The notes under the pieces were generated by a model. The model did not search any database. It worked only from the letters and a program-made list of their open reading frames with translations, and was not told the origin of the DNA. Below are positions 1 through 64,000 of a stretch of 64,000 nucleotides of DNA, piece after piece. Source of the DNA: Ereboglobus sp. PH5-10 (GTDB lineage: Bacteria > Verrucomicrobiota > Verrucomicrobiia > Opitutales > Opitutaceae); assembly GCF_029504735.1 (NCBI RefSeq), contig NZ_JAQFIP010000001.1, positions 186,001 to 250,000 on the forward strand, read 5' to 3'. Both the position numbers and the translations under genes were made by a program. Within the stretch, counting starts at the first letter, position 1. Every line of letters starts with the position of its first letter.

Positions 1-330
1 AATCACGCCAAGCCCGTCGATGTGGCCGGTGACAAAATGCCCGCCGACTTTTCCGTCAAAACGCAGGCTGCGCTCAAGGTTCACCGCGGAACCCGCGTTG
101 AGCGCCGAAAAACTCGTGAGGCGGCGCGTCTCCTCGAGCACGTCGAACTCCACCGTTCCCGCCGCAGCGTCGAAATCGGTGACCGTGAGGCAGCAACCGT
201 TGACCGCAATGCTGTCGCCGTGCGCGACGCCCTCGATGACGGTTTTTGCGGACAGTTTTAAGCGCCAGGAGGCACTGCCCTGGACAAACGAAACGACACG
301 ACCTTTTTCTTCAACGATACCGGTAAACAT
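1..330 (-). CDS. ribE: Riboflavin synthase, alpha-type (5' part; runs off the window)
   Basis: Riboflavin synthase dismutates two 6,7-dimethyl-8-ribityllumazine molecules to riboflavin in the cytoplasm. The first 110 codons are visible. The protein opens with the diagnostic MFTGIVEE. It then carries the lumazine-binding signature GDSIAVNGCCLTVTDFD (residues 43-59) and GGHFVTGHIDG (residues 97-107), the end of the first lumazine-binding repeat. Full-length members have about 200 residues, so roughly half lies beyond base 1. The ATG at 328-330 is the only start giving the family N-terminus. I see no FMN riboswitch in the 250 bases upstream. The nearest upstream gene on the same strand ends at 584, so co-transcription is possible but not shown. 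Confidence 0.95.
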   Translation of the reverse strand, partial: MFTGIVEEKGRVVSFVQGSASWRLKLSAKTVIEGVAHGDSIAVNGCCLTVTDFDAAAGTVEFDVLEETRRLTSFSALNAGSAVNLERSLRFDGKVGGHFVTGHIDGLGVI

Positions 331-404
331 AGCACGCGAATTGAACACCAAACCGCGCGCGCGCAAAGCCCCAAATTGCGCTGGTTATGGCGAAAAGCGA
401 GGGA

Positions 405-500
405 ATGGTGGCGACTCCGTCGATGCCCTTGGCGCAAGCGAACAAAAAGGCGCGCCACGAGTGCTTGCCGGTTTGGCGTTGCGGGGTTTCAGCTTATATC
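405..500 (-). pseudogene. Ghost of a Tat leader related to the upstream FAD oxidoreductase
   Basis: Bases 412-465 closely match 1920-1973, the part of the FAD oxidoreductase gene encoding its twin-arginine leader. The match is roughly nine bases in ten. On the minus strand the ghost reads HSWRAFLFACAKGIDGVAT, against HSRRAFLSDCAKGIGGVAV in the intact gene. The twin arginine has become Trp-Arg, no start precedes it in frame, and similarity fades on both sides. This looks like the remains of a second, deleted oxidoreductase copy, or a partial duplication, left between the intact gene and ribE. It is not expected to be expressed. Confidence 0.6.
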
Positions 501-583
501 GGTGCGCGTGCCGGCATTCGCTTTCTGCCATTCGTTTTTTAACCGCGGTTGGTTTGGCTTAGTTTTTAGAGCATGTCCGAAGT

Positions 584-2032
584 TTAGTCCAAAATGGCGC
601 CAGACTGGATTAGCGTTTCGCGAAGGCGGGTGATGTTTACCTGCGAAACATCGCGATTATCGGCAAGGCAGAGGGCGGCGGCGGCACCGGCCGCTTGGCC
701 GAGACACATGGCGGAGGCCTGGACACGGACGGAGGCGGAGGCGACTTCATCGCCGGAGAAGGGGCGTCCGGCGACGAGAAGATTCGGGAAACCGGGGGAG
801 TGCAGGCAGCGATAGGGGACGTTGCCGGGTTGCTTGAGGTATTCGGCGCGCTGGCGGGCGCTGTTGCTTGAGTGGATGTCAACGGGGTGGCAACCGCGGG
901 CGATGGTGTCGGGGAACTTGGTTGCGGCGAGGTATTCGACGCCGGTGAGCGTGTGGGCGCCGAGGATGCGGCGGGTTTCGCGGATGCCGGTTTGCGTGGC
1001 GGTGGTGAGAAGCACGGCGTCGCGGAAGGCGGGAGCGTGCTTGCGGAGCAGGTCAACGAAAACGTGCGCGTCTTCGCGCAGGCGGCACTCGGCTTCGGTG
1101 GCCTCGCGGTTGTCGGCCATGTTGGCGGCGGTGCGGGTTATGTTCACAACGACAACGCCCTTGGACAGGGTGCTGTTATACCAGGGGCCGCCGAAGAGGG
1201 GGATTTTTTGGGTCTTGGAGAGTTTTTGGAGAATGGCGCGGAAGTCGGTGTCCTGCGATCCGGGGCGTCCGTGACGGAGGCGGTTTGGCGGAATGGCGTC
1301 GGTGTCCACGTTGCCGAGCATGAAAATAAGGGAGGCGGGCTGAAGGTTTTCCGGGGCGGGCTGCATGGGGACGCCGGCGCGGAGGGCGAGGTCGGCGTCG
1401 CCGGTGCAGTCGATGAAATATTTGGCGGCGAGGGTTTGCGCGCCGTTTTTGTTTTCGATGACGGCGTGGAACAATGTGCCGTTGTTTTGACGGCAGCTTG
1501 TCAGGTAGCTGTGAAGGTAGAGGGTGACGCCGGCGTCAACGACCATGCGCTGGGCGGCGAGTTTGTATTTTTCCGGGCAGAAGGTGACATTGCCCCGGGG
1601 GAGGTCCACTCCGGCGCCGCCGATGGCGGAGAGTTTTTCGACAAATTCCCAAGGCATGCCGCCGATGACACGGTGCCCGTTGAGATTAAAGACGCTGATG
1701 GGGGAAACGAGGCCGGCCGTGGCCATGCCGCCGAGAAAGCCGTAGCGCTCGACAAGGGCGGTGCGCGCGCCGCCCCGCGCGGCGGCGACGGCGGCGATGA
1801 AGCCGGCAGGGCCGCCGCCGCAAACGACCACGTCGTATTCGCCGGCGACGGGGGCGGCGGCTTGTCGCGATGCTCCGGCGGGAGACGCGAGGAGCGAGGG
1901 CGCGGCGAGTCCCGCGACGGCGACTCCGCCGATGCCCTTGGCGCAATCGGACAAAAAGGCGCGGCGCGAGTGTGTGCCGTCGTTGCGGAGCGGGGTGTTT
2001 GATGGGTTGGTTTTGCGGGAGGGCGACTTCAT
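584..2032 (-). CDS. Tat-exported FAD-dependent oxidoreductase (FAD_oxidored family)
   Basis: A 482-residue flavoprotein of the FAD_oxidored (PF12831-like) family. The N-terminus carries a twin-arginine signal, HSRRAFLSDCAKG, followed by an Ala/Gly-rich hydrophobic stretch ending near ASPAG, so it should be folded and exported by Tat. The dinucleotide fold follows at about residues 65-95 (VVVCGGGPAGFIAAVAAARGG), then GFLGGMATAG. The C-terminal family block is present: NLLVAGRPFSGDEVASASVRVQ, then GQAAGAAAALC. Substrates of this family are largely unknown. In Verrucomicrobia and Planctomycetes such genes accompany sugar oxidoreductases and glycan degradation, consistent with this window. The start was chosen because it gives a complete Tat leader. 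Confidence 0.85.
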   Translation of the reverse strand: MKSPSRKTNPSNTPLRNDGTHSRRAFLSDCAKGIGGVAVAGLAAPSLLASPAGASRQAAAPVAGEYDVVVCGGGPAGFIAAVAAARGGARTALVERYGFLGGMATAGLVSPISVFNLNGHRVIGGMPWEFVEKLSAIGGAGVDLPRGNVTFCPEKYKLAAQRMVVDAGVTLYLHSYLTSCRQNNGTLFHAVIENKNGAQTLAAKYFIDCTGDADLALRAGVPMQPAPENLQPASLIFMLGNVDTDAIPPNRLRHGRPGSQDTDFRAILQKLSKTQKIPLFGGPWYNSTLSKGVVVVNITRTAANMADNREATEAECRLREDAHVFVDLLRKHAPAFRDAVLLTTATQTGIRETRRILGAHTLTGVEYLAATKFPDTIARGCHPVDIHSSNSARQRAEYLKQPGNVPYRCLHSPGFPNLLVAGRPFSGDEVASASVRVQASAMCLGQAAGAAAALCLADNRDVSQVNITRLRETLIQSGAILD

Positions 2033-2066
2033 AGGGATGCGCGTGTTGTGTTGTCCTTATTTTTTT

Positions 2067-2154
2067 AACCGCAGATGAACACAGATGGACGCAGATACGG
2101 ATTTCGGAGTCCGATGGTTTTAATATCTGTGTTCATCTGCGTTTATCTGCGGTT
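2067..2154. repeat. Palindromic repeat of AACCGCAGATGAACACAGAT type
   Basis: Two arms, 2067-2096 and 2124-2154, form an imperfect inverted repeat starting AACCGCAGATGAACACAGAT, with an inner CGGA/TCCG hairpin. Each arm is built from a 10-base unit (GCAGATGAAC-like) repeated with small changes. The element lies between two minus-strand genes, upstream of the FAD oxidoreductase start. It has the same layout as the element at 57874-57953, which uses a different unit. Confidence 0.8.
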
Positions 2155-2248
2155 TCTGTTTCTAAAATGATTTTTGCAGTTTGTTTTTGACCTCGCCTAT
2201 GAGTTCGCGAGTGGCCTGGCATTGCGCGAATTAACACGGATGCAAGCC

Positions 2249-2268
2249 GGGCGTCGCAAGCGACGCCC
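2249..2268. terminator. Perfect GC hairpin after the glycerophosphodiesterase gene
   Basis: GGGCGTCGC-AA-GCGACGCCC is a perfect 9-bp stem with a 2-base loop, eight bases past the stop codon of the minus-strand gene at 2276. There is no T-run, so it may be a repeat element or an RNA 3'-end stabiliser rather than a classical intrinsic terminator. Confidence 0.5.
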
Positions 2269-2275
2269 CTACGGG

Positions 2276-3151
2276 TCACATTTCCAATATTTTGTTGGTG
2301 GGGATGTAGTCGAGACCCAGTTCCAGCATTTTGAGGACGGTTTCCTTTGTGTCGCCGGCGCGGAGGCAGACGCGAAGGCCGAGGGCGTGCGTTTTTTCGA
2401 CCAGCGCGGCGGAGATGTCGTCGAGTTCGGTGCGCTTGTGCGAGACGCCGGCGTGGCCGAGGCGGACGAGTTTTTGCATGTGCTCCTCGTCGCTGAATAT
2501 GTGATGCAGGAACACTTTTTTGCTCGCCGCGCGCGCCGCCTCGATGTGCGGAAACTTGCTGCTCGATATGACCGAGCGCTCCTCCATTTTCATGTCGCAC
2601 ACCATGCGGACGGCCTCGGCAGTCACGTCGTCTTTTATCTCGATGAAGGGGACGCTTCCGTGGTCGCGACAGATTTCAATATACTCGGCGAAGAGCGGCA
2701 TGCGGAGGCGCGCGGCGGGATAATTCTCGCGTCCATTTCCGCGGGTGTAGGTGAGTTTTTTGATTTCGTCCCATGTCAGGTTTGCGACGCGCTCGTTGAC
2801 GCCGAACATTTTTTTGAGCGTGGCGTCGTGGTGGCAGACGAGGATGCCGTCCTTGGTGCGGCGCACGTCGCTTTCGACGGCCCAGAAGCCGCGCTTGGCG
2901 GCTTCCTCCAGCGCGGGCAGCGAGTTTTCCGGCGCGAGCGAATGGCTGCCGCGATGCGCGATGAAGCGCGGGTTTTGCGGCGTGTTGGGGCCGCTGAAGA
3001 GGCCGCCGTTTTTGCCGGCGACGAAGACGGGCTTGGGCGGGGTGCGTGTGGCGCGAAGCGCGGAGGGAAGCAGGAACAGGCTGGTGAGCGCGGCGGCGCT
3101 GGTGATGAAGTCGCGGCGTGTGGGTTGGGCGGAGTTTGGGCGGGTGTTCAT
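2276..3151 (-). CDS. Tat-exported glycerophosphodiester phosphodiesterase family protein
   Basis: A 291-residue GDPD-family protein. The leader QPTRRDFITSAAALTSLFLL is a twin-arginine signal. Metal-binding and catalytic motifs of the GDPD TIM barrel follow. HRGSHSLAPENSLPA (about residues 85-99) contains the first catalytic His and the Glu ligand. VESDVRRTKDGILVCHHD (about 112-129) holds the Glu-x-Asp pair and the second His. FIEIKDD (about 192-198) supplies the later metal-ligand Glu. Such enzymes hydrolyse glycerophosphodiesters to an alcohol and glycerol 3-phosphate. An exported copy could release phosphate or glycerol phosphate from phospholipid head groups or teichoic material. The substrate cannot be read from the sequence. 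Confidence 0.88.
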   Translation of the reverse strand: MNTRPNSAQPTRRDFITSAAALTSLFLLPSALRATRTPPKPVFVAGKNGGLFSGPNTPQNPRFIAHRGSHSLAPENSLPALEEAAKRGFWAVESDVRRTKDGILVCHHDATLKKMFGVNERVANLTWDEIKKLTYTRGNGRENYPAARLRMPLFAEYIEICRDHGSVPFIEIKDDVTAEAVRMVCDMKMEERSVISSSKFPHIEAARAASKKVFLHHIFSDEEHMQKLVRLGHAGVSHKRTELDDISAALVEKTHALGLRVCLRAGDTKETVLKMLELGLDYIPTNKILEM

Positions 3152-3573
3152 GGCTGGGTTTTCGGGACTTTGGGCAGGGCGAAGCCTCCGGCTGAACCGC
3201 GAAGCATCGACTTAAATCGAATTAAGTCGATGCAAGGCGATGCAAATCGAAATGAATGAGTGGCGCGAGCGGTTTCGAAGCCTGAAAGGCTTCCATAAGA
3301 CAGCCCAGGGTTGCCGTGGCGAAGCAAAGGCCACCCTGGGTATTGGAGAAATAATACATTCAACCCTGAAGGGGTTGCATAATCGGGGAATTGGGATGCT
3401 TTGCGCAACCCTTTCAGGGTTGTGTATTCTAAAATTGAATACCCAGGGTAGGCTCCTTTGTCGCCAGCCCCGGGCTATGGAATGAAACCCCGTTGGGGGT
3501 TTAAATGCGCACGGCACAGACAGGAATGTCTGTGCTACCTTTTCATTCGCGCGCATTGGAGATTCCCCGAGGG
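3152..3573. repeat. Composite hairpin cluster (no gene)
   Basis: This 422-base gap holds a dense chain of inverted repeats and no credible gene. Seen here: 3206-3235 (GCATCGACTTAA with its complement), 3278-3292 (AAGCCTGAAAGGCTT), 3303-3340 (CCCAGGGTT/ACCCTGGG), 3361-3377 (CAACCCTGAAGGGGTTG), 3406-3422 (CAACCCTTTCAGGGTTG), 3485-3502 and 3516-3537 (GCACAGACA-GGAA-TGTCTGTGC). The order and motifs resemble 35145-35372 and, with changed stems, 24500-24778. A half copy of the 38936-39016 element (GGGCGAAGCCTCCGGCTGA) lies at 3178-3196. Confidence 0.8.
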
Positions 3574-5559
3574 TTACCTCACCTCAAACGCAAACAGGTG
3601 GGCGGTGGAGCTGCCGTAGTCGTTGATTTTTTTCGCGCTCATGTGCGTGGCGAACGGGATGAAGCGCACGGCGTCGGCGGTGACGTTGACGTCGAGCCGG
3701 ACGAAGCGGTGGTAGTTTTCGTCGGTCTCGTAAACAGTTTTCCACTCGCCGCCGACACGCGCCTCAATGCGGTAGGATTTTATCATGCAGCCGGGGAAGC
3801 CGAAGCTCGTCTTGTTGTGCGAAAGCGGGTGGAACATCACCCACGAGGTCAGGACGCCGTCGGGATTGCCGCCCGTGTGTTCGCGGTTCAGGTCGCTGTC
3901 GAAGACGAGGCGCACTTGCGAGATTTTGGTCGGCTTCTTGAAGGTGTAGGTGATCGCTTTTTTGGTTTTGCCGTAGTAGCCGTTGTCGCGCCCCCAGATG
4001 CGGCGGTCGATGCCGTTGTGCAGTTGCGAGCAATCGCCGTAGTCGCAGCTCAGTTCGGCTTGCTTGGAGAGCGGGGAGATTTCGCGCTTGAAGCCGGGGA
4101 GGAAGCAGTCGTCCTCCATGAGCGCGGCTTGGATTTCGCGGATTTTGGTTTTTCCGACCTCGCGCGGGGTGAGTTTGTTTTGCACGGCGATCCACGCGGC
4201 GGTGCCGGCGGCCTGCCCGAGGATGCCGCAGGTGCCCATGACGCGGGTGGTCGCGATGCCGACGTGCGTGGCGCTGATGTTGCGCCCGGCAAACATGAGG
4301 TTCTTGATGTTCTTCGAGTAGATCGAGCGGTAGGGGATCGTGTAGGGCTCGGAGAGACGGCGTTTGCGGAGGTGTTTTTCGCCGTCAACGGAGTCCATCG
4401 CGAAGCCGCCCGGGAGGTGGTCGTCGATCTGCCAGCCGCCGTAGGCGATGGTGTCGGGGAAGACGGGGTGTTTCTCAACGTCCTGCTGCTTGAGCATGTA
4501 GTCGCCGATGTAGCGGCGGCTTTCGCGTTTGCCGGGAAGGAAGCCCATCCATTCGAGCTCCCAGTTCGCGGCGTTTTTCTGCGGGCACCAGTTTTTGATG
4601 TGGTCCCAGACGCCGAAGGCGATTTTGAGAAGTTCGTCGCGGATTTCCTCGGTGTCGCCGATGCCGTCCTGCTCGCCGCCGAGCTCGACCCAGTAGAGGT
4701 TGGTGTTGATGGCGTAGATGTTGTGGGGCTTGTTTTTCATTTCCGCGTCGGTCTTGAAAACGTGGGCCCATTTGGGGGGTGTGAAGGTGACGGGGTGCTC
4801 GGTTTCGCGCACTTGAAACAAGATGCTCATGCCCATCGTTTTTTTGTCGGCCTTGGCCACGGCGAACTCCTCGCCGAATTCCTCGGCGGCTTCGCGTCCG
4901 AAGCGGTAATCGGCGCCGGTGAGCGGGGCGAGGATGCTGTCGCCCGAGCAGTCGATGAAGATCGGCGCGCTGACTTTGTGCCAGCGTTGCGTGGTGGTTT
5001 GGTAGCCGGTGATGCTTTTGATGGTCTTGCCGTCCATTTCGGCCTGGCAGCAGGAGCAGTTGAGCATGAGGTCAATGTTGGGCTCGAAGCGGACTTTTTC
5101 GTAGAGGATGCTGTCCCAGATGGCGAAGTTGCGCTTCGGGTTGCGATACATGTTTTCGACGAGGATTTCCTCCATGATGCCGGTTTCCTGCAGGTCGCGG
5201 ACGCGGGTTCCGGCGCCGACAATCCACTGGCGGATTTCGGAGGAGGCGTTGCCGCCGAGGACGGGGCGGTCGTGCATGAGGGCGACTTTCGCGCCGCGGC
5301 GGGCGGCGGCGATGGCGGCGCACATGCCGGCGAGGCCGGCGCCGACAACGCAGAGGTCGACTTGGTGCTCGTGCGTGTCGAGTTTTCCGTCCTTGGATAT
5401 GAATCCGCCCGTTTCATAGGAGGAGAGGTTTTGGCCGTGCAGGACGGTGGAGCCCGGCAGCATGAGGACGCCGGCGGCGGCGGCGGCTTCCTTAAAAAAG
5501 CTGCGTCGGGAGGTGGGAAGGATGGGAGCTTTGCGCGTGGGTTTGGATGCGGGTTTCAT
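3574..5559 (-). CDS. Tat-exported FAD-dependent oxidoreductase with C-terminal discoidin-like domain
   Basis: A 661-residue flavoprotein, about 180 residues longer than the paralogue at 584-2032. It has a Tat signal (PTSRRSFFKEAAAAAGVLML) and a Rossmann FAD site at about residues 68-95 (VDLCVVGAGLAGMCAAIAAA), followed by VLGGNASSEIRQW. The family C-terminal block is NLMFAGRNISATHVGIATTR then GQAAGTAAW (about 415-455). The last 140 residues (from about RIWGRDNGYYG) form a beta-rich segment, with AITYTFKKPTKISQVRLVFD and KTVYETDENYHRFVRLDVN, that looks like a galactose-binding/F5-8C fold. Such a module would tether the enzyme to glycans. Substrate unknown; a role in carbohydrate oxidation is inferred from context. 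Confidence 0.82.
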   Translation of the reverse strand: MKPASKPTRKAPILPTSRRSFFKEAAAAAGVLMLPGSTVLHGQNLSSYETGGFISKDGKLDTHEHQVDLCVVGAGLAGMCAAIAAARRGAKVALMHDRPVLGGNASSEIRQWIVGAGTRVRDLQETGIMEEILVENMYRNPKRNFAIWDSILYEKVRFEPNIDLMLNCSCCQAEMDGKTIKSITGYQTTTQRWHKVSAPIFIDCSGDSILAPLTGADYRFGREAAEEFGEEFAVAKADKKTMGMSILFQVRETEHPVTFTPPKWAHVFKTDAEMKNKPHNIYAINTNLYWVELGGEQDGIGDTEEIRDELLKIAFGVWDHIKNWCPQKNAANWELEWMGFLPGKRESRRYIGDYMLKQQDVEKHPVFPDTIAYGGWQIDDHLPGGFAMDSVDGEKHLRKRRLSEPYTIPYRSIYSKNIKNLMFAGRNISATHVGIATTRVMGTCGILGQAAGTAAWIAVQNKLTPREVGKTKIREIQAALMEDDCFLPGFKREISPLSKQAELSCDYGDCSQLHNGIDRRIWGRDNGYYGKTKKAITYTFKKPTKISQVRLVFDSDLNREHTGGNPDGVLTSWVMFHPLSHNKTSFGFPGCMIKSYRIEARVGGEWKTVYETDENYHRFVRLDVNVTADAVRFIPFATHMSAKKINDYGSSTAHLFAFEVR

Positions 5560-6253
5560 GATAACTTTTAGAAAACTTCGATTGCTTGGATTCTATTTAT
5601 TGGGATTCAGACCGGGGATATTGAGCGCCGCGACAGCGCCGAAAAATGGCGCGTGGCGACAGCCAAGAACCTGATTACTCTCTTTGCGCGAAAATGACGT
5701 TTCAAGCACTTTCAGGCCATTCAACCCCGTGCAGAGTATCATTTTCCAGATAAAATGAGCGTTTGCGCATATAATCGAATGATTTTTGATCGTTTTGACG
5801 GGGCGGTTTTTGGGGGCGAAAATTTCACACATCTGTTTGGGAATGTGCGCTTGGCGACGGCAAACAGGCACCCAGTCGGCTCCTCGAAACATGCGATTCA
5901 TCCGCTCCAGTTGGCCGTTGCTCCACGGGTGATCAGGCGTGGCGCGCTGCCCGGTTCACGCCCCGCCCATATCTATGTGAAAGTGATCAATGGAACAGGC
6001 ATTGAATCTTCAAGGGAGAAGCGCGGACTGATGCCATGTCATTGAAAACACCATGCGACGCCGAACGGGACAGTTGTTGAATATTTGCCCGTCATGCCTC
6101 GTGGAAATTCTCGGAAAATTCCCAAAACGCACACCGCGTATTGCGCCCTTTGTCCACGCGCGTCATTTCCGATGCCTGTCATGTCCGCGTCCAAACGTCC
6201 CTCCACCGCTGCAAACCCGGCAAAAACCATACTCTGCGCCACCGGTTGATCCC
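5560..6253. other. Gene-poor gap with a transposase relic
   Basis: About 690 bases separate the minus-strand FAD oxidoreductase from the plus-strand immunity-type cluster. Apart from the transposase fragment at 5830-5964, I see no gene with plausible codon use. Open frames here (for example 5755-6045 plus) are antisense to the relic. The gap is visibly AT-richer around 5700-5800. It marks the left edge of the accessory region. Confidence 0.7.
5830..5964 (-). pseudogene. IS481-like transposase fragment
   Basis: On the minus strand, bases 5830-5945 read TPDHPWSNGQLERMNRMF and continue for about twenty residues. This matches the conserved block around the third catalytic acid of IS481-type DDE transposases (typically KPNHPWTNGQVERMNRT). 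Just upstream, in another frame, GVNRAA aligns with the preceding GIEHRL of the family, so a frameshift at about 5945 separates them. Nothing convincing remains of the other catalytic residues and I found no terminal inverted repeats. This is a decayed insertion sequence at the boundary of the accessory region. Confidence 0.6.
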
Positions 6254-7123
6254 ATGAAGTGTTTTCGATTCACATGTGAATGGAACAAAACCTCGCCCGA
6301 TGCCGAAATCGTCGCCGAGTGCGACCGCTGCTGCATGTTCCTTTCGCTCATGTATGAATATCATTTTCCGAAAACCAAAACTGGAGCGCGCACGCGCGCG
6401 CTTGTGACTATTTCGAGTAACACCCCCGCCGAACCCCCAACACTCGCGCCCGTCAGCGGCGACCTGGACGTTTGCGCAACGGCCGACTGGAGCGCGTTCC
6501 GCAATCTCCCAACGCCCGAGAAACACGCCCGGCTTCTCGCCATAATCCAACAATCCCTGCTCGCGGCGGCCCGGGCGAACAACTGGCCCGCCGCCCCCTT
6601 CGAGACAGCCTGCGCGGCAATCACGCGAAATAATTTTCTGTTCCGCGAACATTATAAAAAATCCGTCGCCGCCCCCGACAAACTCCATCGCGCGCAAATC
6701 TATTTCGAGCACGATTACCTCGGCAGCGGCACCCATGTTGATTTTAACGACAAGCGCGGGACGCTGCTCAAACGCGTTGCCTTCACTCCGGGCGGATCGT
6801 CCGTCCTTTGCAAAAGCATCGGCCCCGTTGAGTGGATAAACAACCGGCAAATTTTAATATATCACGTCCTTGTTGACAGGAGCGGACTCAATGCGGAAAC
6901 AAACCACCGCCACCGCTGGATAATAGACATCGACGGCGGGGTGGAGTATCAAAACCCGTCCGCCACGGAAGCGAATCCGCACGCATTATACAATCTCGGC
7001 CTCCTGTATTGGGAGGGAAAAATAATACTTCCGGACAAAAACAGGGGCCGCGAAATCATAACCAAAGCCGCCGCCCTCGGCTATAAACACGCGCAAAACT
7101 GGCTCCGCCGAAACGAACCATAA
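6254..7123 (+). CDS. Uncharacterised protein with C-terminal Sel1-type repeat
   Basis: A 289-residue protein of unknown function. The first 230 residues match nothing I recognise. The N-terminus has a Cys-containing patch (ECDRCCMF) but no signal peptide. The C-terminus carries one clear Sel1/TPR-like repeat, PHALYNLGLLYWEGKIILPD followed by GREIITKAAALGYKHAQNWL. Sel1 repeats are common in proteins sitting beside polymorphic toxins. The ATG at 6254 was preferred because upstream in-frame sequence (to 6053) is Pro/Cys/Arg-rich and does not look coding. It is the first gene of the plus-strand run extending to 24390. Confidence 0.7.
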   Translation: MKCFRFTCEWNKTSPDAEIVAECDRCCMFLSLMYEYHFPKTKTGARTRALVTISSNTPAEPPTLAPVSGDLDVCATADWSAFRNLPTPEKHARLLAIIQQSLLAAARANNWPAAPFETACAAITRNNFLFREHYKKSVAAPDKLHRAQIYFEHDYLGSGTHVDFNDKRGTLLKRVAFTPGGSSVLCKSIGPVEWINNRQILIYHVLVDRSGLNAETNHRHRWIIDIDGGVEYQNPSATEANPHALYNLGLLYWEGKIILPDKNRGREIITKAAALGYKHAQNWLRRNEP

Positions 7124-7129
7124 TCAGGA

Positions 7130-7151
7130 GCGCGGGCCTCCGAACCCGCGC
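7130..7151. terminator. GC hairpin between two cluster genes
   Basis: GCGCGGG-CCTCCGAA-CCCGCGC forms a 7-bp stem directly after the Sel1-repeat gene. No T-run follows. It resembles half of the GGGAGCGCGGGC palindrome at 58971-59032, so it may be a repeat remnant acting as an RNA 3' structure. Confidence 0.4.
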
Positions 7152-7219
7152 AATACTTATATAACGCATCCAGCAAGCCCCGGCATAACTGTATAAACGC
7201 AACCAACCCAGCGCACGCC

Positions 7220-8440
7220 ATGAACCTCGCAACATTCCGCCGACGCGCCCGCAATCACACGCTCGAAGTCGAGCACCTTCTCGGCGTCGCCGCCGAACGC
7301 CCCGAGGGCCTCGCCGACGAACTCGAACGCCTCATCGCCGAATGCCAGTGGACCGACGGCGGCGAAATCAGCCCCGGCGTGCGCAGGATTCCCTGGCGCC
7401 TCTGGGCGCGCACCGCCATTGCATACGCGCGCGGCGGCTGCGACGGCCTTGTCCGCCTCGTCGCCGGCGACGCCGGGTTTCACCGCTTTGCCCTTTCACT
7501 GCTCGAAAAAATACGCGACCCCGGCGCGCTCGACGCGATCCTGCGAATTGACGCGCGCCTCCTCTCGCCCGGCGCCTTCACCAGCGCCGACATCGAACGG
7601 GCCGATTATCTCGCGCGCACCCTTTGGTTTCTTATCGGCATCACGCCCCCCGTCCCGATTTCGCCCGCCGAAGCGGCCACAATCCGCGCCGCGTTCCACC
7701 GCCTGCTCCCCTTCTGCAAAAAAGACGTGCAACGCGCCAATATCATTTGCGTGCTCGGCATAGTCGGCGACCACACCACGCTCAGCCTCCTCTCCACGCA
7801 TCCGCCCCTCGAATCGCCTTGGGAAACCACAATTAAAACCGCCATGCGCACATTGCGCAAAAATCTCGGCGCCACGGGACAAATTCCCGCGGGCGCCCCG
7901 CGTTCCAAGCCTTCCGCGCCGGCGACAAATCCGCGCACGAGCACCAAACCCACCCGCGCCTCCGCGCCCGCCAAAATCATGGTCCACGACAAAGCCAGAT
8001 GGCATGGAGACGCCGGCAACTTTCGCGCCATCAAACCGCCCCTCCCTCCCGAAGCCGGGGCCACGCACATCGCCCACTACCTGCGCTGGTGCGTTGAAAA
8101 CAACCTCATCTCCGACGAACTCCGCCAATCATATCCCCGTGACATTGCCTCCATACTCAACGGCACGCTCGACGCCCGCGATTTCCTCCTCCGCGAGTTG
8201 GACGGCGTTCTCGACAGCGCCGCCCTTAACGCCGCCGGACGCGCCTTTGCCCGCGCCTATTATCACACCGACCGCACCCGATTCGCCAAAAAACACGGAA
8301 CCTATCTCGGCGACCACGACAACCTCGCCGCCCGGCTTGGCATCCCCTCCTACTGCCTCCCAAACGACGAAGCCTCCTACGCCCGCGTCAAAATTATTAT
8401 AGATAACCGCCACCGCGAATACTTGGCGGAATCATCATAA
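7220..8440 (+). CDS. HEAT-like helical protein with C-terminal DUF7832-like domain
   Basis: A 406-residue cytoplasmic protein, probably in two parts. Residues 1-215 are alpha-helical and Leu/Ala-rich (for example LERLIAECQWTDGGEISPGV and LLPFCKKDVQRANIICVLG), reminiscent of HEAT-type immunity proteins. After a Pro/Ser/Thr linker (about 220-255) comes a module beginning MVHDKARWHGDAGNF, then GATHIAHYLRWCVENNLISD, DARDFLLRELDG and RAFARAYYHTD, ending VKIIIDNRHREYL. This pattern matches DUF7832-type proteins often encoded near polymorphic toxins. No signal peptide or catalytic motif is evident. Role inferred as toxin neutralisation; not demonstrated. Confidence 0.7.
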   Translation: MNLATFRRRARNHTLEVEHLLGVAAERPEGLADELERLIAECQWTDGGEISPGVRRIPWRLWARTAIAYARGGCDGLVRLVAGDAGFHRFALSLLEKIRDPGALDAILRIDARLLSPGAFTSADIERADYLARTLWFLIGITPPVPISPAEAATIRAAFHRLLPFCKKDVQRANIICVLGIVGDHTTLSLLSTHPPLESPWETTIKTAMRTLRKNLGATGQIPAGAPRSKPSAPATNPRTSTKPTRASAPAKIMVHDKARWHGDAGNFRAIKPPLPPEAGATHIAHYLRWCVENNLISDELRQSYPRDIASILNGTLDARDFLLRELDGVLDSAALNAAGRAFARAYYHTDRTRFAKKHGTYLGDHDNLAARLGIPSYCLPNDEASYARVKIIIDNRHREYLAESS

Positions 8441-8539
8441 CAAACAGCGCCCACCCTTCGCGCACCATACATAATATTCAATATAATCCACACGCGCACC
8501 ACCGCCGCCACTCGCAAGTCCCGCGCACCTCGCCCAACA

Positions 8540-9352
8540 ATGAAATTCGATTACGACAAGCTGCTGAAAAAATACCCGCCAGCCGCCCCCGGCATTGCTG
8601 AAATAAGGCGGCTGCTCGCCTCTGGCGTCAATGCCACCATCACCGGGGCCGACGCACAATCGCATGAGCCATTCAAAGCCGGCACCACCGCGCTTATGCT
8701 TGCCGCCAATTTCGGACACACCGGCATTGTCACCGCGCTCATTCGCGCGGGCGCTGAAACAAACCTCGCCAACAGCGAAGGCTTCACCGCGCTCAAGGGC
8801 GCCTTGCGCGGCGGCCATGTGGAAATAGCGCAAAGCCTCATCGCCGCGCGCGCCAATGTTAATATAAAAGACATGCACGGAAAAACAGCCCTGCATTACT
8901 CCTGCGCCCAACCCGACATAAAAATATTAAAACTCATACTCGACGCACGTCCCGACCTGGGTGCGCTGGACGAGGACAGGCAAAGCGCGCTCTTTCTTCC
9001 GTCATATAATAATCGCGCCGAATTTGCATCACTGCTCCTGCGCGCCGGCATTGACCCAAACATCAAGGATAAAGGCGGGCTGACGGCGTTGGCCTGGGCC
9101 GCGCAAAACGGAGCAAGGGAAAGCGTGCGCGCCCTCATTGAGGGCAAAGCCGACGTGAATATTAAAAGCAAAAAAGGAATCACGCCGCTCATGTCCGCCG
9201 CCATCAAAGGCGACCTTGGCATAATAAAGCTCCTCATCGCCGCTGGAGCCGATGCAAACATCGCTGAAAAAGGCGGCCTTGTCGCAAGCGATTTTGCCGC
9301 CAGAAACAATCATTGGGCGGTCGCCGCCTTTCTAAGACAACACATGAAATAA
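8540..9352 (+). CDS. Ankyrin-repeat protein
   Basis: A 270-residue protein made almost wholly of about seven ankyrin repeats. Units are visible at about residues 54-86 (GTTALMLAANFGHTGIVTAL), 87-119 (GFTALKGALRGGHVEIAQSL), 120-150 (GKTALHYSCAQPDIKILKLI), 187-218 (GLTALAWAAQNGARESVRAL) and 220-250 (GITPLMSAAIKGDLGIIKLL). There is no signal peptide, so it should be cytoplasmic. Ankyrin proteins are a recurrent immunity family in polyimmunity loci, where they bind toxin domains. It is separated from its neighbours by 99 and 63 bases on the same strand. Confidence 0.9.
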   Translation: MKFDYDKLLKKYPPAAPGIAEIRRLLASGVNATITGADAQSHEPFKAGTTALMLAANFGHTGIVTALIRAGAETNLANSEGFTALKGALRGGHVEIAQSLIAARANVNIKDMHGKTALHYSCAQPDIKILKLILDARPDLGALDEDRQSALFLPSYNNRAEFASLLLRAGIDPNIKDKGGLTALAWAAQNGARESVRALIEGKADVNIKSKKGITPLMSAAIKGDLGIIKLLIAAGADANIAEKGGLVASDFAARNNHWAVAAFLRQHMK

Positions 9353-9415
9353 TCACGCCACATTGGCATTCATAATAAACCACACCGCCCGACGCATTGA
9401 ATATCGAGTTTTCCC

Positions 9416-10972
9416 ATGCCCGCCAAACCCAACACCACACCCTCGCACACACCCCGCCCCGGCGACATCTTTGCGCAACGCAGCGCCGACACCGGACGCT
9501 ATTGCGCCTATCAAATCACCCGCGCCGAAAACAAAACCATCTCGCTCCTCTCGCTCGATTGGGTCGGCGACGCGCCGCCGACCGACGCCGACCTCGCCGC
9601 CATGCGCCCGCTCAACAACACGCGCTACTACTGGGGACACGGCCTCGACTACCGCAACGTCGAGCTCCGCGACATGCCGCCGACACTCCAATTCGTCGCC
9701 AACCGCCCGCCGCTCGTCTCCCAAAAAACCACGTCCTTCGGCGGCTGGCCGACGCCCCGCACCCAGGCCGCCGAACAGGAGGCCGACTGGCGCGCCCGCG
9801 ATCCCGAACGCCTCCGCCGCTTCGAAGCCGCCCGAAGCAGCGGACGCGAGTTCACACTCGCCGGCCAAACCGTCCGCGACACCTTCACCCGCGCCGGCCC
9901 CGAACTCCTCGACCTCCTCCCCAACCTCGCCGAGCTCGACAAACTTCCGCGACTCCTCGAAATCGAGGCGCGCGGCCCGCGCCCCGACCTCATCGCCTAC
10001 CTCCGCACTCACGACCTGCTCCACCGCCTCGTCTGGAACGCGCACGGCGCTCGCGCGCTCGATTTCCGCGGCGTCCCCCACATCCACGACCTCGAACTCG
10101 ACGCCACCGGCCTCGAAACGCTCCACCTGCACGACACCCTCCACTCCCTCAAACTCACCGGCGCGCTCCACCCGGCGCTGCGCATCCACGCGTTCGACGA
10201 CGGCGCGCTGCTCTATCTCAACGCGCCGCCCGCCATCGCGGCTCCCGACCGCGCCGACCCCGGACTGCCAAACCTTTCCACCATCCGCATCGAAGGCATC
10301 GACAAACTCGACCTCGCCCCCATCGCCGGCCGCCACCCCGCGCTCGAAGTCCTGAGCCTCGCCGGCAAACCCGGCACGCTTCAAAACATCTCCGCAATCT
10401 CCCGCCTCCCAAAACTGCGGAGCCTCTACATCGACGACCTCTTCGGCTACACGCCCGCCGACATCCCGCCGCCCGGCACTCATCCGCGCCTCGCCGAACT
10501 CTGGCTCGAAAGCATCCCCGCCGACGTCGCCGCGCACGTCAAAAAAACCTACGCCCCGCTCAAAAAAACCGCGCGCCTCGACCTGCAAGTCCGCAAACCC
10601 CGCGCCCCCGAATGGCTCGCCGACAATCTCGACAACCCCTTCCGCGCGTGGGACGGCGACGAGTTTGTCAGCCCCGCCAACGCCCGCCGCGCCGCCACCC
10701 TCTACAAAAAAACCCGCGCCGAACTCCGCGCCCGCCTCGACTCGCCCGACGCCGCCCCCGCGCTCCCCGAATACCTGGAGCAACTCGTCCGCAAATGGGC
10801 CGCCGCCTTCAACACATGGGACAAACGAACCAACTGGATCGAAACCGAGGAACGCGAAACCATCTGCGAGGTCGTTGACAACCTCCTCGCCGAAGCCGCC
10901 CGCCGCCACCCCGCCGCAAACATCGACACCGCCAAACTCTCCTCCCTCTTCGACGAACTCCGCGATTTTTGA
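9416..10972 (+). CDS. Leucine-rich-like conserved protein, possible immunity role
   Basis: A 518-residue protein. The N-terminal segment (RPGDIFAQRSADTGRYCAYQ, about residues 14-33) resembles the start of Imm26-like domains. The middle (about 205-385) consists of leucine-rich-like strand-loop units such as LELDATGLETLHLHDTLHSL and LPKLRSLYIDDLFGY. The C-terminal 110 residues (NPFRAWDGDEFVSPANARRA, then YLEQLVRKWAAAFNTWDK) look like a conserved helical domain. No signal peptide. Similar proteins are sometimes labelled gliding-motility proteins in databases, without clear basis. The stop overlaps no neighbour; the next gene starts 29 bases on. Confidence 0.72.
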   Translation: MPAKPNTTPSHTPRPGDIFAQRSADTGRYCAYQITRAENKTISLLSLDWVGDAPPTDADLAAMRPLNNTRYYWGHGLDYRNVELRDMPPTLQFVANRPPLVSQKTTSFGGWPTPRTQAAEQEADWRARDPERLRRFEAARSSGREFTLAGQTVRDTFTRAGPELLDLLPNLAELDKLPRLLEIEARGPRPDLIAYLRTHDLLHRLVWNAHGARALDFRGVPHIHDLELDATGLETLHLHDTLHSLKLTGALHPALRIHAFDDGALLYLNAPPAIAAPDRADPGLPNLSTIRIEGIDKLDLAPIAGRHPALEVLSLAGKPGTLQNISAISRLPKLRSLYIDDLFGYTPADIPPPGTHPRLAELWLESIPADVAAHVKKTYAPLKKTARLDLQVRKPRAPEWLADNLDNPFRAWDGDEFVSPANARRAATLYKKTRAELRARLDSPDAAPALPEYLEQLVRKWAAAFNTWDKRTNWIETEERETICEVVDNLLAEAARRHPAANIDTAKLSSLFDELRDF

Positions 10973-11001
10973 AAAATTGCCACCCGCAAATTCCACACAT
11001 C

Positions 11002-11853
11002 ATGCCCGACAACACTTCCGCGCCGCCACCCGCATCCAAATCCTACGCCCCCGGCGATATCAACAGCCTCATCCGCGATATCGGCTCCGCCAAATCCGCC
11101 GCCGCCCGCGCACGCTTCGCCGGACGCCCGCCCGACGCGCAGGACACCCGCGCCGTTTATTTGGAAACCTGCGCCGCCATCGCCGCCGCCTTCGAGCCGC
11201 GCGGCTACAAGTTCTCAAAATCAGGCCCGCACTTCACAGCCAAGAGCCGGGACAAACAATTCACCTACCGCATTTCATTTCAATCGAGCCACAACAACAT
11301 CCCCGGCCAGCACATCAGGCTCCTCGTCCACACCTCCATTTCCTCGCCCGTCGTCAAGAAATGGGAAACCGCGCTCTGGGCGCGCCACGGCCGGACATAC
11401 CAGGGCAACGGCAGCATCGCCGGCACGCAACTCGGCTACCTCGCCGAGCCAGGCAAACGCGCCTGGGTCGCATGGGAACTCGCGCACGAGCACACTCGCG
11501 CCGCCGCCATTGCCGAGGTCACCGACCGCATCACCCGCCACGCGCTCCCGTGGTTCGCCCAATGCGAGGACATCCCGCGCCTCGTCGGGCGCATTGTCGA
11601 AACCGGCGTTTTTCCCGACTGTCACGTTGAGGATTTCCCCGCCGAGCTCCTCCTCTGCTTCGCAAGCAGGGGACAAACCGCGCGTGCGCTCGCTTCTTAT
11701 ATAAAAACACTGCATCCCAAGGCCCGCGCCAATCTTCACAAAGACCTCGCCGCGGCGCGCGCCGAGTCGCCGCTCGAAATAAATTACAGCGGCTTCTCCG
11801 GCTGCCACATCCGTTACCTCCTCGCCGAAGGCATCGAATTTCCAAAAGAATAA
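11002..11853 (+). CDS. Conserved hypothetical protein, DUF4304-like
   Basis: A 283-residue protein of unknown function. The central segment YLETCAAIAAAFEPRGYKFS, followed by SGPHFTAKSRDKQFTYRISF, has the feel of DUF4304-type proteins (a helix, then GF/GYxxxxxxF and a strand with an R/FQ motif). That family occurs next to toxin genes. The C-terminal part is helical with no recognisable catalytic residues. A TTG at 10969 extends the frame 11 codons into the end of the previous gene; the ATG at 11002 is preferred as it lies just past the previous stop. Cytoplasmic; function inferred only from the neighbourhood. Confidence 0.65.
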   Translation: MPDNTSAPPPASKSYAPGDINSLIRDIGSAKSAAARARFAGRPPDAQDTRAVYLETCAAIAAAFEPRGYKFSKSGPHFTAKSRDKQFTYRISFQSSHNNIPGQHIRLLVHTSISSPVVKKWETALWARHGRTYQGNGSIAGTQLGYLAEPGKRAWVAWELAHEHTRAAAIAEVTDRITRHALPWFAQCEDIPRLVGRIVETGVFPDCHVEDFPAELLLCFASRGQTARALASYIKTLHPKARANLHKDLAAARAESPLEINYSGFSGCHIRYLLAEGIEFPKE

Positions 11854-11884
11854 AACGCGCCGCGTCGCACACATATTCAAAATC

Positions 11885-12334
11885 ATGAAAGCCGAAATCC
11901 ACGCGCACCTGCGTGCGCATAATATAGAAATCCCCGACGACCCGGACGAGGCCGTCAATCTCTATCTTGGCGCATTGTTAATCGAGAAATTCGACTACTG
12001 GCTCGCACGCGGATTTGATTATACGGACAATCCGCAGCCGCCGACGCCCTTCGCCAGACCCTCAAGCGAAGCCGCCAAAAAAGACGCCGCCTACCGGGCC
12101 GCCTTCGCTAAACTCGACAGCGACACCAAACGAACAATAAAAGAACTGCTCCGCGAATCACTTGAGGGCATCCTCTTCAGCACGCTCCTGACATTCGACC
12201 AAACTCCCGCCGGAAAATGGAAACTCCAATTCCGAACCAAGGACATGACCGCCCGCGCCAACCCGGGACGCGATTATGAGCTGCACGACGATTTATATAA
12301 ATGGATGGATTTGTTTAGCAAAAACAAACAGTGA
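11885..12334 (+). CDS. Small conserved hypothetical protein
   Basis: A 149-residue protein I do not recognise. It has an acidic N-terminus (IPDDPDEAVNLYLGALLIEK), a helical centre (DTKRTIKELLRESLEGILFS) and a C-terminus ending DDLYKWMDLFSKNKQ. No signal peptide, transmembrane segment or catalytic motif. Codon use matches its neighbours, and it lies 31 bases after one cluster gene and 53 before the next. Size and context fit a small immunity protein. Confidence 0.6.
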   Translation: MKAEIHAHLRAHNIEIPDDPDEAVNLYLGALLIEKFDYWLARGFDYTDNPQPPTPFARPSSEAAKKDAAYRAAFAKLDSDTKRTIKELLRESLEGILFSTLLTFDQTPAGKWKLQFRTKDMTARANPGRDYELHDDLYKWMDLFSKNKQ

Positions 12335-12387
12335 AAACAAATCCCTCCATCGCATAAGTATATTCTCAGCCTCCATATTTTCCCAAT

Positions 12388-13377
12388 ATGAATCGCGAAA
12401 CATTATTAAAACAAATCGAACAATGGCACGCCGACGGAAACCATCAGGAGATCGAGGACGCCGTGCGCGCGCTGCCTGAAGCCGGGCGCGACTTCGACCT
12501 GTCTTGCATGCTCGCCCGCGCGCTCAACAACCTCAGCCGCTACGGGGACGCGCTTGAAATTCTGGAATCCGTGCGCGATCAGGGGCGCGACGACGCGCTG
12601 TGGCACTACCGCGTCGCCTATTCATTATATTATTTGGACCGCGAGGCGGACTCCATTCCGCATTTCGAGCGCGCAATCGCGCTCGGCGACGACCATCCCG
12701 ACACGTATCAAATGCTGCTCTGGGCAAAGAAGGCCGCGAAGCAGCACCTGGACGCGAAACCTGAAAACAAAAACACGGACGGCGAAGCGCGGACGGCATT
12801 TGTCGCCAAGGCCATTGCGACACTCGAGCTCAACATGCGCCTGCAACCGAACGCCCGCACCATGCGACTGGAGGACGGGCTCGACCTCATGCTCCGCGAC
12901 AAGGGCCTCGGCTACGTGAACGGCGGCGGCTCGCAACTCTCGCCCGAGGGGGAAATCACATCCTGCGACATCGAAATAAAACTCGCCGAGGACTCGCCTG
13001 AGATCATCGAAACAATCCTGAGCATCGCCAAAAAACTCGATATCGCGAAAGGCTCCAAACTCAAATACCGCGCCCTCGCCGGCGGCACCGAAGTGGAATA
13101 CCCGATCGGAAAACTGGAGGGATTCGCGGTTTATATAAACCACGCGAACCAGCCGCCCGAAGTGTGGCAAAAACACAACGTCAACGAGGTCGCCGACGAA
13201 TTGCACAGCCTCCTCGGAAACAACGGCACGCTCGTGTTCAGCCATTGGAACGGCCCGAAGGAAGTCGCGCTGTATTTCTACGGCGAGGGCGGAGCCGATG
13301 CGATGCAGGCAAAGGCAAAACCGCTCCTCGACACGCACCCGCTCTGCGAAAACTGCCGCATCGTCCGGCTCGCCTGA
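12388..13377 (+). CDS. TPR protein with C-terminal immunity-like alpha/beta domain
   Basis: A 329-residue protein. Residues 1-120 carry TPR-like helices typical of a family often seen in toxin-immunity neighbourhoods: QWHADGNHQEIEDAVRALPE, LARALNNLSRYGDALEILES and WHYRVAYSLYYLDREADSIP. The rest (about 185-329) is an alpha/beta domain, including YPIGKLEGFAVYINHANQPP, LLGNNGTLVFSHWNGPKEVA and LYFYGEGGADAM. No signal peptide. Proteins with this TPR plus C-terminal domain layout are widespread and uncharacterised. The gene ends 26 bases before the next start. Confidence 0.72.
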   Translation: MNRETLLKQIEQWHADGNHQEIEDAVRALPEAGRDFDLSCMLARALNNLSRYGDALEILESVRDQGRDDALWHYRVAYSLYYLDREADSIPHFERAIALGDDHPDTYQMLLWAKKAAKQHLDAKPENKNTDGEARTAFVAKAIATLELNMRLQPNARTMRLEDGLDLMLRDKGLGYVNGGGSQLSPEGEITSCDIEIKLAEDSPEIIETILSIAKKLDIAKGSKLKYRALAGGTEVEYPIGKLEGFAVYINHANQPPEVWQKHNVNEVADELHSLLGNNGTLVFSHWNGPKEVALYFYGEGGADAMQAKAKPLLDTHPLCENCRIVRLA

Positions 13378-13403
13378 AACGTCCGCAACCCACCGTCCGC
13401 CTC

Positions 13404-15443
13404 ATGTCCATCAACCCGCTCTCACTCCCCGGCATCATCGCCGAACAAATTGAAATCTGCGACGACACCGAGTTCGCCGAGGCCCGCCAAACGCTCGCCA
13501 ACTTTGAGCAACAATGCGCCGCCGAGCCCTCCGTGCAAAACGACGAGTTCCTCGCCGCCGCGCACCGCCGGCTCCTCGAAGCCTTCGACGACTACAACGC
13601 GCCATTCGACGCCGCGCCGCACCTCGACGCGCTCCGCCGCCTCCACGAACGCCATCCCGCAAATCCGCGCATCATCGAGGACTACGCCAACGCACTCGCG
13701 CATCACCACGACGCCTGGCTCACCGCCGAGGACGCCGACCCCGCGCGCGCCGCCACCCCCTACCAGGCGCTCCTCGCCCTCGCCGAAAAAAATCCCGCGC
13801 ACGATCTCTCGGAGGAAATCGCCGACGCCTATTTTAATCAATTCCACCACTACATCACCCGCGGGGAGCACCGCGCCGCCGACACCATCCGTGGCCAGCT
13901 TGCCGCGCACCACGACCGCCACCCCGCCAGCGCGCACATCATCCAGCGGCTCGCCCAGGCGCACCTGACCCTGGTTTATTCTTGCGCCGACACCGACGAA
14001 CTCGACCCCGCCCGCGCCGCGTATCACACGCTCGAGGCGTTTGTCCAAAAACACATCGACACGCTGCCGCCACCCGCGCAACACAACCTCCGCCGCATGC
14101 AAATCCGCGCGCTCGCCCACCTCGTCGAGACAAGCGCGTCCCCGAGCAACACCGGCGAAAATCCCGCGCCGAGCGATCCCGCCGAAATCACCGCGTCCGA
14201 AACCCACTACGCCGCCATGCGCGAACTCTGCGCGCCTCTCGCCGACGCCGAGCCCCGCATCGCCCGCCATTTTGCCGACGCCGCCATCGCGCTCTGCAAC
14301 CACTACAATCTTTCAAACGAACCCGCGCCCGCCGCCGAAAAATACCGCGACCTCGAACGCCTCGCCGACCGCTATCCGCAACACTGCGCGCCTCAGTTTT
14401 CCCGCGCGCTCTACGCGCAAATCACCTCCGCCATCCGCGAGCGCCGTTTCGACGACGCCGAAAAACACCACTCCGCGTTCGAGCGCCACGCGACCGCGCA
14501 ACATGACGCCGGCGCGCCCGAAAAACACGACGACACCGAACCCGTCGAAAACCTTGCGCAAGCCTCCGCAGCCCTTGCCAACGCCTACGGCGGCGCCTCC
14601 CGCATGTCCGACGCGGAACGCCACGCGCGCAAAATCGCCGGCCTCCTCGACACCGCAAAACGCAATCCCGACACCGGCGACTCCACCCTTGCGAACCTCG
14701 CCGCCCTTCACGCCCTGACGCTCCACAACCTCGTCGTTGATTACGTCAACACCGGCGACACCGCAACCGCCGCCGCCCGCCAAGCCGATCTCGCCGCCCT
14801 CGCCGCGCAACACCCCGACTCCGCGGCCGTCGCCGAAAACCTCGCCGACGCCACCGACCAGATCGCATCAAGCCTCGCCAAAAACACCGGCATTGCCGCC
14901 GCCGAAAAATTCCTCTCGCAGCACGTCCCCGAAACACTCGCGAGCAACCCGGCCTATTCCAAAACGCTCTACAACCTCATCGTCATCGCCTCCGACGCGA
15001 AGGACCTTCCCTCCGCCGAGCGCCACTACGCCGTGCTCCGCCAGCTCGTGCAGAAAAACCCGCCGCACACCACCGCCGCGCTGCGCCTCGCGAAAGCCGC
15101 CTACAACCTCCACTACGACCATTCCGACGCCGGCGATTTTCCCCGCGCCGAAACCAAATACCGCGACCTCGTCGTCCTCTCGCGCATCCACGAGGGCAAT
15201 CCCGCCCTCGAAAACGGCAACCCCATCGGACTCGAAATCGCGCTCCGCATGGCCAACGCCGCGCGCAACTACGCCATCGACCTGAAAAACAAAAACGCCG
15301 CGCACCGCATCCCCGCGCTCCTCGCCGACATCCGCCACCTCGCCGCCCGCTGGACCTCGCCCGCCGCCAAGCCCATCCACGACGCCCTCGCCCAAATCAC
15401 AAGCCTCTGCCCTCCTCAACCCCCGCCGCTCCCCGGCGCATGA
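13404..15443 (+). CDS. Large helical-repeat (TPR-like) protein
   Basis: A 679-residue, Ala-rich helical-repeat protein. A loose unit recurs, for example LRRLHERHPANPRIIEDYAN, LAAHHDRHPASAHIIQRLAQ, LAALAAQHPDSAAVAENLAD and LRQLVQKNPPHTTAALRLAK. This is the TPR-like pattern of paired helices with a conserved HP turn. No signal peptide or enzyme motif. The longer frame from 13164 was rejected: its extra 80 residues are Arg/Gln-rich and overlap the preceding gene. The ATG at 13404 gives MSINPLSLPG. Its last 82 bases form the left copy of an 85-bp direct repeat that flanks the restriction-modification insert, so the 3' end of this gene was the insertion target. Confidence 0.75.
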   Translation: MSINPLSLPGIIAEQIEICDDTEFAEARQTLANFEQQCAAEPSVQNDEFLAAAHRRLLEAFDDYNAPFDAAPHLDALRRLHERHPANPRIIEDYANALAHHHDAWLTAEDADPARAATPYQALLALAEKNPAHDLSEEIADAYFNQFHHYITRGEHRAADTIRGQLAAHHDRHPASAHIIQRLAQAHLTLVYSCADTDELDPARAAYHTLEAFVQKHIDTLPPPAQHNLRRMQIRALAHLVETSASPSNTGENPAPSDPAEITASETHYAAMRELCAPLADAEPRIARHFADAAIALCNHYNLSNEPAPAAEKYRDLERLADRYPQHCAPQFSRALYAQITSAIRERRFDDAEKHHSAFERHATAQHDAGAPEKHDDTEPVENLAQASAALANAYGGASRMSDAERHARKIAGLLDTAKRNPDTGDSTLANLAALHALTLHNLVVDYVNTGDTATAAARQADLAALAAQHPDSAAVAENLADATDQIASSLAKNTGIAAAEKFLSQHVPETLASNPAYSKTLYNLIVIASDAKDLPSAERHYAVLRQLVQKNPPHTTAALRLAKAAYNLHYDHSDAGDFPRAETKYRDLVVLSRIHEGNPALENGNPIGLEIALRMANAARNYAIDLKNKNAAHRIPALLADIRHLAARWTSPAAKPIHDALAQITSLCPPQPPPLPGA

Positions 15444-15446
15444 ATA
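15362..15446. repeat. Left copy of 85-bp direct repeat flanking the R-M insert
   Basis: Bases 15362-15446 match 18300-18384 with four mismatches by eye (about 95 percent). The copy covers the last 27 codons and the stop of the TPR-like gene and ends at GCATGAATA. Weaker similarity continues about 25 bases further (GCCAC and GCGTGAAA). Confidence 0.92.
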
Positions 15447-15503
15447 TGATTAGCCACCCGCCTCCACGTGCGTGAAATGAGCCCGCGCATCGTCGCCTCC
15501 CTG

Positions 15504-16391
15504 CTATATCAGCGCGGCCAGTGTATTCGGTTTTATCGAGGCTCCGGGATAGTGCGCGAGAATTTGCGCCTTCAGGCTGCGCAGGAAATTTGCCGGGCCG
15601 AATTCCGCCAGCGGGATCCTATGGTTCGTCCGCTTCATCGCAATACCGTCGTCCGTCACTATAAACACTCCGGAGTCATACAAGCGCGCGCCAACACTTT
15701 GTTTGAGAAAAAGGCGGTAGCGCTCCGAATAGGATGGTCCGGCAAACACCGGCTTGTCCGTATTTTCATTTTTTCCCCTGAAAAGTTCCATCGCCAAAAA
15801 ATGCGGCTGTTTGATTTGGACAGGCTTGTTGTCGGAATCCTCCTTGTAGTTGCCGACAAATAAATACCCGAGCCACGGACGCGGCTGCTGGCGCACAAAA
15901 CCGGATTGCGCATACGTCACCCAAAAGTCGTGCGCGTTGCCGATACTCTCTTCGAGACGGTTGTTTTGGTTGTTCCCGATACTCTTGTCCTGCGACTTGA
16001 ATTCGACCGCCGCGTAAAGCACGGGATCCCCCTCGTCTCCGGGCGCGGGGTGAAAACGACTGCTTCCAAGCACTATCAAATCCCAATTCTTCGACGGGCG
16101 AAAATACGACGGCAAAATCGACGGTGCCGTTGAGAGATGCCCGCCGAGAAAGATATGCTCCGACTTCACGCCAAGCCCGACAAGAAAGCCGCGCAACTGC
16201 TCAGCAAAACCGTCCATCGTCTTGCCGTGCAAATTGGCGTCGCGCGCGCCACCCTGTTTTCCCGCTGAACGCTTCGCGCCCGCTGGTTGCTTCGAGTTCC
16301 ACCAGTGCCGCACGGCTTGATGAAAAATATCCGTCTCGGAGGTCAGCTTCGGCAACGACGGTTGAGATTCTTTTGATTTTGCGCGGGGCAT
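15504..16391 (-). CDS. Type II restriction endonuclease, XhoI/PaeR7I family
   Basis: A 295-residue protein of the XhoI/PaeR7I family, whose characterised members cut CTCGAG. The family core is clear: KNWDLIVLG (about residues 118-126), then LYAAVEFKSQDKSIGNNQNN, then RLEESIGNAHDFWVTYAQ. The D...ExK pattern of the PD-(D/E)xK nuclease is provided by the Asp in NWDL and by VEFKSQ. A RPWLGYLFVG block follows. The ATG at 16391 was chosen; a TTG at 16406 would add five residues and overlap the methyltransferase stop. The gene lies 11 bases downstream of its methyltransferase on the same strand. Specificity for CTCGAG is inferred from the family only. Confidence 0.88.
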   Translation of the reverse strand: MPRAKSKESQPSLPKLTSETDIFHQAVRHWWNSKQPAGAKRSAGKQGGARDANLHGKTMDGFAEQLRGFLVGLGVKSEHIFLGGHLSTAPSILPSYFRPSKNWDLIVLGSSRFHPAPGDEGDPVLYAAVEFKSQDKSIGNNQNNRLEESIGNAHDFWVTYAQSGFVRQQPRPWLGYLFVGNYKEDSDNKPVQIKQPHFLAMELFRGKNENTDKPVFAGPSYSERYRLFLKQSVGARLYDSGVFIVTDDGIAMKRTNHRIPLAEFGPANFLRSLKAQILAHYPGASIKPNTLAALI

Positions 16392-16402
16392 ATAATGTCG
16401 GG

Positions 16403-18040
16403 TCAAATTGGAAGTTTATCTATGCCATATATCTCGAAGGCTGTTTTTGTGGCAAGCGCGACATCCTGCGTGTCAAACGCGCGGCGCAATGCCGTCGATT
16501 GATTTCTCGATATACTTTCGGGCGCGGGCACGCGGATGCGGCGCAAATATTGCGCCTGAAAACGATAGTAACCGCCTCGCATCCTTACGCCGTAACTATG
16601 CACGAAGAACCTGCCGACATCCGACATGAGCAGCGCGCCGAGCACGCGCAAATCCCAGCGTTCGGAGGTTATCCAGTATAAATTGTGGTGCGGATAGGTT
16701 TCGCCCTCGTCCAGCGCCGGCAGCAACTGGTCTTTTATGTCGGCAATATAAAGTTTTTCGCGACCCGTCAGCGCCATGTTCACACGGTCAATCGTCTTGT
16801 GCCAGTGCTCCGGTTTGTCCTTGGCGGTATGCCGCGCCGCGAGTTTTGCATAATGTGGCTTAAGATAGTCGGCAAATCGCGGATGCGCGTTCAAACGCAC
16901 AAGCCCGCGCGCATCCCACGGATTGAGCAAATGGCGACCCGACCAATTCACGCGCCCGCCCGCAAGATCGCCGCTGAGCGCGAGTGGCAGCAAACGCGAT
17001 GCCTCGACATCGGGACGCTCGCCCGGATTGGTGATAAAAATCTTGTCCGCGCCCGTCGCCACGCCAATGCCTATGCGCGTGCCGGTTTGCGCATCCTCGA
17101 GCCGGCGAAACTGCGATTCCAACCGTTTCAAAAGAGCCAGCGCCTCGGGCGAGGCGCACGGCCAAGGCTCATTGCCGTGAAACCACGAGTTGAAACGCGC
17201 AGCCTGCAAAACAGTGTTCGATCTGGCACTGGTCAAATGGCTGAGCACATAGGAACGATCCGCGCGCTCGATGCCTGGCAGAGCCTTGGCCACGACAACC
17301 GGCCCCTGCGGCGCGTTCTTGATAACCGTTACCGCCGGATACGCGGAAACATCCGATTCAAACGCGTCAATATCGTGCGCCTCGACGATATAGCGAACAG
17401 CGTAGCCCTGCGTGGTGATAAACTCTCGTAACGCGGCCCCGTAGTCATTGAGAAGCCATCGGTCCGCGCATATGTAGGCGCACACGCCGTTCGGCCTCAA
17501 TTGCATCAACGCTGCCTGATAAAACGCGATATAAAGATCGGCGCGCCCGCGCATCGTGCTGAAGGAACGGTAGAGCGCCGCCTTGGCCGCGGGCATGTCC
17601 TCGAGCCGGATGTAAGGTGGATTGCCAATGACAAAATCCGCAATGGGAAACGCCAGCGCTGTCTCCAAAAAATCCTCGGACCTGATCCAGTTGCGAGCAA
17701 GCCTCGCCGCTGTGACGGGAGGCGCGCCGCCCTCGACCAAAATCGCCCTTACCATGGCTCGCGCCTGACTGGCAGTTTCCGGATCGATCTCAAAGGCGCG
17801 GATTGCATCGTTCGCGGATTCAATCGGAACGGTGCGCCGCTTGCATGACTCGACAAGACGCAGCACCATCGCCCTTAGAAACGCTCCGTCACCCGCGGAC
17901 GGCTCAATCGCAACCAGTTCAGACAAAGGTTTTTCCGCAGTGTAGCCCGCCAAATCGAGAATAATGTCCACCACCCAAGGCCTGGTGTAAACCACCCCGG
18001 CCTCGCGCTGTTTGGAAGAACTGGCAGACTCGTTACTCAC
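16403..18040 (-). CDS. N6-adenine DNA methyltransferase of the XhoI/PaeR7I-type system
   Basis: A roughly 545-residue adenine methyltransferase that would protect host DNA from the adjacent endonuclease. The SAM-binding region is IEPSAGDGAFLRAMVLRLVE (motif I). The catalytic motif is FVIGNPPYIRLEDMP (NPPY, motif IV). The C-terminal half (for example RMRGGYYRFQAQYLRRIRVP) resembles the target-recognition domain of Eco57I/TaqI-like enzymes. The frame is open to 18295, but the extra 85 residues are Cys-rich and unlike the family. The GTG at 18040 gives VSNESASSSKQREAGVVYT, leading directly into the conserved TRPWVVDIILD. Expressed with, and first in, the R-M pair. Confidence 0.88.
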   Translation of the reverse strand: MSNESASSSKQREAGVVYTRPWVVDIILDLAGYTAEKPLSELVAIEPSAGDGAFLRAMVLRLVESCKRRTVPIESANDAIRAFEIDPETASQARAMVRAILVEGGAPPVTAARLARNWIRSEDFLETALAFPIADFVIGNPPYIRLEDMPAAKAALYRSFSTMRGRADLYIAFYQAALMQLRPNGVCAYICADRWLLNDYGAALREFITTQGYAVRYIVEAHDIDAFESDVSAYPAVTVIKNAPQGPVVVAKALPGIERADRSYVLSHLTSARSNTVLQAARFNSWFHGNEPWPCASPEALALLKRLESQFRRLEDAQTGTRIGIGVATGADKIFITNPGERPDVEASRLLPLALSGDLAGGRVNWSGRHLLNPWDARGLVRLNAHPRFADYLKPHYAKLAARHTAKDKPEHWHKTIDRVNMALTGREKLYIADIKDQLLPALDEGETYPHHNLYWITSERWDLRVLGALLMSDVGRFFVHSYGVRMRGGYYRFQAQYLRRIRVPAPESISRNQSTALRRAFDTQDVALATKTAFEIYGIDKLPI

Positions 18041-18299
18041 GTTTTGTTTGTTTTCCCAAAAACTACCCGAAAGCGTGACGGTGGCAAGATCAGGAAAGAG
18101 CAGCCGATGTGTTCCGTGTGCACGCGTTATTCTCACCGAGACGCCTTTCACACGCAAATCGACGCACGGGATTGCACTAAAACACTCGAAGCTCGCACAA
18201 AAACAGTTTATCCACCGGCCAACAATATGGTGAAGACGACAATAAAATTGCCACTCGGCAGAAACAGTCAGGACGTGAACAGAGCCCGGCGCCATAAAC

Positions 18300-18384
18300 C
18301 GCCGCCAAGCCGGTCCACGACGCCCTCGCCCAAATCACAACCCTCTGCCCTCCCCAACCCCCGCCGCTCCCCGGCGCATGAATA
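18300..18384. repeat. Right copy of 85-bp direct repeat flanking the R-M insert
   Basis: Non-coding copy of the 3' end of the TPR-like gene, including its TGA, with four mismatches to 15362-15446. The plus-strand gene order resumes 43 bases later. The repeats bracket about 2.85 kb (15447-18299) containing only the two R-M genes. Confidence 0.92.
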
Positions 18385-18426
18385 CCCTTGGCCACTCCAC
18401 CGCGTGAAACGCAAATCGTCCGAATC

Positions 18427-19842
18427 ATGCTCACAAAAGAATTCCTGTATTTTCTGGCCCCGCTCATCGTGACAATCCCGCTGTATCTATTGGGGCGAAA
18501 AACGCTGTTCCGCCGCCACCGGCAGGTGGAAATGCACCGCGTCGCATCGGGCAAAATCTTCACGCTCGCGATGTTCCTCCTGCACATCGCGCTCATGACC
18601 GCCCTGTTTTTCATTTTTGAATCCACCCCCCTTTCAGCCCAAACACCCGGCGGCCCCGCGTCCATGAACGAAAACAAAAACAAGCGCCACGAGGACGACT
18701 CCGATTTTTCCACCAACGGCATGGTTGACATGCTCCTCGCCGGGGCCACCGGCGACATGGACGCCGCCCTCGCGATCGAAACCGCCTGCCGCAAACACGC
18801 CGGCCACTCGCGCATCATCACGGGGCCAAACACCACGACCATCGTCCGGGGCAGCACGCGCCCCGGCGACACCCGCGAATACCACTGCGTCATCACCCCC
18901 GCCGCGCGCAAAGCCGTCCTCAAATCTCCCGACGGCACCGAAGTCACGCTCACAATAAGCAAGGACTTCGCGGACTTCATCAGCGCCCTGCGCAAAGGAC
19001 TCGTTGATGACGAACCCGACGCGGGCCCCGAAATCGTCCTCGCCGAAAACCCGCATATCGATCTCGGCCTTGCCGCGCCGCCACGCGTCACCTTCGCCCA
19101 AATCGCCGGACACCTCGCACCCGCGCTTCCGCCCGGCGAGCAAACGATCCTGCAAAAACACGCCGACGACTGGAAACGATTCGCTCACGAGCACGCCCTC
19201 CCCGACACCGGCGGCGTCATGCTCGTCGCCTGCGACATCACCACCGGCAGACTCTATCTCAAGGCGCCCTCGCTGCACTGCCGCGTTTCCCCCGCCACGC
19301 GCACCGTCTCAATCAGCCGCCACGACTACGACAACGAATCCGGCACGCACCACGAACTCCACCCCGCCCACGCGTTCTTCGAAACCATCGACCGGCTCGT
19401 CGCCGGCGAAACCGCGCCCGCCGCCGCAACCGCCGATCTCGCCTACCCCGACGAAAACCTCTTCAAGAACAAAAAACGAAACGACAGAAAACAGCCGCAA
19501 TTCGAACTCTGGCATGACACAAAAACAATCAACGCCATCCTCCGCGGCCTGATTGAAAAAGGCGGCTTGCTCGCGAAAGAATTGGACGCCGCGAAGCGCT
19601 TTGTCCGCGAAATCCCAAACCAGTCCGACCTCTACTGCATGTTTATCCGCGGCGGCACTCTGCAAATCGTCTGTCTCGGTGCGAAAAGCAACATCACGCA
19701 ATGCGTCATCATCTCGATTCCCGCCGGCACGGCCACTATCACAGGTTCCGGTTCCGGCGTCACAATCCCCCTGACGCCCGCCTTCAAAACCCACCTCATC
19801 GACGTGCTCAAAGCCCGCAAAAAATCCGCGTGGCTCGAATGA
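18427..19842 (+). CDS. Membrane-anchored paralogue of the 23203-24390 protein
   Basis: A 471-residue protein with two N-terminal hydrophobic segments (FLYFLAPLIVTIPLYLLG, about residues 6-23, and IFTLAMFLLHIALMTALFFI, about 44-63). These are followed by a soluble domain of about 390 residues. The soluble part is clearly paralogous to the 23203-24390 product: shared stretches include AVLKSPDGTEVTLT, LVACDITTGRLYLKAPSLHC, QFELWHDTKTIN and YCMFIRGGTLQIVCLG. The family is unknown to me. An internal ATG at 18664 (MNENKNK) would give a soluble form similar in start to the paralogue. The start used lies just after the right direct repeat, so before the R-M insertion this gene probably followed the TPR-like gene by about 40 bases. 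Confidence 0.7.
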   Translation: MLTKEFLYFLAPLIVTIPLYLLGRKTLFRRHRQVEMHRVASGKIFTLAMFLLHIALMTALFFIFESTPLSAQTPGGPASMNENKNKRHEDDSDFSTNGMVDMLLAGATGDMDAALAIETACRKHAGHSRIITGPNTTTIVRGSTRPGDTREYHCVITPAARKAVLKSPDGTEVTLTISKDFADFISALRKGLVDDEPDAGPEIVLAENPHIDLGLAAPPRVTFAQIAGHLAPALPPGEQTILQKHADDWKRFAHEHALPDTGGVMLVACDITTGRLYLKAPSLHCRVSPATRTVSISRHDYDNESGTHHELHPAHAFFETIDRLVAGETAPAAATADLAYPDENLFKNKKRNDRKQPQFELWHDTKTINAILRGLIEKGGLLAKELDAAKRFVREIPNQSDLYCMFIRGGTLQIVCLGAKSNITQCVIISIPAGTATITGSGSGVTIPLTPAFKTHLIDVLKARKKSAWLE

Positions 19843-19874
19843 CGCAGCCACCGCAAATCTCCCCGCGCCAAACC

Positions 19875-20285
19875 ATGCCCAACTGCGATTTCTACGCCAC
19901 TGCCGCCGACCACGCGCCGCTCCTCGAGTGGCTCCTCGCGGAAAATACGGATAAACACCGTAGGGGCGCCGCCTACTGTCACGAGGTCCGCGCCGAGAAT
20001 AAAGGCCCCGTGCGCGGGCGCCTCGAATATCTCGACATCCTTGCGTCCGCGCCGCCCGTTGCCAAAACCCTCGCAACAACAAAACTCCGCTTTCGCGACC
20101 GCCTTGACGGCAAGCGCTGGCAGGCATGGGTCGCCCGCCTCGACGCCGAATCCGGCGTGCGCCGCGTCGCGCAAAACATTCCTCCCCCCGCCGCACACAA
20201 AACCCGAGCCCGGCCAAATCCCCTTCGCCGGAGCCCCCGAACTCCGCACCCTCGCAAGCTGGAATTTCAAGGAATTATAAAATAA
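19875..20285 (+). pseudogene. Chimeric, frameshifted copy of the 21061-21687 gene
   Basis: The first 25 codons (MPNCDFYATAADHAPL onward) are nearly identical at DNA level to the start of the 21061 gene (19871-19950 against 21057-21136). Similarity then stops abruptly, and the frame continues with an unrelated sequence, RLEYLDILASAPPVAKT. The switch lies beside CGTAGGGGCG, a motif like the intergenic repeats elsewhere in the window. A run of six C at 20184-20189 breaks the second part. With five C, the frame would continue as PHTKPEPGQIPFAGAPELRT and stop at 20280, a more natural C-terminus than the Arg/Pro-rich one now encoded. Either a pseudogene or a slippage-prone reading frame. Confidence 0.65.
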
Positions 20286-20289
20286 TACA

Positions 20290-20964
20290 ATGGCACGCAT
20301 CGTCTGGAAAGAATACAACGTCATCAGCCTGGAAACGCGGCGCGGCGTCTTTACGCTCGCGCAAATGTCACGCAACCCGTTCCTGATATTTTTTAATATA
20401 TTTCAAACAGAGGACACATGGGATGGCATCGACCTCGCCACCGTGCCGGTGCTCTTTTGCAAAGCCGTCACGCGGCAATTCCTCGCACGCAGCGCCACGG
20501 GTAAACAAACGCGCATCAACCCGCTGCGCCCCGCGACACTTCCCACCCTGTGGATACACTCGGCCGTTCACGAAACCCGCCGGCTCGTCGCATGGGAAAA
20601 CACACCCGGCGAACGTCACTTCCTCACCCTTGGCGCAGGCGGCATGCTCGTTGAGAAAGATGCCTATAACCACAAGGGCGGACCTTACAAACACCCGTCC
20701 GGCGTTTACGACGCCATTATAAGGAATCGCATATCGCCAACCGATACGGAGACCATTGAGAAATATGAGTGCGATTCGCTCGCCGTTTTTCCCGCGACCA
20801 ACGAACGCCTCTATCAATGTTATCTTGCCGGCAAAAACGTGGATCCTGACAAAAGCATACTTTTTGACCATCCGCTGCCCCCCGAATACGCCACCTACAT
20901 CGACATAGCCGGCGGCCAGGATGACGCGCGCCGCACTGAAGCCCGCAAATTTTTCCGTTTATAA
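20290..20964 (+). CDS. Conserved hypothetical protein, Imm-type
   Basis: A 224-residue cytoplasmic protein. It opens MARIVWKEYNVISLETRRGV, then FTLAQMSRNPFLIFFNIFQT, VPVLFCKAVTRQFLARS and HPSGVYDAIIRNRI. A conserved C-terminal part reads NERLYQCYLAGKNVDPDKSI. I associate this sequence type with uncharacterised proteins in immunity-gene neighbourhoods, but I cannot give a confirmed family name. No signal peptide or catalytic motif. It starts five bases after the chimeric pseudogene. Confidence 0.68.
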   Translation: MARIVWKEYNVISLETRRGVFTLAQMSRNPFLIFFNIFQTEDTWDGIDLATVPVLFCKAVTRQFLARSATGKQTRINPLRPATLPTLWIHSAVHETRRLVAWENTPGERHFLTLGAGGMLVEKDAYNHKGGPYKHPSGVYDAIIRNRISPTDTETIEKYECDSLAVFPATNERLYQCYLAGKNVDPDKSILFDHPLPPEYATYIDIAGGQDDARRTEARKFFRL

Positions 20965-21060
20965 ACACACACACAATCAAAACGCCGCGTGTGCGCGCAG
21001 TGTAAAAGCATCCTGCAAACCCCGCCCATCCCGCCTCAAAAATCTTCACGCCGCCAAACC

Positions 21061-21687
21061 ATGCCCAACTGCGATTTCTACGCCACCGCCGCCGACCACG
21101 CGCCGCTCCTCGAATGGCTCCTCGCGGAAAACACCTGCTCCATTTACGAGCTCTCCTCCATCGGCGAAAACCCGCTCCGCCGCTTCACCTCCGCCGCCGA
21201 AATCATGGACGAGTTCAAGCGCGCCTACACAAACGGCGTTCCGTGGCACAGCGTGTATCTCCAACTCCACGTCAACGGTTCCGGCCCGATGCCCAAACCG
21301 CGCCGCATCGACATCAACCCCGACGCGCAAGCACGCTGCGGTTTCCGTTATCGTTACGCAATGGAAGGCTGGGGCCTCGTGCAGCTCTACCTCTCCGTCC
21401 CGCGACACAACAAACGCTTCCTCGACAATTCGCACACCAACCACAACAGCCAAAAACGCGCCGAGACATGGGCCGCGGTGAGCAACAACCTGGGCAATCC
21501 CAGCGCGTGGGATTACAAAAAAATCACCTCCTTCTCCTCGCGCCTGAATCGCGAAATCCGCAAGCGCGCCGTCGCCAAACTCGGCTCGCGCCCCGTCCTC
21601 CCCGGCGCGCTCGCCGAGTGGAAAAACGGCGGCAACCTCGGTGTTTATAATATCGCCACTCACGCGAAATCCCTCGCGCAATTATAA
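21061..21687 (+). CDS. Conserved hypothetical protein (MPNCDFYA family)
   Basis: A 208-residue protein beginning MPNCDFYATAADHAPLLEWL, with further conserved blocks VPWHSVYLQLHVNGSGPMPK, FRYRYAMEGWGLVQLYLSV, SHTNHNSQKRAETWA and KITSFSSRLNREIRKRAVAK. The same architecture is found as an uncharacterised family in other bacteria, so this copy looks intact. It has no signal peptide or membrane segment. Its 5' end was copied to 19875, and its last codons (YNIATHAK) are echoed in the mini-ORF at 22193, so both ends have taken part in local recombination. Function inferred only from the locus. Confidence 0.75.
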   Translation: MPNCDFYATAADHAPLLEWLLAENTCSIYELSSIGENPLRRFTSAAEIMDEFKRAYTNGVPWHSVYLQLHVNGSGPMPKPRRIDINPDAQARCGFRYRYAMEGWGLVQLYLSVPRHNKRFLDNSHTNHNSQKRAETWAAVSNNLGNPSAWDYKKITSFSSRLNREIRKRAVAKLGSRPVLPGALAEWKNGGNLGVYNIATHAKSLAQL

Positions 21688-21746
21688 TCGCAAGACCGCC
21701 GCCGCCACGATTCAACATCCCGCAAAACGCCCGCATCACTTTTGAC

Positions 21747-22178
21747 ATGAGAGAAAAACTACTCGCCAAACTGCAACAACTCCACGCGCAGGCACCCGAC
21801 AAACTTCCGGTTGTCACGCTCGACGAATACTTCTCGGGCAACACCGAGGAGGAGTGCATTGCCCCGAATCAAGTCGGTTACGGACGCCCCTCGCTTGCCG
21901 ATTTATACAAGCGTTTTCAAACAATCGAACAACGCCCCGAAGTGCAGGGCGTTTTTGTCGGCATGCATTCCGACTGGGATATGGCGCTCGAAGATTCCGC
22001 CACGTGGCCTGCCGCGGAAAACATACACATCCTCGCAAATGCGACCCAGGATGCTGTCGCCGCATGGATCGACGGACTTGAAGCCGACGGTGTCATTGAA
22101 GGCTGGCCCTACGGCGAACATCCCGCCGCGCCAAAACCAAAGCCGGGATTTCAAGTTTTCACCGTATGCTGGGATTAA
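21747..22178 (+). CDS. Small conserved protein, putative immunity
   Basis: A 143-residue acidic protein: KLPVVTLDEYFSGNTEEECI, APNQVGYGRPSLADLYKRFQ, VQGVFVGMHSDWDMALED and AAWIDGLEADGVIEGWPYGE, ending FQVFTVCWD. This is the pattern of a compact alpha/beta protein found near polymorphic toxins in other bacteria. No signal peptide or catalytic residues can be assigned. It starts 59 bases after the previous stop and ends 14 bases before the chimeric mini-ORF. Confidence 0.68.
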   Translation: MREKLLAKLQQLHAQAPDKLPVVTLDEYFSGNTEEECIAPNQVGYGRPSLADLYKRFQTIEQRPEVQGVFVGMHSDWDMALEDSATWPAAENIHILANATQDAVAAWIDGLEADGVIEGWPYGEHPAAPKPKPGFQVFTVCWD

Positions 22179-22192
22179 TCAGTCATTCACCC

Positions 22193-22300
22193 ATGCCCGA
22201 ACACAATAACACCAACAAATATACAAACAACGACCTCGCCGGCGGCCCCCTCGCTCACTATAATATAGCAACCCACGTGAAACGCCACTCACGATCCTAA
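22193..22300 (+). pseudogene. Chimeric 35-codon mini-ORF from two neighbouring genes
   Basis: The first part, 22182-22238, matches 23192-23248 (the leader and start of the 23203 gene) at 55 of 57 bases and encodes MPEHNNTNKYTNNDL. It is joined to LAHYNIATHVKRHSRS, whose YNIATHVK echoes the C-terminal YNIATHAK of the 21061 gene (21646-21669). The result is a complete open frame with its own start and stop. It looks like the scar of a deletion or gene-conversion event between array members, and is too short to be a functional immunity protein. Confidence 0.7.
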
Positions 22301-22321
22301 CAAACACTTATTATCCACATC

Positions 22322-23164
22322 ATGAATCTCAATGAATACTTGAAAAAATATATCGAAATCTCGCGCCAGTTTCGCGCCAAAGAACGCACGCAAAAGACTG
22401 CCGAGCCCCTGCACGAACTCGCAGCCCAGCTTTCGAAACTCCCGCCATCCCCAAAAATCAAACTCATTCTTGCAGACATCTATTCGCTTCTCGGATATCA
22501 TAAAACCGCGCATGAGATTTTCGCGGAAATCGCCAATCAGGCCGACCGCAAAGATGCGGCGCGCCTGTTCAAAATGAAGGAGCTTGCCGCCTCTCATGCG
22601 GACACTTTTGCCATCAAGCCAGTCTTGAAGGACGAAACACCGCACAATTACAAGCTTCCCAATTTTAAATACTGCCCCTGCCCTATGGAAAAAGGAATTT
22701 TCCGCGATGACCGCATTATTGAATGCAATTGCTGCGGCAGGGAAACCCCTGTTTATTACGACGGTCCTTTTTATACCGCTGCCGACAATGTAAGATACCT
22801 CTGTCCCGAATGTATTCACAGTGGAAAGGCCGCAAAAAAATATGATGCCTCCTTTCAACAAAACCTCGTCAACGACGAGACGATCAAGGATGAGGGCGCG
22901 ACCGACGAAATCCTGCATCGCACTCCCGGATATGTAAGCTTTCAAGGCAACGCATGGCCCGCGCATTGTGACGACTACTGCGCCTTTTCCAGCTATGTGG
23001 GCTGGCCGGAACTGGAGGAAAGAGGCATCGCCGATTCGGTTGAAAATATCAGCGAGCTGGGCTTCGACGCGCTCAAGGACATGCGCAACAACGGTTCTTT
23101 GCAGGGATATCTATTTCAATGTTTGAAATGCAAGACTCATGTCATCCTCGCCGACATGGATTGA
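22322..23164 (+). CDS. CbrC family protein
   Basis: A 280-residue protein with an N-terminal helical extension (about 1-110) and a CbrC/UPF0167 domain. The domain opens LPNFKYCPCPMEKGIFRDD. It then has two Cys pairs, ECNCCGRETPVYYDGPFYTA and VRYLCPECIHSGKAAKKYDA, that probably bind zinc. HRTPGYVSFQGNAWPAHCDD follows, and the end is LFQCLKCKTHVI with another CxxC. In E. coli, CbrC is linked to colicin E2 tolerance, and the family recurs among immunity genes of toxin loci. This is the member of the cluster whose family most directly supports an anti-toxin role. No signal peptide. Confidence 0.88.
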   Translation: MNLNEYLKKYIEISRQFRAKERTQKTAEPLHELAAQLSKLPPSPKIKLILADIYSLLGYHKTAHEIFAEIANQADRKDAARLFKMKELAASHADTFAIKPVLKDETPHNYKLPNFKYCPCPMEKGIFRDDRIIECNCCGRETPVYYDGPFYTAADNVRYLCPECIHSGKAAKKYDASFQQNLVNDETIKDEGATDEILHRTPGYVSFQGNAWPAHCDDYCAFSSYVGWPELEERGIADSVENISELGFDALKDMRNNGSLQGYLFQCLKCKTHVILADMD

Positions 23165-23202
23165 TTTTGTAAAACAATTACCCGCTGTTTCGTCATTCAC
23201 CC

Positions 23203-24390
23203 ATGTCCGAACACAATAACACCAACAAATATACAAACGACGACCTCGACGACATCACGCTCGACGAAATACTGGGCTTTGTCATCGCCAACTGCGCGGG
23301 CGACATCGAGGCGGCCGGCGCGTTTGCGGACGAGTGCCGCGAGCGTTGCGACCGCGAGCACCTTCTCGTCGGCGGCAAGGCGACCGTCATTGTGCGCGGT
23401 TACAGCGACGCCGCCGGTCCGCACGAATACACTTGCACGCTCACGCCGGACACGCGGCAGGCGGTTTTGAAATCGCCCAACGGCGCGGAAATCGCGCTCA
23501 CGATGGACGAATCCTGCGTGGAATTTCTTCGCGAGCTGCGCGCCGGCCTCACCGGAAACGAGGCGGGCGAGGGACCGGAAATCGTCCTCGACGAAACCCA
23601 ATACATCGACCTCGACGACGCCGTGGCGCCGCGCATCACTTTTGCGCAACTCGTGGAACTCGCCGAGCCGCACCTCGACACCATTGATCGCGCCCGCCTG
23701 CGGCGCCACCGGCTCGCCTGGGACAAATACAAGCACACCCACGAGCTCCCCGGCAACGACCTCCACCTCGTCGCGTGCGACGCGCCCTCCGGCAAACTCT
23801 ACTACGGCACCCCTTCGCTGCAGTGCGAAATCTCGCTTGCCGCGCGACGCGTCATCATCAGCCGCCACGGCGTGAAACCCGAGGGCAGTCTTCACCTGAA
23901 CATCCATCCCGCGCCCGAGTTTTTCACAGAACTCCATCAGTTGCTCGAAGGCAAAACCACGGACGACTCGACAACGACCGACGACGATCTGCCATATCCC
24001 GACGAGAAGAGTTTTTCCGACACAAAAAACGACAAAAAGACCGCGCAATTTGAGCTCTGGCACAACACCGCGGCGCTCAACACCCTTCTGCGCGGCCTTG
24101 TCGAAAAAAACAATCTCGTCGGACGGGAGCTCGACATTGCGCGCGGCTACATCCGCAACATCGCCGCGCAATCCGATTTCTACTGCATGCTGATTCGCGG
24201 CGGCGTTTTGCAAATCGTGTGTCTCGGCCCAAATCGCGCGCCCTCGCAAACAGTCATGATCTCCATGTCCGCCGACACCGTCATGATCGCGGCATCCGGC
24301 GCCGGGGCGAATTGTCCGCTCGCGCCCGAATACAAGCGCCACATCGCCGCCACCCTCGCAGAACACAAAAAGGACGGATGGATCAAATAA
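23203..24390 (+). CDS. Soluble paralogue of the 18427-19842 protein
   Basis: A 395-residue cytoplasmic protein homologous over most of its length to the soluble part of the 18427 product: AVLKSPNGAEIALTMDESCV, LVACDAPSGKLYYGTPSLQC, FELWHNTAALNTLLRGLVEK and YCMLIRGGVLQIVCLG. Unlike that paralogue it lacks the two hydrophobic N-terminal segments and starts MSEHNNTNKYTNDDLDDITL. No known domain or catalytic motif is recognised. It is the last gene of the plus-strand immunity-type run; a composite repeat cluster follows. Confidence 0.72.
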   Translation: MSEHNNTNKYTNDDLDDITLDEILGFVIANCAGDIEAAGAFADECRERCDREHLLVGGKATVIVRGYSDAAGPHEYTCTLTPDTRQAVLKSPNGAEIALTMDESCVEFLRELRAGLTGNEAGEGPEIVLDETQYIDLDDAVAPRITFAQLVELAEPHLDTIDRARLRRHRLAWDKYKHTHELPGNDLHLVACDAPSGKLYYGTPSLQCEISLAARRVIISRHGVKPEGSLHLNIHPAPEFFTELHQLLEGKTTDDSTTTDDDLPYPDEKSFSDTKNDKKTAQFELWHNTAALNTLLRGLVEKNNLVGRELDIARGYIRNIAAQSDFYCMLIRGGVLQIVCLGPNRAPSQTVMISMSADTVMIAASGAGANCPLAPEYKRHIAATLAEHKKDGWIK

Positions 24391-24924
24391 CCCGCGCCGA
24401 AACACCGAACCAAATGCTCGAATCAAAACCGTGGGGGCGCACCTTGCGTGCGTCCTCGCGCCAGCCCGCTTTGTGAATGCGCGCGCAAACTTGTTTACTG
24501 GCGCCAAAGGCGCCTCACTCGTCAGCCCGGGGTCGAGCTTGCGAGACCCCGGGACTTCAAGATAGAAGACACGCGCCCTGAAGGGGCGGCACATGCGCAT
24601 CAATCCCACACGTAGCGTTCATCGCAAACGATGTCATGCTTTGCGAGAAACGCGGGCAAGGGATTGTGATATGATGAAACTGATTGTGGCGCCCTGTCAG
24701 GGCGCATTGTTTTCCATCGTTTACCCGGGGTCTCGCACGCTCGACCCCGGGCTGACGAATGGCACGCCTTTGGCGTGCGGCAAATGACAAACAAGTAGCG
24801 CCTATGAGTGGCACGCAAACCACGCCCGCACGCCGCAACAAACCCCATTGCGCAAACGTGGGACTGTAAACATCCAGACGCGATTGAGCGAATCACCGTC
24901 CGATGCACAGTTCACCGTCATTGC
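24391..24924. repeat. Composite hairpin cluster (no gene)
   Basis: About 530 bases with no credible gene, but a nearly mirror-symmetric chain of hairpins. 24500-24514 is GGCGCCAAAGGCGCC. 24525-24553 has CCCGGGGTC stems, 24575-24589 is CGCCCTGAAGGGGCG, and 24689-24705 is GCGCCCTGTCAGGGCGC. 24724-24751 repeats the CCCGGGGTC/GACCCCGGG stems and 24762-24778 is GCACGCCTTTGGCGTGC. The plan is shared with 3303-3502 and 35145-35372. It closes the right edge of the immunity-type cluster. Confidence 0.8.
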
Positions 24925-26052
24925 ATGAACACCCGCGAACGCACCCTCGCTGTTTTTAATTATCAAAACTACGACCAAATGCCCGTCGTGCATTTCGGCT
25001 ACTGGACCGAGCTCCTCGCCAAATGGCACAAGGAGGGACACCTCACCGCCGACGAGGCCGAATTCTATTTCGACAAAAACGAATACGACAAAATCATCTG
25101 CGACAAACTCGGCTTCGATTTCTGCTGGGGACACCAGCTCACGCCCAGGCACAAGGTGCATCCTTTCTTCGAAAAGAAGATCCTCGAAACACACCCCGAC
25201 GGCGTCATTCGTTATATAAATCCCGACGGCCTCATCGAGGAAACCGATCCCAACACGACCACCATCCCCGCCACCATCGGCACGCTCATGACCGGACGCG
25301 AGGCGTGGGAGGAACTCTACAAACCGCGCCTCCAATCCGGTCCCGCGCGCCACGGCACGCCCGACGAACTCGCGCGCTGGAAACAACTCAGCGAAGAAAC
25401 CACCGACGCGCCCTTCGGCGTTTATGCCGGCAGCATGTTCGGCTACGCGCGCGACATGATCGGTGTCGAGGCGCTCAGTTATCTTCAAGTCGACGACGAG
25501 GACCTCTTCATCGAAATCATCGACACCGTCGCAAACCTCTCCTTCGAAACGGTGAAGGTTGTGCTCGAGGCCGGACTGCGCGTGGACTTCCTGCATTTTT
25601 GGGAGGACATCTGTTTCAAAAACGGCCCGCTCATCAACCCCGCCACCTTTGAAAAATACGTCGCCCCGCATTATAAAAAAATCACCGGCATGGCGAAGGC
25701 GCACGGCGTGAACCTCTTCTCGGTCGATAGCGACGGCCTCATCGACAAACTCATCCCCGCCTGGTTCGCGAACGGCGTGAACATCATGTTCCCGATCGAA
25801 GTCGGCACCTGGGGCGCGAGCATCGCCCCGTGGCGCGAAAAATACGGACGCGAACTGCGCGGCGTCGGCGGCGTCCGCAAAAGTGTGCTCGGCGAGGACC
25901 GCGCCGCCATCGACGCCGAAATCGAGCGCATCAAACCGCTCGTCGATCTCGGCGGCTACATCCCCTGCCCCGACCACCGCATCTCGCTGGAGGCCACATG
26001 GGACAACGTCCGCTACTACGCCGACCGCATGCGCGCGACATTCTGCCGGTAG
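24925..26052 (+). CDS. Uroporphyrinogen decarboxylase-like (MtaA/CmuA-type) methyltransferase
   Basis: A 375-residue member of the URO-D superfamily. It has the TIM-barrel family opening MNTRERTLAVFNYQNYDQMP and conserved blocks FLHFWEDICFKNGPLINPAT and KITGMAKAHGVNLFSVDSDG, ending GGYIPCPDHRISLEATWDNV. It lacks the N-terminal RxPxWxMRQAGR signature of haem-pathway HemE. It is therefore more likely a corrinoid-dependent methyltransferase-type or uncharacterised degradative relative, common in Verrucomicrobia. The substrate is unknown. The ATG at 24925 fits the family N-terminus; the frame is open upstream to 24808. Confidence 0.8.
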   Translation: MNTRERTLAVFNYQNYDQMPVVHFGYWTELLAKWHKEGHLTADEAEFYFDKNEYDKIICDKLGFDFCWGHQLTPRHKVHPFFEKKILETHPDGVIRYINPDGLIEETDPNTTTIPATIGTLMTGREAWEELYKPRLQSGPARHGTPDELARWKQLSEETTDAPFGVYAGSMFGYARDMIGVEALSYLQVDDEDLFIEIIDTVANLSFETVKVVLEAGLRVDFLHFWEDICFKNGPLINPATFEKYVAPHYKKITGMAKAHGVNLFSVDSDGLIDKLIPAWFANGVNIMFPIEVGTWGASIAPWREKYGRELRGVGGVRKSVLGEDRAAIDAEIERIKPLVDLGGYIPCPDHRISLEATWDNVRYYADRMRATFCR

Positions 26053-26138
26053 CGCGAACCGTCCCCGGTGAGCCGGGATCTTCGCGCACCGGAACCTTGC
26101 GCTTTACGCAATCCGTTTCCCAAACATCATCCCGCCGC

Positions 26139-27413
26139 ATGAACACTGTTGCCCGACGCATCGCGCGCCTTTGCGCGATTGCCACCCTCGCGCTCCTCGC
26201 CGCGCGCGCCCTCGCGCTTCCCCCGCCCGAAAAACTCCCCGCCTCGCCAACGCCGCCCGACCCGCTTGTCATAACCGGCGGCCCGCGCATCACGACCGCG
26301 AAGGACTGGCACGCCAAGCGCGCGCCCGGCCTGCGCGCCCTGTTTCAAAACTACGAATACGGCCTGCGTCCCGGGGAAGTCGCGCCCGTCGCCACCATTA
26401 TCCGCGAGGACAAAAACGCGCTCGGCGGCAAGGCCACGCTCCGCGAAATCTCGGTTGACACCACGCTCGCCGCCAAACCCGTCCACCTGCTCGTCATCGT
26501 GCCCAACAAACAAACGCGCCCCGCGCCGTGTTTTCTCGGCATGAGCTTCCGCCCCGTCCACACACTCCTCGCCGATCCGCTCATCAAAATGCCGCCCAAC
26601 GGCTCCGAGGAACAACGCGGCTCGCGAATCCGCAGATGGCCCGTCGAACAGATCATCGACCGCGGTTACGCCCTCGCCTGCTTCTTCAACGGCGACATCA
26701 TGATCGACTCACCCGCGCCCGCGAAAGAGGCGCTCAAGCGCTTCGCCAAGGCCGCCGGCGTCGAGCCCGACGCGCCCGACGCCCCCGGCACAATCATGGC
26801 GTGGGCGTGGGGTTACTCGCGCATGTTTGACTGCCTGAAAGACATTCCCGGAATCGACACGCGCCGCGTCGCCATCGTGGGCCATTCGCGCAACGGCAAG
26901 GCCGCGCTCCTCGCCGCCGCGTTCGACGAACGCTTCGCGCTCGTCATCCCCAATCAGGCCGGTTGCGGCGGCACCGCGCCCAGTCGCGTGTCAGCCGATG
27001 ACGCCAAGCCCGGCCCCAAGGGACGCCCCCGTGTGGAAACCGTCGCCGCGATCACCTCGCGCTTCCCGCACTGGTTTTGCCAAAACTTCACCGCCTTCGC
27101 CGAGGCGCCCGAAAAACTTCCCTTCGACCAGCACGCGCTCATCGCGCTCTGCGCGCCGCGCCCCGTGCTCATTTCTTGCGCGGTCGAGGACGTGTGGGCA
27201 AACCCGCCCGGCCAGTTCGCCATGCTCCGCGCCGCCGATCCCGTTTACCAACTCGTCGCAAAGGAAGGCCTGCGCGCCGGTGTCACCGAAATGCCCGCCA
27301 CGGGAAAACTGATCGACTCGCGCCTCGGGTTTTTCATCCGCGAAGGCAAGCACGACATGACGCACGAGGACTGGCGCGCCTGGCTCGACTACACCGACAA
27401 GTGGTTGCGCTGA
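26139..27413 (+). CDS. Glucuronoyl esterase-like hydrolase (CE15)
   Basis: A 424-residue exported alpha/beta hydrolase of the CE15 type, which cleaves ester links between lignin alcohols and the 4-O-methyl-glucuronic acid of xylan. A signal peptide is visible (RLCAIATLALLAARALALP). The nucleophile elbow is VAIVGHSRNGKAALLAAAFD (Ser within GHSRxGK). NQAGCGGTAPSR and FDQHALIALCAPRPVLIS follow. The catalytic His lies in EGKHDMTHEDWRAW near the C-terminus, a typical bacterial CE15 ending. It stands between a URO-D-like gene and convergent GH43, UXS and GH36 genes, fitting plant cell-wall use. Confidence 0.87.
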   Translation: MNTVARRIARLCAIATLALLAARALALPPPEKLPASPTPPDPLVITGGPRITTAKDWHAKRAPGLRALFQNYEYGLRPGEVAPVATIIREDKNALGGKATLREISVDTTLAAKPVHLLVIVPNKQTRPAPCFLGMSFRPVHTLLADPLIKMPPNGSEEQRGSRIRRWPVEQIIDRGYALACFFNGDIMIDSPAPAKEALKRFAKAAGVEPDAPDAPGTIMAWAWGYSRMFDCLKDIPGIDTRRVAIVGHSRNGKAALLAAAFDERFALVIPNQAGCGGTAPSRVSADDAKPGPKGRPRVETVAAITSRFPHWFCQNFTAFAEAPEKLPFDQHALIALCAPRPVLISCAVEDVWANPPGQFAMLRAADPVYQLVAKEGLRAGVTEMPATGKLIDSRLGFFIREGKHDMTHEDWRAWLDYTDKWLR

Positions 27414-27444
27414 GCAAAGCGATAGCGGCCGAATGCCGCCCCCG

Positions 27445-28458
27445 CTATTCGATCCGCCTCCCCACGCGCAACGCGTCGCCCTCCTCCTCGATTTCAAAAA
27501 TCACCGCGCGTTCGCTGAGCGTCCGCGCCTTGTTCGGCGTGTGCAAAATCATCATCAATTTTCCATCGTCGAACCTGCGGAACAGCATCGGATGTCCGCC
27601 ATCGTCCGTGAAAAGCGGTGTCTGCTCCTGGCGCCACGGCCCGGCGAGTTTCCCTGAATCCGAAATCGCGTATCCCGTCGTGTAACCGCCCTCGCCGCCC
27701 GTTGACCAAAGCATGAGCAGCTTGCCCGACTTCGTGCGATGCAACCATGAGCCGTCGGTCACATGGCAGCCATATTGGGCGGACTTTTTGCTCCACACCG
27801 CGTCGCTACCGTTGAACAAACGCCTCGGCTCGCCGACCGTCGCGGAAAGATCATCCGTCAGGCGCACATACTCCACCGTGCCATCCTTGATCTGCACCCA
27901 CTCGTGACAAAACACCATGTAAGGCGCGCCTTCCTCGATCCAAAGCGTGCCGTCGAGCGTCATCATGTCGGGCGGCAGCGTGGACTGATTTGGCTTTTCG
28001 CCGAACGCACGAAACGGCCCCTCCGGCGAATCCGCAACGAGCACCTGCGAACCGCGTTTCACGCGAGGCAGCCAGTCGCGCCATTGCTCGGGCAGCCGGT
28101 CGTCCGTGTCGAACGTGAGAAACAAATAATATTTTCCCTTATACGCGTGCAACTCCGGCGCCCAGATTCCCTGCATCGCCCAAAAGCCCTCGGGGATTTC
28201 AAACACCACGCGAGGCCCCGTCCAATCGACAAGATTTTTGCTCGTGTATTGAACAACCGCCGGCCGTCCGTTCGGCCCGACCCGCCCCGTGGAGCTGACG
28301 AGATAATACGTCCGCGTTTTCGCATCCGCATACACGCAACAATCCCGCAACCGCACATCGGCCAGCCTCACGCTCCGCCCCCCGGCGGCATGACACTCGG
28401 AAATCGACGATGCGAAAAAACCCGCCGCCAAAATACAAAAAACGGAAAACAGTTTCAT
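27445..28458 (-). CDS. Exported glycoside hydrolase family 43-like protein
   Basis: A 337-residue protein with a signal peptide (MKLFSVFCILAAGFFASSIS) and a five-bladed beta-propeller pattern of GH43. Visible are VRLRDCCVYADAKTRTYYLV (catalytic base region), GIWAPELHAYKGKYYLFLTF (family W-APE motif with the pKa-modulating region), DGTLWIEEGAPYMVFCHEWV (candidate acid Glu) and DDGGHPMLFRRFDDGKLMMI. GH43 enzymes act on arabinans, xylans or galactans; the exact bond cannot be read. An upstream TTG would add 22 residues, but the ATG at 28458 begins the signal peptide directly. It converges with the CE15 gene, with 31 bases between stops. Confidence 0.85.
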   Translation of the reverse strand: MKLFSVFCILAAGFFASSISECHAAGGRSVRLADVRLRDCCVYADAKTRTYYLVSSTGRVGPNGRPAVVQYTSKNLVDWTGPRVVFEIPEGFWAMQGIWAPELHAYKGKYYLFLTFDTDDRLPEQWRDWLPRVKRGSQVLVADSPEGPFRAFGEKPNQSTLPPDMMTLDGTLWIEEGAPYMVFCHEWVQIKDGTVEYVRLTDDLSATVGEPRRLFNGSDAVWSKKSAQYGCHVTDGSWLHRTKSGKLLMLWSTGGEGGYTTGYAISDSGKLAGPWRQEQTPLFTDDGGHPMLFRRFDDGKLMMILHTPNKARTLSERAVIFEIEEEGDALRVGRRIE

Positions 28459-28524
28459 GCCCCGAATCGCATCCCACGCACCCGACTGCCGCAATCCCGC
28501 AAGGCATCTTACGGTTCGAAACAA

Positions 28525-28989
28525 TCAGCGCCCCGTCATGCGGTAGGTGCTTTCCAGCACCATGTGTTCTATCCCGGCAGTTTTCACATGATCAATCGCC
28601 CTCGCCAACAAGGCATATCGGGCGCGATCATCACCGCTCACCAGCACACGCGGAACATGCCCCGTGCGCGCGCACTCCTCTTTGTATGAAGCAATCTTCA
28701 GGGGGAGATCGCTGATATCGTAAGGCTCCTTATTTATATAAACTGTTGTGTTTTCAGAAACCTGAACAACCAGCGGCTCATGGCTCCCGTGCCCGCATCC
28801 GCCGCATCCACCTGCAATGTTGACATCCATTTTCCCCACGTTCGTCAACGCCAGCGAAAACATTACAAACGTCACGAGCAGAAACATCAGCACGCTTATC
28901 ATCGCTGTCAGATCAAAACGCGCACCGCCCCGTCTTTCCTCAATCGGGGCGTTAATTCTGTTCACATCACCAAAATCGTCGGGATTCAT
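28525..28989 (-). CDS. ExbD/TolR-family biopolymer transport protein (orphan)
   Basis: A 154-residue single-pass inner-membrane protein of the ExbD/TolR family, which forms the ion-channel stator complex energising outer-membrane processes. The cytoplasmic N-terminus (RGGARFDLTAMI) contains the conserved Asp at the start of the transmembrane helix (VLMFLLVTFVMFSLALTNVG). A periplasmic domain follows (VVQVSENTTVYINKEPYD, DRARYALLARAIDHVKTAGI). An unusual Gly/Cys/His-rich insert, GGCGGCGHGSHE, lies right after the helix. No exbB or tonB is adjacent, so its partner must be encoded elsewhere. The ATG at 28989 is the start consistent with family length. Confidence 0.85.
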   Translation of the reverse strand: MNPDDFGDVNRINAPIEERRGGARFDLTAMISVLMFLLVTFVMFSLALTNVGKMDVNIAGGCGGCGHGSHEPLVVQVSENTTVYINKEPYDISDLPLKIASYKEECARTGHVPRVLVSGDDRARYALLARAIDHVKTAGIEHMVLESTYRMTGR

Positions 28990-29238
28990 GGTTATTTGAT
29001 ATTCGGGGTTGATGCGCGGCGAAAATTGACGCGCCCAGATCATACCCAACGACAAGCAAAGTCAAGTGAGCCGGGGCATTACGCGTGAAAGCACGCGTGG
29101 CAAAAATCGCACCCTCGCCGGAAAAACAACCGCATGAAAGCGGCTCCCAAAATACACCAGCGAGAACACCACCGGCGCGGCGCGCCGTTACATTTTCGCT
29201 GGCTTGGGCGCGCGGAGTTTGTTTCGGTTTCCGGCAAT

Positions 29239-30165
29239 ATGCGCATTCTTGTTACAGGAGGAGCCGGTTTTCTCGGCTCAAATCTTTGCACCCGCCTAAT
29301 CAACGACGGACATGAGGTGATCTGCCTCGATAATTTTTTCACGGGACGAAAGGCCAACATCGCCCATCTGCTCGACAATCCGCGCTTCGAGCTCGTGCGG
29401 CACGACGTGACCGACCCGTTCAAGTTCGAGGTCGACCAAATCTACAACCTCGCATGCCCGGCGTCGCCGCCGCACTACCAATACAATCCGATCAAGACCA
29501 CAAAGACGTCGGTGATGGGCGCGATCAACTGCCTCGGCCTGGCCAAACGCGTGAAGGCGCGGGTGTTTCAGGCGAGCACATCCGAGGTTTACGGCGACCC
29601 GCAGGTGCATCCGCAGCCCGAGGAGTATTGGGGCAATGTCAACCCGATCGGAAAGCGCTCGTGTTATGACGAGGGCAAGCGTTGCGCCGAGACGCTGTTT
29701 TTTGATTACCACCGCGAGAACAAGGTCGATATCCGCGTCATCCGCATCTTCAACACCTACGGTCCGCACATGCTTTCGAACGACGGTCGCGTCGTGTCCA
29801 ATTTCATCGTGCAAGCGCTCGGGGGCGAGGACATCACAATCTACGGCGACGGTTCGCAAACGCGTTCGTTTTGCTATGTGGACGACCTGATCGAGGGCTT
29901 TGTGCGATTCATGGACCAGACGGAAATCGTCGGCCCGATGAATTGCGGAAATCCGGGCGAGTTCACGATGTTGCAGCTCGCCGAGGCGGTGCTGCGCGAA
30001 GTCGGCGGAAAATCAAAAATCGTGCACAAGCCGCTTCCGGCGGATGACCCGAAGCAGCGCAAGCCGGACATCTCGCTCGCGCGCCGCGTGTTGAAATGGG
30101 AGCCGCAGATTCCGCTCGAGGAAGGCTTGCGGCGCACGATCGCGTATTTCCGCACACAGGCTTGA
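29239..30165 (+). CDS. UDP-glucuronate decarboxylase (UDP-xylose synthase)
   Basis: A 308-residue short-chain dehydrogenase/reductase that converts UDP-glucuronate to UDP-xylose in the cytoplasm. The NAD-binding site is [23 protein letters not shown]-type blocks follow: [60 protein letters not shown] with the YxxxK catalytic pair, and [20 protein letters not shown]. The ATG at 29239 starts right at the beta strand of the Rossmann fold; 35 extra codons upstream look non-coding. UDP-xylose may feed surface polysaccharide synthesis. Confidence 0.93.
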
Positions 30166-30308
30166 GCAGCGCGGCAAAACGGAAGCGAGGAACAGATGTT
30201 TCGCTCGCGCATCCGCGCCGCCGGCACACTTTAACTTGGAGTTTTCCCAAAAAATCCAAAGAGTCTTTCACTTTCAATCAGTTCACCGCCCGGAAACAAA
30301 AACCCACC

Positions 30309-32504
30309 ATGAAGAAAATCACCCTTGGACTCATCAGCTGCCTGCTCCTCTCCGGAGTCGCAATGGCGCAAAAAAACGCAACGCCCCGGATCGTGAAAAT
30401 CGACACCGAGAGCCTTTCCCTGGTCATGGGCGTGAACAAGGAGGGCTACCTGCTCTTCCACCACTTCGGGCCGAAGATCGAGGACGCGACACCCTTCCTC
30501 AAAAAAGGCGAATACCGCCGCGAGCCGACCTACGAGATGGCCTACCTCTCCTCCGGCGGACGCAACATCCGCGAACCCGCGCTGCGCGTCACGCACGCCA
30601 ACGGCGACATCAACACCGAGCTCGTCTACGTGAGCCACAAGGAAACCGCCGCCGGCGCCGACGGCGCGCGCACGCTCGAAATCCTGCTCCGCGACAAAGT
30701 CAACCCGCTCGAAGTCACGCTCATCGTCAAGGCCTGGCAAAAGGAAAACGTCATCAGCGAGCACGTCGTCATCCGCAACGCCGGCGACAAGCCCGTGACA
30801 CTGCACAACTACTACTCCGCCTACATGCCCCTCAAGGCGAACAAGTATTACCTCAACCATTTCTACGGCGCCTGGGCGCGCGAGATGATGCTCGCCGAAA
30901 CCCAGCTCACCGCCGGAATCAAGACCGTGGAAAGCAAGCGCGGCGCGCGCGCCACCCGCTGCGAAAACCCGTCCTTCCTGCTCGCCCTCGACACCCCGCT
31001 CGCCGAAAACAGCGGCAACGTCATCGGCGGCGCGCTCGCGTGGAGCGGCAACTGGAAGCTGAATTTCGAAATCGACGAATTCGCCATCCTCAACATCAGC
31101 GCGGGCATCAGCCCCTTCGCCAGCGACTACACGCTGCCCGCCGGCGCCACCTTCGAAACGCCCGAGATGATCTTCACCTACTCGACCGCCGGCGCCGGCG
31201 GCGTCTCCCGCAACCTCCACGACTGGGCGCGCAACCACCGCGTCTACGACGCGCAAACCATCCGCCCCACGCTCCTCAACAGCTGGGAGGGCGCCTACTT
31301 CACCTTCGACGAAAAAACGCTCACCGACATGATCGACGACGCCGCCGGCATGGGACTCGAAATGTTCGTGCTCGACGACGGCTGGTTCGGCAACAAATAC
31401 CCCCGCGACAACAACAAGACCGCCCTCGGCGACTGGCAGGTGAACAAGAAAAAACTCCCCCGCGGCATCGGCTACCTCGCCGACTACGCCGTTTCCAAGG
31501 GCCTGAAATTCGGCATCTGGATCGAACCCGAAATGGTGAGCCCCAAGAGCGAACTCGCCGAAAAACACCCCGAATGGATCGTCAAGGGCAAGGGCCGCGA
31601 AATCCCCACGATGCGCTACCAATGGCTCCTCGACCTCACCAACCCCGAGGTGCAGGACTTCGTCTTCAGCGTCTTCGACGAAACCATGAAACTCTCCCCC
31701 AACATCAGCTACATCAAGTGGGACGCCAACCGCCACGTCGAGAACGCCGGCTCCGCCTACCTCGACGACGACAAACAATCGCACTTCTGGGTCGAATACA
31801 CCCGCGGCCTCTACAAAGTCTATGAACGCGTGCGCGCGAAATACCCCAACGTCATCGTGCAAGCCTGCGCCTCCGGAGGCGGCCGCGTTGACTACGGCGC
31901 GTTGAAATACCACCAGGAAGTCTGGACCAGCGACAACACCGACGCCATCACCCGCGTGCGCATCCAGTATGGCACGAACCTCATCTACCCCTCGCTCGTG
32001 ACCGGCTCGCACGTCTCGCAAGTTCCCAACCACCAGACGAACAACGTCACCCCTTTAAAATTCCGCTTCGACCTCGCCATGACGGGCCGCTTCGGAATGG
32101 AACTCCAGCCCAAGGACATGAACGAGGCGGACAAGGAGTTCGCGAAAATGGCGATCGCCAACTACAAAAACATCCGCGACATCGTCATGCAAGGCGACCT
32201 CTACCGCATCAACAGCCCCTACGACAACTCCGGCCTCTATTCGCTCATGTATGTGAGCAAGGACAAAACCCGCGCCGTCATGTCCGCCTTCTGCATCGAC
32301 TACCGCAACATCATGCCCACCTTCAAACTCAACGGCCTCGATCCGGCAAAACGCTACAAGGTGACCGAGCTGAACGAGAAAAAGTCAAAGTTCTGGGCGA
32401 ACGGAAAAACCTTCAACGGCGAGTTCCTCATCAACGGCGGTCTCAACCCCCGCCTGATGAAAAACCTCCAAAGCATGGTGCTCCTTCTCGAAGAGACAAA
32501 GTAA
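30309..32504 (+). CDS. Exported alpha-galactosidase, glycoside hydrolase family 36
   Basis: A 731-residue GH36 enzyme with a signal peptide (MKKITLGLISCLLLSGVAMA). It would release terminal alpha-galactose from galacto-oligosaccharides or galactomannan in the periplasm or outside. Family motifs: GMGLEMFVLDDGWFGNKYP, KFGIWIEPEMVSPKSELA, SYIKWDANRHVENA (nucleophile Asp in KWDxNR), QACASGGGRVDYGALKYHQE and VWTSDNTDAITRVRIQYGT (acid/base Asp in SDNTDA). An N-terminal beta-sandwich (about 30-310) and a C-terminal beta domain complete the usual length. A strong hairpin follows at 32590. Confidence 0.93.
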   Translation: MKKITLGLISCLLLSGVAMAQKNATPRIVKIDTESLSLVMGVNKEGYLLFHHFGPKIEDATPFLKKGEYRREPTYEMAYLSSGGRNIREPALRVTHANGDINTELVYVSHKETAAGADGARTLEILLRDKVNPLEVTLIVKAWQKENVISEHVVIRNAGDKPVTLHNYYSAYMPLKANKYYLNHFYGAWAREMMLAETQLTAGIKTVESKRGARATRCENPSFLLALDTPLAENSGNVIGGALAWSGNWKLNFEIDEFAILNISAGISPFASDYTLPAGATFETPEMIFTYSTAGAGGVSRNLHDWARNHRVYDAQTIRPTLLNSWEGAYFTFDEKTLTDMIDDAAGMGLEMFVLDDGWFGNKYPRDNNKTALGDWQVNKKKLPRGIGYLADYAVSKGLKFGIWIEPEMVSPKSELAEKHPEWIVKGKGREIPTMRYQWLLDLTNPEVQDFVFSVFDETMKLSPNISYIKWDANRHVENAGSAYLDDDKQSHFWVEYTRGLYKVYERVRAKYPNVIVQACASGGGRVDYGALKYHQEVWTSDNTDAITRVRIQYGTNLIYPSLVTGSHVSQVPNHQTNNVTPLKFRFDLAMTGRFGMELQPKDMNEADKEFAKMAIANYKNIRDIVMQGDLYRINSPYDNSGLYSLMYVSKDKTRAVMSAFCIDYRNIMPTFKLNGLDPAKRYKVTELNEKKSKFWANGKTFNGEFLINGGLNPRLMKNLQSMVLLLEETK

Positions 32505-32589
32505 GGGCTGCTTCCAGCCGTCCATCGCGAGTCGCCCACTCGGGCCACGCAGCAAAGGGATTTCGCGTTGCGCGCACACGCGTTTTCTC

Positions 32590-32622
32590 AAGCCGCTGTC
32601 ATCTAATGGATGACAGCGGCTT
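32590..32622. terminator. Perfect 13-bp hairpin after the alpha-galactosidase gene
   Basis: AAGCCGCTGTCAT-CTAATGG-ATGACAGCGGCTT is a perfect 13-bp stem with a 7-base loop, 85 bases past the stop. The T-run is short, so termination may be partial or assisted. Confidence 0.65.
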
Positions 32623-32758
32623 GGTGTGCCCGCCAACAGCGCCGGAATCAAATTTGCCAAAAACTTAATCGAAAATGCAATTGGCTATGGCCCTCCCCTT
32701 CGAGTAACTTTTTAAGGCAAATCCGCATTATGGCATGCCGCCGTCATTACCAAACCCC

Positions 32759-33787
32759 ATGAAACGCACCTGCTCACTCCTCTCGCTGCTCCTGTTTTTC
32801 GCGTTTTCCGCGTCCGGACTTCCGGCGGCGGACGCGCCGCAAAAATCCGCGGTCAATCGCGACGCCGCGCTCACCATGGCGCGCCTCTTAAAAACCTCCC
32901 CGCTTCTGCTGGATGGCGAAAGAGCCGGCCTGTTGAAAACAGTCCAGGAGTATTCCGAAAAATTACCCCACCCTGTTTTCAGGCAATACCTGAAAGCCGG
33001 CGTGGACGAGGCCGCCGCGATGGAACGCGACAACGCGATTCTGGGCTGGTATCGGCTGGCCTTTGACCGCGTCCTCGACGAGGTCGCCAGCACAAAGGTC
33101 GAGCAGGGCACGGCCGTGATCTGGATGCTCTACAACATGGGAATCGTGGTGAAGACGCCCTCCGGTTGCTTCGGCGTGGACATCAACCACAAGTATGCGG
33201 AAAAGTTTGAGCCCCTGCTGGATTTTCTTTGCGTAACACATAATCACGGCGACCACAAAAGCGTGGAATTGATGAATGCGATGCGCGCGCGCGGCAAACC
33301 CGTGCTGTCCAATTTTTACAAAAATGACGCCCAATATTATTCAAAGGAACCTGCGGAGTATAAAATCGGTGCCTTCTCCATCCGCACGGACATCACCGAT
33401 CACAATGCCAAGCTGCTAAAATTTGTCACGGTGTATAGGCTCGATTGCGGCAAGGACTCGGGCGGCCTTTCCATTTTGCACGGCGGGGATTCCAACTTCA
33501 AACCGGAGCAGTTTGAGCGCACGCAGGGGCCGGTTGGCCTGTTTATCACCCGCTGGGGCGCGCCGGAGGAAAACAACTTGCTGGACGCAAAGCCCGGCAA
33601 GGGCCGTATCGAGCCCGCCTGCACAATCTTCTCCCACATGATCGAGCTGCGCCACGACATTGAAAAATCCCCGCGCCGCCGAACCCTCAACTTTGCGATG
33701 GATAATATTCCCAAGATGCACTGCCCGCAAACCATCATGCCGTTTTGGGGCGAGAAAATGATTTGGAAGAACGGCAAATTGCAGTGA
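32759..33787 (+). CDS. Exported MBL-fold metallohydrolase
   Basis: A 342-residue protein with a signal peptide (LLSLLLFFAFSASGLPAA), a helical N-terminal region (about 30-120) and a metallo-beta-lactamase-type domain. The metal-binding signature is LCVTHNHGDHKSVE (HxHxDH), preceded by VVKTPSGCFGVDINHKY. LSILHGGDSNFKPEQF provides a later ligand region, and HCPQTIMPFWGEKMIW lies near the end. It belongs to the broad UlaG/RomA-like side of the superfamily; the substrate is unknown. The following OPA transporter begins 25 bases later on the same strand, suggesting an operon running to 38414. Confidence 0.8.
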   Translation: MKRTCSLLSLLLFFAFSASGLPAADAPQKSAVNRDAALTMARLLKTSPLLLDGERAGLLKTVQEYSEKLPHPVFRQYLKAGVDEAAAMERDNAILGWYRLAFDRVLDEVASTKVEQGTAVIWMLYNMGIVVKTPSGCFGVDINHKYAEKFEPLLDFLCVTHNHGDHKSVELMNAMRARGKPVLSNFYKNDAQYYSKEPAEYKIGAFSIRTDITDHNAKLLKFVTVYRLDCGKDSGGLSILHGGDSNFKPEQFERTQGPVGLFITRWGAPEENNLLDAKPGKGRIEPACTIFSHMIELRHDIEKSPRRRTLNFAMDNIPKMHCPQTIMPFWGEKMIWKNGKLQ

Positions 33788-33812
33788 ACCCGTCCGCGCA
33801 ACCCGCACATCA

Positions 33813-35084
33813 ATGAACAAATATAATTTTCAAAAATGGGGCGTCTTTACGGCGGCGACAATCGGTTACGGATTATACTATGTCTGCCGGCTGAGCCTGA
33901 ATGTTGTAAAGAAGCCGATGGTGGATGACGGCTACCTGACGGAAACGCAGTTGGGCATCATCGGGTCGGCGTTGTTTTTCTCCTATGCGGCGGGGAAATT
34001 TATAAACGGGTTTCTCGCCGACCGCGTCAACGTGCGCTATTTCATGGCGGGCAGTTTGCTCGTCGCCGTGGGGGTTAATTTTCTGCTGGGTTTCGCCATT
34101 CCCTTCTGGGCGCTTGTCATTCTTTGGGGGCTGAACGGCTGGTTTCAGTCGGCGGGCGGCCCGTGCAGTGTCATCGCGCTGAACAACTGGTTTTCGAGCA
34201 AACAACGCGGAACCGTGTATGGGTTTTGGAGCGCGAGCCACAATATAGGCGAGGCGGCGACTTATATACTCGCGGCCGTCGTGGTCGGCGCATTGGGATG
34301 GCAATACGGATTTTGGAGCGCGGCCTGCATGGGCGCGTTCGGCGTGGTTTTTATATTTATATTCCTAAAACCGTCCCCGCCTGAAAAAGAGTCGGTTTCG
34401 CCCGGACAAGCAGAAGCGCCAAAAGCGGAGAAAGGCTCCGTCAAGAAGCTGCAAATAGAGGTAATCAAAAATCCCATCATCTGGCTGCTGGCCCTGGCAA
34501 GCGGGGTGATGTATATTTGCCGCTACGCGGTGAACAGCTGGGGCATTTATTATTTTGCCGCGGAAAAATCATACACGCTGGTCGAGGCGGGCTCGCTGGT
34601 ATCGGTCAGCGCGGTCTGCGGAACGGTCGGAACCATATTTTCGGGTTGGATTTCCGACCGCTTTTTCAACGCCAAACGCCTGCCCCTCGCATGGATGGCG
34701 AGCCTCGCCAATCTGATTGCAATCGCCCTGTTTATGTTCGCCCCGCACAGCACGGTGATCGACATCGTGAGCATGGTTTTGTTCGGCGTGTCGATTGGCG
34801 TGCTGATCAGTTTCATGGGCGGATTGATCGCCATGGACCTGGCGCCGAAGGGCGCTGTCGGCGCCGCGGTAGGCATTATCGGGCTGGGCAATTATATCGG
34901 CGCGGGAATGCAGGAAATACTCAGCGGCTACCTGATTGAATCGAACAAAACAATCGTTGATGGCCAGACGATCTACGACTTCTCGCACATCCGCATCTTT
35001 TGGGTGGCCGCGGCGCTCGTATCCCTGAGTTTGATTTCAGTCATTTGGAAAAAAACGTCACAACACAAGCAGGCAAACGGCTAA
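33813..35084 (+). CDS. OPA-family (GlpT/UhpT-like) sugar-phosphate transporter
   Basis: A 423-residue integral membrane protein with about twelve hydrophobic segments, belonging to the organophosphate:phosphate antiporter branch of the MFS. Typical features are KWGVFTAATIGYGLYYVCRL at the N-terminus and GKFINGFLADRVNVRYFMAG in loop 2-3, the conserved MFS motif. ALNNWFSSKQRGTVYGFWSA is also present, as is YAVNSWGIYYFAAEKSYTLV in the second half. Family members exchange glycerol 3-phosphate or hexose 6-phosphates for inorganic phosphate. With NanE and a phosphohexomutase downstream, an amino-sugar phosphate or hexose phosphate is the likely substrate, by inference. Confidence 0.88.
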   Translation: MNKYNFQKWGVFTAATIGYGLYYVCRLSLNVVKKPMVDDGYLTETQLGIIGSALFFSYAAGKFINGFLADRVNVRYFMAGSLLVAVGVNFLLGFAIPFWALVILWGLNGWFQSAGGPCSVIALNNWFSSKQRGTVYGFWSASHNIGEAATYILAAVVVGALGWQYGFWSAACMGAFGVVFIFIFLKPSPPEKESVSPGQAEAPKAEKGSVKKLQIEVIKNPIIWLLALASGVMYICRYAVNSWGIYYFAAEKSYTLVEAGSLVSVSAVCGTVGTIFSGWISDRFFNAKRLPLAWMASLANLIAIALFMFAPHSTVIDIVSMVLFGVSIGVLISFMGGLIAMDLAPKGAVGAAVGIIGLGNYIGAGMQEILSGYLIESNKTIVDGQTIYDFSHIRIFWVAAALVSLSLISVIWKKTSQHKQANG

Positions 35085-35419
35085 TTGTATTAGTAAGCGG
35101 CGCAAAATAATACCGATATGAAAACACGAAATGACCGTGCTCGCATCCCCAAGGGGGATGAGTCCCTTAGCCCGGGGTTGGCGCGAGTAATGAGCGCCTA
35201 CCCCGGGTGTCTTGAAAAAAGGGAACACAACCCTGAAAGGGTTGCGTCCACGAAAACGCACGCCGGGCATACGGGCCGCAACCCCGTTGGGGTTGTGTAT
35301 TTTATTTATTATTCCCAGGGTAGCTCGCTGCGCTCGCAACCCTGGGCTAGATGACAGAAGCCCGTTGGGCTTCATTCAGCGCCTCTCCTATTTCGAACAA
35401 CTAGCAACCAGACAAACCC
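35085..35419. repeat. Composite hairpin cluster inside the sugar-phosphate operon
   Basis: A 335-base gap with no gene. Hairpins in order: 35145-35160 (CATCCCCAAGGGGGATG), 35170-35207 (CCCGGGGTTGGCGC with its complement), 35228-35244 (CAACCCTGAAAGGGTTG), 35279-35295 (CAACCCCGTTGGGGTTG), 35315-35346 (CCCAGGGTAGC/GCAACCCTGGG) and 35358-35372 (AAGCCCGTTGGGCTT). Same plan as 3303-3502 and 24500-24778. Its place between transporter and EEP genes could allow processing or partial termination of the transcript. Confidence 0.8.
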
Positions 35420-36277
35420 ATGAAAAAAATAATCCAACTATTTGTCGCCGCGGCCATAATATTACAGGCGGCGAACCTCTGCCCAGCCAGCAAGCCGGCG
35501 GCCTCTCAAAAAGAAACAAAACTCAGGTTGTGCACATTCAACATTCGCGGCGACAAGCCCTCGGACGGGCCGAATCAATGGGTTCACCGCAAGGACTGGC
35601 TTTGCGAAATTATCCGCAATAATGACTTTGACATCGTAGGTTTTCAGGAGGCCGTGCTGAACCAGTTCGAGGACATACTGGAGCGGGTGCCCCACGGCTT
35701 TGTGGGAATACGCGGATTGTATAATCCCATTATTTATAAAACCGAGCGATTCGAACTGTTGCAGACCGACACGTTCTGGCTGTCCGAAACGATGGCGCCC
35801 GGCTCGGTGGGATGGGACGGAAAATACGACCGCTATTGCACCTGGGCGAGGTTCAAGGAGCGCAAATCGGGCAATGTGTTTCTGGTGTTCAACACGCATT
35901 TTGACCATCGCGGAGTGAACGCCCGGACCAAGTCGGCGGAGCTGATGATCGCGCAAATCAAACGCATCGCAAAGGAGGGCGAACCGGTGTTCTTTTGCGG
36001 CGATTTGAACAGGCGCGACACAACGGAAGCCTACAAATTGCTGGCGGCTGTTTTTAACGACACCTTCGTCACCGCGCCTGTTAAAACCGGCCCGATGAAC
36101 ACCGCGCACAGTTGGGGTAGAATAGAACCCATTCACCGGATCGATTATATTTTTGTGAACAACGAGGTGAACGTGACCGACTATCATGTGATCGACGATA
36201 AGCGCGGCGAAAACCTGTATCCGTCGGACCATTATCCCGTGTATATAAACGCGACCATTGGAAAAAAGAAACCGTGA
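35420..36277 (+). CDS. Exported endonuclease/exonuclease/phosphatase (EEP) family protein
   Basis: A 285-residue EEP-fold hydrolase with a signal peptide (IIQLFVAAAIILQAANLCPA). Fold motifs: RLCTFNIRGDKPSDGPNQW (first metal site Asn), DIVGFQEAVLNQFED (QE metal ligand), VFNTHFDHRGVNARTKSAEL (catalytic His), FFCGDLNRRDTTEAYKL (GDxN) and YPSDHYPVYINATI (SDH). Exported EEP proteins of this size cleave phosphoester bonds in sugar phosphates, sphingolipids or nucleic acids; no subtype is clear. Its stop overlaps the nanE ATG by one base (TGATG), so the two are translationally linked. A related protein is encoded at 56932-57825. Confidence 0.86.
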   Translation: MKKIIQLFVAAAIILQAANLCPASKPAASQKETKLRLCTFNIRGDKPSDGPNQWVHRKDWLCEIIRNNDFDIVGFQEAVLNQFEDILERVPHGFVGIRGLYNPIIYKTERFELLQTDTFWLSETMAPGSVGWDGKYDRYCTWARFKERKSGNVFLVFNTHFDHRGVNARTKSAELMIAQIKRIAKEGEPVFFCGDLNRRDTTEAYKLLAAVFNDTFVTAPVKTGPMNTAHSWGRIEPIHRIDYIFVNNEVNVTDYHVIDDKRGENLYPSDHYPVYINATIGKKKP

Positions 36278-36996
36278 TGAATAATAAATTGTTTGATTCC
36301 CTGAGGGGAAAACTGGTCGTTTCCTGCCAGGCCGAGGAAGGTTCTCCATTCAACACGCCCGAGGGCGTGAGCGCCTTCGCGCAGTCGGCCGTCCGGGGCG
36401 GCGCCGCCGGGATTCGCACATGCGGCATTGAGAAAACGGCCTGCATTGTGAAGAACGTCTCCGTTCCGGTCATCGGGCTGACCAAGGCGTATTTTCCCGA
36501 CGGCACAGTGTGCATAACGGGCGCCTTCGAGGACGTGGAGCAGCTTGTCAAAGCCGGCGCCTCAATCGTGGCGGTTGACGGCACAAATCGCGCAAGGGCG
36601 GGCGGACTGGGCGGCGCGGACTATATTCGCGCCATCAAGCAGCGGCATAATATTATAATCATGGCCGACATTGCCACGCCCGACGAGGCGCTTGCCTGCC
36701 ATGAGGCGGGCGCGGATTGCGTTTCCACGACGCTCTGCGGCTACACTCCCGACACTCTCGCATTTGCCAGGGGAAACCGCCCGGCGTTCGACATGCTGGA
36801 AAAGTGCCTGCAAATTTTGCCAAGGGATTATCCTGTTTTTGCCGAGGGACGTTTTAACACGCCCGCCGACGCGCAAAAGGCCGTCGAGCTCGGCGCGTGG
36901 GCGGTGGTTGTCGGCTCGGCCATCACCCGTCCGCACCTGATTACACAGTGGTTTGTGGACGCCATTAACGAAAAGGGAAAGGATAACGGGAAATGA
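36277..36996 (+). CDS. nanE: Putative N-acetylmannosamine-6-phosphate 2-epimerase
   Basis: A 239-residue TIM-barrel enzyme of the NanE family, which converts ManNAc-6-phosphate to GlcNAc-6-phosphate in sialic-acid catabolism. Recognised blocks: LVVSCQAEEGSPFNTPEGVS, GGAAGIRTCGIEKTACIV, VPVIGLTKAYFPDGTVCITG, SIVAVDGTNRARAGG, ADCVSTTLCGYTPD and VFAEGRFNTPADAQKAVELG, ending VVVGSAITRPHLITQWF. The ATG at 36277 was chosen over a GTG one codon upstream. No nanA or nanK is seen in the window, so the pathway must be completed elsewhere, or the enzyme serves another amino-sugar route. It overlaps the next gene by four bases. Confidence 0.9.
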   Translation: MNNKLFDSLRGKLVVSCQAEEGSPFNTPEGVSAFAQSAVRGGAAGIRTCGIEKTACIVKNVSVPVIGLTKAYFPDGTVCITGAFEDVEQLVKAGASIVAVDGTNRARAGGLGGADYIRAIKQRHNIIIMADIATPDEALACHEAGADCVSTTLCGYTPDTLAFARGNRPAFDMLEKCLQILPRDYPVFAEGRFNTPADAQKAVELGAWAVVVGSAITRPHLITQWFVDAINEKGKDNGK

Positions 36997-38414
36997 ATAT
37001 ATTTTTCGGAACAGACGGATGGCGGGGCCGCCTCGGCACGGTGATGAACGAGGAAAGCGTCACTGTGGTGGCGCAGGCCTTTGCTGATTATATAAACAGC
37101 CAGGGCGCGCAGTCGCCTGTTGCCATTGGTTATGACACAAGGCTGGCATCATCACTTTTCGCCCGGCGTTTTGCGAAAACACTGTCCGGCAATGGCATCA
37201 ATGTGTTGCTGGCGGACAAAATAACGCCCACACCCGTGCTTTCGCACGCGGTGAAATATTATCATTGCGCGGCGGGCGTTATGATCACGGCGTCGCACAA
37301 TCCGCCCGAATACAATGGCATCAAATTTAAATCCGCCCACGGCGGCCCGTTTTCCACCGAGGAAACCAAGAAGGTGGAGTCATTATTATATGCCTCGCCG
37401 CGCAAGCATTCGGACGAAAGAGTAAAGCAGGCGGATTTCCTGCCCGTGTATACAGCCCGCTTGGGCGAGTTAATAGATTTCGACGCCATCCGCGGCGCGG
37501 CCCTGCCGGTGCTGGTTGACAGCATGGGCGGCGCGGGCACGACGCTCCTCGAAACAATACTGCGGCCGCTGGGTTGCGAAGTGCGAACCATTGACGGCAC
37601 CCCGTCGGAAAACTTTCACGGACGGCTCGCCGAGCCGATTGAAAAAAATCTCGCCCCGCTCATGGAGGCGCTAGCGAACGGAGATTACGCCCTGGGAGTC
37701 GCAACCGACGGCGACGCCGACCGCGTCGGGGCTTGTCTCGACAACGGCGGATGGCTCTCGGCGCAAAAGACGATTTTGCTGCTGGTTGACTATTTAAAAC
37801 GAGTGAGAAAAGTCCCCGGCGGAATTATAAAAACAAGCTCCGTGTCGGATAAAATACGCGTCTGTTTCGCCTCGCCCGACACACCGATTCATGAAGTGCA
37901 GGTGGGCTTCAAATATATTGCCGATGTGATGCTCCAGGAACAAATCGCCTTTGGCGGTGAGGAAAGCGGCGGCTTCGGTTATGGCATGCACCTCCCCGAG
38001 CGGGACGGCATCTTCTCCGCCTTGATGCTGATAGAGATGCTGTCGAAATCGGGATTCCGGCGTCTGTCCGACTATGCGGCGGATGCAACCGCGCGCCTGG
38101 GCGAAATCTATTACGACAGAATCGACGTGCATTATGACAAGCCGGACAAAAACCAGCTGCTTCCCAACCTGTATAAACGAGGCTGCGCAAACGTGGCCGG
38201 TTTTCCTGTCGGGCAAGTGCAGGCGTTTCAAAGCAGCAGGGGCATCGTCAACGGGTTGAAGTTCATCTGCCAGGGCTCGTGCCGCTGGCTGTTGATACGA
38301 AGCTCGGAAACGGAGGATATCATTCGCCTGTATGCCGAGGGATGCTCGAACGAGGAAGTGAAGGCACTGCTGGACGGAGGACTGAAGGAAGCGATCGGGA
38401 ATAGGGTAAGTTGA
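36993..38414 (+). CDS. Phosphoglucomutase/phosphomannomutase family protein
   Basis: A 473-residue alpha-D-phosphohexomutase. All four signature loops are present: FFGTDGWRGRLG near the N-terminus, GVMITASHNPPEYNGIKF with the phosphorylated Ser, ATDGDADRVGACLD for Mg binding, and FGGEESGGFGYGMHLPERDG for sugar recognition. The C-terminal phosphate-binding domain contains CQGSCRWLLIRSSETEDIIR. It would move phosphate between C1 and C6 of glucose, mannose or an amino sugar. It overlaps nanE by four bases (ATGA), the tightest coupling of the operon, suggesting a shared hexosamine or mannose pathway. Confidence 0.92.
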   Translation: MNIFFGTDGWRGRLGTVMNEESVTVVAQAFADYINSQGAQSPVAIGYDTRLASSLFARRFAKTLSGNGINVLLADKITPTPVLSHAVKYYHCAAGVMITASHNPPEYNGIKFKSAHGGPFSTEETKKVESLLYASPRKHSDERVKQADFLPVYTARLGELIDFDAIRGAALPVLVDSMGGAGTTLLETILRPLGCEVRTIDGTPSENFHGRLAEPIEKNLAPLMEALANGDYALGVATDGDADRVGACLDNGGWLSAQKTILLLVDYLKRVRKVPGGIIKTSSVSDKIRVCFASPDTPIHEVQVGFKYIADVMLQEQIAFGGEESGGFGYGMHLPERDGIFSALMLIEMLSKSGFRRLSDYAADATARLGEIYYDRIDVHYDKPDKNQLLPNLYKRGCANVAGFPVGQVQAFQSSRGIVNGLKFICQGSCRWLLIRSSETEDIIRLYAEGCSNEEVKALLDGGLKEAIGNRVS

Positions 38415-38545
38415 AGGGGAAGTCGCCCATGCCACTCGATCATCACGGCCTGGCAGCCCGTGCCACGCAGCATCGGCTTCCAGCCGATGGTTTGTATTTA
38501 ACCGTGACAGCTCCATGCGCCCCAGCTAAGAGTGTCGGTCAAAAT

Positions 38546-38719
38546 ATGAAAATTTTCATCCGCAGTTTGTTAGTTTTCCTGTTACTTGTATTCGCTGGAT
38601 GCAAAACACCATCGGAGGAAGCGCGTATGCGTTATAATCAAGATAAGGCCGACAGGGAGAAGGTGCAAGAACGCGCGGAACGAACCGCAGATTCAGTGCG
38701 CAAGCGCAAGCTATACTAA
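38546..38719 (+). CDS. Small lipoprotein
   Basis: A 57-residue protein: a short basic N-terminus, a hydrophobic stretch (SLLVFLLLVF) and a lipobox LVFAGC, with the Cys at about residue 19. A very charged helix of about 38 residues follows (RMRYNQDKADREKVQERAER). It is a typical tiny anchored lipoprotein, perhaps binding envelope components. The gene is alone, 131 bases after the phosphohexomutase, with codon use less GC-rich than its neighbours. Confidence 0.65.
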   Translation: MKIFIRSLLVFLLLVFAGCKTPSEEARMRYNQDKADREKVQERAERTADSVRKRKLY

Positions 38720-39063
38720 AATATCAAAATTGTATTGGCCGCTCTCAAAAAGTTTTTTTGAAATTTGAGGCAATGCATTTACAGACATTGCAGCGCAAAG
38801 CGCCGTCCACAAGCGAGATCCACATACCGCTCGACCATCAAGAGACAAACATGACTGTGGTGAGACGCCGATTGTGCAAGCGGTTTTCCAAAAATAAATT
38901 GTCATCTATTAGTGACGCCACATTGGGTCTTCAACGGTAGGGCGAAGCCTCTGGCTGAGCCGAAAACAATCACGGCATTCAAATCGTTTCGGCTCAGCCT
39001 GAGGCTTCGCCCTACCCAAAACAGCCCGATTTGATAAGTCGGCGAGGGAGCAAACGCATGCCC
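38720..39063. other. Non-coding gap with a long palindrome at 38936-39016
   Basis: No gene is supported here. The main structure is a long inverted repeat, with arms 38936-38965 and 38987-39016 starting GGTAGGGCGAAGCCTC, about 29 of 30 bases paired and a 21-base loop. A half copy of this arm is at 3178-3196. The rest is AT-richer sequence without recognisable signals. Confidence 0.7.
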
Positions 39064-39110
39064 GCAAAAAAACCGCGTATTCGTTTTTCGGATACGCGGC
39101 TTGTTTTTTT
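39064..39110. terminator. Bidirectional intrinsic terminator
   Basis: Stem CCGCGTAT/ATACGCGG (39073-39098) with loop TCGTTTTTCG, flanked by seven A on the left and seven T on the right. It is a textbook terminator for the minus-strand dikinase gene ending at 39131, and would also stop plus-strand transcripts. Confidence 0.9.
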
Positions 39111-39130
39111 AGGCGGAGTTTTTCCGGCGG

Positions 39131-41980
39131 TTACTTTTTCTTCGCCTTCTTCGCGGGTTTCGCGGCGCGGGCTTCCTCGACCGCGGCCTGGGCGGCGGCG
39201 AGGATTGCGACGGGCACGCGATAGGGCGAGCAGCTCACGTAGTTGAGGCCGAGCGCGTGGCAGAACTTCACCGAGTCGGGATCGCCGCCGTGCTCGCCGC
39301 AGATGCCGAGCTTGATGTCGGGGCGCGTGGAGCGGCCTTTCGCGACGGCGAGCTTCATGAACTCGCCCACACCGTTCTGGTCGATCGAGGCGAAGGGGTT
39401 CTTCTTGACGATCTCGGCCTCCTGATACGCGCCGAGGAAGCCGCCGGCGTCGTCGCGCGACATGCCGAGCACGGTTTGCGTGAGGTCGTTGGTGCCGAAG
39501 CTGAAGAACTCGGCGCTTTGCGCGATTTTCTCAGCGACGATCGCGGCGCGCGGAATCTCGATCATGGTGCCGACTTTGTAGGTGAAGCGCACTTTTTGCT
39601 CGGATTGCACGGCCTTGGCGACTTCGTGCACAATGGCGGACTGGATGTCGATTTCATTGGTGAAGCCGACAAGCGGGATCATGATTTCCGGGCTCACTTT
39701 GATGCCGGTTTTGCGCACGGCGGCGGCGGCCTCGAAGACGGCGCGCGCCTGCATGCGGGTGATTTCCGGATACTTGATGCCGAGGCGGCAGCCGCGGAAG
39801 CCGAGCATCGGGTTGAACTCATGGAGCTCGCTGACGCGGGCCATGATTTTTTCAACGGGGATGCGGAGTTTGCGCGCGAGATCCATCTGCTGCTCCTTGG
39901 TGTGGGGGAGGAATTCGTGCAGCGGGGGATCGAGGAAGCGGATGGTGGCGGGGAAGCCTTTGAGCGCCTTGAAGATGCCGATGAAGTCGTCGCGCTGGAA
40001 GGGGAGCAGCTTGGCGAGGGCGGCTTCGCGGTCGGCGGTGTTGTTGGCGAGGATCATCTCGCGCATGGAGTCGATGCGGTCGCCTTCGAAGAACATGTGC
40101 TCGGTGCGCGTGAGGCCGATGCCGACGGCGCCGAACGCGATGGCGTTGGCGGCCTGGTCGGGCGTGTCGGCGTTGGTGCGCACTTGGAGGCGGGACGCCT
40201 TTTTGCACCATGCGATGAGTTGCGTGTAGTGCTTGAACTTCTCGGTCTTTTGCGCGGCCTTGTTGCCCTGGATGGTGCCGGTGATGATTTCGGAGGGCGC
40301 GGTCTTGACCTGGCCGGCGTAGACATTGCCGGCGGTGCCGTCGATCGAGAGGTAATCGCCTTCGTTGTAAACCTTGTCCTCGATGGTGGCGGTTTTCTTT
40401 TCGTAGTCGATCTGGATGGCGGACGCGCCGCAGACGCAGACTTTGCCCATCTGGCGGGCGACGAGGGCGGCGTGCGAGGAGACGCCGCCGCGCGCGGTGA
40501 TGATGCCTTCGGCGGCGATCATGCCGCGGAGATCCTCGGGCGAGGTTTCGAGGCGGACGAGGAGGACTTTCTCACCGCGTTCGTGCGCGAGGACGGCACG
40601 ATCGGCGTTGAAATAAATCTGTCCGGTGGCGGCGCCGGGGCCGGCGGGGAGGCCGGTGGCGATGACTGCGGCTTTTTTGATTTCGGCGGGATCGAAGATG
40701 GGCGCGAGGAGCTGGTCGAGCTGGTCGGCCGGGTTGCGCATGATGGCGGTCTGCCAGTCGATGAGCTTCTCCTTGACCATGTCCATGGAGAACTTGAGCG
40801 CGGCGGCGGCGGTGCGCTTGCCGTTGCGCGTCTGGAGCATGAAGAGTTTGCCTTCCTGGATGGTGAACTCGATGTCCTGGACGTCCTTGAAATGTTTTTC
40901 GAGGATGGCGCGAACCTTGAGGAGCTCGGCGTAGGAGGCGGGCATCTTCTTCTTGAGGTTGATGACGGGCTCGGGTGTGCGAACGCCGGCGACGACGTCC
41001 TCGCCTTGCGCGTTGATGAGGAACTCGCCGTAGAATTCGTTGGCGCCGTTGGCCGGGTTGCGGGTGAAGGCGACGCCGGAGCCGGATTTTTCACCGGTGT
41101 TGCCGTAGACCATGGCCTGCACGTTGACGGCGGTGCCCCATTCGGTGGGGATGTTGTATTTGCGGCGGTAAACGATGGCGCGGTCGTTCATCCACGAGCC
41201 GAAGACGGCGCCGGCGGCGCCGCGGAGTTGCGCCCAGGGGTCGTTGGGGAAGGTTTTTCCGGTGCGTTCCTTGATGAGGTTTTTGAAGAGAGAAACGAGG
41301 TTTTGCTGGTCGGCGGCGGTGAGCGCGGAGTCCTCGATGTCGGTGTGGTAGGTTTCGTGCTTGTATTCGTGGATGACGGACTCGAAGGGTTCGTGGTCTT
41401 CGTTTTCGCGCTTCTGGACGCCGAGGACGACGTCGCCATACATCTGGACGAAGCGGCGGTAGCAGTCCCAGGCGAAGCGCTCATTGTTGGTGGCCTTGGC
41501 GAGGGAGAGGACGGTGGTGTCGTTGAGGCCGAGGTTGAGGATGGTGTCCATCATGCCGGGCATGGAGTCGCGCGCGCCGGAGCGCACGGAAACGAGGAGC
41601 GGCATGCCGTCGGCGTCGCCGAACTTGGTGCCCATGATGCGTTCCATGTTGGCCACGCCGGCTTCCATCTGCGCCTGAAGGGCGGCGGGATAGGTGCGTT
41701 TGTTGGCGTAATAGTAGGTGCAGACGTCGGTGGTGACGGTGAAGCCGGGAGGCACCGGGAGGCCGATGCGGGTCATCTCGGCGAGATTGGCGCCCTTGCC
41801 GCCGAGGAGCGGTTTCATGGTGCCGTCGCCATCGGCCTTGCCCTTGCCGAAGAGGTAAACGTATTTCGCGGATTTCGCGATTTTGCCCTTGGAGGATTTG
41901 GAGCCTTTTGGGGCGGTTGATTTTTTAGCGACGGCCTTTTTGGCGGGCTTGGTCGCGGACTTTTTTGTTTTGGTAGCCAT
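39131..41980 (-). CDS. ppdK: Pyruvate, phosphate dikinase with lysine-rich N- and C-terminal tails
   Basis: A 949-residue PPDK, interconverting pyruvate + ATP + Pi and PEP + AMP + PPi in the cytoplasm. From about residue 43 it reads [20 protein letters not shown], then [20 protein letters not shown] (ATP-grasp domain). The swivelling domain has [20 protein letters not shown] with the phospho-His. The PEP domain has [35 protein letters not shown] and [15 protein letters not shown] with the C-terminal active Cys. Classical bacterial PPDKs have about 870-890 residues. The extra length is largely a Lys/Ala/Thr-rich tail of about 42 residues ([16 protein letters not shown]), echoed by [10 protein letters not shown] at the C-terminus. 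A strong terminator lies just downstream. Confidence 0.95.
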
Positions 41981-42141
41981 TGCTGGTGTTGTTTGGTGAT
42001 GTTAAAAGAGATGCTGCGTCGCGCAAAAAACCGGGGCAGTCATGCGCGTCAAAGCGGACGGGTAGGCAAAACAGGCAAAGAGCCCACTGTCAACGGCGCA
42101 GAGCGCAAGGCATGCGCAAGCGCAATGTTTTTTATAAAACG

Positions 42142-42173
42142 AAAAAAACCCGCCTGTTGAATCAGACGGGTTT
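42142..42173 (-). terminator. Intrinsic terminator of the OmpH gene
   Basis: On the minus strand AAACCCGTCTG, a 9-base loop, then CAGGCGGGTTTTTTT: an 11-bp stem (one G-T pair) plus a seven-T run, 22 bases beyond the stop of the OmpH gene. Confidence 0.9.
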
Positions 42174-42194
42174 CGTAAAAAAACGGATGTTTAA

Positions 42195-42797
42195 TTATTT
42201 GGGAAGACCCACGCTCGGGACGCCCGCGGCGGGAGCGGCTGCGGTGGCGGGCTTGTTCTTGTTAAGCTCGGTGAGCACTTCCTCGGTGATGTCGTAGGCC
42301 GCGTCCGCATAAACCAAGGCGCCGCGCTCAACGAGCAGGGTGATGCCCTTTTTCTTGGCGATGTTGGATGCGATTTCGTTGATTTCAACGATGAGCGCCT
42401 GACGGGTGGTGGCAACACCTTGCTGGATGAAGCGGACGGCCTGCTGGCGGAATTCGTTAAGTTCGCGCTCCTTGGTCTGGATCGCCTGATAGAGTTGCTG
42501 GGCGTTGGTTTCCGCCGCTTTCTTGGCGGCTTCGTTGATGACCGGGTTGCGGGTGATTTCGACCTGCTCTTGGAGCTGAGTGGCCATGGCCTTGCCTTCG
42601 TTGAGAAGTTTCTCGGCGTCGGCATTGGCACTTTGCTCGTAGGCTTGGAGCTTGGCCTGCTCGTCCTGCGTCTTGTAATAACCGGTGAGGGCCTTGTTAA
42701 GGTCGAGCGTGCCGACCTTGAACGCCTGCGCCTGGACGAAAAGTGCGGAAGAGCCGAAGGCAATTAATGCGATGAATGCTTTGATGGATGTTTTCAT
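42195..42797 (-). CDS. OmpH/Skp-family periplasmic chaperone
   Basis: A 200-residue OmpH (Skp) family protein that would escort unfolded outer-membrane proteins through the periplasm. It has a Sec signal peptide (ALIAFGSSALFVQAQAFK). The domain starts VGTLDLNKALTGYYKTQDEQ, followed by a long coiled coil (AKLQAYEQSANADAEKLLNE to LNEFRQQAVRFIQQ). The Skp-like C-terminal strand block is IASNIAKKKGITLLVERGAL then VYADAAYDITEEVLTELNKN. The ATG at 42797 begins the signal peptide; upstream in-frame sequence is not coding. It is a single gene with its own terminator. Confidence 0.9.
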   Translation of the reverse strand: MKTSIKAFIALIAFGSSALFVQAQAFKVGTLDLNKALTGYYKTQDEQAKLQAYEQSANADAEKLLNEGKAMATQLQEQVEITRNPVINEAAKKAAETNAQQLYQAIQTKERELNEFRQQAVRFIQQGVATTRQALIVEINEIASNIAKKKGITLLVERGALVYADAAYDITEEVLTELNKNKPATAAAPAAGVPSVGLPK

Positions 42798-43079
42798 GTG
42801 TTTGGTGTAGGAAGATGGGCAATAGCCAGAGGCAAAAACCCGAGAACGAAAATACAAAAATATTTATTTAATGATTACAATTGCAAAATTAGTGCAAGTA
42901 AAGTAGTTGTTTTTTGTAAACATATTATAATTAATAAGATAGCATCCATTAATTTGGACCGAATTTCGCCGAATTGATCTCCTAGATCACATATTCCCTG
43001 TTTTGAAACCATGCGTCGTAACCTTGACATGCCGCGTTAATCGCACCGCAACTCGATTTCCCCGCCGCTGTTCGTCCGT
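42798..43079. other. AT-rich intergenic region upstream of the OmpH gene
   Basis: This 282-base gap is strikingly AT-rich between about 42850 and 42960 compared with the GC-rich surroundings. It presumably holds the minus-strand promoter of the OmpH gene. I can see only weak matches to a -35/-10 pair and therefore do not place one. No gene is supported. Confidence 0.55.
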
Positions 43080-44504
43080 TCACTGCAACTTCAACGGCAT
43101 GCTTTGGACTCGGGTGTTGAGGTGGTTTATGAGGGCGCCGATGCCTTGCTTGCCGGTGTTCTCGCCGGTGGTGATTGTGCGGGTGGGCAGGAAATTGTCC
43201 ACCAGCGCGCAATAATCCTTGTTCACCATGATGCCGAGTAGTTCGCCGGATTTGCTGATCACGAGGTCGCCGCGCTTGCTGGCAAAAAAGCTCACGCGCA
43301 TTTGCACGTAGCCGGGTTGCGTGGCGTCGAGCTTGAACGGCGTTTCCTCATACTTCGTTTTTGTTGGCTCGCTGTTGGTGCTGACCAGGATCGCGTCGGA
43401 AAATTTGAAAGGCTCCAGCGAGGTCATGTAAACTTTCACGCCAAGGCCGGCGGCTTGCGCGGGCGTGAGCGGCACGACGAGGATGCGAGGGTCAATGGAT
43501 AGATAATGGAGCTCGCCTGCGGTGGTGCTGTAGTCGCCGTTTGTGAATGTGATCGCAATGCGCGAGATGTCGGCGCCGGGATAGGTGAGCGCGAAGGGCG
43601 TGTCGCTGGCGTGGAAGATCGCGCAGGCGTCCTTGCCGTCGCTCACGAGGATTGTGCGCAGGTCGGCAACGCGCGCGGCCGGGCCGAAGAGTCCCGGGCG
43701 CGTGGTTTCGATGCGGGCTCGCACGTTGTTGGCGAGGTATTCGCTGAAAAGCGTGTTGGCGTTGATGGGACGGTTGTCGCGGATTTCCTTTTCGAGGTCG
43801 CCGGATTTCACGGCGAGCGTGCCCATGCCTTGCGCGAGTTGCGTGGTGGTTTCCTGCACCTTCAGGCGTTCCTGCCGCTCGGCCTCGACTTGCGTTTTGT
43901 AGGTTTCGGCGGTTTCGCGGAGGATGGTTTTCTCGTGCTCGGCAACCTTCACCGCCACGTTGAGATTTTCGATTTTTTCGCGCGCGGCGCGCTGCTCCTG
44001 CTCGAGCTTGGCGATGTTGCCGCGCTCGCGCTCGAGCTCGGCTTCGCGATGCTCGAGGTCGCGCTGGAGCGCGGCGACGCGCTCCTTGGACATGCCGGCG
44101 TCGCGCTTGGCGGCCTCGACTTCCCGCGCGAGAATCTCGGCGTTGCGCTTGGCGACGGTTATTTGCTGATCGAGTTGCGTGCGCGTCGCGCCCAGATTTT
44201 CAACGAGTTTGTTTTTCTCGGCCTCGAGTTGGGCGAGGATTTGTTCGCGCGTCTGGAGATTTTGCGCGGTGTCCCGCAACTGGCGGGCGAGCTCGTCGCG
44301 GCGCGCCTGCTCGTCCTCGAGCGAAAGTTTCATCAGCTCGACGAGGTCCTGGTCCTTGGTCGCGGCGGGCGGCGAATCGCGGTCGGTTGACAGCGAGGGG
44401 TCCTGCTGGATTGAGGACGCGGCGACGGGCGCGTCCCAGCGCGTGAGCGCAAGGAGGTTGAGCAGGAGAAAATCGCAAATGATGAGGAGAAGCGTTTTGT
44501 TCAT
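43080..44504 (-). CDS. Membrane-anchored coiled-coil protein of unknown function
   Basis: A 474-residue protein. It has an N-terminal hydrophobic anchor (NKTLLLIICDFLLLNLLALT), a very long coiled coil (about residues 60-240, Glu/Arg/Gln-rich, for example RDELARQLRDTAQNLQTREQ and ALQRDLEHREAELERERGNI) and a globular C-terminal domain. That domain includes VADLRTILVSDGKDACAIFH, VYMTSLEPFKFSDAILVSTN and KSGELLGIMVNKDYCALVDN, which has a trypsin-like-fold flavour without a visible catalytic triad. It is probably an envelope protein. The ATG at 44504 was chosen because the anchor begins there; the longer frame only adds repeat-derived residues from 44518-44626. Confidence 0.7.
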   Translation of the reverse strand: MNKTLLLIICDFLLLNLLALTRWDAPVAASSIQQDPSLSTDRDSPPAATKDQDLVELMKLSLEDEQARRDELARQLRDTAQNLQTREQILAQLEAEKNKLVENLGATRTQLDQQITVAKRNAEILAREVEAAKRDAGMSKERVAALQRDLEHREAELERERGNIAKLEQEQRAAREKIENLNVAVKVAEHEKTILRETAETYKTQVEAERQERLKVQETTTQLAQGMGTLAVKSGDLEKEIRDNRPINANTLFSEYLANNVRARIETTRPGLFGPAARVADLRTILVSDGKDACAIFHASDTPFALTYPGADISRIAITFTNGDYSTTAGELHYLSIDPRILVVPLTPAQAAGLGVKVYMTSLEPFKFSDAILVSTNSEPTKTKYEETPFKLDATQPGYVQMRVSFFASKRGDLVISKSGELLGIMVNKDYCALVDNFLPTRTITTGENTGKQGIGALINHLNTRVQSMPLKLQ

Positions 44505-44517
44505 CGGAGATGAAGGG

Positions 44518-44626
44518 ATTTTCGATTTTCGATTCTCGATTTTCGATTGCGCGCTACCGCGCGGCCTCGAAATTGGAAACGGAGCGGAAGCTCCCAATCG
44601 AAAATCGAGAATCGAAAATCGAAAAT
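44518..44626. repeat. Inverted repeat of GATTTTCGATTTTCGATT type
   Basis: Arms 44518-44549 and 44595-44626 are perfect 32-base complements composed of ATTTTCGATTTTCGATTCTC units. They flank a GC hairpin (GCGCGCTACCGCGCG). The element fills the whole gap between two minus-strand genes and begins three bases after the stop of the upstream one. Confidence 0.85.
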
Positions 44627-44629
44627 TTC

Positions 44630-46348
44630 CTAGAGTTTTGTTGCGGCTGGACTGGCGTTCGTGTCCCCGAGTTGCGGCGTCGCGTCTCCGCTCCCACCCC
44701 CGTGCACCTCAAGTATGAGCTGGCGTTTGAAGTGGCGGACGTGGCGGATTTTCACGATTGCGACGCAGAGGATGCCGAAGAGGTTCGACGAATACGCGGC
44801 GAGGAGGTTGGCCTGGATGTAGCCGAGCACTTGGAGGACGAGCGCGGTGGCCGTGCCCGCGATGCCCACGTAGAGGCCGGCGTCGAAGAGGTTTTCCTCG
44901 TTGTCCATGAGGCGCAGCTTGAGATGGGGCGAAATCGGCTGGCGCGAGATGTGGCGGATCTTGAGCAGGCAGATCACATAGACGGCGATTTGCAGCGCGG
45001 CGAAGAGGAGGATGGAGAGGATGGTGGTTGTGTCCATGGCGGTGGTGACGGGAACTTCTGTTATTGGAGAATCGGGTTTGTCGGCAGCCAGCACGGGCAC
45101 GACGAGTTTGAATTTAAATTCCGAGGGCGGCGGTGTTTTTATGAGAAACGGCTCGCTGGCAAAAACGAGAAACAGGGCGATCATTCCGGCGAGCAGGAAG
45201 CTGCGCAAGCGCAGGGGCGAGGAGCGCGAATCGCCGGCGGGCTCGCGCATCGCGCCGCTGAGAAAAACTTCGAGCGCGTGAAAAAGCAAAAACGCGCCGA
45301 CAAAAAACGCGGCGTATTTGGCGATGAGCGCGACGCGCGGGTTGAGCAGCGCGAACTCGGCGACGGCGGAAATGTTGAGGGCCGCGCTGTGGTTGACGGG
45401 CGCGCGGTTGCGCAGGAGGAGCCGCACGGCGCCCTGCCCTTCCCCAAGCGCGAGGCGCAGGTCGGCGAGGCCCTGCTTGCCGTATTCCATGAGGTAGTCG
45501 GCGACGTTGTCGGCGGAGCCGGAGTAGAGCGCGGCGGTGTAGATGAGCGGGAGGTTGTCGGAGGCCACGCGGGCGAGCTGCGCGAACTCGCCGACGGTGA
45601 GCGCGCTCCCGCTGACGCGGAGAAGCTCGCCGAGCTGCATCCAGTTGAGACGCTTGCCGAGCGCGAGGAGGTCGAGGTAAAAGGTTTCGAGCCGGTCGAG
45701 CTGTTTTTCGGCGGCGGCGGTTTCGGCGAGCATGCGGAGTTCGCGCTGGAGCGCGGGCGAGAGGTTGTCGGACTGGTAGAGGAGCGCGGTGAGCAGTATG
45801 ACCGCGTCGAGCGCCTCGCCGCCGGCGCGATTGGCGGGGACGAAGCGCGTCGTGCCCTGGTTCTCGCGCGTTTGCAAAATGGTCTGCACGCCGATGCTGC
45901 GCGAGTTGGCAAGAAAACCCTGGAGCGAGCGGCGCGCCTTTTCCGTTATGAAAAACGTGAGCACGGGCGTGCTTTCGGTGCGGCCTGTGTTTTCCTTGAG
46001 CGAGAAGAGCGGGTCGAGAAACGGGTCCCAGCCGCCCCACGGCACCCACTCGGGGCGGCGCGACTCGATGTTCCGGATGCCGCGTTCGAGCTCGGGCGCG
46101 CCGGGGTCGCCGACGAGTCGCGCCGCCTCGAGGATGAGGCTGGCCGCGCCGAGCTTTTCCGAGTCGAGCCGCTGCTGGCCGAACGCGGCGACGCGCGGCG
46201 TGTTCTCGCCGGCGGCGCGCAGGAGCGCGGGCGTGACGGATTTCAGGTTGACGGGCACCATCCACGCGAGCGCGAGCAGCGCGATCCCGGCCGTGAACCA
46301 GGCCGCGGCCGCGGGCAGCTTGCTGTTTTTTTCGCGCTGTGGAGTCAT
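44630..46348 (-). CDS. Multi-pass membrane protein of unknown function
   Basis: A 572-residue protein. It has one N-terminal hydrophobic segment (AAAAWFTAGIALLALAWMVP), a large extracytoplasmic region (about 30-340, including RRPEWVPWGGWDPFLDPLFS and VLTFFITEKARRSLQGFLAN), and then four or five hydrophobic segments. Among the latter are YAAFFVGAFLLFHALEVFL, FLLAGMIALFLVFASEPFLI and TILSILLFAALQIAVYVICL. The C-terminal part has the look of an ExbB/MotA-like helix bundle, but I cannot confirm it. The ATG at 46348 is preferred over an upstream start at 46441. With the coiled-coil gene downstream on the same strand it may form an envelope module. Confidence 0.65.
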   Translation of the reverse strand: MTPQREKNSKLPAAAAWFTAGIALLALAWMVPVNLKSVTPALLRAAGENTPRVAAFGQQRLDSEKLGAASLILEAARLVGDPGAPELERGIRNIESRRPEWVPWGGWDPFLDPLFSLKENTGRTESTPVLTFFITEKARRSLQGFLANSRSIGVQTILQTRENQGTTRFVPANRAGGEALDAVILLTALLYQSDNLSPALQRELRMLAETAAAEKQLDRLETFYLDLLALGKRLNWMQLGELLRVSGSALTVGEFAQLARVASDNLPLIYTAALYSGSADNVADYLMEYGKQGLADLRLALGEGQGAVRLLLRNRAPVNHSAALNISAVAEFALLNPRVALIAKYAAFFVGAFLLFHALEVFLSGAMREPAGDSRSSPLRLRSFLLAGMIALFLVFASEPFLIKTPPPSEFKFKLVVPVLAADKPDSPITEVPVTTAMDTTTILSILLFAALQIAVYVICLLKIRHISRQPISPHLKLRLMDNEENLFDAGLYVGIAGTATALVLQVLGYIQANLLAAYSSNLFGILCVAIVKIRHVRHFKRQLILEVHGGGSGDATPQLGDTNASPAATKL

Positions 46349-46420
46349 CCTGTGAAGCAATGGAGAATATTGGTTGCGAGTCGGCAATTGCAAACCCACG
46401 ATGCAAGCGAACATCGACCC

Positions 46421-46978
46421 ATGCTGCTTCCAATAGTTCAATATAATGATCCGGTTTTAAGAAAAAAGGGTGTCAAGATCGACGTCTTCGACGCGCCCCT
46501 CGCCACGCTCGCGCGCGACATGGTCGAGACAATGCACGCCGCGCCCGGCATCGGGCTGGCCGCGCAACAAATCGGGAAGGCATTGCAGCTTTGCGTCGTG
46601 GACGTATCTCAAGTGGACGACGACTTCGACTGGGAACTCGACGGCAACCACCCGCCGCTGGAGTTGATCATGCCGATGGTGATCGTGAACCCGGAGGTGA
46701 AAGTGCATCCGGTTGAAAAGGAAATCGTGGAGGAAGGCTGCCTGTCATTTCCCGACATTCGCGGCGACGTCGAGCGGCGCGACGAGATCACGGTGAAATA
46801 TCAGGATGCCGAGGGCGTGCCTCATCTGCTCGTGTGCAACGGCATGTTCGCCCGCTGCATCCAGCACGAGGTTGACCATCTTAACGGCGTGCTCTTCATC
46901 GACCGCATGTCGAAAAAAACGCGCGGCTTGATCGACAAAAAACTCAAGACCCTGGCGGCAAAAACAGGCGGGGCGTAA
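46421..46978 (+). CDS. def: Peptide deformylase
   Basis: A 185-residue metalloenzyme that removes the N-formyl group from nascent proteins. All three catalytic motifs are visible: GIGLAAQQIG (motif 1), EEGCLSFPDIRGDVERRDEI with the metal-binding Cys in EGCLS (motif 2), and CIQHEVDHLNGVLFID with HExDH (motif 3). The start MLLPIVQYNDPVLRKKG matches the usual N-terminus; the much longer open frame upstream is antisense to the neighbouring membrane-protein gene. It is transcribed divergently from that gene across a 72-base gap. Confidence 0.95.
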   Translation: MLLPIVQYNDPVLRKKGVKIDVFDAPLATLARDMVETMHAAPGIGLAAQQIGKALQLCVVDVSQVDDDFDWELDGNHPPLELIMPMVIVNPEVKVHPVEKEIVEEGCLSFPDIRGDVERRDEITVKYQDAEGVPHLLVCNGMFARCIQHEVDHLNGVLFIDRMSKKTRGLIDKKLKTLAAKTGGA

Positions 46979-47056
46979 ACAGGGCAAAAGCAATCTTTTG
47001 AAAAGCCCCATGCCAACTCTCACCCAAACGCATAATAATCGAACCCCGGAGTGAAA

Positions 47057-48235
47057 ATGAAAGTATCGATATGCAAATTGGCCTGCCTTGCGTTTTTCAC
47101 ATTATTGCATGTGGCTCCAATGCATTCCAATGATGCAACGGTATCAATGGTGCTTGGCCCTGACACACCCGAACCGTTGCGAACCTGGCTGTTGACCACG
47201 GGAACAAAGGTTTCCAAAAATGTGACGAACACCAAGGACGGAACCATCATAATTAGTGTTACCCTTGAAATGTTGAGCGATATGATGAAAGATTATCCGT
47301 ATGCGGAGACAATTCCCAAAGTGTCCATTTCCGAAAAGGCGTCCATAGAGATAGAGGTTGCCTCCAATCCGTCGCGTTATCGAATAAAACTTGAAGCCAA
47401 AACAATGGATTCGGTTGAGTTTGATGAGTTCACATTTACACGACCCAGATGGGGAATAGCCCCACATGGGGCAAGGATAATAATTCGGGATAAAAATGAT
47501 AAACATATTTATCTGGGCGATGCCGGCAGTTATTCCTCAAATTTTAAAATATCAGAAGTATGCGTCAACCCGCAGGCCAAATGGAGCCTGCTTGATCCCA
47601 AGAAGCCATGGGTAAGCGAATGGTTTTCGATAAATGACCTTGGTGATGGAATCAAGCGCGTGACGACAGAAAAAGACCCCAAACAATGGAAGGATTTCAA
47701 AATCACGTTTTGGATTAAGATTAATAAAAAGTCCCCGTTTATACTAAACGGGGACTCTGGCTGGATATTAACCGAAAAGTTCAATTTGGACGAACTGATG
47801 GAGGCCAATAGAACATGGGAGGGAGAAAAGGGAGAGGTGAATCGTGACGAGTCAGCCATGGTAAGCGATGCGCCAGATCCGACTAACTATGTGAACTGGG
47901 AACAGACTCTTCTTGAGTCGGTGATTCAACGAAACGCCAAAACTGAATTCGAAGGCAATGTTCGGAAAAACAAACTTTGTTTCCATGCAACCGGAAGTAT
48001 TATGGACGGATACAGACTTCCCGGCCTGAAACAGAATGAAATTGCCCTAATTGAAAACAAAAAGTGGGAAATCACGAATATGTTTCCAACTGATCCCGCA
48101 CCAATGGGTGCCTCAAAAGCATATTGGGATGCCGTCGAAAAATTTTCATCTGAATACAATCGCTTGCTCTACGATTATATGAACCAAAGGAAAACACCTG
48201 AACCGGCGTCGACAGGCGCGAAAACATTATTATAG
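47057..48235 (+). CDS. Exported orphan protein, AT-richer than its neighbours
   Basis: A 392-residue protein with a signal peptide (ICKLACLAFFTLLHVAPMHS). The rest contains no domain I recognise: beta-rich with many Lys, Asn and Glu (for example EKASIEIEVASNPSRYRIKL, TFTRPRWGIAPHGARIIIRD and KRVTTEKDPKQWKDFKITFW). Base composition is clearly lower in GC than the flanking genes, and codons ending in A or T are common, which suggests a different history or weak selection. A GTG two codons upstream is an alternative start. It stands alone between def and a convergent phosphatase gene. Confidence 0.65.
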   Translation: MKVSICKLACLAFFTLLHVAPMHSNDATVSMVLGPDTPEPLRTWLLTTGTKVSKNVTNTKDGTIIISVTLEMLSDMMKDYPYAETIPKVSISEKASIEIEVASNPSRYRIKLEAKTMDSVEFDEFTFTRPRWGIAPHGARIIIRDKNDKHIYLGDAGSYSSNFKISEVCVNPQAKWSLLDPKKPWVSEWFSINDLGDGIKRVTTEKDPKQWKDFKITFWIKINKKSPFILNGDSGWILTEKFNLDELMEANRTWEGEKGEVNRDESAMVSDAPDPTNYVNWEQTLLESVIQRNAKTEFEGNVRKNKLCFHATGSIMDGYRLPGLKQNEIALIENKKWEITNMFPTDPAPMGASKAYWDAVEKFSSEYNRLLYDYMNQRKTPEPASTGAKTLL

Positions 48236-48273
48236 AGTCAAGGTCGCGACGGGAGGGGCTGGTGGTCGTTTTG

Positions 48274-49032
48274 TCACTGCTTTGGCAGCGTCACGACATC
48301 CGGATTCGCCTTTATGAACGCGAGGATTTCCGCGCGCATTTCCCTGACCGCGTCCTGCGTGACCTGGGTTTTCAGCATTTCATCCGCGATGAGAAAACCG
48401 AGTTTCCTGCCGGCAATCGTGTCGGTCGGGAAGTGCACGCCCGCGAGGACGCGGCCCCACATGGTTTCGCGCACTTCCTCAAAGAGCGGCTCCTTGTATT
48501 CGGGCATTGCCGCCGCGAGCACGCCAGCCCAGGCCGCGCTGGCGGCGGTGTGTCCGCTGGGATAGGAGGATTCGCCGGGGCGGCGCAGGCACGGCTGGAT
48601 GCGCGGGTCGCGAACGAACGGGCGGGGGCGGTTCCAGTGGTTCTTGACCGTAATGCCGATGTAGTGGCGCTCCATGTTGATCTCCCGTAAAATTTGCGCG
48701 GTGCGGGGCAGGTTTTTCTCCGAAAACCAGGGGCCGAATGCCTGCGCGCCCATGCCCATGACGTTGCGCGCGGTATGCGTATTGACGCGTTTCGCCCGCT
48801 CGACTTGCTCCGGCGTGCGGTCTTTTTGCAGCTGGAGAAGCGTTTCAAGATCGGCCATTCCCGCAACCGAGTCATCCGCGGGCGGCGACGGTATCTGCGC
48901 GATGATATCCTGAATGTTGCTCTTAAAATAACGATACTCGAATGACTTCGGCTGCGCCGATGCGACGGCTGCGAGAAAGAAAATGGACAGGAACGCAACG
49001 GCGAACCGGGCGGGACGATGTGATGGTTTCAT
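48274..49032 (-). CDS. Exported PAP2-superfamily acid phosphatase (class A type)
   Basis: A 252-residue periplasmic phosphatase with a signal peptide (AVAFLSIFFLAAVASAQPKS). The three-part PAP2/class A acid phosphatase signature is present: KNHWNRPRPF (KxxxxxxRP), SYPSGHTAASAAWAGVLAAA (PSGH) and RVLAGVHFPTDTIAGRKLGF (SRxxxxxHxxxD variant with G-R-V-L-A-G-V-H). Length and the N-terminal helical part (TPEQVERAKRVNTHTARNVM) fit PhoN-like non-specific phosphatases, which release phosphate from many small monoesters. It converges with the orphan gene at 47057, with 38 bases between stops. Confidence 0.9.
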   Translation of the reverse strand: MKPSHRPARFAVAFLSIFFLAAVASAQPKSFEYRYFKSNIQDIIAQIPSPPADDSVAGMADLETLLQLQKDRTPEQVERAKRVNTHTARNVMGMGAQAFGPWFSEKNLPRTAQILREINMERHYIGITVKNHWNRPRPFVRDPRIQPCLRRPGESSYPSGHTAASAAWAGVLAAAMPEYKEPLFEEVRETMWGRVLAGVHFPTDTIAGRKLGFLIADEMLKTQVTQDAVREMRAEILAFIKANPDVVTLPKQ

Positions 49033-49263
49033 AGTTTGGTCGAATAAGAGGTTGAGGTAATGACAAATGAGATCGGAAATGAAAGGCGCGCGGATGCCCG
49101 GCACAGTCTGCAATCGGAAAAAACAACAGGCCAAATTCCCAACGCCAAGGCGAAAATGGCGGATGCCGGGAACGCGTGCTTATCCCGCGAATCAATCAAC
49201 AGGGGCGGCGCGTCCGGTATGTCCGACGCCGCCAGTTGTTGTTGGTTGGTTGTCAAAAAAGGC

Positions 49264-50304
49264 TTAGCGGAGCTCCTTGATGATGGGGGTGAGCGTCATG
49301 TTGCGGTAGCTGGCGTTGGTGTGGTCGCCTTGGAGGTAGATTGGGCCCGGAACAAACTCGTCGGCGGTGATGGCTCCGCCGGTGACTCCGAGGACGGGCT
49401 GGTTGTCGATGATTGTGACGCCGTTGAGGACGACCGTGACGTGGCGGTCGGCGAGGATGATGTCCACGGTCTGCCACTCGTTCGCGGGTTTTTCGGCATT
49501 GGTCGAGGGGGCGAGCCGGCCATAGAGCGAACCCATGGTTTGGTGCGCGTTTTCCTGCCGGCTGTTGCTCATCTGGATTTCGTAGATGCCGCGAAGATAG
49601 GCGCCGCTGTTGCTGTTGGGAGGGAGGCTGACCTCGAAGGCGAGGCGGAAGTCCTTGAAGGTTTTATCGGTGGTGCTGAGGTTGGCGCCGCGTTTTTTCG
49701 TGCCGTCGGGGAAAACGACGGTGTTGGTGAGGACACCGTTTTTGAGGGTCCAGCCATTGTAGGCCTTGGGGTTCATGGATTCCCAGTTGGAGAGATCGTC
49801 GCGGATGAGTTTGACCGGGGCTCCGTATTTGAGCTTGGAGAGGTCGGGCGCGGGCGGGAGGTCGGGAATGCGGGTGGCGGTGAAGGCGGCGGGGCGTCCG
49901 ACGGGCTTGCCGTTTTCGTCGAGCGTTTGGAGGTCAATGGCGAGGGTGCCGGAGGCGGTTTGCCGGGCGGTGAGCAGGTCGGTGCGGGCGAGCTTGGCGC
50001 CGTTTTTCCCCGTGTGCTTGTAGGCGCGGCGGAGTTCGACGGCGTCGTTTTTGAGGGCGACGGCGACAGACCGCGGGTGTCCGCTGCCCCAGAGGAGAAG
50101 GGCGGAGAGTTTTTCGTTTTCCGTTGAGAAGCCGAGCCAGCCGGCGCGGCCGTTGGGGAGCGTGAAGGCCCAGCGGGAGTTTTCCAGTGAAGCGGCCAGG
50201 GCGGGCGCTTTCAGCGTGGTTTCACCGGCGGCGCGGGCTGCGGGCGAGGAGAAGCCGGCGAGCGAAAACACGAGGGATGCAAGGAGGAGGGTCGTTTTTT
50301 TCAT
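49264..50304 (-). CDS. DUF1080 (3-keto-disaccharide hydrolase family) protein
   Basis: A 346-residue exported protein. A signal peptide (LLLASLVFSLAGFSSPAARA) is followed by a unique N-terminal half. The second half (about 165-346) is a concanavalin-like DUF1080 domain: LIRDDLSNWESMNPKAYNGW, FKDFRLAFEVSLPPNSNSGA, YLRGIYEIQMSNSRQ, NEWQTVDIILADRHVTVVLN and GPIYLQGDHTNASYRNMTLT. The family was renamed after 3-keto-disaccharide hydrolase activity. With the Gfo/Idh/MocA and TIM-barrel genes at 57963-60337 it could take part in oxidative glycoside breakdown; this is inference. It lies 90 bases downstream of the gsp operon on the same strand. Confidence 0.85.
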   Translation of the reverse strand: MKKTTLLLASLVFSLAGFSSPAARAAGETTLKAPALAASLENSRWAFTLPNGRAGWLGFSTENEKLSALLLWGSGHPRSVAVALKNDAVELRRAYKHTGKNGAKLARTDLLTARQTASGTLAIDLQTLDENGKPVGRPAAFTATRIPDLPPAPDLSKLKYGAPVKLIRDDLSNWESMNPKAYNGWTLKNGVLTNTVVFPDGTKKRGANLSTTDKTFKDFRLAFEVSLPPNSNSGAYLRGIYEIQMSNSRQENAHQTMGSLYGRLAPSTNAEKPANEWQTVDIILADRHVTVVLNGVTIIDNQPVLGVTGGAITADEFVPGPIYLQGDHTNASYRNMTLTPIIKELR

Positions 50305-50394
50305 GATGGATTGGTTATTAAAAAGAAAAAGGAGGCCGCGCAAGCGTGACGCGCAAAAGAAGGGCGCCCATTCCAACACAAGCGTGGTTTGGAC

Positions 50395-50922
50395 TCAGCG
50401 GAGGATTTCCACCGAGGAGACTTTTAGCATGAGGGTGAGCTGGGAGGGATTGGCCACGTTGGAGGGCTGCATTGTGAGCTGGTCGAGGCCAATGTAAGGG
50501 GAGCGTTTTTTCAGCTCCTCGTAAAACTTCACCACTGTGGCGTAGTCCGTGTTGCGAGCCGTTATCTGGGCGCTGTTCACCGAGAATTGGGCGGTTTTTT
50601 CCGTGCGCGCATCACTAATGGTTTTGTTGGTGATGCCGACGGCGGTGGCAATGGTGTCGAGCTCGGCTTGCAGGCGCACGGTGTCGTAGGTGCGCGAAGG
50701 GTCGAGCTGGCGAATGGCGGCGTTGGCGCGGGCCTGGATCGATTCGCGCGCGTCGAGTGTCATTTGCTGCACTTTGAGCGTGAGGCTCGTGCTTTTGAAA
50801 TCGCGGACGAAGGTCGTGGTGCGTCCGATGGCGGCGGTCAGCCACCAGAGCGCGGCGACGAGGACGAGTCCGACGAGGAGGACTTTTTCGCGTGTTTGGC
50901 GGCTCAGGAAAAAGGCTTTCAT
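50395..50922 (-). CDS. gspM: Type II secretion GspM/PilO-like protein
   Basis: A 175-residue inner-membrane protein. It has a short cytoplasmic N-terminus, one transmembrane helix (VLLVGLVLVAALWWLTAAIG), a coiled coil (LTLKVQQMTLDARESIQARA) and a ferredoxin-like periplasmic domain (TDYATVVKFYEELKKRSPYI, LTLMLKVSSVEIL). This is the layout of GspM/PilO, which pairs with GspL in the assembly platform. Sequence identity is low, so the assignment rests on layout and on its place directly after the gspL-like gene, overlapping it by four bases. Confidence 0.72.
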   Translation of the reverse strand: MKAFFLSRQTREKVLLVGLVLVAALWWLTAAIGRTTTFVRDFKSTSLTLKVQQMTLDARESIQARANAAIRQLDPSRTYDTVRLQAELDTIATAVGITNKTISDARTEKTAQFSVNSAQITARNTDYATVVKFYEELKKRSPYIGLDQLTMQPSNVANPSQLTLMLKVSSVEILR

Positions 50923-52511
50923 TGGTTGGGTTCCTCCTCCGCGGTTTCATTGGCGGGTTGCGGCGCGGGTTGGGGAATGTTGATTTTTTGGCCAACGTGG
51001 AGTCGGCGCGGGTCGGCGAGGCCGGGGTTGGCGGCAATGATGTCGCGCGGGGAAACGCCGGCTTGCCTGGCGATGCGCGCGATGGTGTCGCCTGTGACAA
51101 TGGTGTGCTCGGTGGTTAGCGGCGCGGATTGTCCGTTGGCGGACGGGGCGGCGTCGGGGGGAGGCGTTTCGGATTGGCCGGGGGTGAGCTGTTGCTGGAT
51201 TTGGTCGTGGATGCTGGGTGCGGCGGATTGCGAAGCGCCGGGCTGGGGCGCGGCGTTCTCGGCGGCGTTTTCGTTGGCGGCGTCTGTTTTTGGGGTTGCG
51301 GTGTTCTTTGGTTGCGGCGGGGGAATGTCCTCGGCGGCGATCACGGTGCCGGGCTTGAAGGTGATGAGCATCGTGAAGGTGGTGGAACCGTCGCGCGTGG
51401 CGGGGTTGTTGATGTCGAGTTTTTCGATGGCGGGCAGGGAAACGAGGGAGGTGCGGAAGGAGTTGAAGTCGGCGGCGCGGTTGGTGCGGGCCTGGATTTC
51501 AATGCTGTTGAGGCTGCGTGTGATGACGCGGGTGAAAACGATCGTGTCGGGGAGCGCGGGGCGGAGCAGGTCGATCATCTCAAAGGGAAGCAGGCGCTTG
51601 GTGGAAAGGTCCTCGATGCGGGTGGCGAGGGTGTTGGCGCGGTCGATTTCGGCGACGTGGGGAGCCTGCTCCTTTACTTGGTAGATTCGTTTTTCCTGCA
51701 AAAATTTTCCGCCCTTGAGCGCGATGTCGATGAGGGCGCAAAGGGCGAGGAGGCTGAGGCAGCCCAGGAAGGCGCGCCAGAGAAGGAGGTCGCGGCGGCG
51801 GGAGGCGCGGCGGGCGACGAGCTCGGCCTTGTCGCGAACGTCGAGCATGTCGAGTTGCGCCGTGGTGAAGGTGGTGGTGCTTGGCGTGGTGCGGGTGTTT
51901 TTGGCGGGCGGGGTGGCGAAGACGAGGGCGTTGTCGGCGCGGGCGGGCGGCGGGACGGTGTCGAGCGCGGGGTATTCGTATTCGTGGAGATGGATGGTGC
52001 CGGGCGTGGCGCGCAGGAGCTCGTTGCGGAGGGCGGCGCGCGCGGCGTCCCGGTCCGTCTCGGAGAGGGGCGGCTTGTCATCGTCGGGCTCGGGATATGC
52101 GCGCGAAATAACGAGGGCGGGCACGCCGCTGCTGTCGGCCCAGTGGATTGCGGTAAGGCTGTCGGGAGTGGAGAGGAGCGCGGTGGTGCCGGGGCCGGCG
52201 GCGGGGTTCAGAAGAGTGGCGAAGGCGGGGAGCACGGCATCGGCGGCGGGCCAGGTTTCGACACTGGCCTGGCTGAAGCGCTTGCGGTAGGCGGCGTGGA
52301 TGAGGGCGTGCCGGGCACCGGGGCGCCAATGGTAGCCGTAATACATCTGCGCGATGGGAAAGGGCGCGAGGGTTTCGAGAGCGAGTTCGACCTGGGTGGA
52401 AAGCTCCTCCGGCGTTTGGTCCTCGGACACGGGAATGGCGCGCACAAAAAACTGCGTGTCGGGCAGGAGCACGACATTGGGCGGGGGAGCTTTTAGAAAC
52501 TTGAGGGCCAT
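50919..52511 (-). CDS. gspL: GspL-like assembly protein with C-terminal LysM domain
   Basis: A 530-residue protein. The first 225 residues resemble the cytoplasmic actin-like region of GspL/PilM (VVLLPDTQFFVRAIPVSEDQ, LAPFPIAQMYYGYHWRPGAR). One transmembrane helix (LLLWRAFLGCLSLLALCALI) leads to a periplasmic coiled coil and a ferredoxin-like domain (PDTIVFTRVITRSLNSIEIQ). Then, unusually, comes a Pro/Ala/Gln-rich linker and a LysM module near residues 463-508 (EHTIVTGDTIARIARQAGVS, DPRRLHVGQKINIP). LysM binds peptidoglycan, so this GspL may anchor the secretion platform to the wall. Typical GspL proteins lack it. Operon order supports the assignment. Confidence 0.75.
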   Translation of the reverse strand: MALKFLKAPPPNVVLLPDTQFFVRAIPVSEDQTPEELSTQVELALETLAPFPIAQMYYGYHWRPGARHALIHAAYRKRFSQASVETWPAADAVLPAFATLLNPAAGPGTTALLSTPDSLTAIHWADSSGVPALVISRAYPEPDDDKPPLSETDRDAARAALRNELLRATPGTIHLHEYEYPALDTVPPPARADNALVFATPPAKNTRTTPSTTTFTTAQLDMLDVRDKAELVARRASRRRDLLLWRAFLGCLSLLALCALIDIALKGGKFLQEKRIYQVKEQAPHVAEIDRANTLATRIEDLSTKRLLPFEMIDLLRPALPDTIVFTRVITRSLNSIEIQARTNRAADFNSFRTSLVSLPAIEKLDINNPATRDGSTTFTMLITFKPGTVIAAEDIPPPQPKNTATPKTDAANENAAENAAPQPGASQSAAPSIHDQIQQQLTPGQSETPPPDAAPSANGQSAPLTTEHTIVTGDTIARIARQAGVSPRDIIAANPGLADPRRLHVGQKINIPQPAPQPANETAEEEPNQ

Positions 52512-52611
52512 GTAAGGGTGCGGAATGTGGATTTTGGAATGCGGAATGGCGCAATCCTCAGCGCGTGATGTTAGTTGTGAAAGTGTTTTGCCGTGTTGGC
52601 TAATAGAAAAT

Positions 52612-53817
52612 TCATTCGGTTTCGGTTTCGCCGATGACGGGCGCGGGCGGGGGGACGAGGTCGTTTTCGCGGATTTCGAGAAAGGTGTATGGGTAGTTCA
52701 GGTTTTTTTGCGTGGTGCCGGCGGAGGCGTTGGCCCGGGTGGTGTTGGCGTTGTTAGACGTGCGCGAGGTGCCTTGGTTGCCGGGCGTGGTGTTATTGTT
52801 TGAGTTTGTGCCGCTGGTGGAGGTGGAGGCGGTGTTTTGCTGCGCCCACGCGACGGGGAGTTTGGCGCCGCCCGTGCCGGGCATTGAAACGAGGGCGTTG
52901 AGGCGGTAGTTGGCCGGGCCTTGGCGGATGGTGATGATGACGCGAAGCGCGCTAATCGTGACGCCGAGCTGGCTGGCGGGAGTGCCGGCGCCGAGGAGGG
53001 TGTCGACCTCGTCCTTGCTGGCAAAATAGCCGCCGGTGCCGGCGAGGGTGCGGCCATCCTCGCCCTGGAGGAAGTTGGAGAGTTTTTCGTCGAGCGAGGT
53101 GTCGAGGTTGCCGAGCGCGCCGAGGATGTCGGGAGGGGCGGCGTTGATGTTGGGAGTTTGGAAATCGTAGAGGGAAAAGGTTTGGACGAAGCGATGCCAG
53201 AGTTCGTTGGGGCGGCCGGTTTCGTCGTAAAAAATATCGCGCGCGAATTCGATGGAGGCGAGTTCGTCGAACGAGCGGAGCGTGCGCGCGGGCGGCGTGA
53301 ACGGAAGGTCGCCGGTGTCGTAGTCCTCGGGCAGGGGCGCGCCCGCCGTGGCGGGGATGTAATCGGCGCGCATCCAACCGAGGAGCGCGTCGGTGAGTTT
53401 GGCCGCGGTGGTTTCGTCGAGCCCCCAGTAGGTGAAGAGCGAGGTGAGCGTGGTGGCGTTGACGTTGGGCAGGGAAAGTTTGCCGCTCTCATCCTCGAAT
53501 GCGACCTCGACGGTGTAATCGGGGTTGATGGGTTCGTAGCCGGCAAAGCCGAGCGGATCGGCCCAGCCCTCGGCGGGGCTGTGGAGCGAGCCGAGCGCGG
53601 CGCGAAAATCCTCAAGGACGGCGAGCGTGGTCTCCATCGCGGAATACGCCTCGACACGCATGTTCGCCGCGTCGTTTGCGCGAACCTCGACGGCAAGGTC
53701 GTTGAACGCCTTCTCCATGAAGAGGGCGAGCGCGATCGAGGCGAAGGCCATCATCACAAGAACAACAATGATGATCGAAGCGCGGCGGGAGCGGAGTTTG
53801 CGCGGGTGAAATTTCAT
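52612..53817 (-). CDS. gspK: Type II secretion minor pseudopilin GspK-like
   Basis: A 401-residue protein with the GspK layout: a basic leader, then a hydrophobic helix starting without the usual GFTLIE (RRASIIIVVLVMMAFASIAL), and a long globular domain. The domain contains ESGKLSLPNVNATTLTSLFT, LLGWMRADYIPATAGAPLPE and PNINAAPPDILGALGNLD, a helix-hairpin-helix-like segment typical of GspK. The C-terminal 60 residues are Asn/Thr/Ser-rich and low in complexity. GspK caps the pseudopilus with GspI and GspJ. A repeat-filled gap (53818-54015) separates it from gspJ, and 100 bases separate it from gspL. Confidence 0.85.
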   Translation of the reverse strand: MKFHPRKLRSRRASIIIVVLVMMAFASIALALFMEKAFNDLAVEVRANDAANMRVEAYSAMETTLAVLEDFRAALGSLHSPAEGWADPLGFAGYEPINPDYTVEVAFEDESGKLSLPNVNATTLTSLFTYWGLDETTAAKLTDALLGWMRADYIPATAGAPLPEDYDTGDLPFTPPARTLRSFDELASIEFARDIFYDETGRPNELWHRFVQTFSLYDFQTPNINAAPPDILGALGNLDTSLDEKLSNFLQGEDGRTLAGTGGYFASKDEVDTLLGAGTPASQLGVTISALRVIITIRQGPANYRLNALVSMPGTGGAKLPVAWAQQNTASTSTSGTNSNNNTTPGNQGTSRTSNNANTTRANASAGTTQKNLNYPYTFLEIRENDLVPPPAPVIGETETE

Positions 53818-53823
53818 GGCGTG

Positions 53824-54015
53824 CTTCGATAAATTCCAAATTCCGAAATCCCAAAATCCAAAAGACGAGGCCACGCCTCGTCCGGCGGCCTGGAGACCGC
53901 CGCTCCGTTCGCAAGCGACACATCGACTGTGGACGACGCTTGAGAGCCGGAGGGTGTGCTTTGGAATTTGGCCATTGGGTTTGGGTTGTTCGTTGGAATT
54001 TGAATATTGGAATTT
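53824..54015. repeat. ATTCCAAATTCC-bordered palindromic element between gspJ and gspK
   Basis: The gap starts with AAATTCCAAATTCCGAAATC and ends with the complementary style GGAATTTGAATATTGGAATT. Inside lie two GC hairpins, GACGAGGC-CAC-GCCTCGTC (53864-53882) and GGCGGCCTGGAGACCGCCG. Related AT motifs recur at 52520-52548, 54700-54724 and 55970-55998, all within the gsp operon. Confidence 0.75.
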
Positions 54016-54798
54016 TTACAGCATCGGGAGTCCTTGCGGAGGCGCGCCGGGGATGTCGATTACGGTTTCGAGGGTGCGACCCGAGTAGGTGAAGGTGAGG
54101 CGAATGCGCTGCGGGAGGACGCCCTGATTGGAGTTGTCCTTGCGAAGCACGGTTTCGTTTTTCCACGTCTTGAGATCAATGTCGTAATAGTCGTAGGTCA
54201 TGCCGGTGACGAGCGGCGTGATGACGGTTTCGCGTGGCGCGTCGATGTCGAAGTTGGTTTCGAGACGCGAATGCCAGAGGAGGATAAGCCCCTCGCCCTC
54301 GCGGCAGGCGAGCGAGCACACAACGCCGGGAAGCGCGCGGTCGGGCCACACGCAGAGGCGGCTGCCGTTGGGAAGCTCGTAGGTGAGGTAGAGGTCGGAG
54401 TTGCCGGTCTGGTCGCGCACCTCCTGAATCGTCACGGGTGCGGCGGCGGTGCTTGAGGTGCTGGATTGCGCGCCCGCGGTGCCGCCGGTGGGAGGAAGCG
54501 CGGCGGAAGCGAGCTCGCTTTCGAGAAAACGGGTGACGTTGCGCGAGTGCAGGTCGAACAGGCGCACATCGGAGTTGCGCCCCCAGAGTTCGCCCATCGA
54601 AAAGATAAGCGTGGTGGAGGCGACAATCACCATCGACACAATCGCCACCGCGATGAGGACTTCGATCAGTGTGAACCCGCGTCTGCGACGAGGGAAATTC
54701 CAAATTCCAGATTCCAAATTCCAAGGCGTATGCGCGCGCGATTCGCAGGGGCGCGCCTTGCGCGCGCCACTACGGGGATTGTTTGTCGGCGTGTTCAT
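54016..54798 (-). CDS. gspJ: Type II secretion minor pseudopilin GspJ-like
   Basis: A 260-residue prepilin. The cleavage and methylation site is RRRRGFTLIEVLIAVAIVSM, followed by a helix and a beta domain (LWGRNSDVRLFDLHSRNVTR, TYELPNGSRLCVWPDRALPG). Its leader is very long, about 40 residues from the ATG at 54798. The leader is encoded largely by repeat DNA: GSGARKAR-type residues from a GC palindrome and WNLESGIWNF from an ATTCCAAATTCC repeat. A TTG within the repeat would give a short leader (LESGIWNFPRRRR). The ATG overlaps the gspI stop by four bases, which favours the long form. Confidence 0.85.
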   Translation of the reverse strand: MNTPTNNPRSGARKARPCESRAHTPWNLESGIWNFPRRRRGFTLIEVLIAVAIVSMVIVASTTLIFSMGELWGRNSDVRLFDLHSRNVTRFLESELASAALPPTGGTAGAQSSTSSTAAAPVTIQEVRDQTGNSDLYLTYELPNGSRLCVWPDRALPGVVCSLACREGEGLILLWHSRLETNFDIDAPRETVITPLVTGMTYDYYDIDLKTWKNETVLRKDNSNQGVLPQRIRLTFTYSGRTLETVIDIPGAPPQGLPML

Positions 54799-55436
54799 CG
54801 TCTGGGCGCGCCTCCTCCGCTGGTGTTTCCGCCGGCGCGGCTTCCTTGTTTGTTGCCACCGCCGCCACTGCCGGACTTGGAGCCGCCGCCGGACGTGGAG
54901 CCGCCGCCACTGCCGCCACTTGAGGAGCTGGAGGAGCCGAATCCGGAAAGGGGCGAGGGCTGTTGGTCTTGGACAATGCGGTCGCGCGCCTCGGCTCGGA
55001 GCGTGGCGGCGTCGGGCGAAAACCCGGAGGTCGTCGACCAGGTGGGCCGGAGCAAACGAAACACCTCGGTGATGGTCTCCTCTTTTTCGTCGGGTGTGTT
55101 TCCGGCGCCCAGCTCGCATGTGAAGGTGACGTGGAAAAGGTTCGCGGTGTTCGTGGCCTCGATGACGGCGGACCATTTCACCTGGCGTCCGGTCGCGCCC
55201 TCGAACGAGTCGCCTTTTTGCGCGGTTTCAAAATCGGCCTCGGCGAGGAGCATGTTGCGCGCGAAACGGAGGTCTAGGTTGCGCTTGGGATTCGCGGCGG
55301 CGGCTTCGTAGGCGTAGAGCACGTTCATGTAGGCGCCGACAAGCATGACGCCCATCATCGCGCAGATCGCGAGCGCGACGAGCACCTCGACAATCGTGAA
55401 CGCGCGGCGGCGGTGGCGCGGCATGCGGCGGTTCAT
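54795..55436 (-). CDS. gspI: Type II secretion minor pseudopilin GspI-like
   Basis: A 213-residue prepilin with a short basic leader (MNRRMPRHRRRA) and the peptidase site RAFTIVEVLVALAICAMMGV. The globular part contains ARNMLLAEADFETAQKGDSF and ANLFHVTFTCELGAGNTPDE, typical of GspI size. The last 55 residues are an unusual Gly/Ser tail (SSSSSSGGSGGGSTSGGGSK). The ATG at 55436 overlaps the gspH stop (ATGA), and the gene overlaps gspJ in the same way, so the three pseudopilins are translationally coupled. Confidence 0.83.
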   Translation of the reverse strand: MNRRMPRHRRRAFTIVEVLVALAICAMMGVMLVGAYMNVLYAYEAAAANPKRNLDLRFARNMLLAEADFETAQKGDSFEGATGRQVKWSAVIEATNTANLFHVTFTCELGAGNTPDEKEETITEVFRLLRPTWSTTSGFSPDAATLRAEARDRIVQDQQPSPLSGFGSSSSSSGGSGGGSTSGGGSKSGSGGGGNKQGSRAGGNTSGGGAPRR

Positions 55437-56041
55437 TGGCCGTCCTCCTTTTGCTCGAGCATTTGCGCGCATGTCCATGGGTCGATGGCGAGCGTGTGCG
55501 CGGTGGTGCCGATGCGGAATTGCGCGCGAAAGGGCGTGCAGGTGCCGTCGCCGTAAAATGTCACATGCGCGATGGTCTGCGTTTCGATGAGTTCGCCGCC
55601 AACGAGGATCGAGCTGGCGCCTTTTTGCGTGGTGAGAAAATCACACGTCACCTCGCCCATGTCCTCGAACGGAAAAAACTCAGCGCCGCCGTTGTCCCAT
55701 GTGGCGGAAAGCCCGGCGGGGGTGTCGGAGCCCTCGCCCGTGACGGCGGGGACGTAGGCGAGGCGGACTTCCCTGCCGCTCATGAGCGCCTGCTTGCGCG
55801 CGGCGGTGACGGCGACCCAAAACACCTCGTCGGGCGTCGCGGGTTTGTCGTTGGTGAGATGCGAGCCGCCGACGATAAGCACGGCCGTCATCATTCCGAT
55901 GAGAGCAAGCGCGAGCAGGATTTCCAAAAGCGTAAACGCCTCATGCCGCCCGCGCCTTCGGCGCGGAGAATTCCAGATTCCAACTCCCAATTTCCAAGGT
56001 GAGCGGGCGCGGAGTGGACGGTTGTGCGTGGACGACCTCAC
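55433..56041 (-). CDS. gspH: Type II secretion pseudopilin GspH-like
   Basis: A prepilin of about 202 residues. The peptidase site and helix are HEAFTLLEILLALALIGMMT. The beta domain follows (VFWVAVTAARKQALMSGREV, HVTFYGDGTCTPFRAQFRIG). The start is uncertain: a GTG at 56041 and a TTG at 56044 both give a leader of about 35 residues. It includes WKLGVGIWNSPRRRRGR, encoded by an ATTCCAAATTCC-type repeat at 55970-55998, as in gspJ. A shorter start inside the repeat is possible. The stop overlaps the gspI ATG. Confidence 0.8.
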   Translation of the reverse strand: MRSSTHNRPLRARSPWKLGVGIWNSPRRRRGRHEAFTLLEILLALALIGMMTAVLIVGGSHLTNDKPATPDEVFWVAVTAARKQALMSGREVRLAYVPAVTGEGSDTPAGLSATWDNGGAEFFPFEDMGEVTCDFLTTQKGASSILVGGELIETQTIAHVTFYGDGTCTPFRAQFRIGTTAHTLAIDPWTCAQMLEQKEDGQ

Positions 56042-56085
56042 CAAGATTGAGCGTGTGCGAGGCGCGGTTGCGAGAGGGGGGGGCG

Positions 56086-56571
56086 TTACTGGCCCGTGGA
56101 AGCGGAGCCTGTGGCCCAGTTGCCAATGTCGTCGGCGGTGCCGCTTTGTTTGTCGGGGCCGTTTGACCAGACGTCGTAGCCGGTTTTGTTGCGAGTGCCG
56201 GGATAATTGTATTGGTAGGCGACGCCCCAGGGGTCGAGAAGGGTGGATTTGTCGCCGTCGAGATAAGGACCGCGCCAGCGCTCGGCCTTGTCGGCGGGAG
56301 CGGTGATGAGCGCCTGAAGTCCCTCGGCGGTTGAGGGGAAATCGCCCATGTGCATGCGGTAGGATTGGAGGGGAACCTTGAGGCTGCTGGAAACAAACAT
56401 CTTGGCCACGTCCTCCTTGGCTCCGCCAAAGATGTTGTCGAAATTGGCGACCGCGAGGCCGATGATCATGCCGGCGATGGCGAGCACAACGAGAATTTCG
56501 AGAAGCGTGAACGCGCGCGCAGTCGTGCGGAACAGGCGGCGGGCGGTGTGGCGGATGAGGGGCTTTTGCAT
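56086..56571 (-). CDS. gspG: Type II secretion major pseudopilin GspG
   Basis: A 161-residue major pseudopilin. The leader MQKPLIRHTARRLFRTTARA precedes the peptidase site AFTLLEILVVLAIAGMIIGL. The GspG domain is conserved: YRMHMGDFPSTAEGLQALIT, RGPYLDGDKSTLLDPWGVAY and NYPGTRNKTGYDVWSNGPDK, with the calcium-binding C-terminal loop SGTADDIGNW. It polymerises into the pseudopilus that drives secretion. First gene of the operon G-H-I-J-K-L-M; gspD, E and F are not in the window. The ATG at 56571 is chosen over an upstream one that adds 28 non-family residues. Confidence 0.93.
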   Translation of the reverse strand: MQKPLIRHTARRLFRTTARAFTLLEILVVLAIAGMIIGLAVANFDNIFGGAKEDVAKMFVSSSLKVPLQSYRMHMGDFPSTAEGLQALITAPADKAERWRGPYLDGDKSTLLDPWGVAYQYNYPGTRNKTGYDVWSNGPDKQSGTADDIGNWATGSASTGQ

Positions 56572-56931
56572 GATGTGTGTGTTTTTGTGAGCGTGTTTGG
56601 TTGGGAATGAAGACGAACGCCCGGCGGGAGGCGTTTCAAAAAATGAGGCGTGCATGTTGTTATGTTGGCGAACGCTTGTCGAGAGCGGGCGCGCGACGGC
56701 TCAACGTCCGCCATTGCGCATCTGGAGACTGCCCGGGTGCAAACAGGCAGATAAAATCGCGCCGGCAACAGGCGAGAGTGACTGAAAACAGCCCTCCCCC
56801 AGCCTTGCGCCCCGCCCCTTCATTGCGCGAATTGGCGATAAGCAAAATTGCCGGACCTTGCCGGTTCACATCAAACCCTTGGCATAACCATCACAATCCC
56901 GTGGCAGCATGCAAAGCAATGTCCCTGCGTT
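56572..56931. other. Non-coding region upstream of gspG
   Basis: A 360-base gap between two minus-strand genes. It should contain the gsp operon promoter and the end of the EEP gene transcript, but I see neither a convincing promoter nor a hairpin terminator. Open frames here have atypical codon use and no recognisable product. Confidence 0.55.
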
Positions 56932-57825
56932 CTACTTTTTCAGCAGCACGTCGCACACGATCGGCAGGTGGTCTGAGGGGTGGCGGCCTTTGTCGTAGGT
57001 GCTGGTAAGCACGGTGTAATTCAGAACTTTTGTCCGGTCGTTGATGAATACAAAGTCTATCCGCCCCCTGGGTTCGCCGCGGAAATTTCCAGCGCCCATG
57101 TTGGTGTCCTTCGGGCCAAGCGGCGGGGTGGCCGTCGCATGATAGGCGTCTTTCAAATATTCCGTGATCGCCTTGTATTGAGGCGTCGTGTCGGGCGAGT
57201 TGAAGTCGCCCGTGCAGATCACGGGGAGGCTGTCCTTGGTGATTTCCTTGACCATGCGAACCATCAACGGGCCCGAGTTCTGCCTCGCTGTGATGTAGCG
57301 CCAGTAGAAGTGGGCGGTGAAGAAATAGAATTCCCGCCCGGAGGCGTTGTCCTTCATTTTGGCCCAGGTGCAGATGCGCGTGTCGGTGGCGTCCCAGCCA
57401 ATGCTTTTTTCATTGGGCGTCTCGCTAAACCAAAACACGCCCTTGTCCAGCACCTTGTATTTATCACTTCTATACACAATGGCGGCCGTGTGTATATTGC
57501 CCTGTTTCCCCCCGTAGGGATGGGCCACGTAATCGTATTCGGGCAGCAGTTTTTTCAAGTCGGCCATTTGTCTTTCGTCGCCCTCCTGCGTGCCGACGAC
57601 GTCGATTTGGCTTTGCTTAATCAGGTCGGCGACGGCGGCCTTGCGCGCATCCCAGCTGTTGCCCGACTCCCCGTCCTTTGCCGAGTCGTATCGTATGTTG
57701 TAGCTCGACACGCGCAGCCTGGCGCCGCCGTCGCATTTCGCGGTGGATGCGGCGGCGGGAAGATTATTGACGGCGAAAAGGCATGACGCGGCGAGGGCGA
57801 GCAGGGCGATTGTATTGTTTTTCAT
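56932..57825 (-). CDS. Exported endonuclease/exonuclease/phosphatase (EEP) family protein
   Basis: A 297-residue EEP-fold hydrolase with a signal peptide (IALLALAASCLFAVNNLPAA). Active-site motifs: RVSSYNIRYDSAKDGESGNS, DVVGTQEGDERQMADL (QE), FFTAHFYWRYITARQNSGPL (His), VICTGDFNSPDTTPQYKAI (GDFN) and RHPSDHLPIVCDVLL (SDH), plus GRIDFVFIND. It is a distant relative of the 35420 product with the same size and export signal. The substrate could be a phosphodiester or sugar phosphate and is not determinable here. It is the last of a minus-strand run with the isomerase-like and oxidoreductase genes, but is separated from them by a palindromic repeat. Confidence 0.87.
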   Translation of the reverse strand: MKNNTIALLALAASCLFAVNNLPAAASTAKCDGGARLRVSSYNIRYDSAKDGESGNSWDARKAAVADLIKQSQIDVVGTQEGDERQMADLKKLLPEYDYVAHPYGGKQGNIHTAAIVYRSDKYKVLDKGVFWFSETPNEKSIGWDATDTRICTWAKMKDNASGREFYFFTAHFYWRYITARQNSGPLMVRMVKEITKDSLPVICTGDFNSPDTTPQYKAITEYLKDAYHATATPPLGPKDTNMGAGNFRGEPRGRIDFVFINDRTKVLNYTVLTSTYDKGRHPSDHLPIVCDVLLKK

Positions 57826-57873
57826 AATTACTGTTTTTTATAATATATTACTCAAATAATGTTTTTATTTTTT

Positions 57874-57953
57874 AACCGCGAATGGACGCGAATAAACGCG
57901 AATGCTTCGGCCGGCTGGATTTATTTCGCGTTTATTCGCGTCCATTCGCGGTT
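57874..57953. repeat. Perfect palindrome of AACCGCGAATGGACGCGAAT type
   Basis: Arms 57874-57902 and 57925-57953 are exact 29-base complements beginning AACCGCGAATGGACGCGAAT, with a 22-base loop. Each arm is three copies of a 10-base unit (GCGAATGGAC-like). The element has the same plan as 2067-2154 with GCGAAT in place of GCAGAT, and sits ten bases past the stop of the 57963 gene. Confidence 0.9.
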
Positions 57954-57962
57954 TAATAAGCT

Positions 57963-58886
57963 TTAAGAAAAATTGAGTATTTTTTCGAAGCGCGCGTGCA
58001 GGTCGTTTAATTCGGCGGGTGTTTTGTTGCTTCCCTGTTCGGTGGCGATCCATCCGTTTTTATACGAACCGCGCAGGGCGCGCATCACTTCGGGCCAGTT
58101 GATGTCGCCCTCGCCGAAGGGCACCTTGAAGCCTTTCCGGGCGCCCTGCTCGGCGGCGATTTTTTTGCTGAACTCCTTGAAGTGAACACGGGCGATGCGG
58201 TCGCCAAGGATTCGGATCCATTGCTCCGGCCATCCGTAGTCGAGGATGTTGCCGACATCGAAATAGAATTTCACGAGGGGGCTGTTGAACTGGTCAACAT
58301 AACGACGCGCCTCCAGCGGGCTGAGGAGAAATTTATTCCAGACGTTTTCGATGCAGATTTGGACTTTCAGTTTTTCGGCGACGGGGAGCAGCCGCTTGAT
58401 GCCCTCGACGGAGCGCGTCCAGCAGTCGTCGTAGGAAACCTCGGCGTTCACGACTCCGGGAACCAGCAGCACGGCGTCGGTGCCGTAGGCGGCGGCGTCC
58501 TCGAGCGCGACGATCATGCCATCGATTCCCTCGCGGCGCACGGCGGTGTCGGGATGCGAGAGCGGTTTTTTCCAGTGCGTGTTGCAGCAAACACTGCTGA
58601 TCACCAGCCCGGTCGATTTGGCGGCGGCGATCACCTCCCGGCGGTCCATGTGGCTGTTTGGCTCGATGCCCTCGTATCCGGCGGCCTTGATCGCGGTGCA
58701 TTTTTCAAGCACGGAGCCCCCCATTTTGACGGTGCCCCACATGATGGATTTTTTGAAATTACCCGCGGGACGCGGGGACGTCGAGGCGGGCGCGGCTTGG
58801 GCAAAAATCCCTCCGCCGCCCAATGGGAGCGAGGCGGCGGAAAGGACGGCGGCGGATTTTAGGAAGGTGCGACGGTTCAGGTTCAT
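57963..58886 (-). CDS. Tat-exported sugar phosphate isomerase/epimerase-like TIM-barrel protein
   Basis: A 307-residue xylose-isomerase-like TIM-barrel protein. The N-terminus is a Tat signal (MNLNRRTFLKSAAVLSAASL). The barrel contains CTAIKAAGYEGIEPNSHMDR, VQICIENVWNKFLLSPLEAR (metal Glu), VKFYFDVGNILDYGWPEQWI (metal Asp) and RIARVHFKEFSKK (metal His), and ends IATEQGSNKTPAELNDLHAR with a last metal Glu. Such proteins act as isomerases, epimerases or, in some 3-keto-glycoside pathways, lyases. The ATG at 58886 gives a complete Tat leader; the longer open frame upstream crosses a palindrome and is rejected. Confidence 0.86.
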   Translation of the reverse strand: MNLNRRTFLKSAAVLSAASLPLGGGGIFAQAAPASTSPRPAGNFKKSIMWGTVKMGGSVLEKCTAIKAAGYEGIEPNSHMDRREVIAAAKSTGLVISSVCCNTHWKKPLSHPDTAVRREGIDGMIVALEDAAAYGTDAVLLVPGVVNAEVSYDDCWTRSVEGIKRLLPVAEKLKVQICIENVWNKFLLSPLEARRYVDQFNSPLVKFYFDVGNILDYGWPEQWIRILGDRIARVHFKEFSKKIAAEQGARKGFKVPFGEGDINWPEVMRALRGSYKNGWIATEQGSNKTPAELNDLHARFEKILNFS

Positions 58887-58970
58887 GGCTGGAACGGTGT
58901 GGCGGATGGCTGGCGGTTGTTGGTGGTGGTTTTCCGAAGTGGCAGGGATATTGGGAGGCGGGATTATCCC

Positions 58971-59032
58971 GGGAGCGCGGGCATCTTGCCCGCAGGTTTG
59001 GAGGTTTGTGCGGGCGGGACGCCCGCGCTCCC
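58971..59032. repeat. GGGAGCGCGGGC palindrome
   Basis: Arms 58971-58993 (GGGAGCGCGGGCATCTTGCC...) and 59010-59032 pair over 23 bases with about four mismatches. It lies between the oxidoreductase stop and the isomerase-like start, where it may attenuate or stabilise the transcript. A related shorter hairpin is at 7130-7151. Confidence 0.75.
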
Positions 59033-59038
59033 AGGAGG

Positions 59039-60337
59039 TCACACGAGCGGCGTGACGCCAGGGATGGCGATCTCGCTTTTCGGCGGGGCCATGTCGAAGC
59101 GGCAGGTTTCGGGCGTGAGGTTTTCCTTGGAGGCGTTGAGCAGCCACGCGTAGTTGATTTCGCGCCCGGTGTAGGCGGAGTTGCGCCCGAGGATTGCGGT
59201 CAGAGTGCTTTCGGCGACGCGTTTGGCGTCGTTGAGCGGGTTGCCGTTGCGGATGCCTTTGATTAGCGCGACGTGCTCGGCGACGAGGCCGTTGGGCGTG
59301 TCGTCGGTGAACTTCCATGCTTTCGGGCCGGTGATGGCGGCGGGGAGCCGGGCGGTGCCCTTGGTGCCTACGAGTCGCTCGTTGTTGGAGCGGGTGGACG
59401 CGCCGGGCGCCTGGCGGCACATGCTTTGCACGCGGACGCCGTTGGCGTATTCATACTCGACGGCGAAGTGGTCAAAAATGTTGCCATACTTCGGGTCGGT
59501 GCGGCTCTGGCGTCCGCCCATGCCGAGGGCCTTGATGGGCGGGCCGCCGAAGGCCCAGTTCATGACGTCGAGGTTGTGGATGTGCTGCTCGACGATGTGG
59601 TCGCCGCTCAACCAGGTGTAATAAAGCCAGTTGCGAATTTGGTATTCCATATCCGTCCAGCCGGGTTTGCGCGCGTGATGCCAGAGCCCGTTTGTCAGAT
59701 AATAAAACTGCCCGCCGACAAGCTCGCCGATATCGCCGTCGTGAACGCGACGCATGGTCTCGATGTAGTGGTCGCTGTAGCGGAATTGCGTGCCGGCGAC
59801 GATCGCGAGGCGTTTTTGTTTCGCCAGCTCGCCGACGGAGATGACGCGACGCACGCCGGCGACATCCACGGCGACGGGTTTTTCGGCGAAGACGTGCACG
59901 CCGGCGTTGATGGCGGCCTCCATGTGTTCCGGGCGGAATTGCGGCGGCGTGGCGAGGATGACGAGATCGACGCCGGAGTTGATGACTTTTTTGTAGGCGT
60001 CGAGGCCGACGAACTGGCGCTCGGGCGGAATGGCGAGGCGCTCGGGCGCGACGGGCGGGCGCGGGCGGCGGCTTTTCGGGGTGCCGTTGACCAGGTTGTC
60101 GCGGGCGCTTTCGAGACGGTCGGCGAAGGCGTCGCCGATGGCCCAGACGATCACGGAGGGATCGGCGTCGAGGCAGTTGCGCATGGCGCTGACACCGCGG
60201 CCGCCGGAGCCGATGAGGCCGACCTTGAGGCGGTCCGAGCCGGACGCAAACGCGGCGGCGGGAAGTTTTGAAAGGAGCGGGGCGGCGGAGAGCGCGGCGG
60301 CGGTGCCGAGGAATTGGCGACGGGTGAATGAGGACAT
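59039..60337 (-). CDS. Tat-exported Gfo/Idh/MocA-family oxidoreductase
   Basis: A 432-residue NAD(P)-dependent oxidoreductase. A Tat leader (FTRRQFLGTAAALSAAPLLS) is followed by the Rossmann site LKVGLIGSGGRGVSAMRNCL. The family hallmark AGVHVFAEKPVAVDVAGVRR (EKP) is about residues 145-164. In the substrate domain, IVEQHIHNLDVMNWAFGG holds the catalytic His. Exported members with this leader are frequent in Verrucomicrobia and act on sugars or sugar derivatives, in known cases oxidising the C3 position of glycosides. It sits between sulfatase and isomerase-like genes in one minus-strand run, fitting glycan breakdown. Confidence 0.88.
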   Translation of the reverse strand: MSSFTRRQFLGTAAALSAAPLLSKLPAAAFASGSDRLKVGLIGSGGRGVSAMRNCLDADPSVIVWAIGDAFADRLESARDNLVNGTPKSRRPRPPVAPERLAIPPERQFVGLDAYKKVINSGVDLVILATPPQFRPEHMEAAINAGVHVFAEKPVAVDVAGVRRVISVGELAKQKRLAIVAGTQFRYSDHYIETMRRVHDGDIGELVGGQFYYLTNGLWHHARKPGWTDMEYQIRNWLYYTWLSGDHIVEQHIHNLDVMNWAFGGPPIKALGMGGRQSRTDPKYGNIFDHFAVEYEYANGVRVQSMCRQAPGASTRSNNERLVGTKGTARLPAAITGPKAWKFTDDTPNGLVAEHVALIKGIRNGNPLNDAKRVAESTLTAILGRNSAYTGREINYAWLLNASKENLTPETCRFDMAPPKSEIAIPGVTPLV

Positions 60338-60428
60338 GGTTTTTATTTAGGCTTGGGATTTAGTGTTTGTTTAGTGGTGAAAATATTGCGTTGAAGATTG
60401 GAAGGCGGCCATGGACGGCACAACGCGT

Positions 60429-62234
60429 CTAACTTTTCGCGCCTTTATTTCTTTTGTTTTTGGTTTTTGTTTTTTTGGCGTTGGCGTTTCCGGGCTTGAT
60501 TTTGTCCCAGGGCCAGGGTTTGGCCTTGGCCTCAATGGCCCAGTTTTCCCATGCGGCGGCGAGGCGGTTGGCGATGTCCTTGTGCTGCGCGGCGAGGTTG
60601 TTGAGCTCGGCACGGTCGGCTGCAATGTTGTAGAGCTCCCAAGGGCCGTCGGAGCCCTTGGCGACGAGCTTCCAGTCGCCATCGCGCACGGCGCGGTTGC
60701 CCTCGTGCTCCCAGAATATTGGCGCGGGGCGTTGCAAGGTTTGCGCGCCGGTGAAGAGCGGACGCAGACTGACACCGGCGAGCGGTGTGAGCGCGGTGTC
60801 GCCGCGCTTGGCGGGATATTTCGCGCCGGCCAGGTCAACACAGGTGGCGGCCAAGTCGATGATGTGCGCGGGCGGACGCACAAATGTGCCGTTGAGCGCG
60901 GCGGGGATGCCGGCGGGCCAGTGGACGATGAGCGGCGTGCTGATGCCGCCCTCGTGCACCCAGTGCTTGTATTCGCGGAAGGGCGTGTTGGAGACGTTGG
61001 CCCAGTCGTGTCCGTAGCCGATGTAGGTGTCCTCGGGGCCGGGCATCGTGCCGACGCCGGTGCGGATGGGGCGTCCGTCGCGCGCTTGCATGTGAGGAGG
61101 GCGGGCCTTGGGCTGGGGCTCGTCGGGGCCGAGGGGACGGAATGTCTCGCCGGGCGCGGGCACGTTGGCGGCGGGCTCGGGCTGGCGGCCTTGCGGCTCG
61201 GCGCAACCGCCGTTATCGTGCATGAACATGATGATGGTGTTGTCGAGCTGGCCGGATGCGTCGAGTTGGGCGACAATGCGCGCGATGCCCTGGTCCATGC
61301 GGTCAATCATGGCGGCGTAAACTTCCATGCAGCGGGCTTCCCACGCCTTGTCCTTCACGTTGTCCCAGCCGGCATTGTCGGACGGGGTGAGTTTCGTGCC
61401 GGGCGGGAGGACTCCGAGTTCGATTGCGCGTTTGTGGCGCGCGACGCGGACGGGGTCGTAGCCGTTGTCATAAACGCCCTTGTATTTTGCGATGTCCTCG
61501 GGCAGCGCGTGCATGGGCCAGTGCGCGGCGGTGAAGGCGACATACATGAAGAAGGGTTTGGACGCGGAGCCGTCCGCGGCGGCGTTGTCGCGCTGGTGCT
61601 GCTTGATATAGAGCACGGCGTTGTCGGCGATGGCGTCGGTGTAATAATATTTTCCCGATGGCGGTTTGTAGCCGGGGTCGTTGAGGGGGGTGATGAGGGT
61701 GTTGTCACGGCAGAGCGTGGCGGGGTCATAAAAACTGCCGTAGCCGAGAATGGTGCCGTAGAACTTGTCGAAGCCGCGCCGCAAGGGCCAGTTTGCCGGT
61801 TCGCCTGATTCGAGCGAGACGTGCCATTTGCCGACGGCGTAGGTGGAATAACCTCCGGGGCGAAGCATTTCGGCAATGGTCACGCAGTTGTCGCGCAGCG
61901 AGCCGGTGTAACCGGGGTGTTTTTGGTTGCGGTTCATGCCGCCCATGCCGGCTTGGTGCGCGTAGAGGCCGGTGAGCAACGAGGCGCGCGTGGGGCAGCA
62001 GCGGGCGTTGTTGTAGAACTGCGTGAAGCGCAGGCCGCGCTGCGCGAGCTTGTCGATTGCGGGCGTGCGGATTTCCCCGCCGTAGCAGCCGATGTCGGTA
62101 TAGCCCATGTCGTCGCTGAGGATGATTATAATGTTCGGCTGTTTCACGGATGCGGGCGTCTTGTCGGCGGCGGTGGCGGCAAGCGGGAGTGTGGCGGCGG
62201 CAAGGGCCGCGGCGGTGAGGGTGGCGGGTTTCAT
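60429..62234 (-). CDS. Exported arylsulfatase-type sulfatase
   Basis: A 601-residue S1-type sulfatase with a Sec signal (LAAATLPLAATAADKTPASV). The N-terminal metal site is NIIIILSDDMGYTDIGCYGG (DD pair). The formylglycine motif is CCPTRASLLTGLYAHQAGMG, where the Cys of CPTR must be oxidised by an activating enzyme not seen in this window. MFMHDNGGCAEPQ provides the later Asp-Asn metal ligands. The C-terminal tail is Lys-rich (AKKTKTKNKRNKGAK). It removes sulfate esters from glycans or aryl compounds. It is a close paralogue of the next gene, 15 bases away on the same strand. Confidence 0.93.
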   Translation of the reverse strand: MKPATLTAAALAAATLPLAATAADKTPASVKQPNIIIILSDDMGYTDIGCYGGEIRTPAIDKLAQRGLRFTQFYNNARCCPTRASLLTGLYAHQAGMGGMNRNQKHPGYTGSLRDNCVTIAEMLRPGGYSTYAVGKWHVSLESGEPANWPLRRGFDKFYGTILGYGSFYDPATLCRDNTLITPLNDPGYKPPSGKYYYTDAIADNAVLYIKQHQRDNAAADGSASKPFFMYVAFTAAHWPMHALPEDIAKYKGVYDNGYDPVRVARHKRAIELGVLPPGTKLTPSDNAGWDNVKDKAWEARCMEVYAAMIDRMDQGIARIVAQLDASGQLDNTIIMFMHDNGGCAEPQGRQPEPAANVPAPGETFRPLGPDEPQPKARPPHMQARDGRPIRTGVGTMPGPEDTYIGYGHDWANVSNTPFREYKHWVHEGGISTPLIVHWPAGIPAALNGTFVRPPAHIIDLAATCVDLAGAKYPAKRGDTALTPLAGVSLRPLFTGAQTLQRPAPIFWEHEGNRAVRDGDWKLVAKGSDGPWELYNIAADRAELNNLAAQHKDIANRLAAAWENWAIEAKAKPWPWDKIKPGNANAKKTKTKNKRNKGAKS

Positions 62235-62249
62235 GGAAAGAATGACCGG

Positions 62250-64000
62250 TTATTTTTTGGCGGACTTGTTTTTTGATTTTGACTTGGCCGCGCCGCCTTG
62301 GGCGGGGGGAGCCTTGTCCCACGGCCAGGGTTTGGCCTTGGCCTCAACGGCCCAGTTTTCCCATGCGGCGGCGAGGCGGTTGGCGATGTCCTTGTGTTGC
62401 GCGGCGAGGTTGTTGAGCTCGGTGCGGTCGGTGGCCATGTTGTAGAGTTCCCAAGGGCCATTGCGATCCTTGGCGACGAGTTTCCAGTCGCCGTCGCGCA
62501 CGGCGCGGTTGCCCTCGTGCTCCCAGAATAGCGGCGAGGGACGGTGGACTTGGGCGCCGGTGAAGAGCGGGCGCAGACTGATGCCGGCGAGCGGCGTGAG
62601 CGCGGTGTCGCCGCGCTTGGCTGGATATTTTGCGCCGGCCAGGTCAACGCAGGTTGAGGCGATGTCGATGATGTGCGCGGGCGTGCGGACAAGGGTGTTG
62701 TTGAGCGCGGCGGGGATGCCGGCGGGCCAGTGGACGATGAGCGGCGTGCTGATGCCGCCTTCGTGAACCCAGTGTTTGTATTCGCGGAAGGGAGTGTTGG
62801 AGACATTGGCCCAGTCCTGTCCGTAGCCGATGTAGGTGTCGTCGGGGCCGGGCATGACCGCGGGGCCTGTGCGCATGGGGCGTCCGTCGCGGGTTTGCAC
62901 GGGATAGTTTCTCGTCTGGAGGTCGTCGGGGCCGAGGGGCGCGTAGGTGGCGGTGGCGGCGTTGGGGCGCTCGCGCATGAGGACGCGGCGCTCGGCGTGG
63001 CTGTAGGGGGGGCCGTTGTGCCAGCGGAACGTGAGGTCTTCCCGCTGGGTGAAGATTTCGGCGCAGGCGCCGTTGTCCTGCATGAAGAAGATGACGGTGT
63101 TGTCGAGTTGGCCGGTGGTTTTGAGGTGGGCGACGATGCGGGCTATGTTTTGGTCCATGCGGTCAATCATGGCGGCGTAAACTTCCATGCACCGGATTTC
63201 CCATTCCTTGTCCTGGATGTCTTTCCACGCGGTGTTGTCGGGCGGGGAGAGCTTGGTGCCGGGCGGGAGTAGTCCGAGTTCGGCCAGGCGTTTATGACGG
63301 GCCTGGCGGATGGCGTCGTAACCGGCATCGTAGGCGCCCTTGTATTTGGCAATGTCCTCGGGGAAGGCTTGCAGGGGCCAGTGCGCCGCGGTGAACGCGA
63401 CATACATGAAGAAGGGTTTGGACGCGTCGGCGGAGACGGAATTTTTGCGCGCGTGCTGCTCGAGGTAGCGGATGGCGTTGTCGCCAATGGCGTCGGTGAG
63501 ATAAAATTGATTATTGGCGGGGCGGTAGCCCTCGGGGTCGTTGTAGGGGGTGATGATGGTGTTGTCGCGGGCAAGCGCGGAGGGGTCGTAATAGCTGGCG
63601 GAGCCGATTAGCATTCCGTAGTAGTGGTCGAAGCCGCGCTGGAGGGGGAGGTTTTGCGTCTCTTTGGCGTTGCGGGAAACATGCCATTTGCCAACGGCGT
63701 AAGTGGCGTAGCCGGCGGGGCGGAGCATTTCGGCGATGGTCATGCAGTTTTCGCGAATGGAGCCGGTGTAGCCGGGGAGTTTGTGATTGCGGGTCATGGC
63801 GCCCATGCCGGCTTGGTGCGCGTAGAGTCCGGTGAGCAGCGCCGCGCGCGTGGGGCAGCAGCGGGCGCCGTTGTAAAATTGGGTGAACCGGAGGCCGCGG
63901 GCGGCAAGGGCGTCGAGCGCGGGGGTGCGAATTTCGCTGCCGTAACAACCAATGTCCGAGTAGCCCATGTCGTCCGAAAGGATGACGATAATGTTCGGTT
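62250..64000 (-). CDS. Arylsulfatase-type sulfatase (5' end beyond the window)
   Basis: At least 582 residues of a second S1-type sulfatase; the frame is open to the window edge, where it reads PNIIVILSDDMGYSDIGCYG. The formylglycine site is CCPTRAALLTGLYAHQAGMG, and FFMQDNGACAEIF gives the later metal ligands. It is very like the neighbour at 60429 throughout, for example AALNNTLVRTPAHIIDIAST against AALNGTFVRPPAHIIDLAAT. It differs by an insertion of about 15-20 residues after CAEIFTQREDLTFRWHNGPP. The tail is also Lys/Ser-rich. Start and signal peptide lie outside. Tandem sulfatases with an adjacent oxidoreductase suggest a sulfated-glycan locus. Confidence 0.93.
   Translation of the reverse strand, partial: PNIIVILSDDMGYSDIGCYGSEIRTPALDALAARGLRFTQFYNGARCCPTRAALLTGLYAHQAGMGAMTRNHKLPGYTGSIRENCMTIAEMLRPAGYATYAVGKWHVSRNAKETQNLPLQRGFDHYYGMLIGSASYYDPSALARDNTIITPYNDPEGYRPANNQFYLTDAIGDNAIRYLEQHARKNSVSADASKPFFMYVAFTAAHWPLQAFPEDIAKYKGAYDAGYDAIRQARHKRLAELGLLPPGTKLSPPDNTAWKDIQDKEWEIRCMEVYAAMIDRMDQNIARIVAHLKTTGQLDNTVIFFMQDNGACAEIFTQREDLTFRWHNGPPYSHAERRVLMRERPNAATATYAPLGPDDLQTRNYPVQTRDGRPMRTGPAVMPGPDDTYIGYGQDWANVSNTPFREYKHWVHEGGISTPLIVHWPAGIPAALNNTLVRTPAHIIDIASTCVDLAGAKYPAKRGDTALTPLAGISLRPLFTGAQVHRPSPLFWEHEGNRAVRDGDWKLVAKDRNGPWELYNMATDRTELNNLAAQHKDIANRLAAAWENWAVEAKAKPWPWDKAPPAQGGAAKSKSKNKSAKK

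Follow-up and report, generated by a model that had tools for sequence, protein, structure and literature searches.

A GspL-like type II secretion protein with a C-terminal LysM domain in two sister genera of the Opitutaceae

In Ereboglobus sp. PH5-10, the gene between gspK and gspM of a type II secretion cluster encodes a GspL-like protein that continues past its periplasmic domain into a disordered linker and a C-terminal LysM domain, and it is proposed here, as a reading that we consider fairly probable, that the LysM on GspL tethers the assembly platform of the type II machine to the cell wall. The window analysed is a stretch of 64,000 nucleotides from the genome of this strain (G000). 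The preliminary description of the window had placed the gene at 50919-52511; these coordinates stand and are to be read on the minus strand, the plus-strand frame having stops. The gene and the parts of its product are the following:

52511..50919, minus strand: gspL-LysM gene, 530 aa by translation
51831..52511, minus strand: residues 1-227, cytoplasmic actin-like (PilM / cyto-EpsL-like) domain, pLDDT mostly >90; 2ych Z 10.1, 1yf5 Z 8.4, 4pht Z 8.0
51714..51785, minus strand: residues 243-266, single transmembrane helix, hydropathy maximum 2.4 at residue 247, within a long helix (228-305) of the model
51354..51590, minus strand: residues 308-386, periplasmic ferredoxin-like domain; 5hl8 PulL Z 10.9, 5n7l XcpY Z 10.8, 2w7v EpsL Z 9.6
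51117..51341, minus strand: residues 391-465, linker, Pro/Ala-rich by composition and predicted disordered, pLDDT <50 for 402-437 and 439-461
50970..51116, minus strand: residues 466-514, LysM domain; PF01476 E 1.4e-12, pLDDT about 96, 7r1l rmsd 0.7 Å

LysM is the one Pfam domain found in the 530-aa frame (PF01476, residues 469-513), and its profile score of 47.7 bits compares with a curated cut-off of 20.9. An AlphaFold2 model of the protein, computed with 47 sequences as input (mean pLDDT 85.6), gives this part a beta-alpha-alpha-beta fold (strands 466-470 and 509-513, helices 477-484 and 488-494) which matches 7r1l with a Z of 7.5 over 46 residues at 44% identity. The 7r1l structure is a LysM solved with a GlcNAc trisaccharide, and the closest solved LysM domains include ones with GlcNAc oligomers; the domain may bind the GlcNAc-containing strands of peptidoglycan. 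A chance match is ruled out by the E value together with the fold match. Assembly error as the source of the fusion is likewise rejected because the congener G002, whose genome is a single contig, has the same fusion (94% identity), and a third species, G051, carries it as well (70%). The preliminary description, which had reported a clear LysM and named a non-matching predicted fold or an assembly error as the outcomes that would speak against it, is therefore borne out on the domain itself. Its linker of about 80 residues proves to be one of 76 (391-466), with 14 Pro and 16 Ala; its pLDDT is about 40, whereas the domains on either side of it are well predicted. Beyond the LysM, the protein runs on for about 16 residues. 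Since six Lys/Arg lie in the 15 residues before the membrane helix and four in the 15 after it, the positive-inside count indicates that the C terminus is probably periplasmic.

The identification of the gene as GspL of type II secretion, already suggested in the preliminary description, is supported by the predicted folds of the cytoplasmic and periplasmic parts and by the position between gspK and gspM, and not by sequence profiles, because the sequence identities in the structural pairs with PilM, EpsL, PulL and XcpY are just 8-12%. For the periplasmic part (307-386), PulL and XcpY rank first over 75-77 residues, whereas for the cytoplasmic part (3-231) PilM ranks above cyto-EpsL. The Pfam GspL models gave no match to the protein at E 0.05 or at E 1, and a PDB profile search with the core alignment as query returned chance matches only. 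That the cytoplasmic fold fits PilM as well as cyto-EpsL, and that among 47 homologues Pfam finds PilN weakly in 15 (best E 0.00057) and GspL_C in 3 (best E 0.0076), could mean instead that the gene belongs to a different pseudopilus or pilus machine, as a PilM-PilN-like fusion; we regard this as very improbable, given the pseudopilus and platform genes G, H, I, J, K and M in the same cluster, the top ranks of PulL and XcpY, and the presence on another contig of a distinct pilus-like locus that has a secretin, two ATPases and three small genes of its own. As a GspL, then, the protein shares with PulL, XcpY and EpsL the gspK-gspM slot and, as far as residue 386, the folds and the order of its domains, and differs from them in the additional linker and LysM and in a sequence too distant for the Pfam GspL cut-offs. 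A further match of the periplasmic domain (51354-51590), at Z 8.3, is Amuc_1100 of Akkermansia muciniphila (6kny).

The cluster, read from right to left, runs gspG, gspH, gspI, gspJ, gspK, gspL, gspM, and the genes around gspL are these:

56086..56655, minus strand: gspG, major pseudopilin; T2SSG E 6.3e-26, TIGR01710 above cut-off
55433..56044, minus strand: gspH-like pseudopilin; TIGR01708 E 2.9e-6, below cut-off
54795..55478, minus strand: gspI-like pseudopilin; N_methyl E 2.9e-6, TIGR01707 E 3.6e-5, below cut-off
54016..55176 (listed frame), minus strand: gspJ-like pseudopilin; N_methyl E 2.1e-9 at frame residues 163-187
52612..53874, minus strand: gspK; NF037980 T2SS_GspK E 3.4e-15, below its cut-off, PF21687 at cut-off
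50395..50922, minus strand: gspM, assigned by position; no Pfam match at E 0.05

Only gspG lies above its NCBIfam cut-off, gspH, gspI, gspJ and gspK being known from sub-cut-off matches or from the prepilin signal; the true start of gspJ is probably near 54700, at that signal. The start of gspM lies 4 bases inside the end of gspL (ATGA), and both this overlap and the gene order K-L-M are found in five of five LysM carriers. Several further features of the cluster were observed. The gspI-like protein (54795-55478) has a long Gly/Ser-rich tail and gspK (52612-53874) an Asn/Ser/Thr-rich stretch, low-complexity ends that are unusual for pseudopilins. Short repeats of the AAATTCCAAATTCCGAAATCC type stand just before gspL, gspK, gspJ and gspH (window 52537-52560, 53831-53862, 54695-54718 and 55968-55991), and a similar stretch is found in two genomes of the sister genus: in G046 it fills the space between gspL and gspM, and in G100 it encodes the end of gspL. 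A 3-keto-disaccharide hydrolase gene (PF06439, 49264-50379) begins 15 bases after gspM on the same strand and is perhaps cotranscribed.

The remaining parts of the machine (secretin, ATPase, platform F and prepilin peptidase) are all present in the genome. The genes gspD-E-F lie together at G000:C1:402.9-408.5 kb (L277), with GspE at 404 kb, about 160 kb from gspG-M, and the prepilin peptidase (Peptidase_A24) is on another contig, C19. We infer that the D-E-F genes are part of the same machine as gspG-M, which is supported by genome G004, where the F, E and D genes adjoin the G-to-M cluster. Contig C18 carries a second secretin locus, which includes two ATPases, and the 7.9 Mb genome G046 has 8 secretin and 19 T2SSE matches, some of them on a small second contig. 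No other wall anchor was found by the Pfam searches: GspC gave no T2SSC match in this genome, where a diverged GspC could be missed (across eight genomes there is one sub-threshold match), and no peptidoglycan-binding Pfam domain occurs in GspD, GspE or GspF or in the other gsp proteins of the window. A search for GspA through PF01471 led to two places in the genome, with frames of 370 and 313 aa that read like other proteins, one of them resembling an L,D-transpeptidase as judged by eye and not by profile.

A first genome scan with the single GspL-LysM sequence gave no relatives, and an alignment used as query gave 80. Within the Opitutaceae, 145 of 150 genomes have a match, and one gspL per genome was read in 130 of these. 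The core is present in all 130; profile position 360 is reached in 126, and contig ends truncate at least two. The search for LysM in verrucomicrobial GspL homologues that the preliminary description had proposed finds the domain in five of the 130 (G000, G002, G051, G077 and G100), that is, in all three Ereboglobus genomes with a gspL and in two of three genomes of the sister genus (G077 and G100, not G046); a fourth Ereboglobus genome, G080, which is 65% complete, has no gspL core. Within the gspL genes read, the fusion is thus confined to two sister genera. Most other gspL of the family end within about 20 residues of the core, in agreement with the earlier statement that GspL proteins end at the ferredoxin-like domain, and a few have Pro-rich tails of 26-126 residues without LysM. 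None of the 130 family loci has a LysM in another frame behind gspL, and in the 80 relatives none lies in the stretches of up to 9 kb read on either side of the gsp clusters besides those of the gspL genes themselves. At the level of the order, 153 of 223 genomes match, and among the matches listed there the 18 frames from outside the family that would have room for a fusion (at least 450 aa) include none with LysM; at the level of the phylum, matches occur in 40 of 288 genomes, of which 3 belong to other orders and have frames of 418-432 aa, and no further LysM occurs among the listed Verrucomicrobiota gspL that were read or had frame room, a survey that leaves out the second match of G181 (frame 466 aa). 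No GspL-LysM fusion was found in the literature covered, which comprised open-licence papers.

A tree of the gspL core with 89 rows places the two genera that bear the LysM as sister groups (97/86), each of them a clade at 100/100. The core of G046 is 83-88% identical to those of its relatives and its linker is kept, with the LysM absent. When aligned as DNA, this gene is without the LysM-coding stretch, but the proximal portion of the linker is still there, as is a residual piece ahead of gspM. In five of the six genomes gspL and gspM overlap by 4 bases, whereas in G046 a gap of 76 bases separates them. Because of the missing stretch, the retained linker, the remnant and the gap, G046 has probably lost its LysM. 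The modules themselves differ: G077 and G100 share 86% identity over residues 1-385 and 37.5% over the LysM. The closest module to the LysM of G100 belongs to a small membrane protein ending in LysM (28/44), and the closest to that of G077 is the third LysM of a multi-LysM lipoprotein-like protein (27/44). In a tree of 40 LysM domains, which has 46 columns and some long branches that were flagged, these placements are supported at 99/95 for G100 and 97/92 for G077. The hypothesis that the five GspL modules form one clade is rejected (AU p 0.005), and the same hypothesis for the G077 and G100 modules alone is not (p 0.075), so that the argument for several origins draws on the full set of five modules and on the placements. 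Repeated gain or exchange of the LysM modules is therefore probable; a possible alternative history is one gain with later exchange of modules. Small proteins ending in LysM, in frames of about 185-230 aa, consist of a hydrophobic segment, a coiled-coil-like stretch, a linker and the terminal LysM, and are encoded at G000:C21:1496-1627 (L008), G046 L368, G051 L356 and G080 L039; such a protein looks like a membrane-to-wall tether and is a possible source of a GspL LysM.

Selective constraint was estimated as dN/dS by Nei-Gojobori counts among G000, G002 and G051, the LysM comprising 47-48 codons. For the pairs G000-G002, G000-G051 and G002-G051, respectively, the values are 0.40, 0.76 and 0.94 for the LysM, 0.42, 0.58 and 0.40 for the linker, 0.18, 0.28 and 0.24 for the cytoplasmic part, and 0.04, 0.58 and 0.52 for the membrane and periplasmic part. 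If the G051 module was exchanged, its dN/dS does not measure selection. Constraint on the LysM is weaker than on most of the core, which is the main evidence against an essential role. LysM values near those of a disordered linker (0.40 against 0.42, 0.76 against 0.58) are what would be expected had the domain merely been added to a tolerant C terminus, where it folds and perhaps binds the wall without benefit and drifts until lost; its loss in G046 fits this course, as do four other GspL with long Pro-rich tails, none of which has a LysM. However, the fold-forming positions of the LysM, the frame and the overlap with gspM are kept in five of five carriers, and a module of this sort arising or being swapped at least twice goes beyond what chance accretion would lead one to expect, so that we consider such neutral accretion unlikely. 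The proposed wall tether has to be weighed against the weak constraint, the loss in G046, where the LysM is dispensable because the linker is kept without it, and the 125 of 130 family genomes that have no LysM. In its favour, the same addition seems, from the sequence comparisons, to have happened more than once, and one related LysM family appears itself to consist of membrane proteins that have a coiled coil and end in LysM.

GspL is an inner-membrane subunit that forms a hexamer in the usual model, and its contacts with GspE and GspM, like wall binding by LysM, are established or proposed for the families concerned. For a tether, we infer peptidoglycan binding, stoichiometry and an anchoring role as follows. 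The cytoplasmic domain would hold the ATPase GspE and the periplasmic ferredoxin-like domain would pair with GspM, and the linker, being flexible, would extend the LysM to the peptidoglycan, where it would bind GlcNAc-containing glycan strands. Avidity would come from the presence of several GspL in each platform (six in the usual model), and the LysM arms would thereby hold the platform in place in the wall, under the secretin, as GspE powers the pseudopilus. The LysM might instead serve for placement and bear no load, bringing the platform to new or denuded wall at the septum or poles or recruiting a hydrolase to open the wall mesh for assembly. LysM domains do occur in other wall proteins encoded by these genomes, and peptidoglycan binding of the GspA/GspB type is thought to help the secretin insert through the wall (PMC9239104), but the cluster contains no hydrolase gene, and we see a role in placement as rather improbable. 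A wider form of the tether proposal, which we put forward tentatively and with less than even confidence, is that GspL acts as a docking site where one wall-binding module can be exchanged for another: in this clade the platform itself would be fixed to peptidoglycan by a stator-like tether at the motor, in a machine with no recognisable GspC, GspA or other anchor, and the LysM would have been replaced more than once from unrelated LysM proteins.

Attachment of type II secretion to peptidoglycan is known from GspA/ExeA, from GspB/OutB and, in Legionella, from the secretin LspD; in these the wall-binding part (PF01471, a polyampholyte tail and SPOR) is on accessory proteins or the secretin, and among the anchors named there none is on GspL (PMC9239104). 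TsaP of type IV pili resembles the present case in that a LysM-type module ties a related secretin machine to the wall, and differs in being a separate protein that acts at the secretin (PMC9239104). The specialized TssL of type VI secretion is alike in architecture and has a peptidoglycan-binding domain at the C terminus of an inner-membrane platform subunit, although the machine is another one, the subunit is unrelated and the module is of the OmpA type where here it is LysM (PMC8253398).

In the open-licence literature searched, we found no wall tie at GspL described, and the fusion suggests that the machine is tied there. Holding of the type II system to the wall is known from accessory proteins and one secretin (PMC9239104); with a LysM on GspL, the anchor would sit on the side of the motor, as it does for the specialized TssL in type VI secretion (PMC8253398). 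Close relatives provide a natural series of gain, swap and loss of a wall module, and the effect of wall anchoring on the assembly platform is thereby open to test by deletion or exchange of the module in a genus that is cultivable and harmless.
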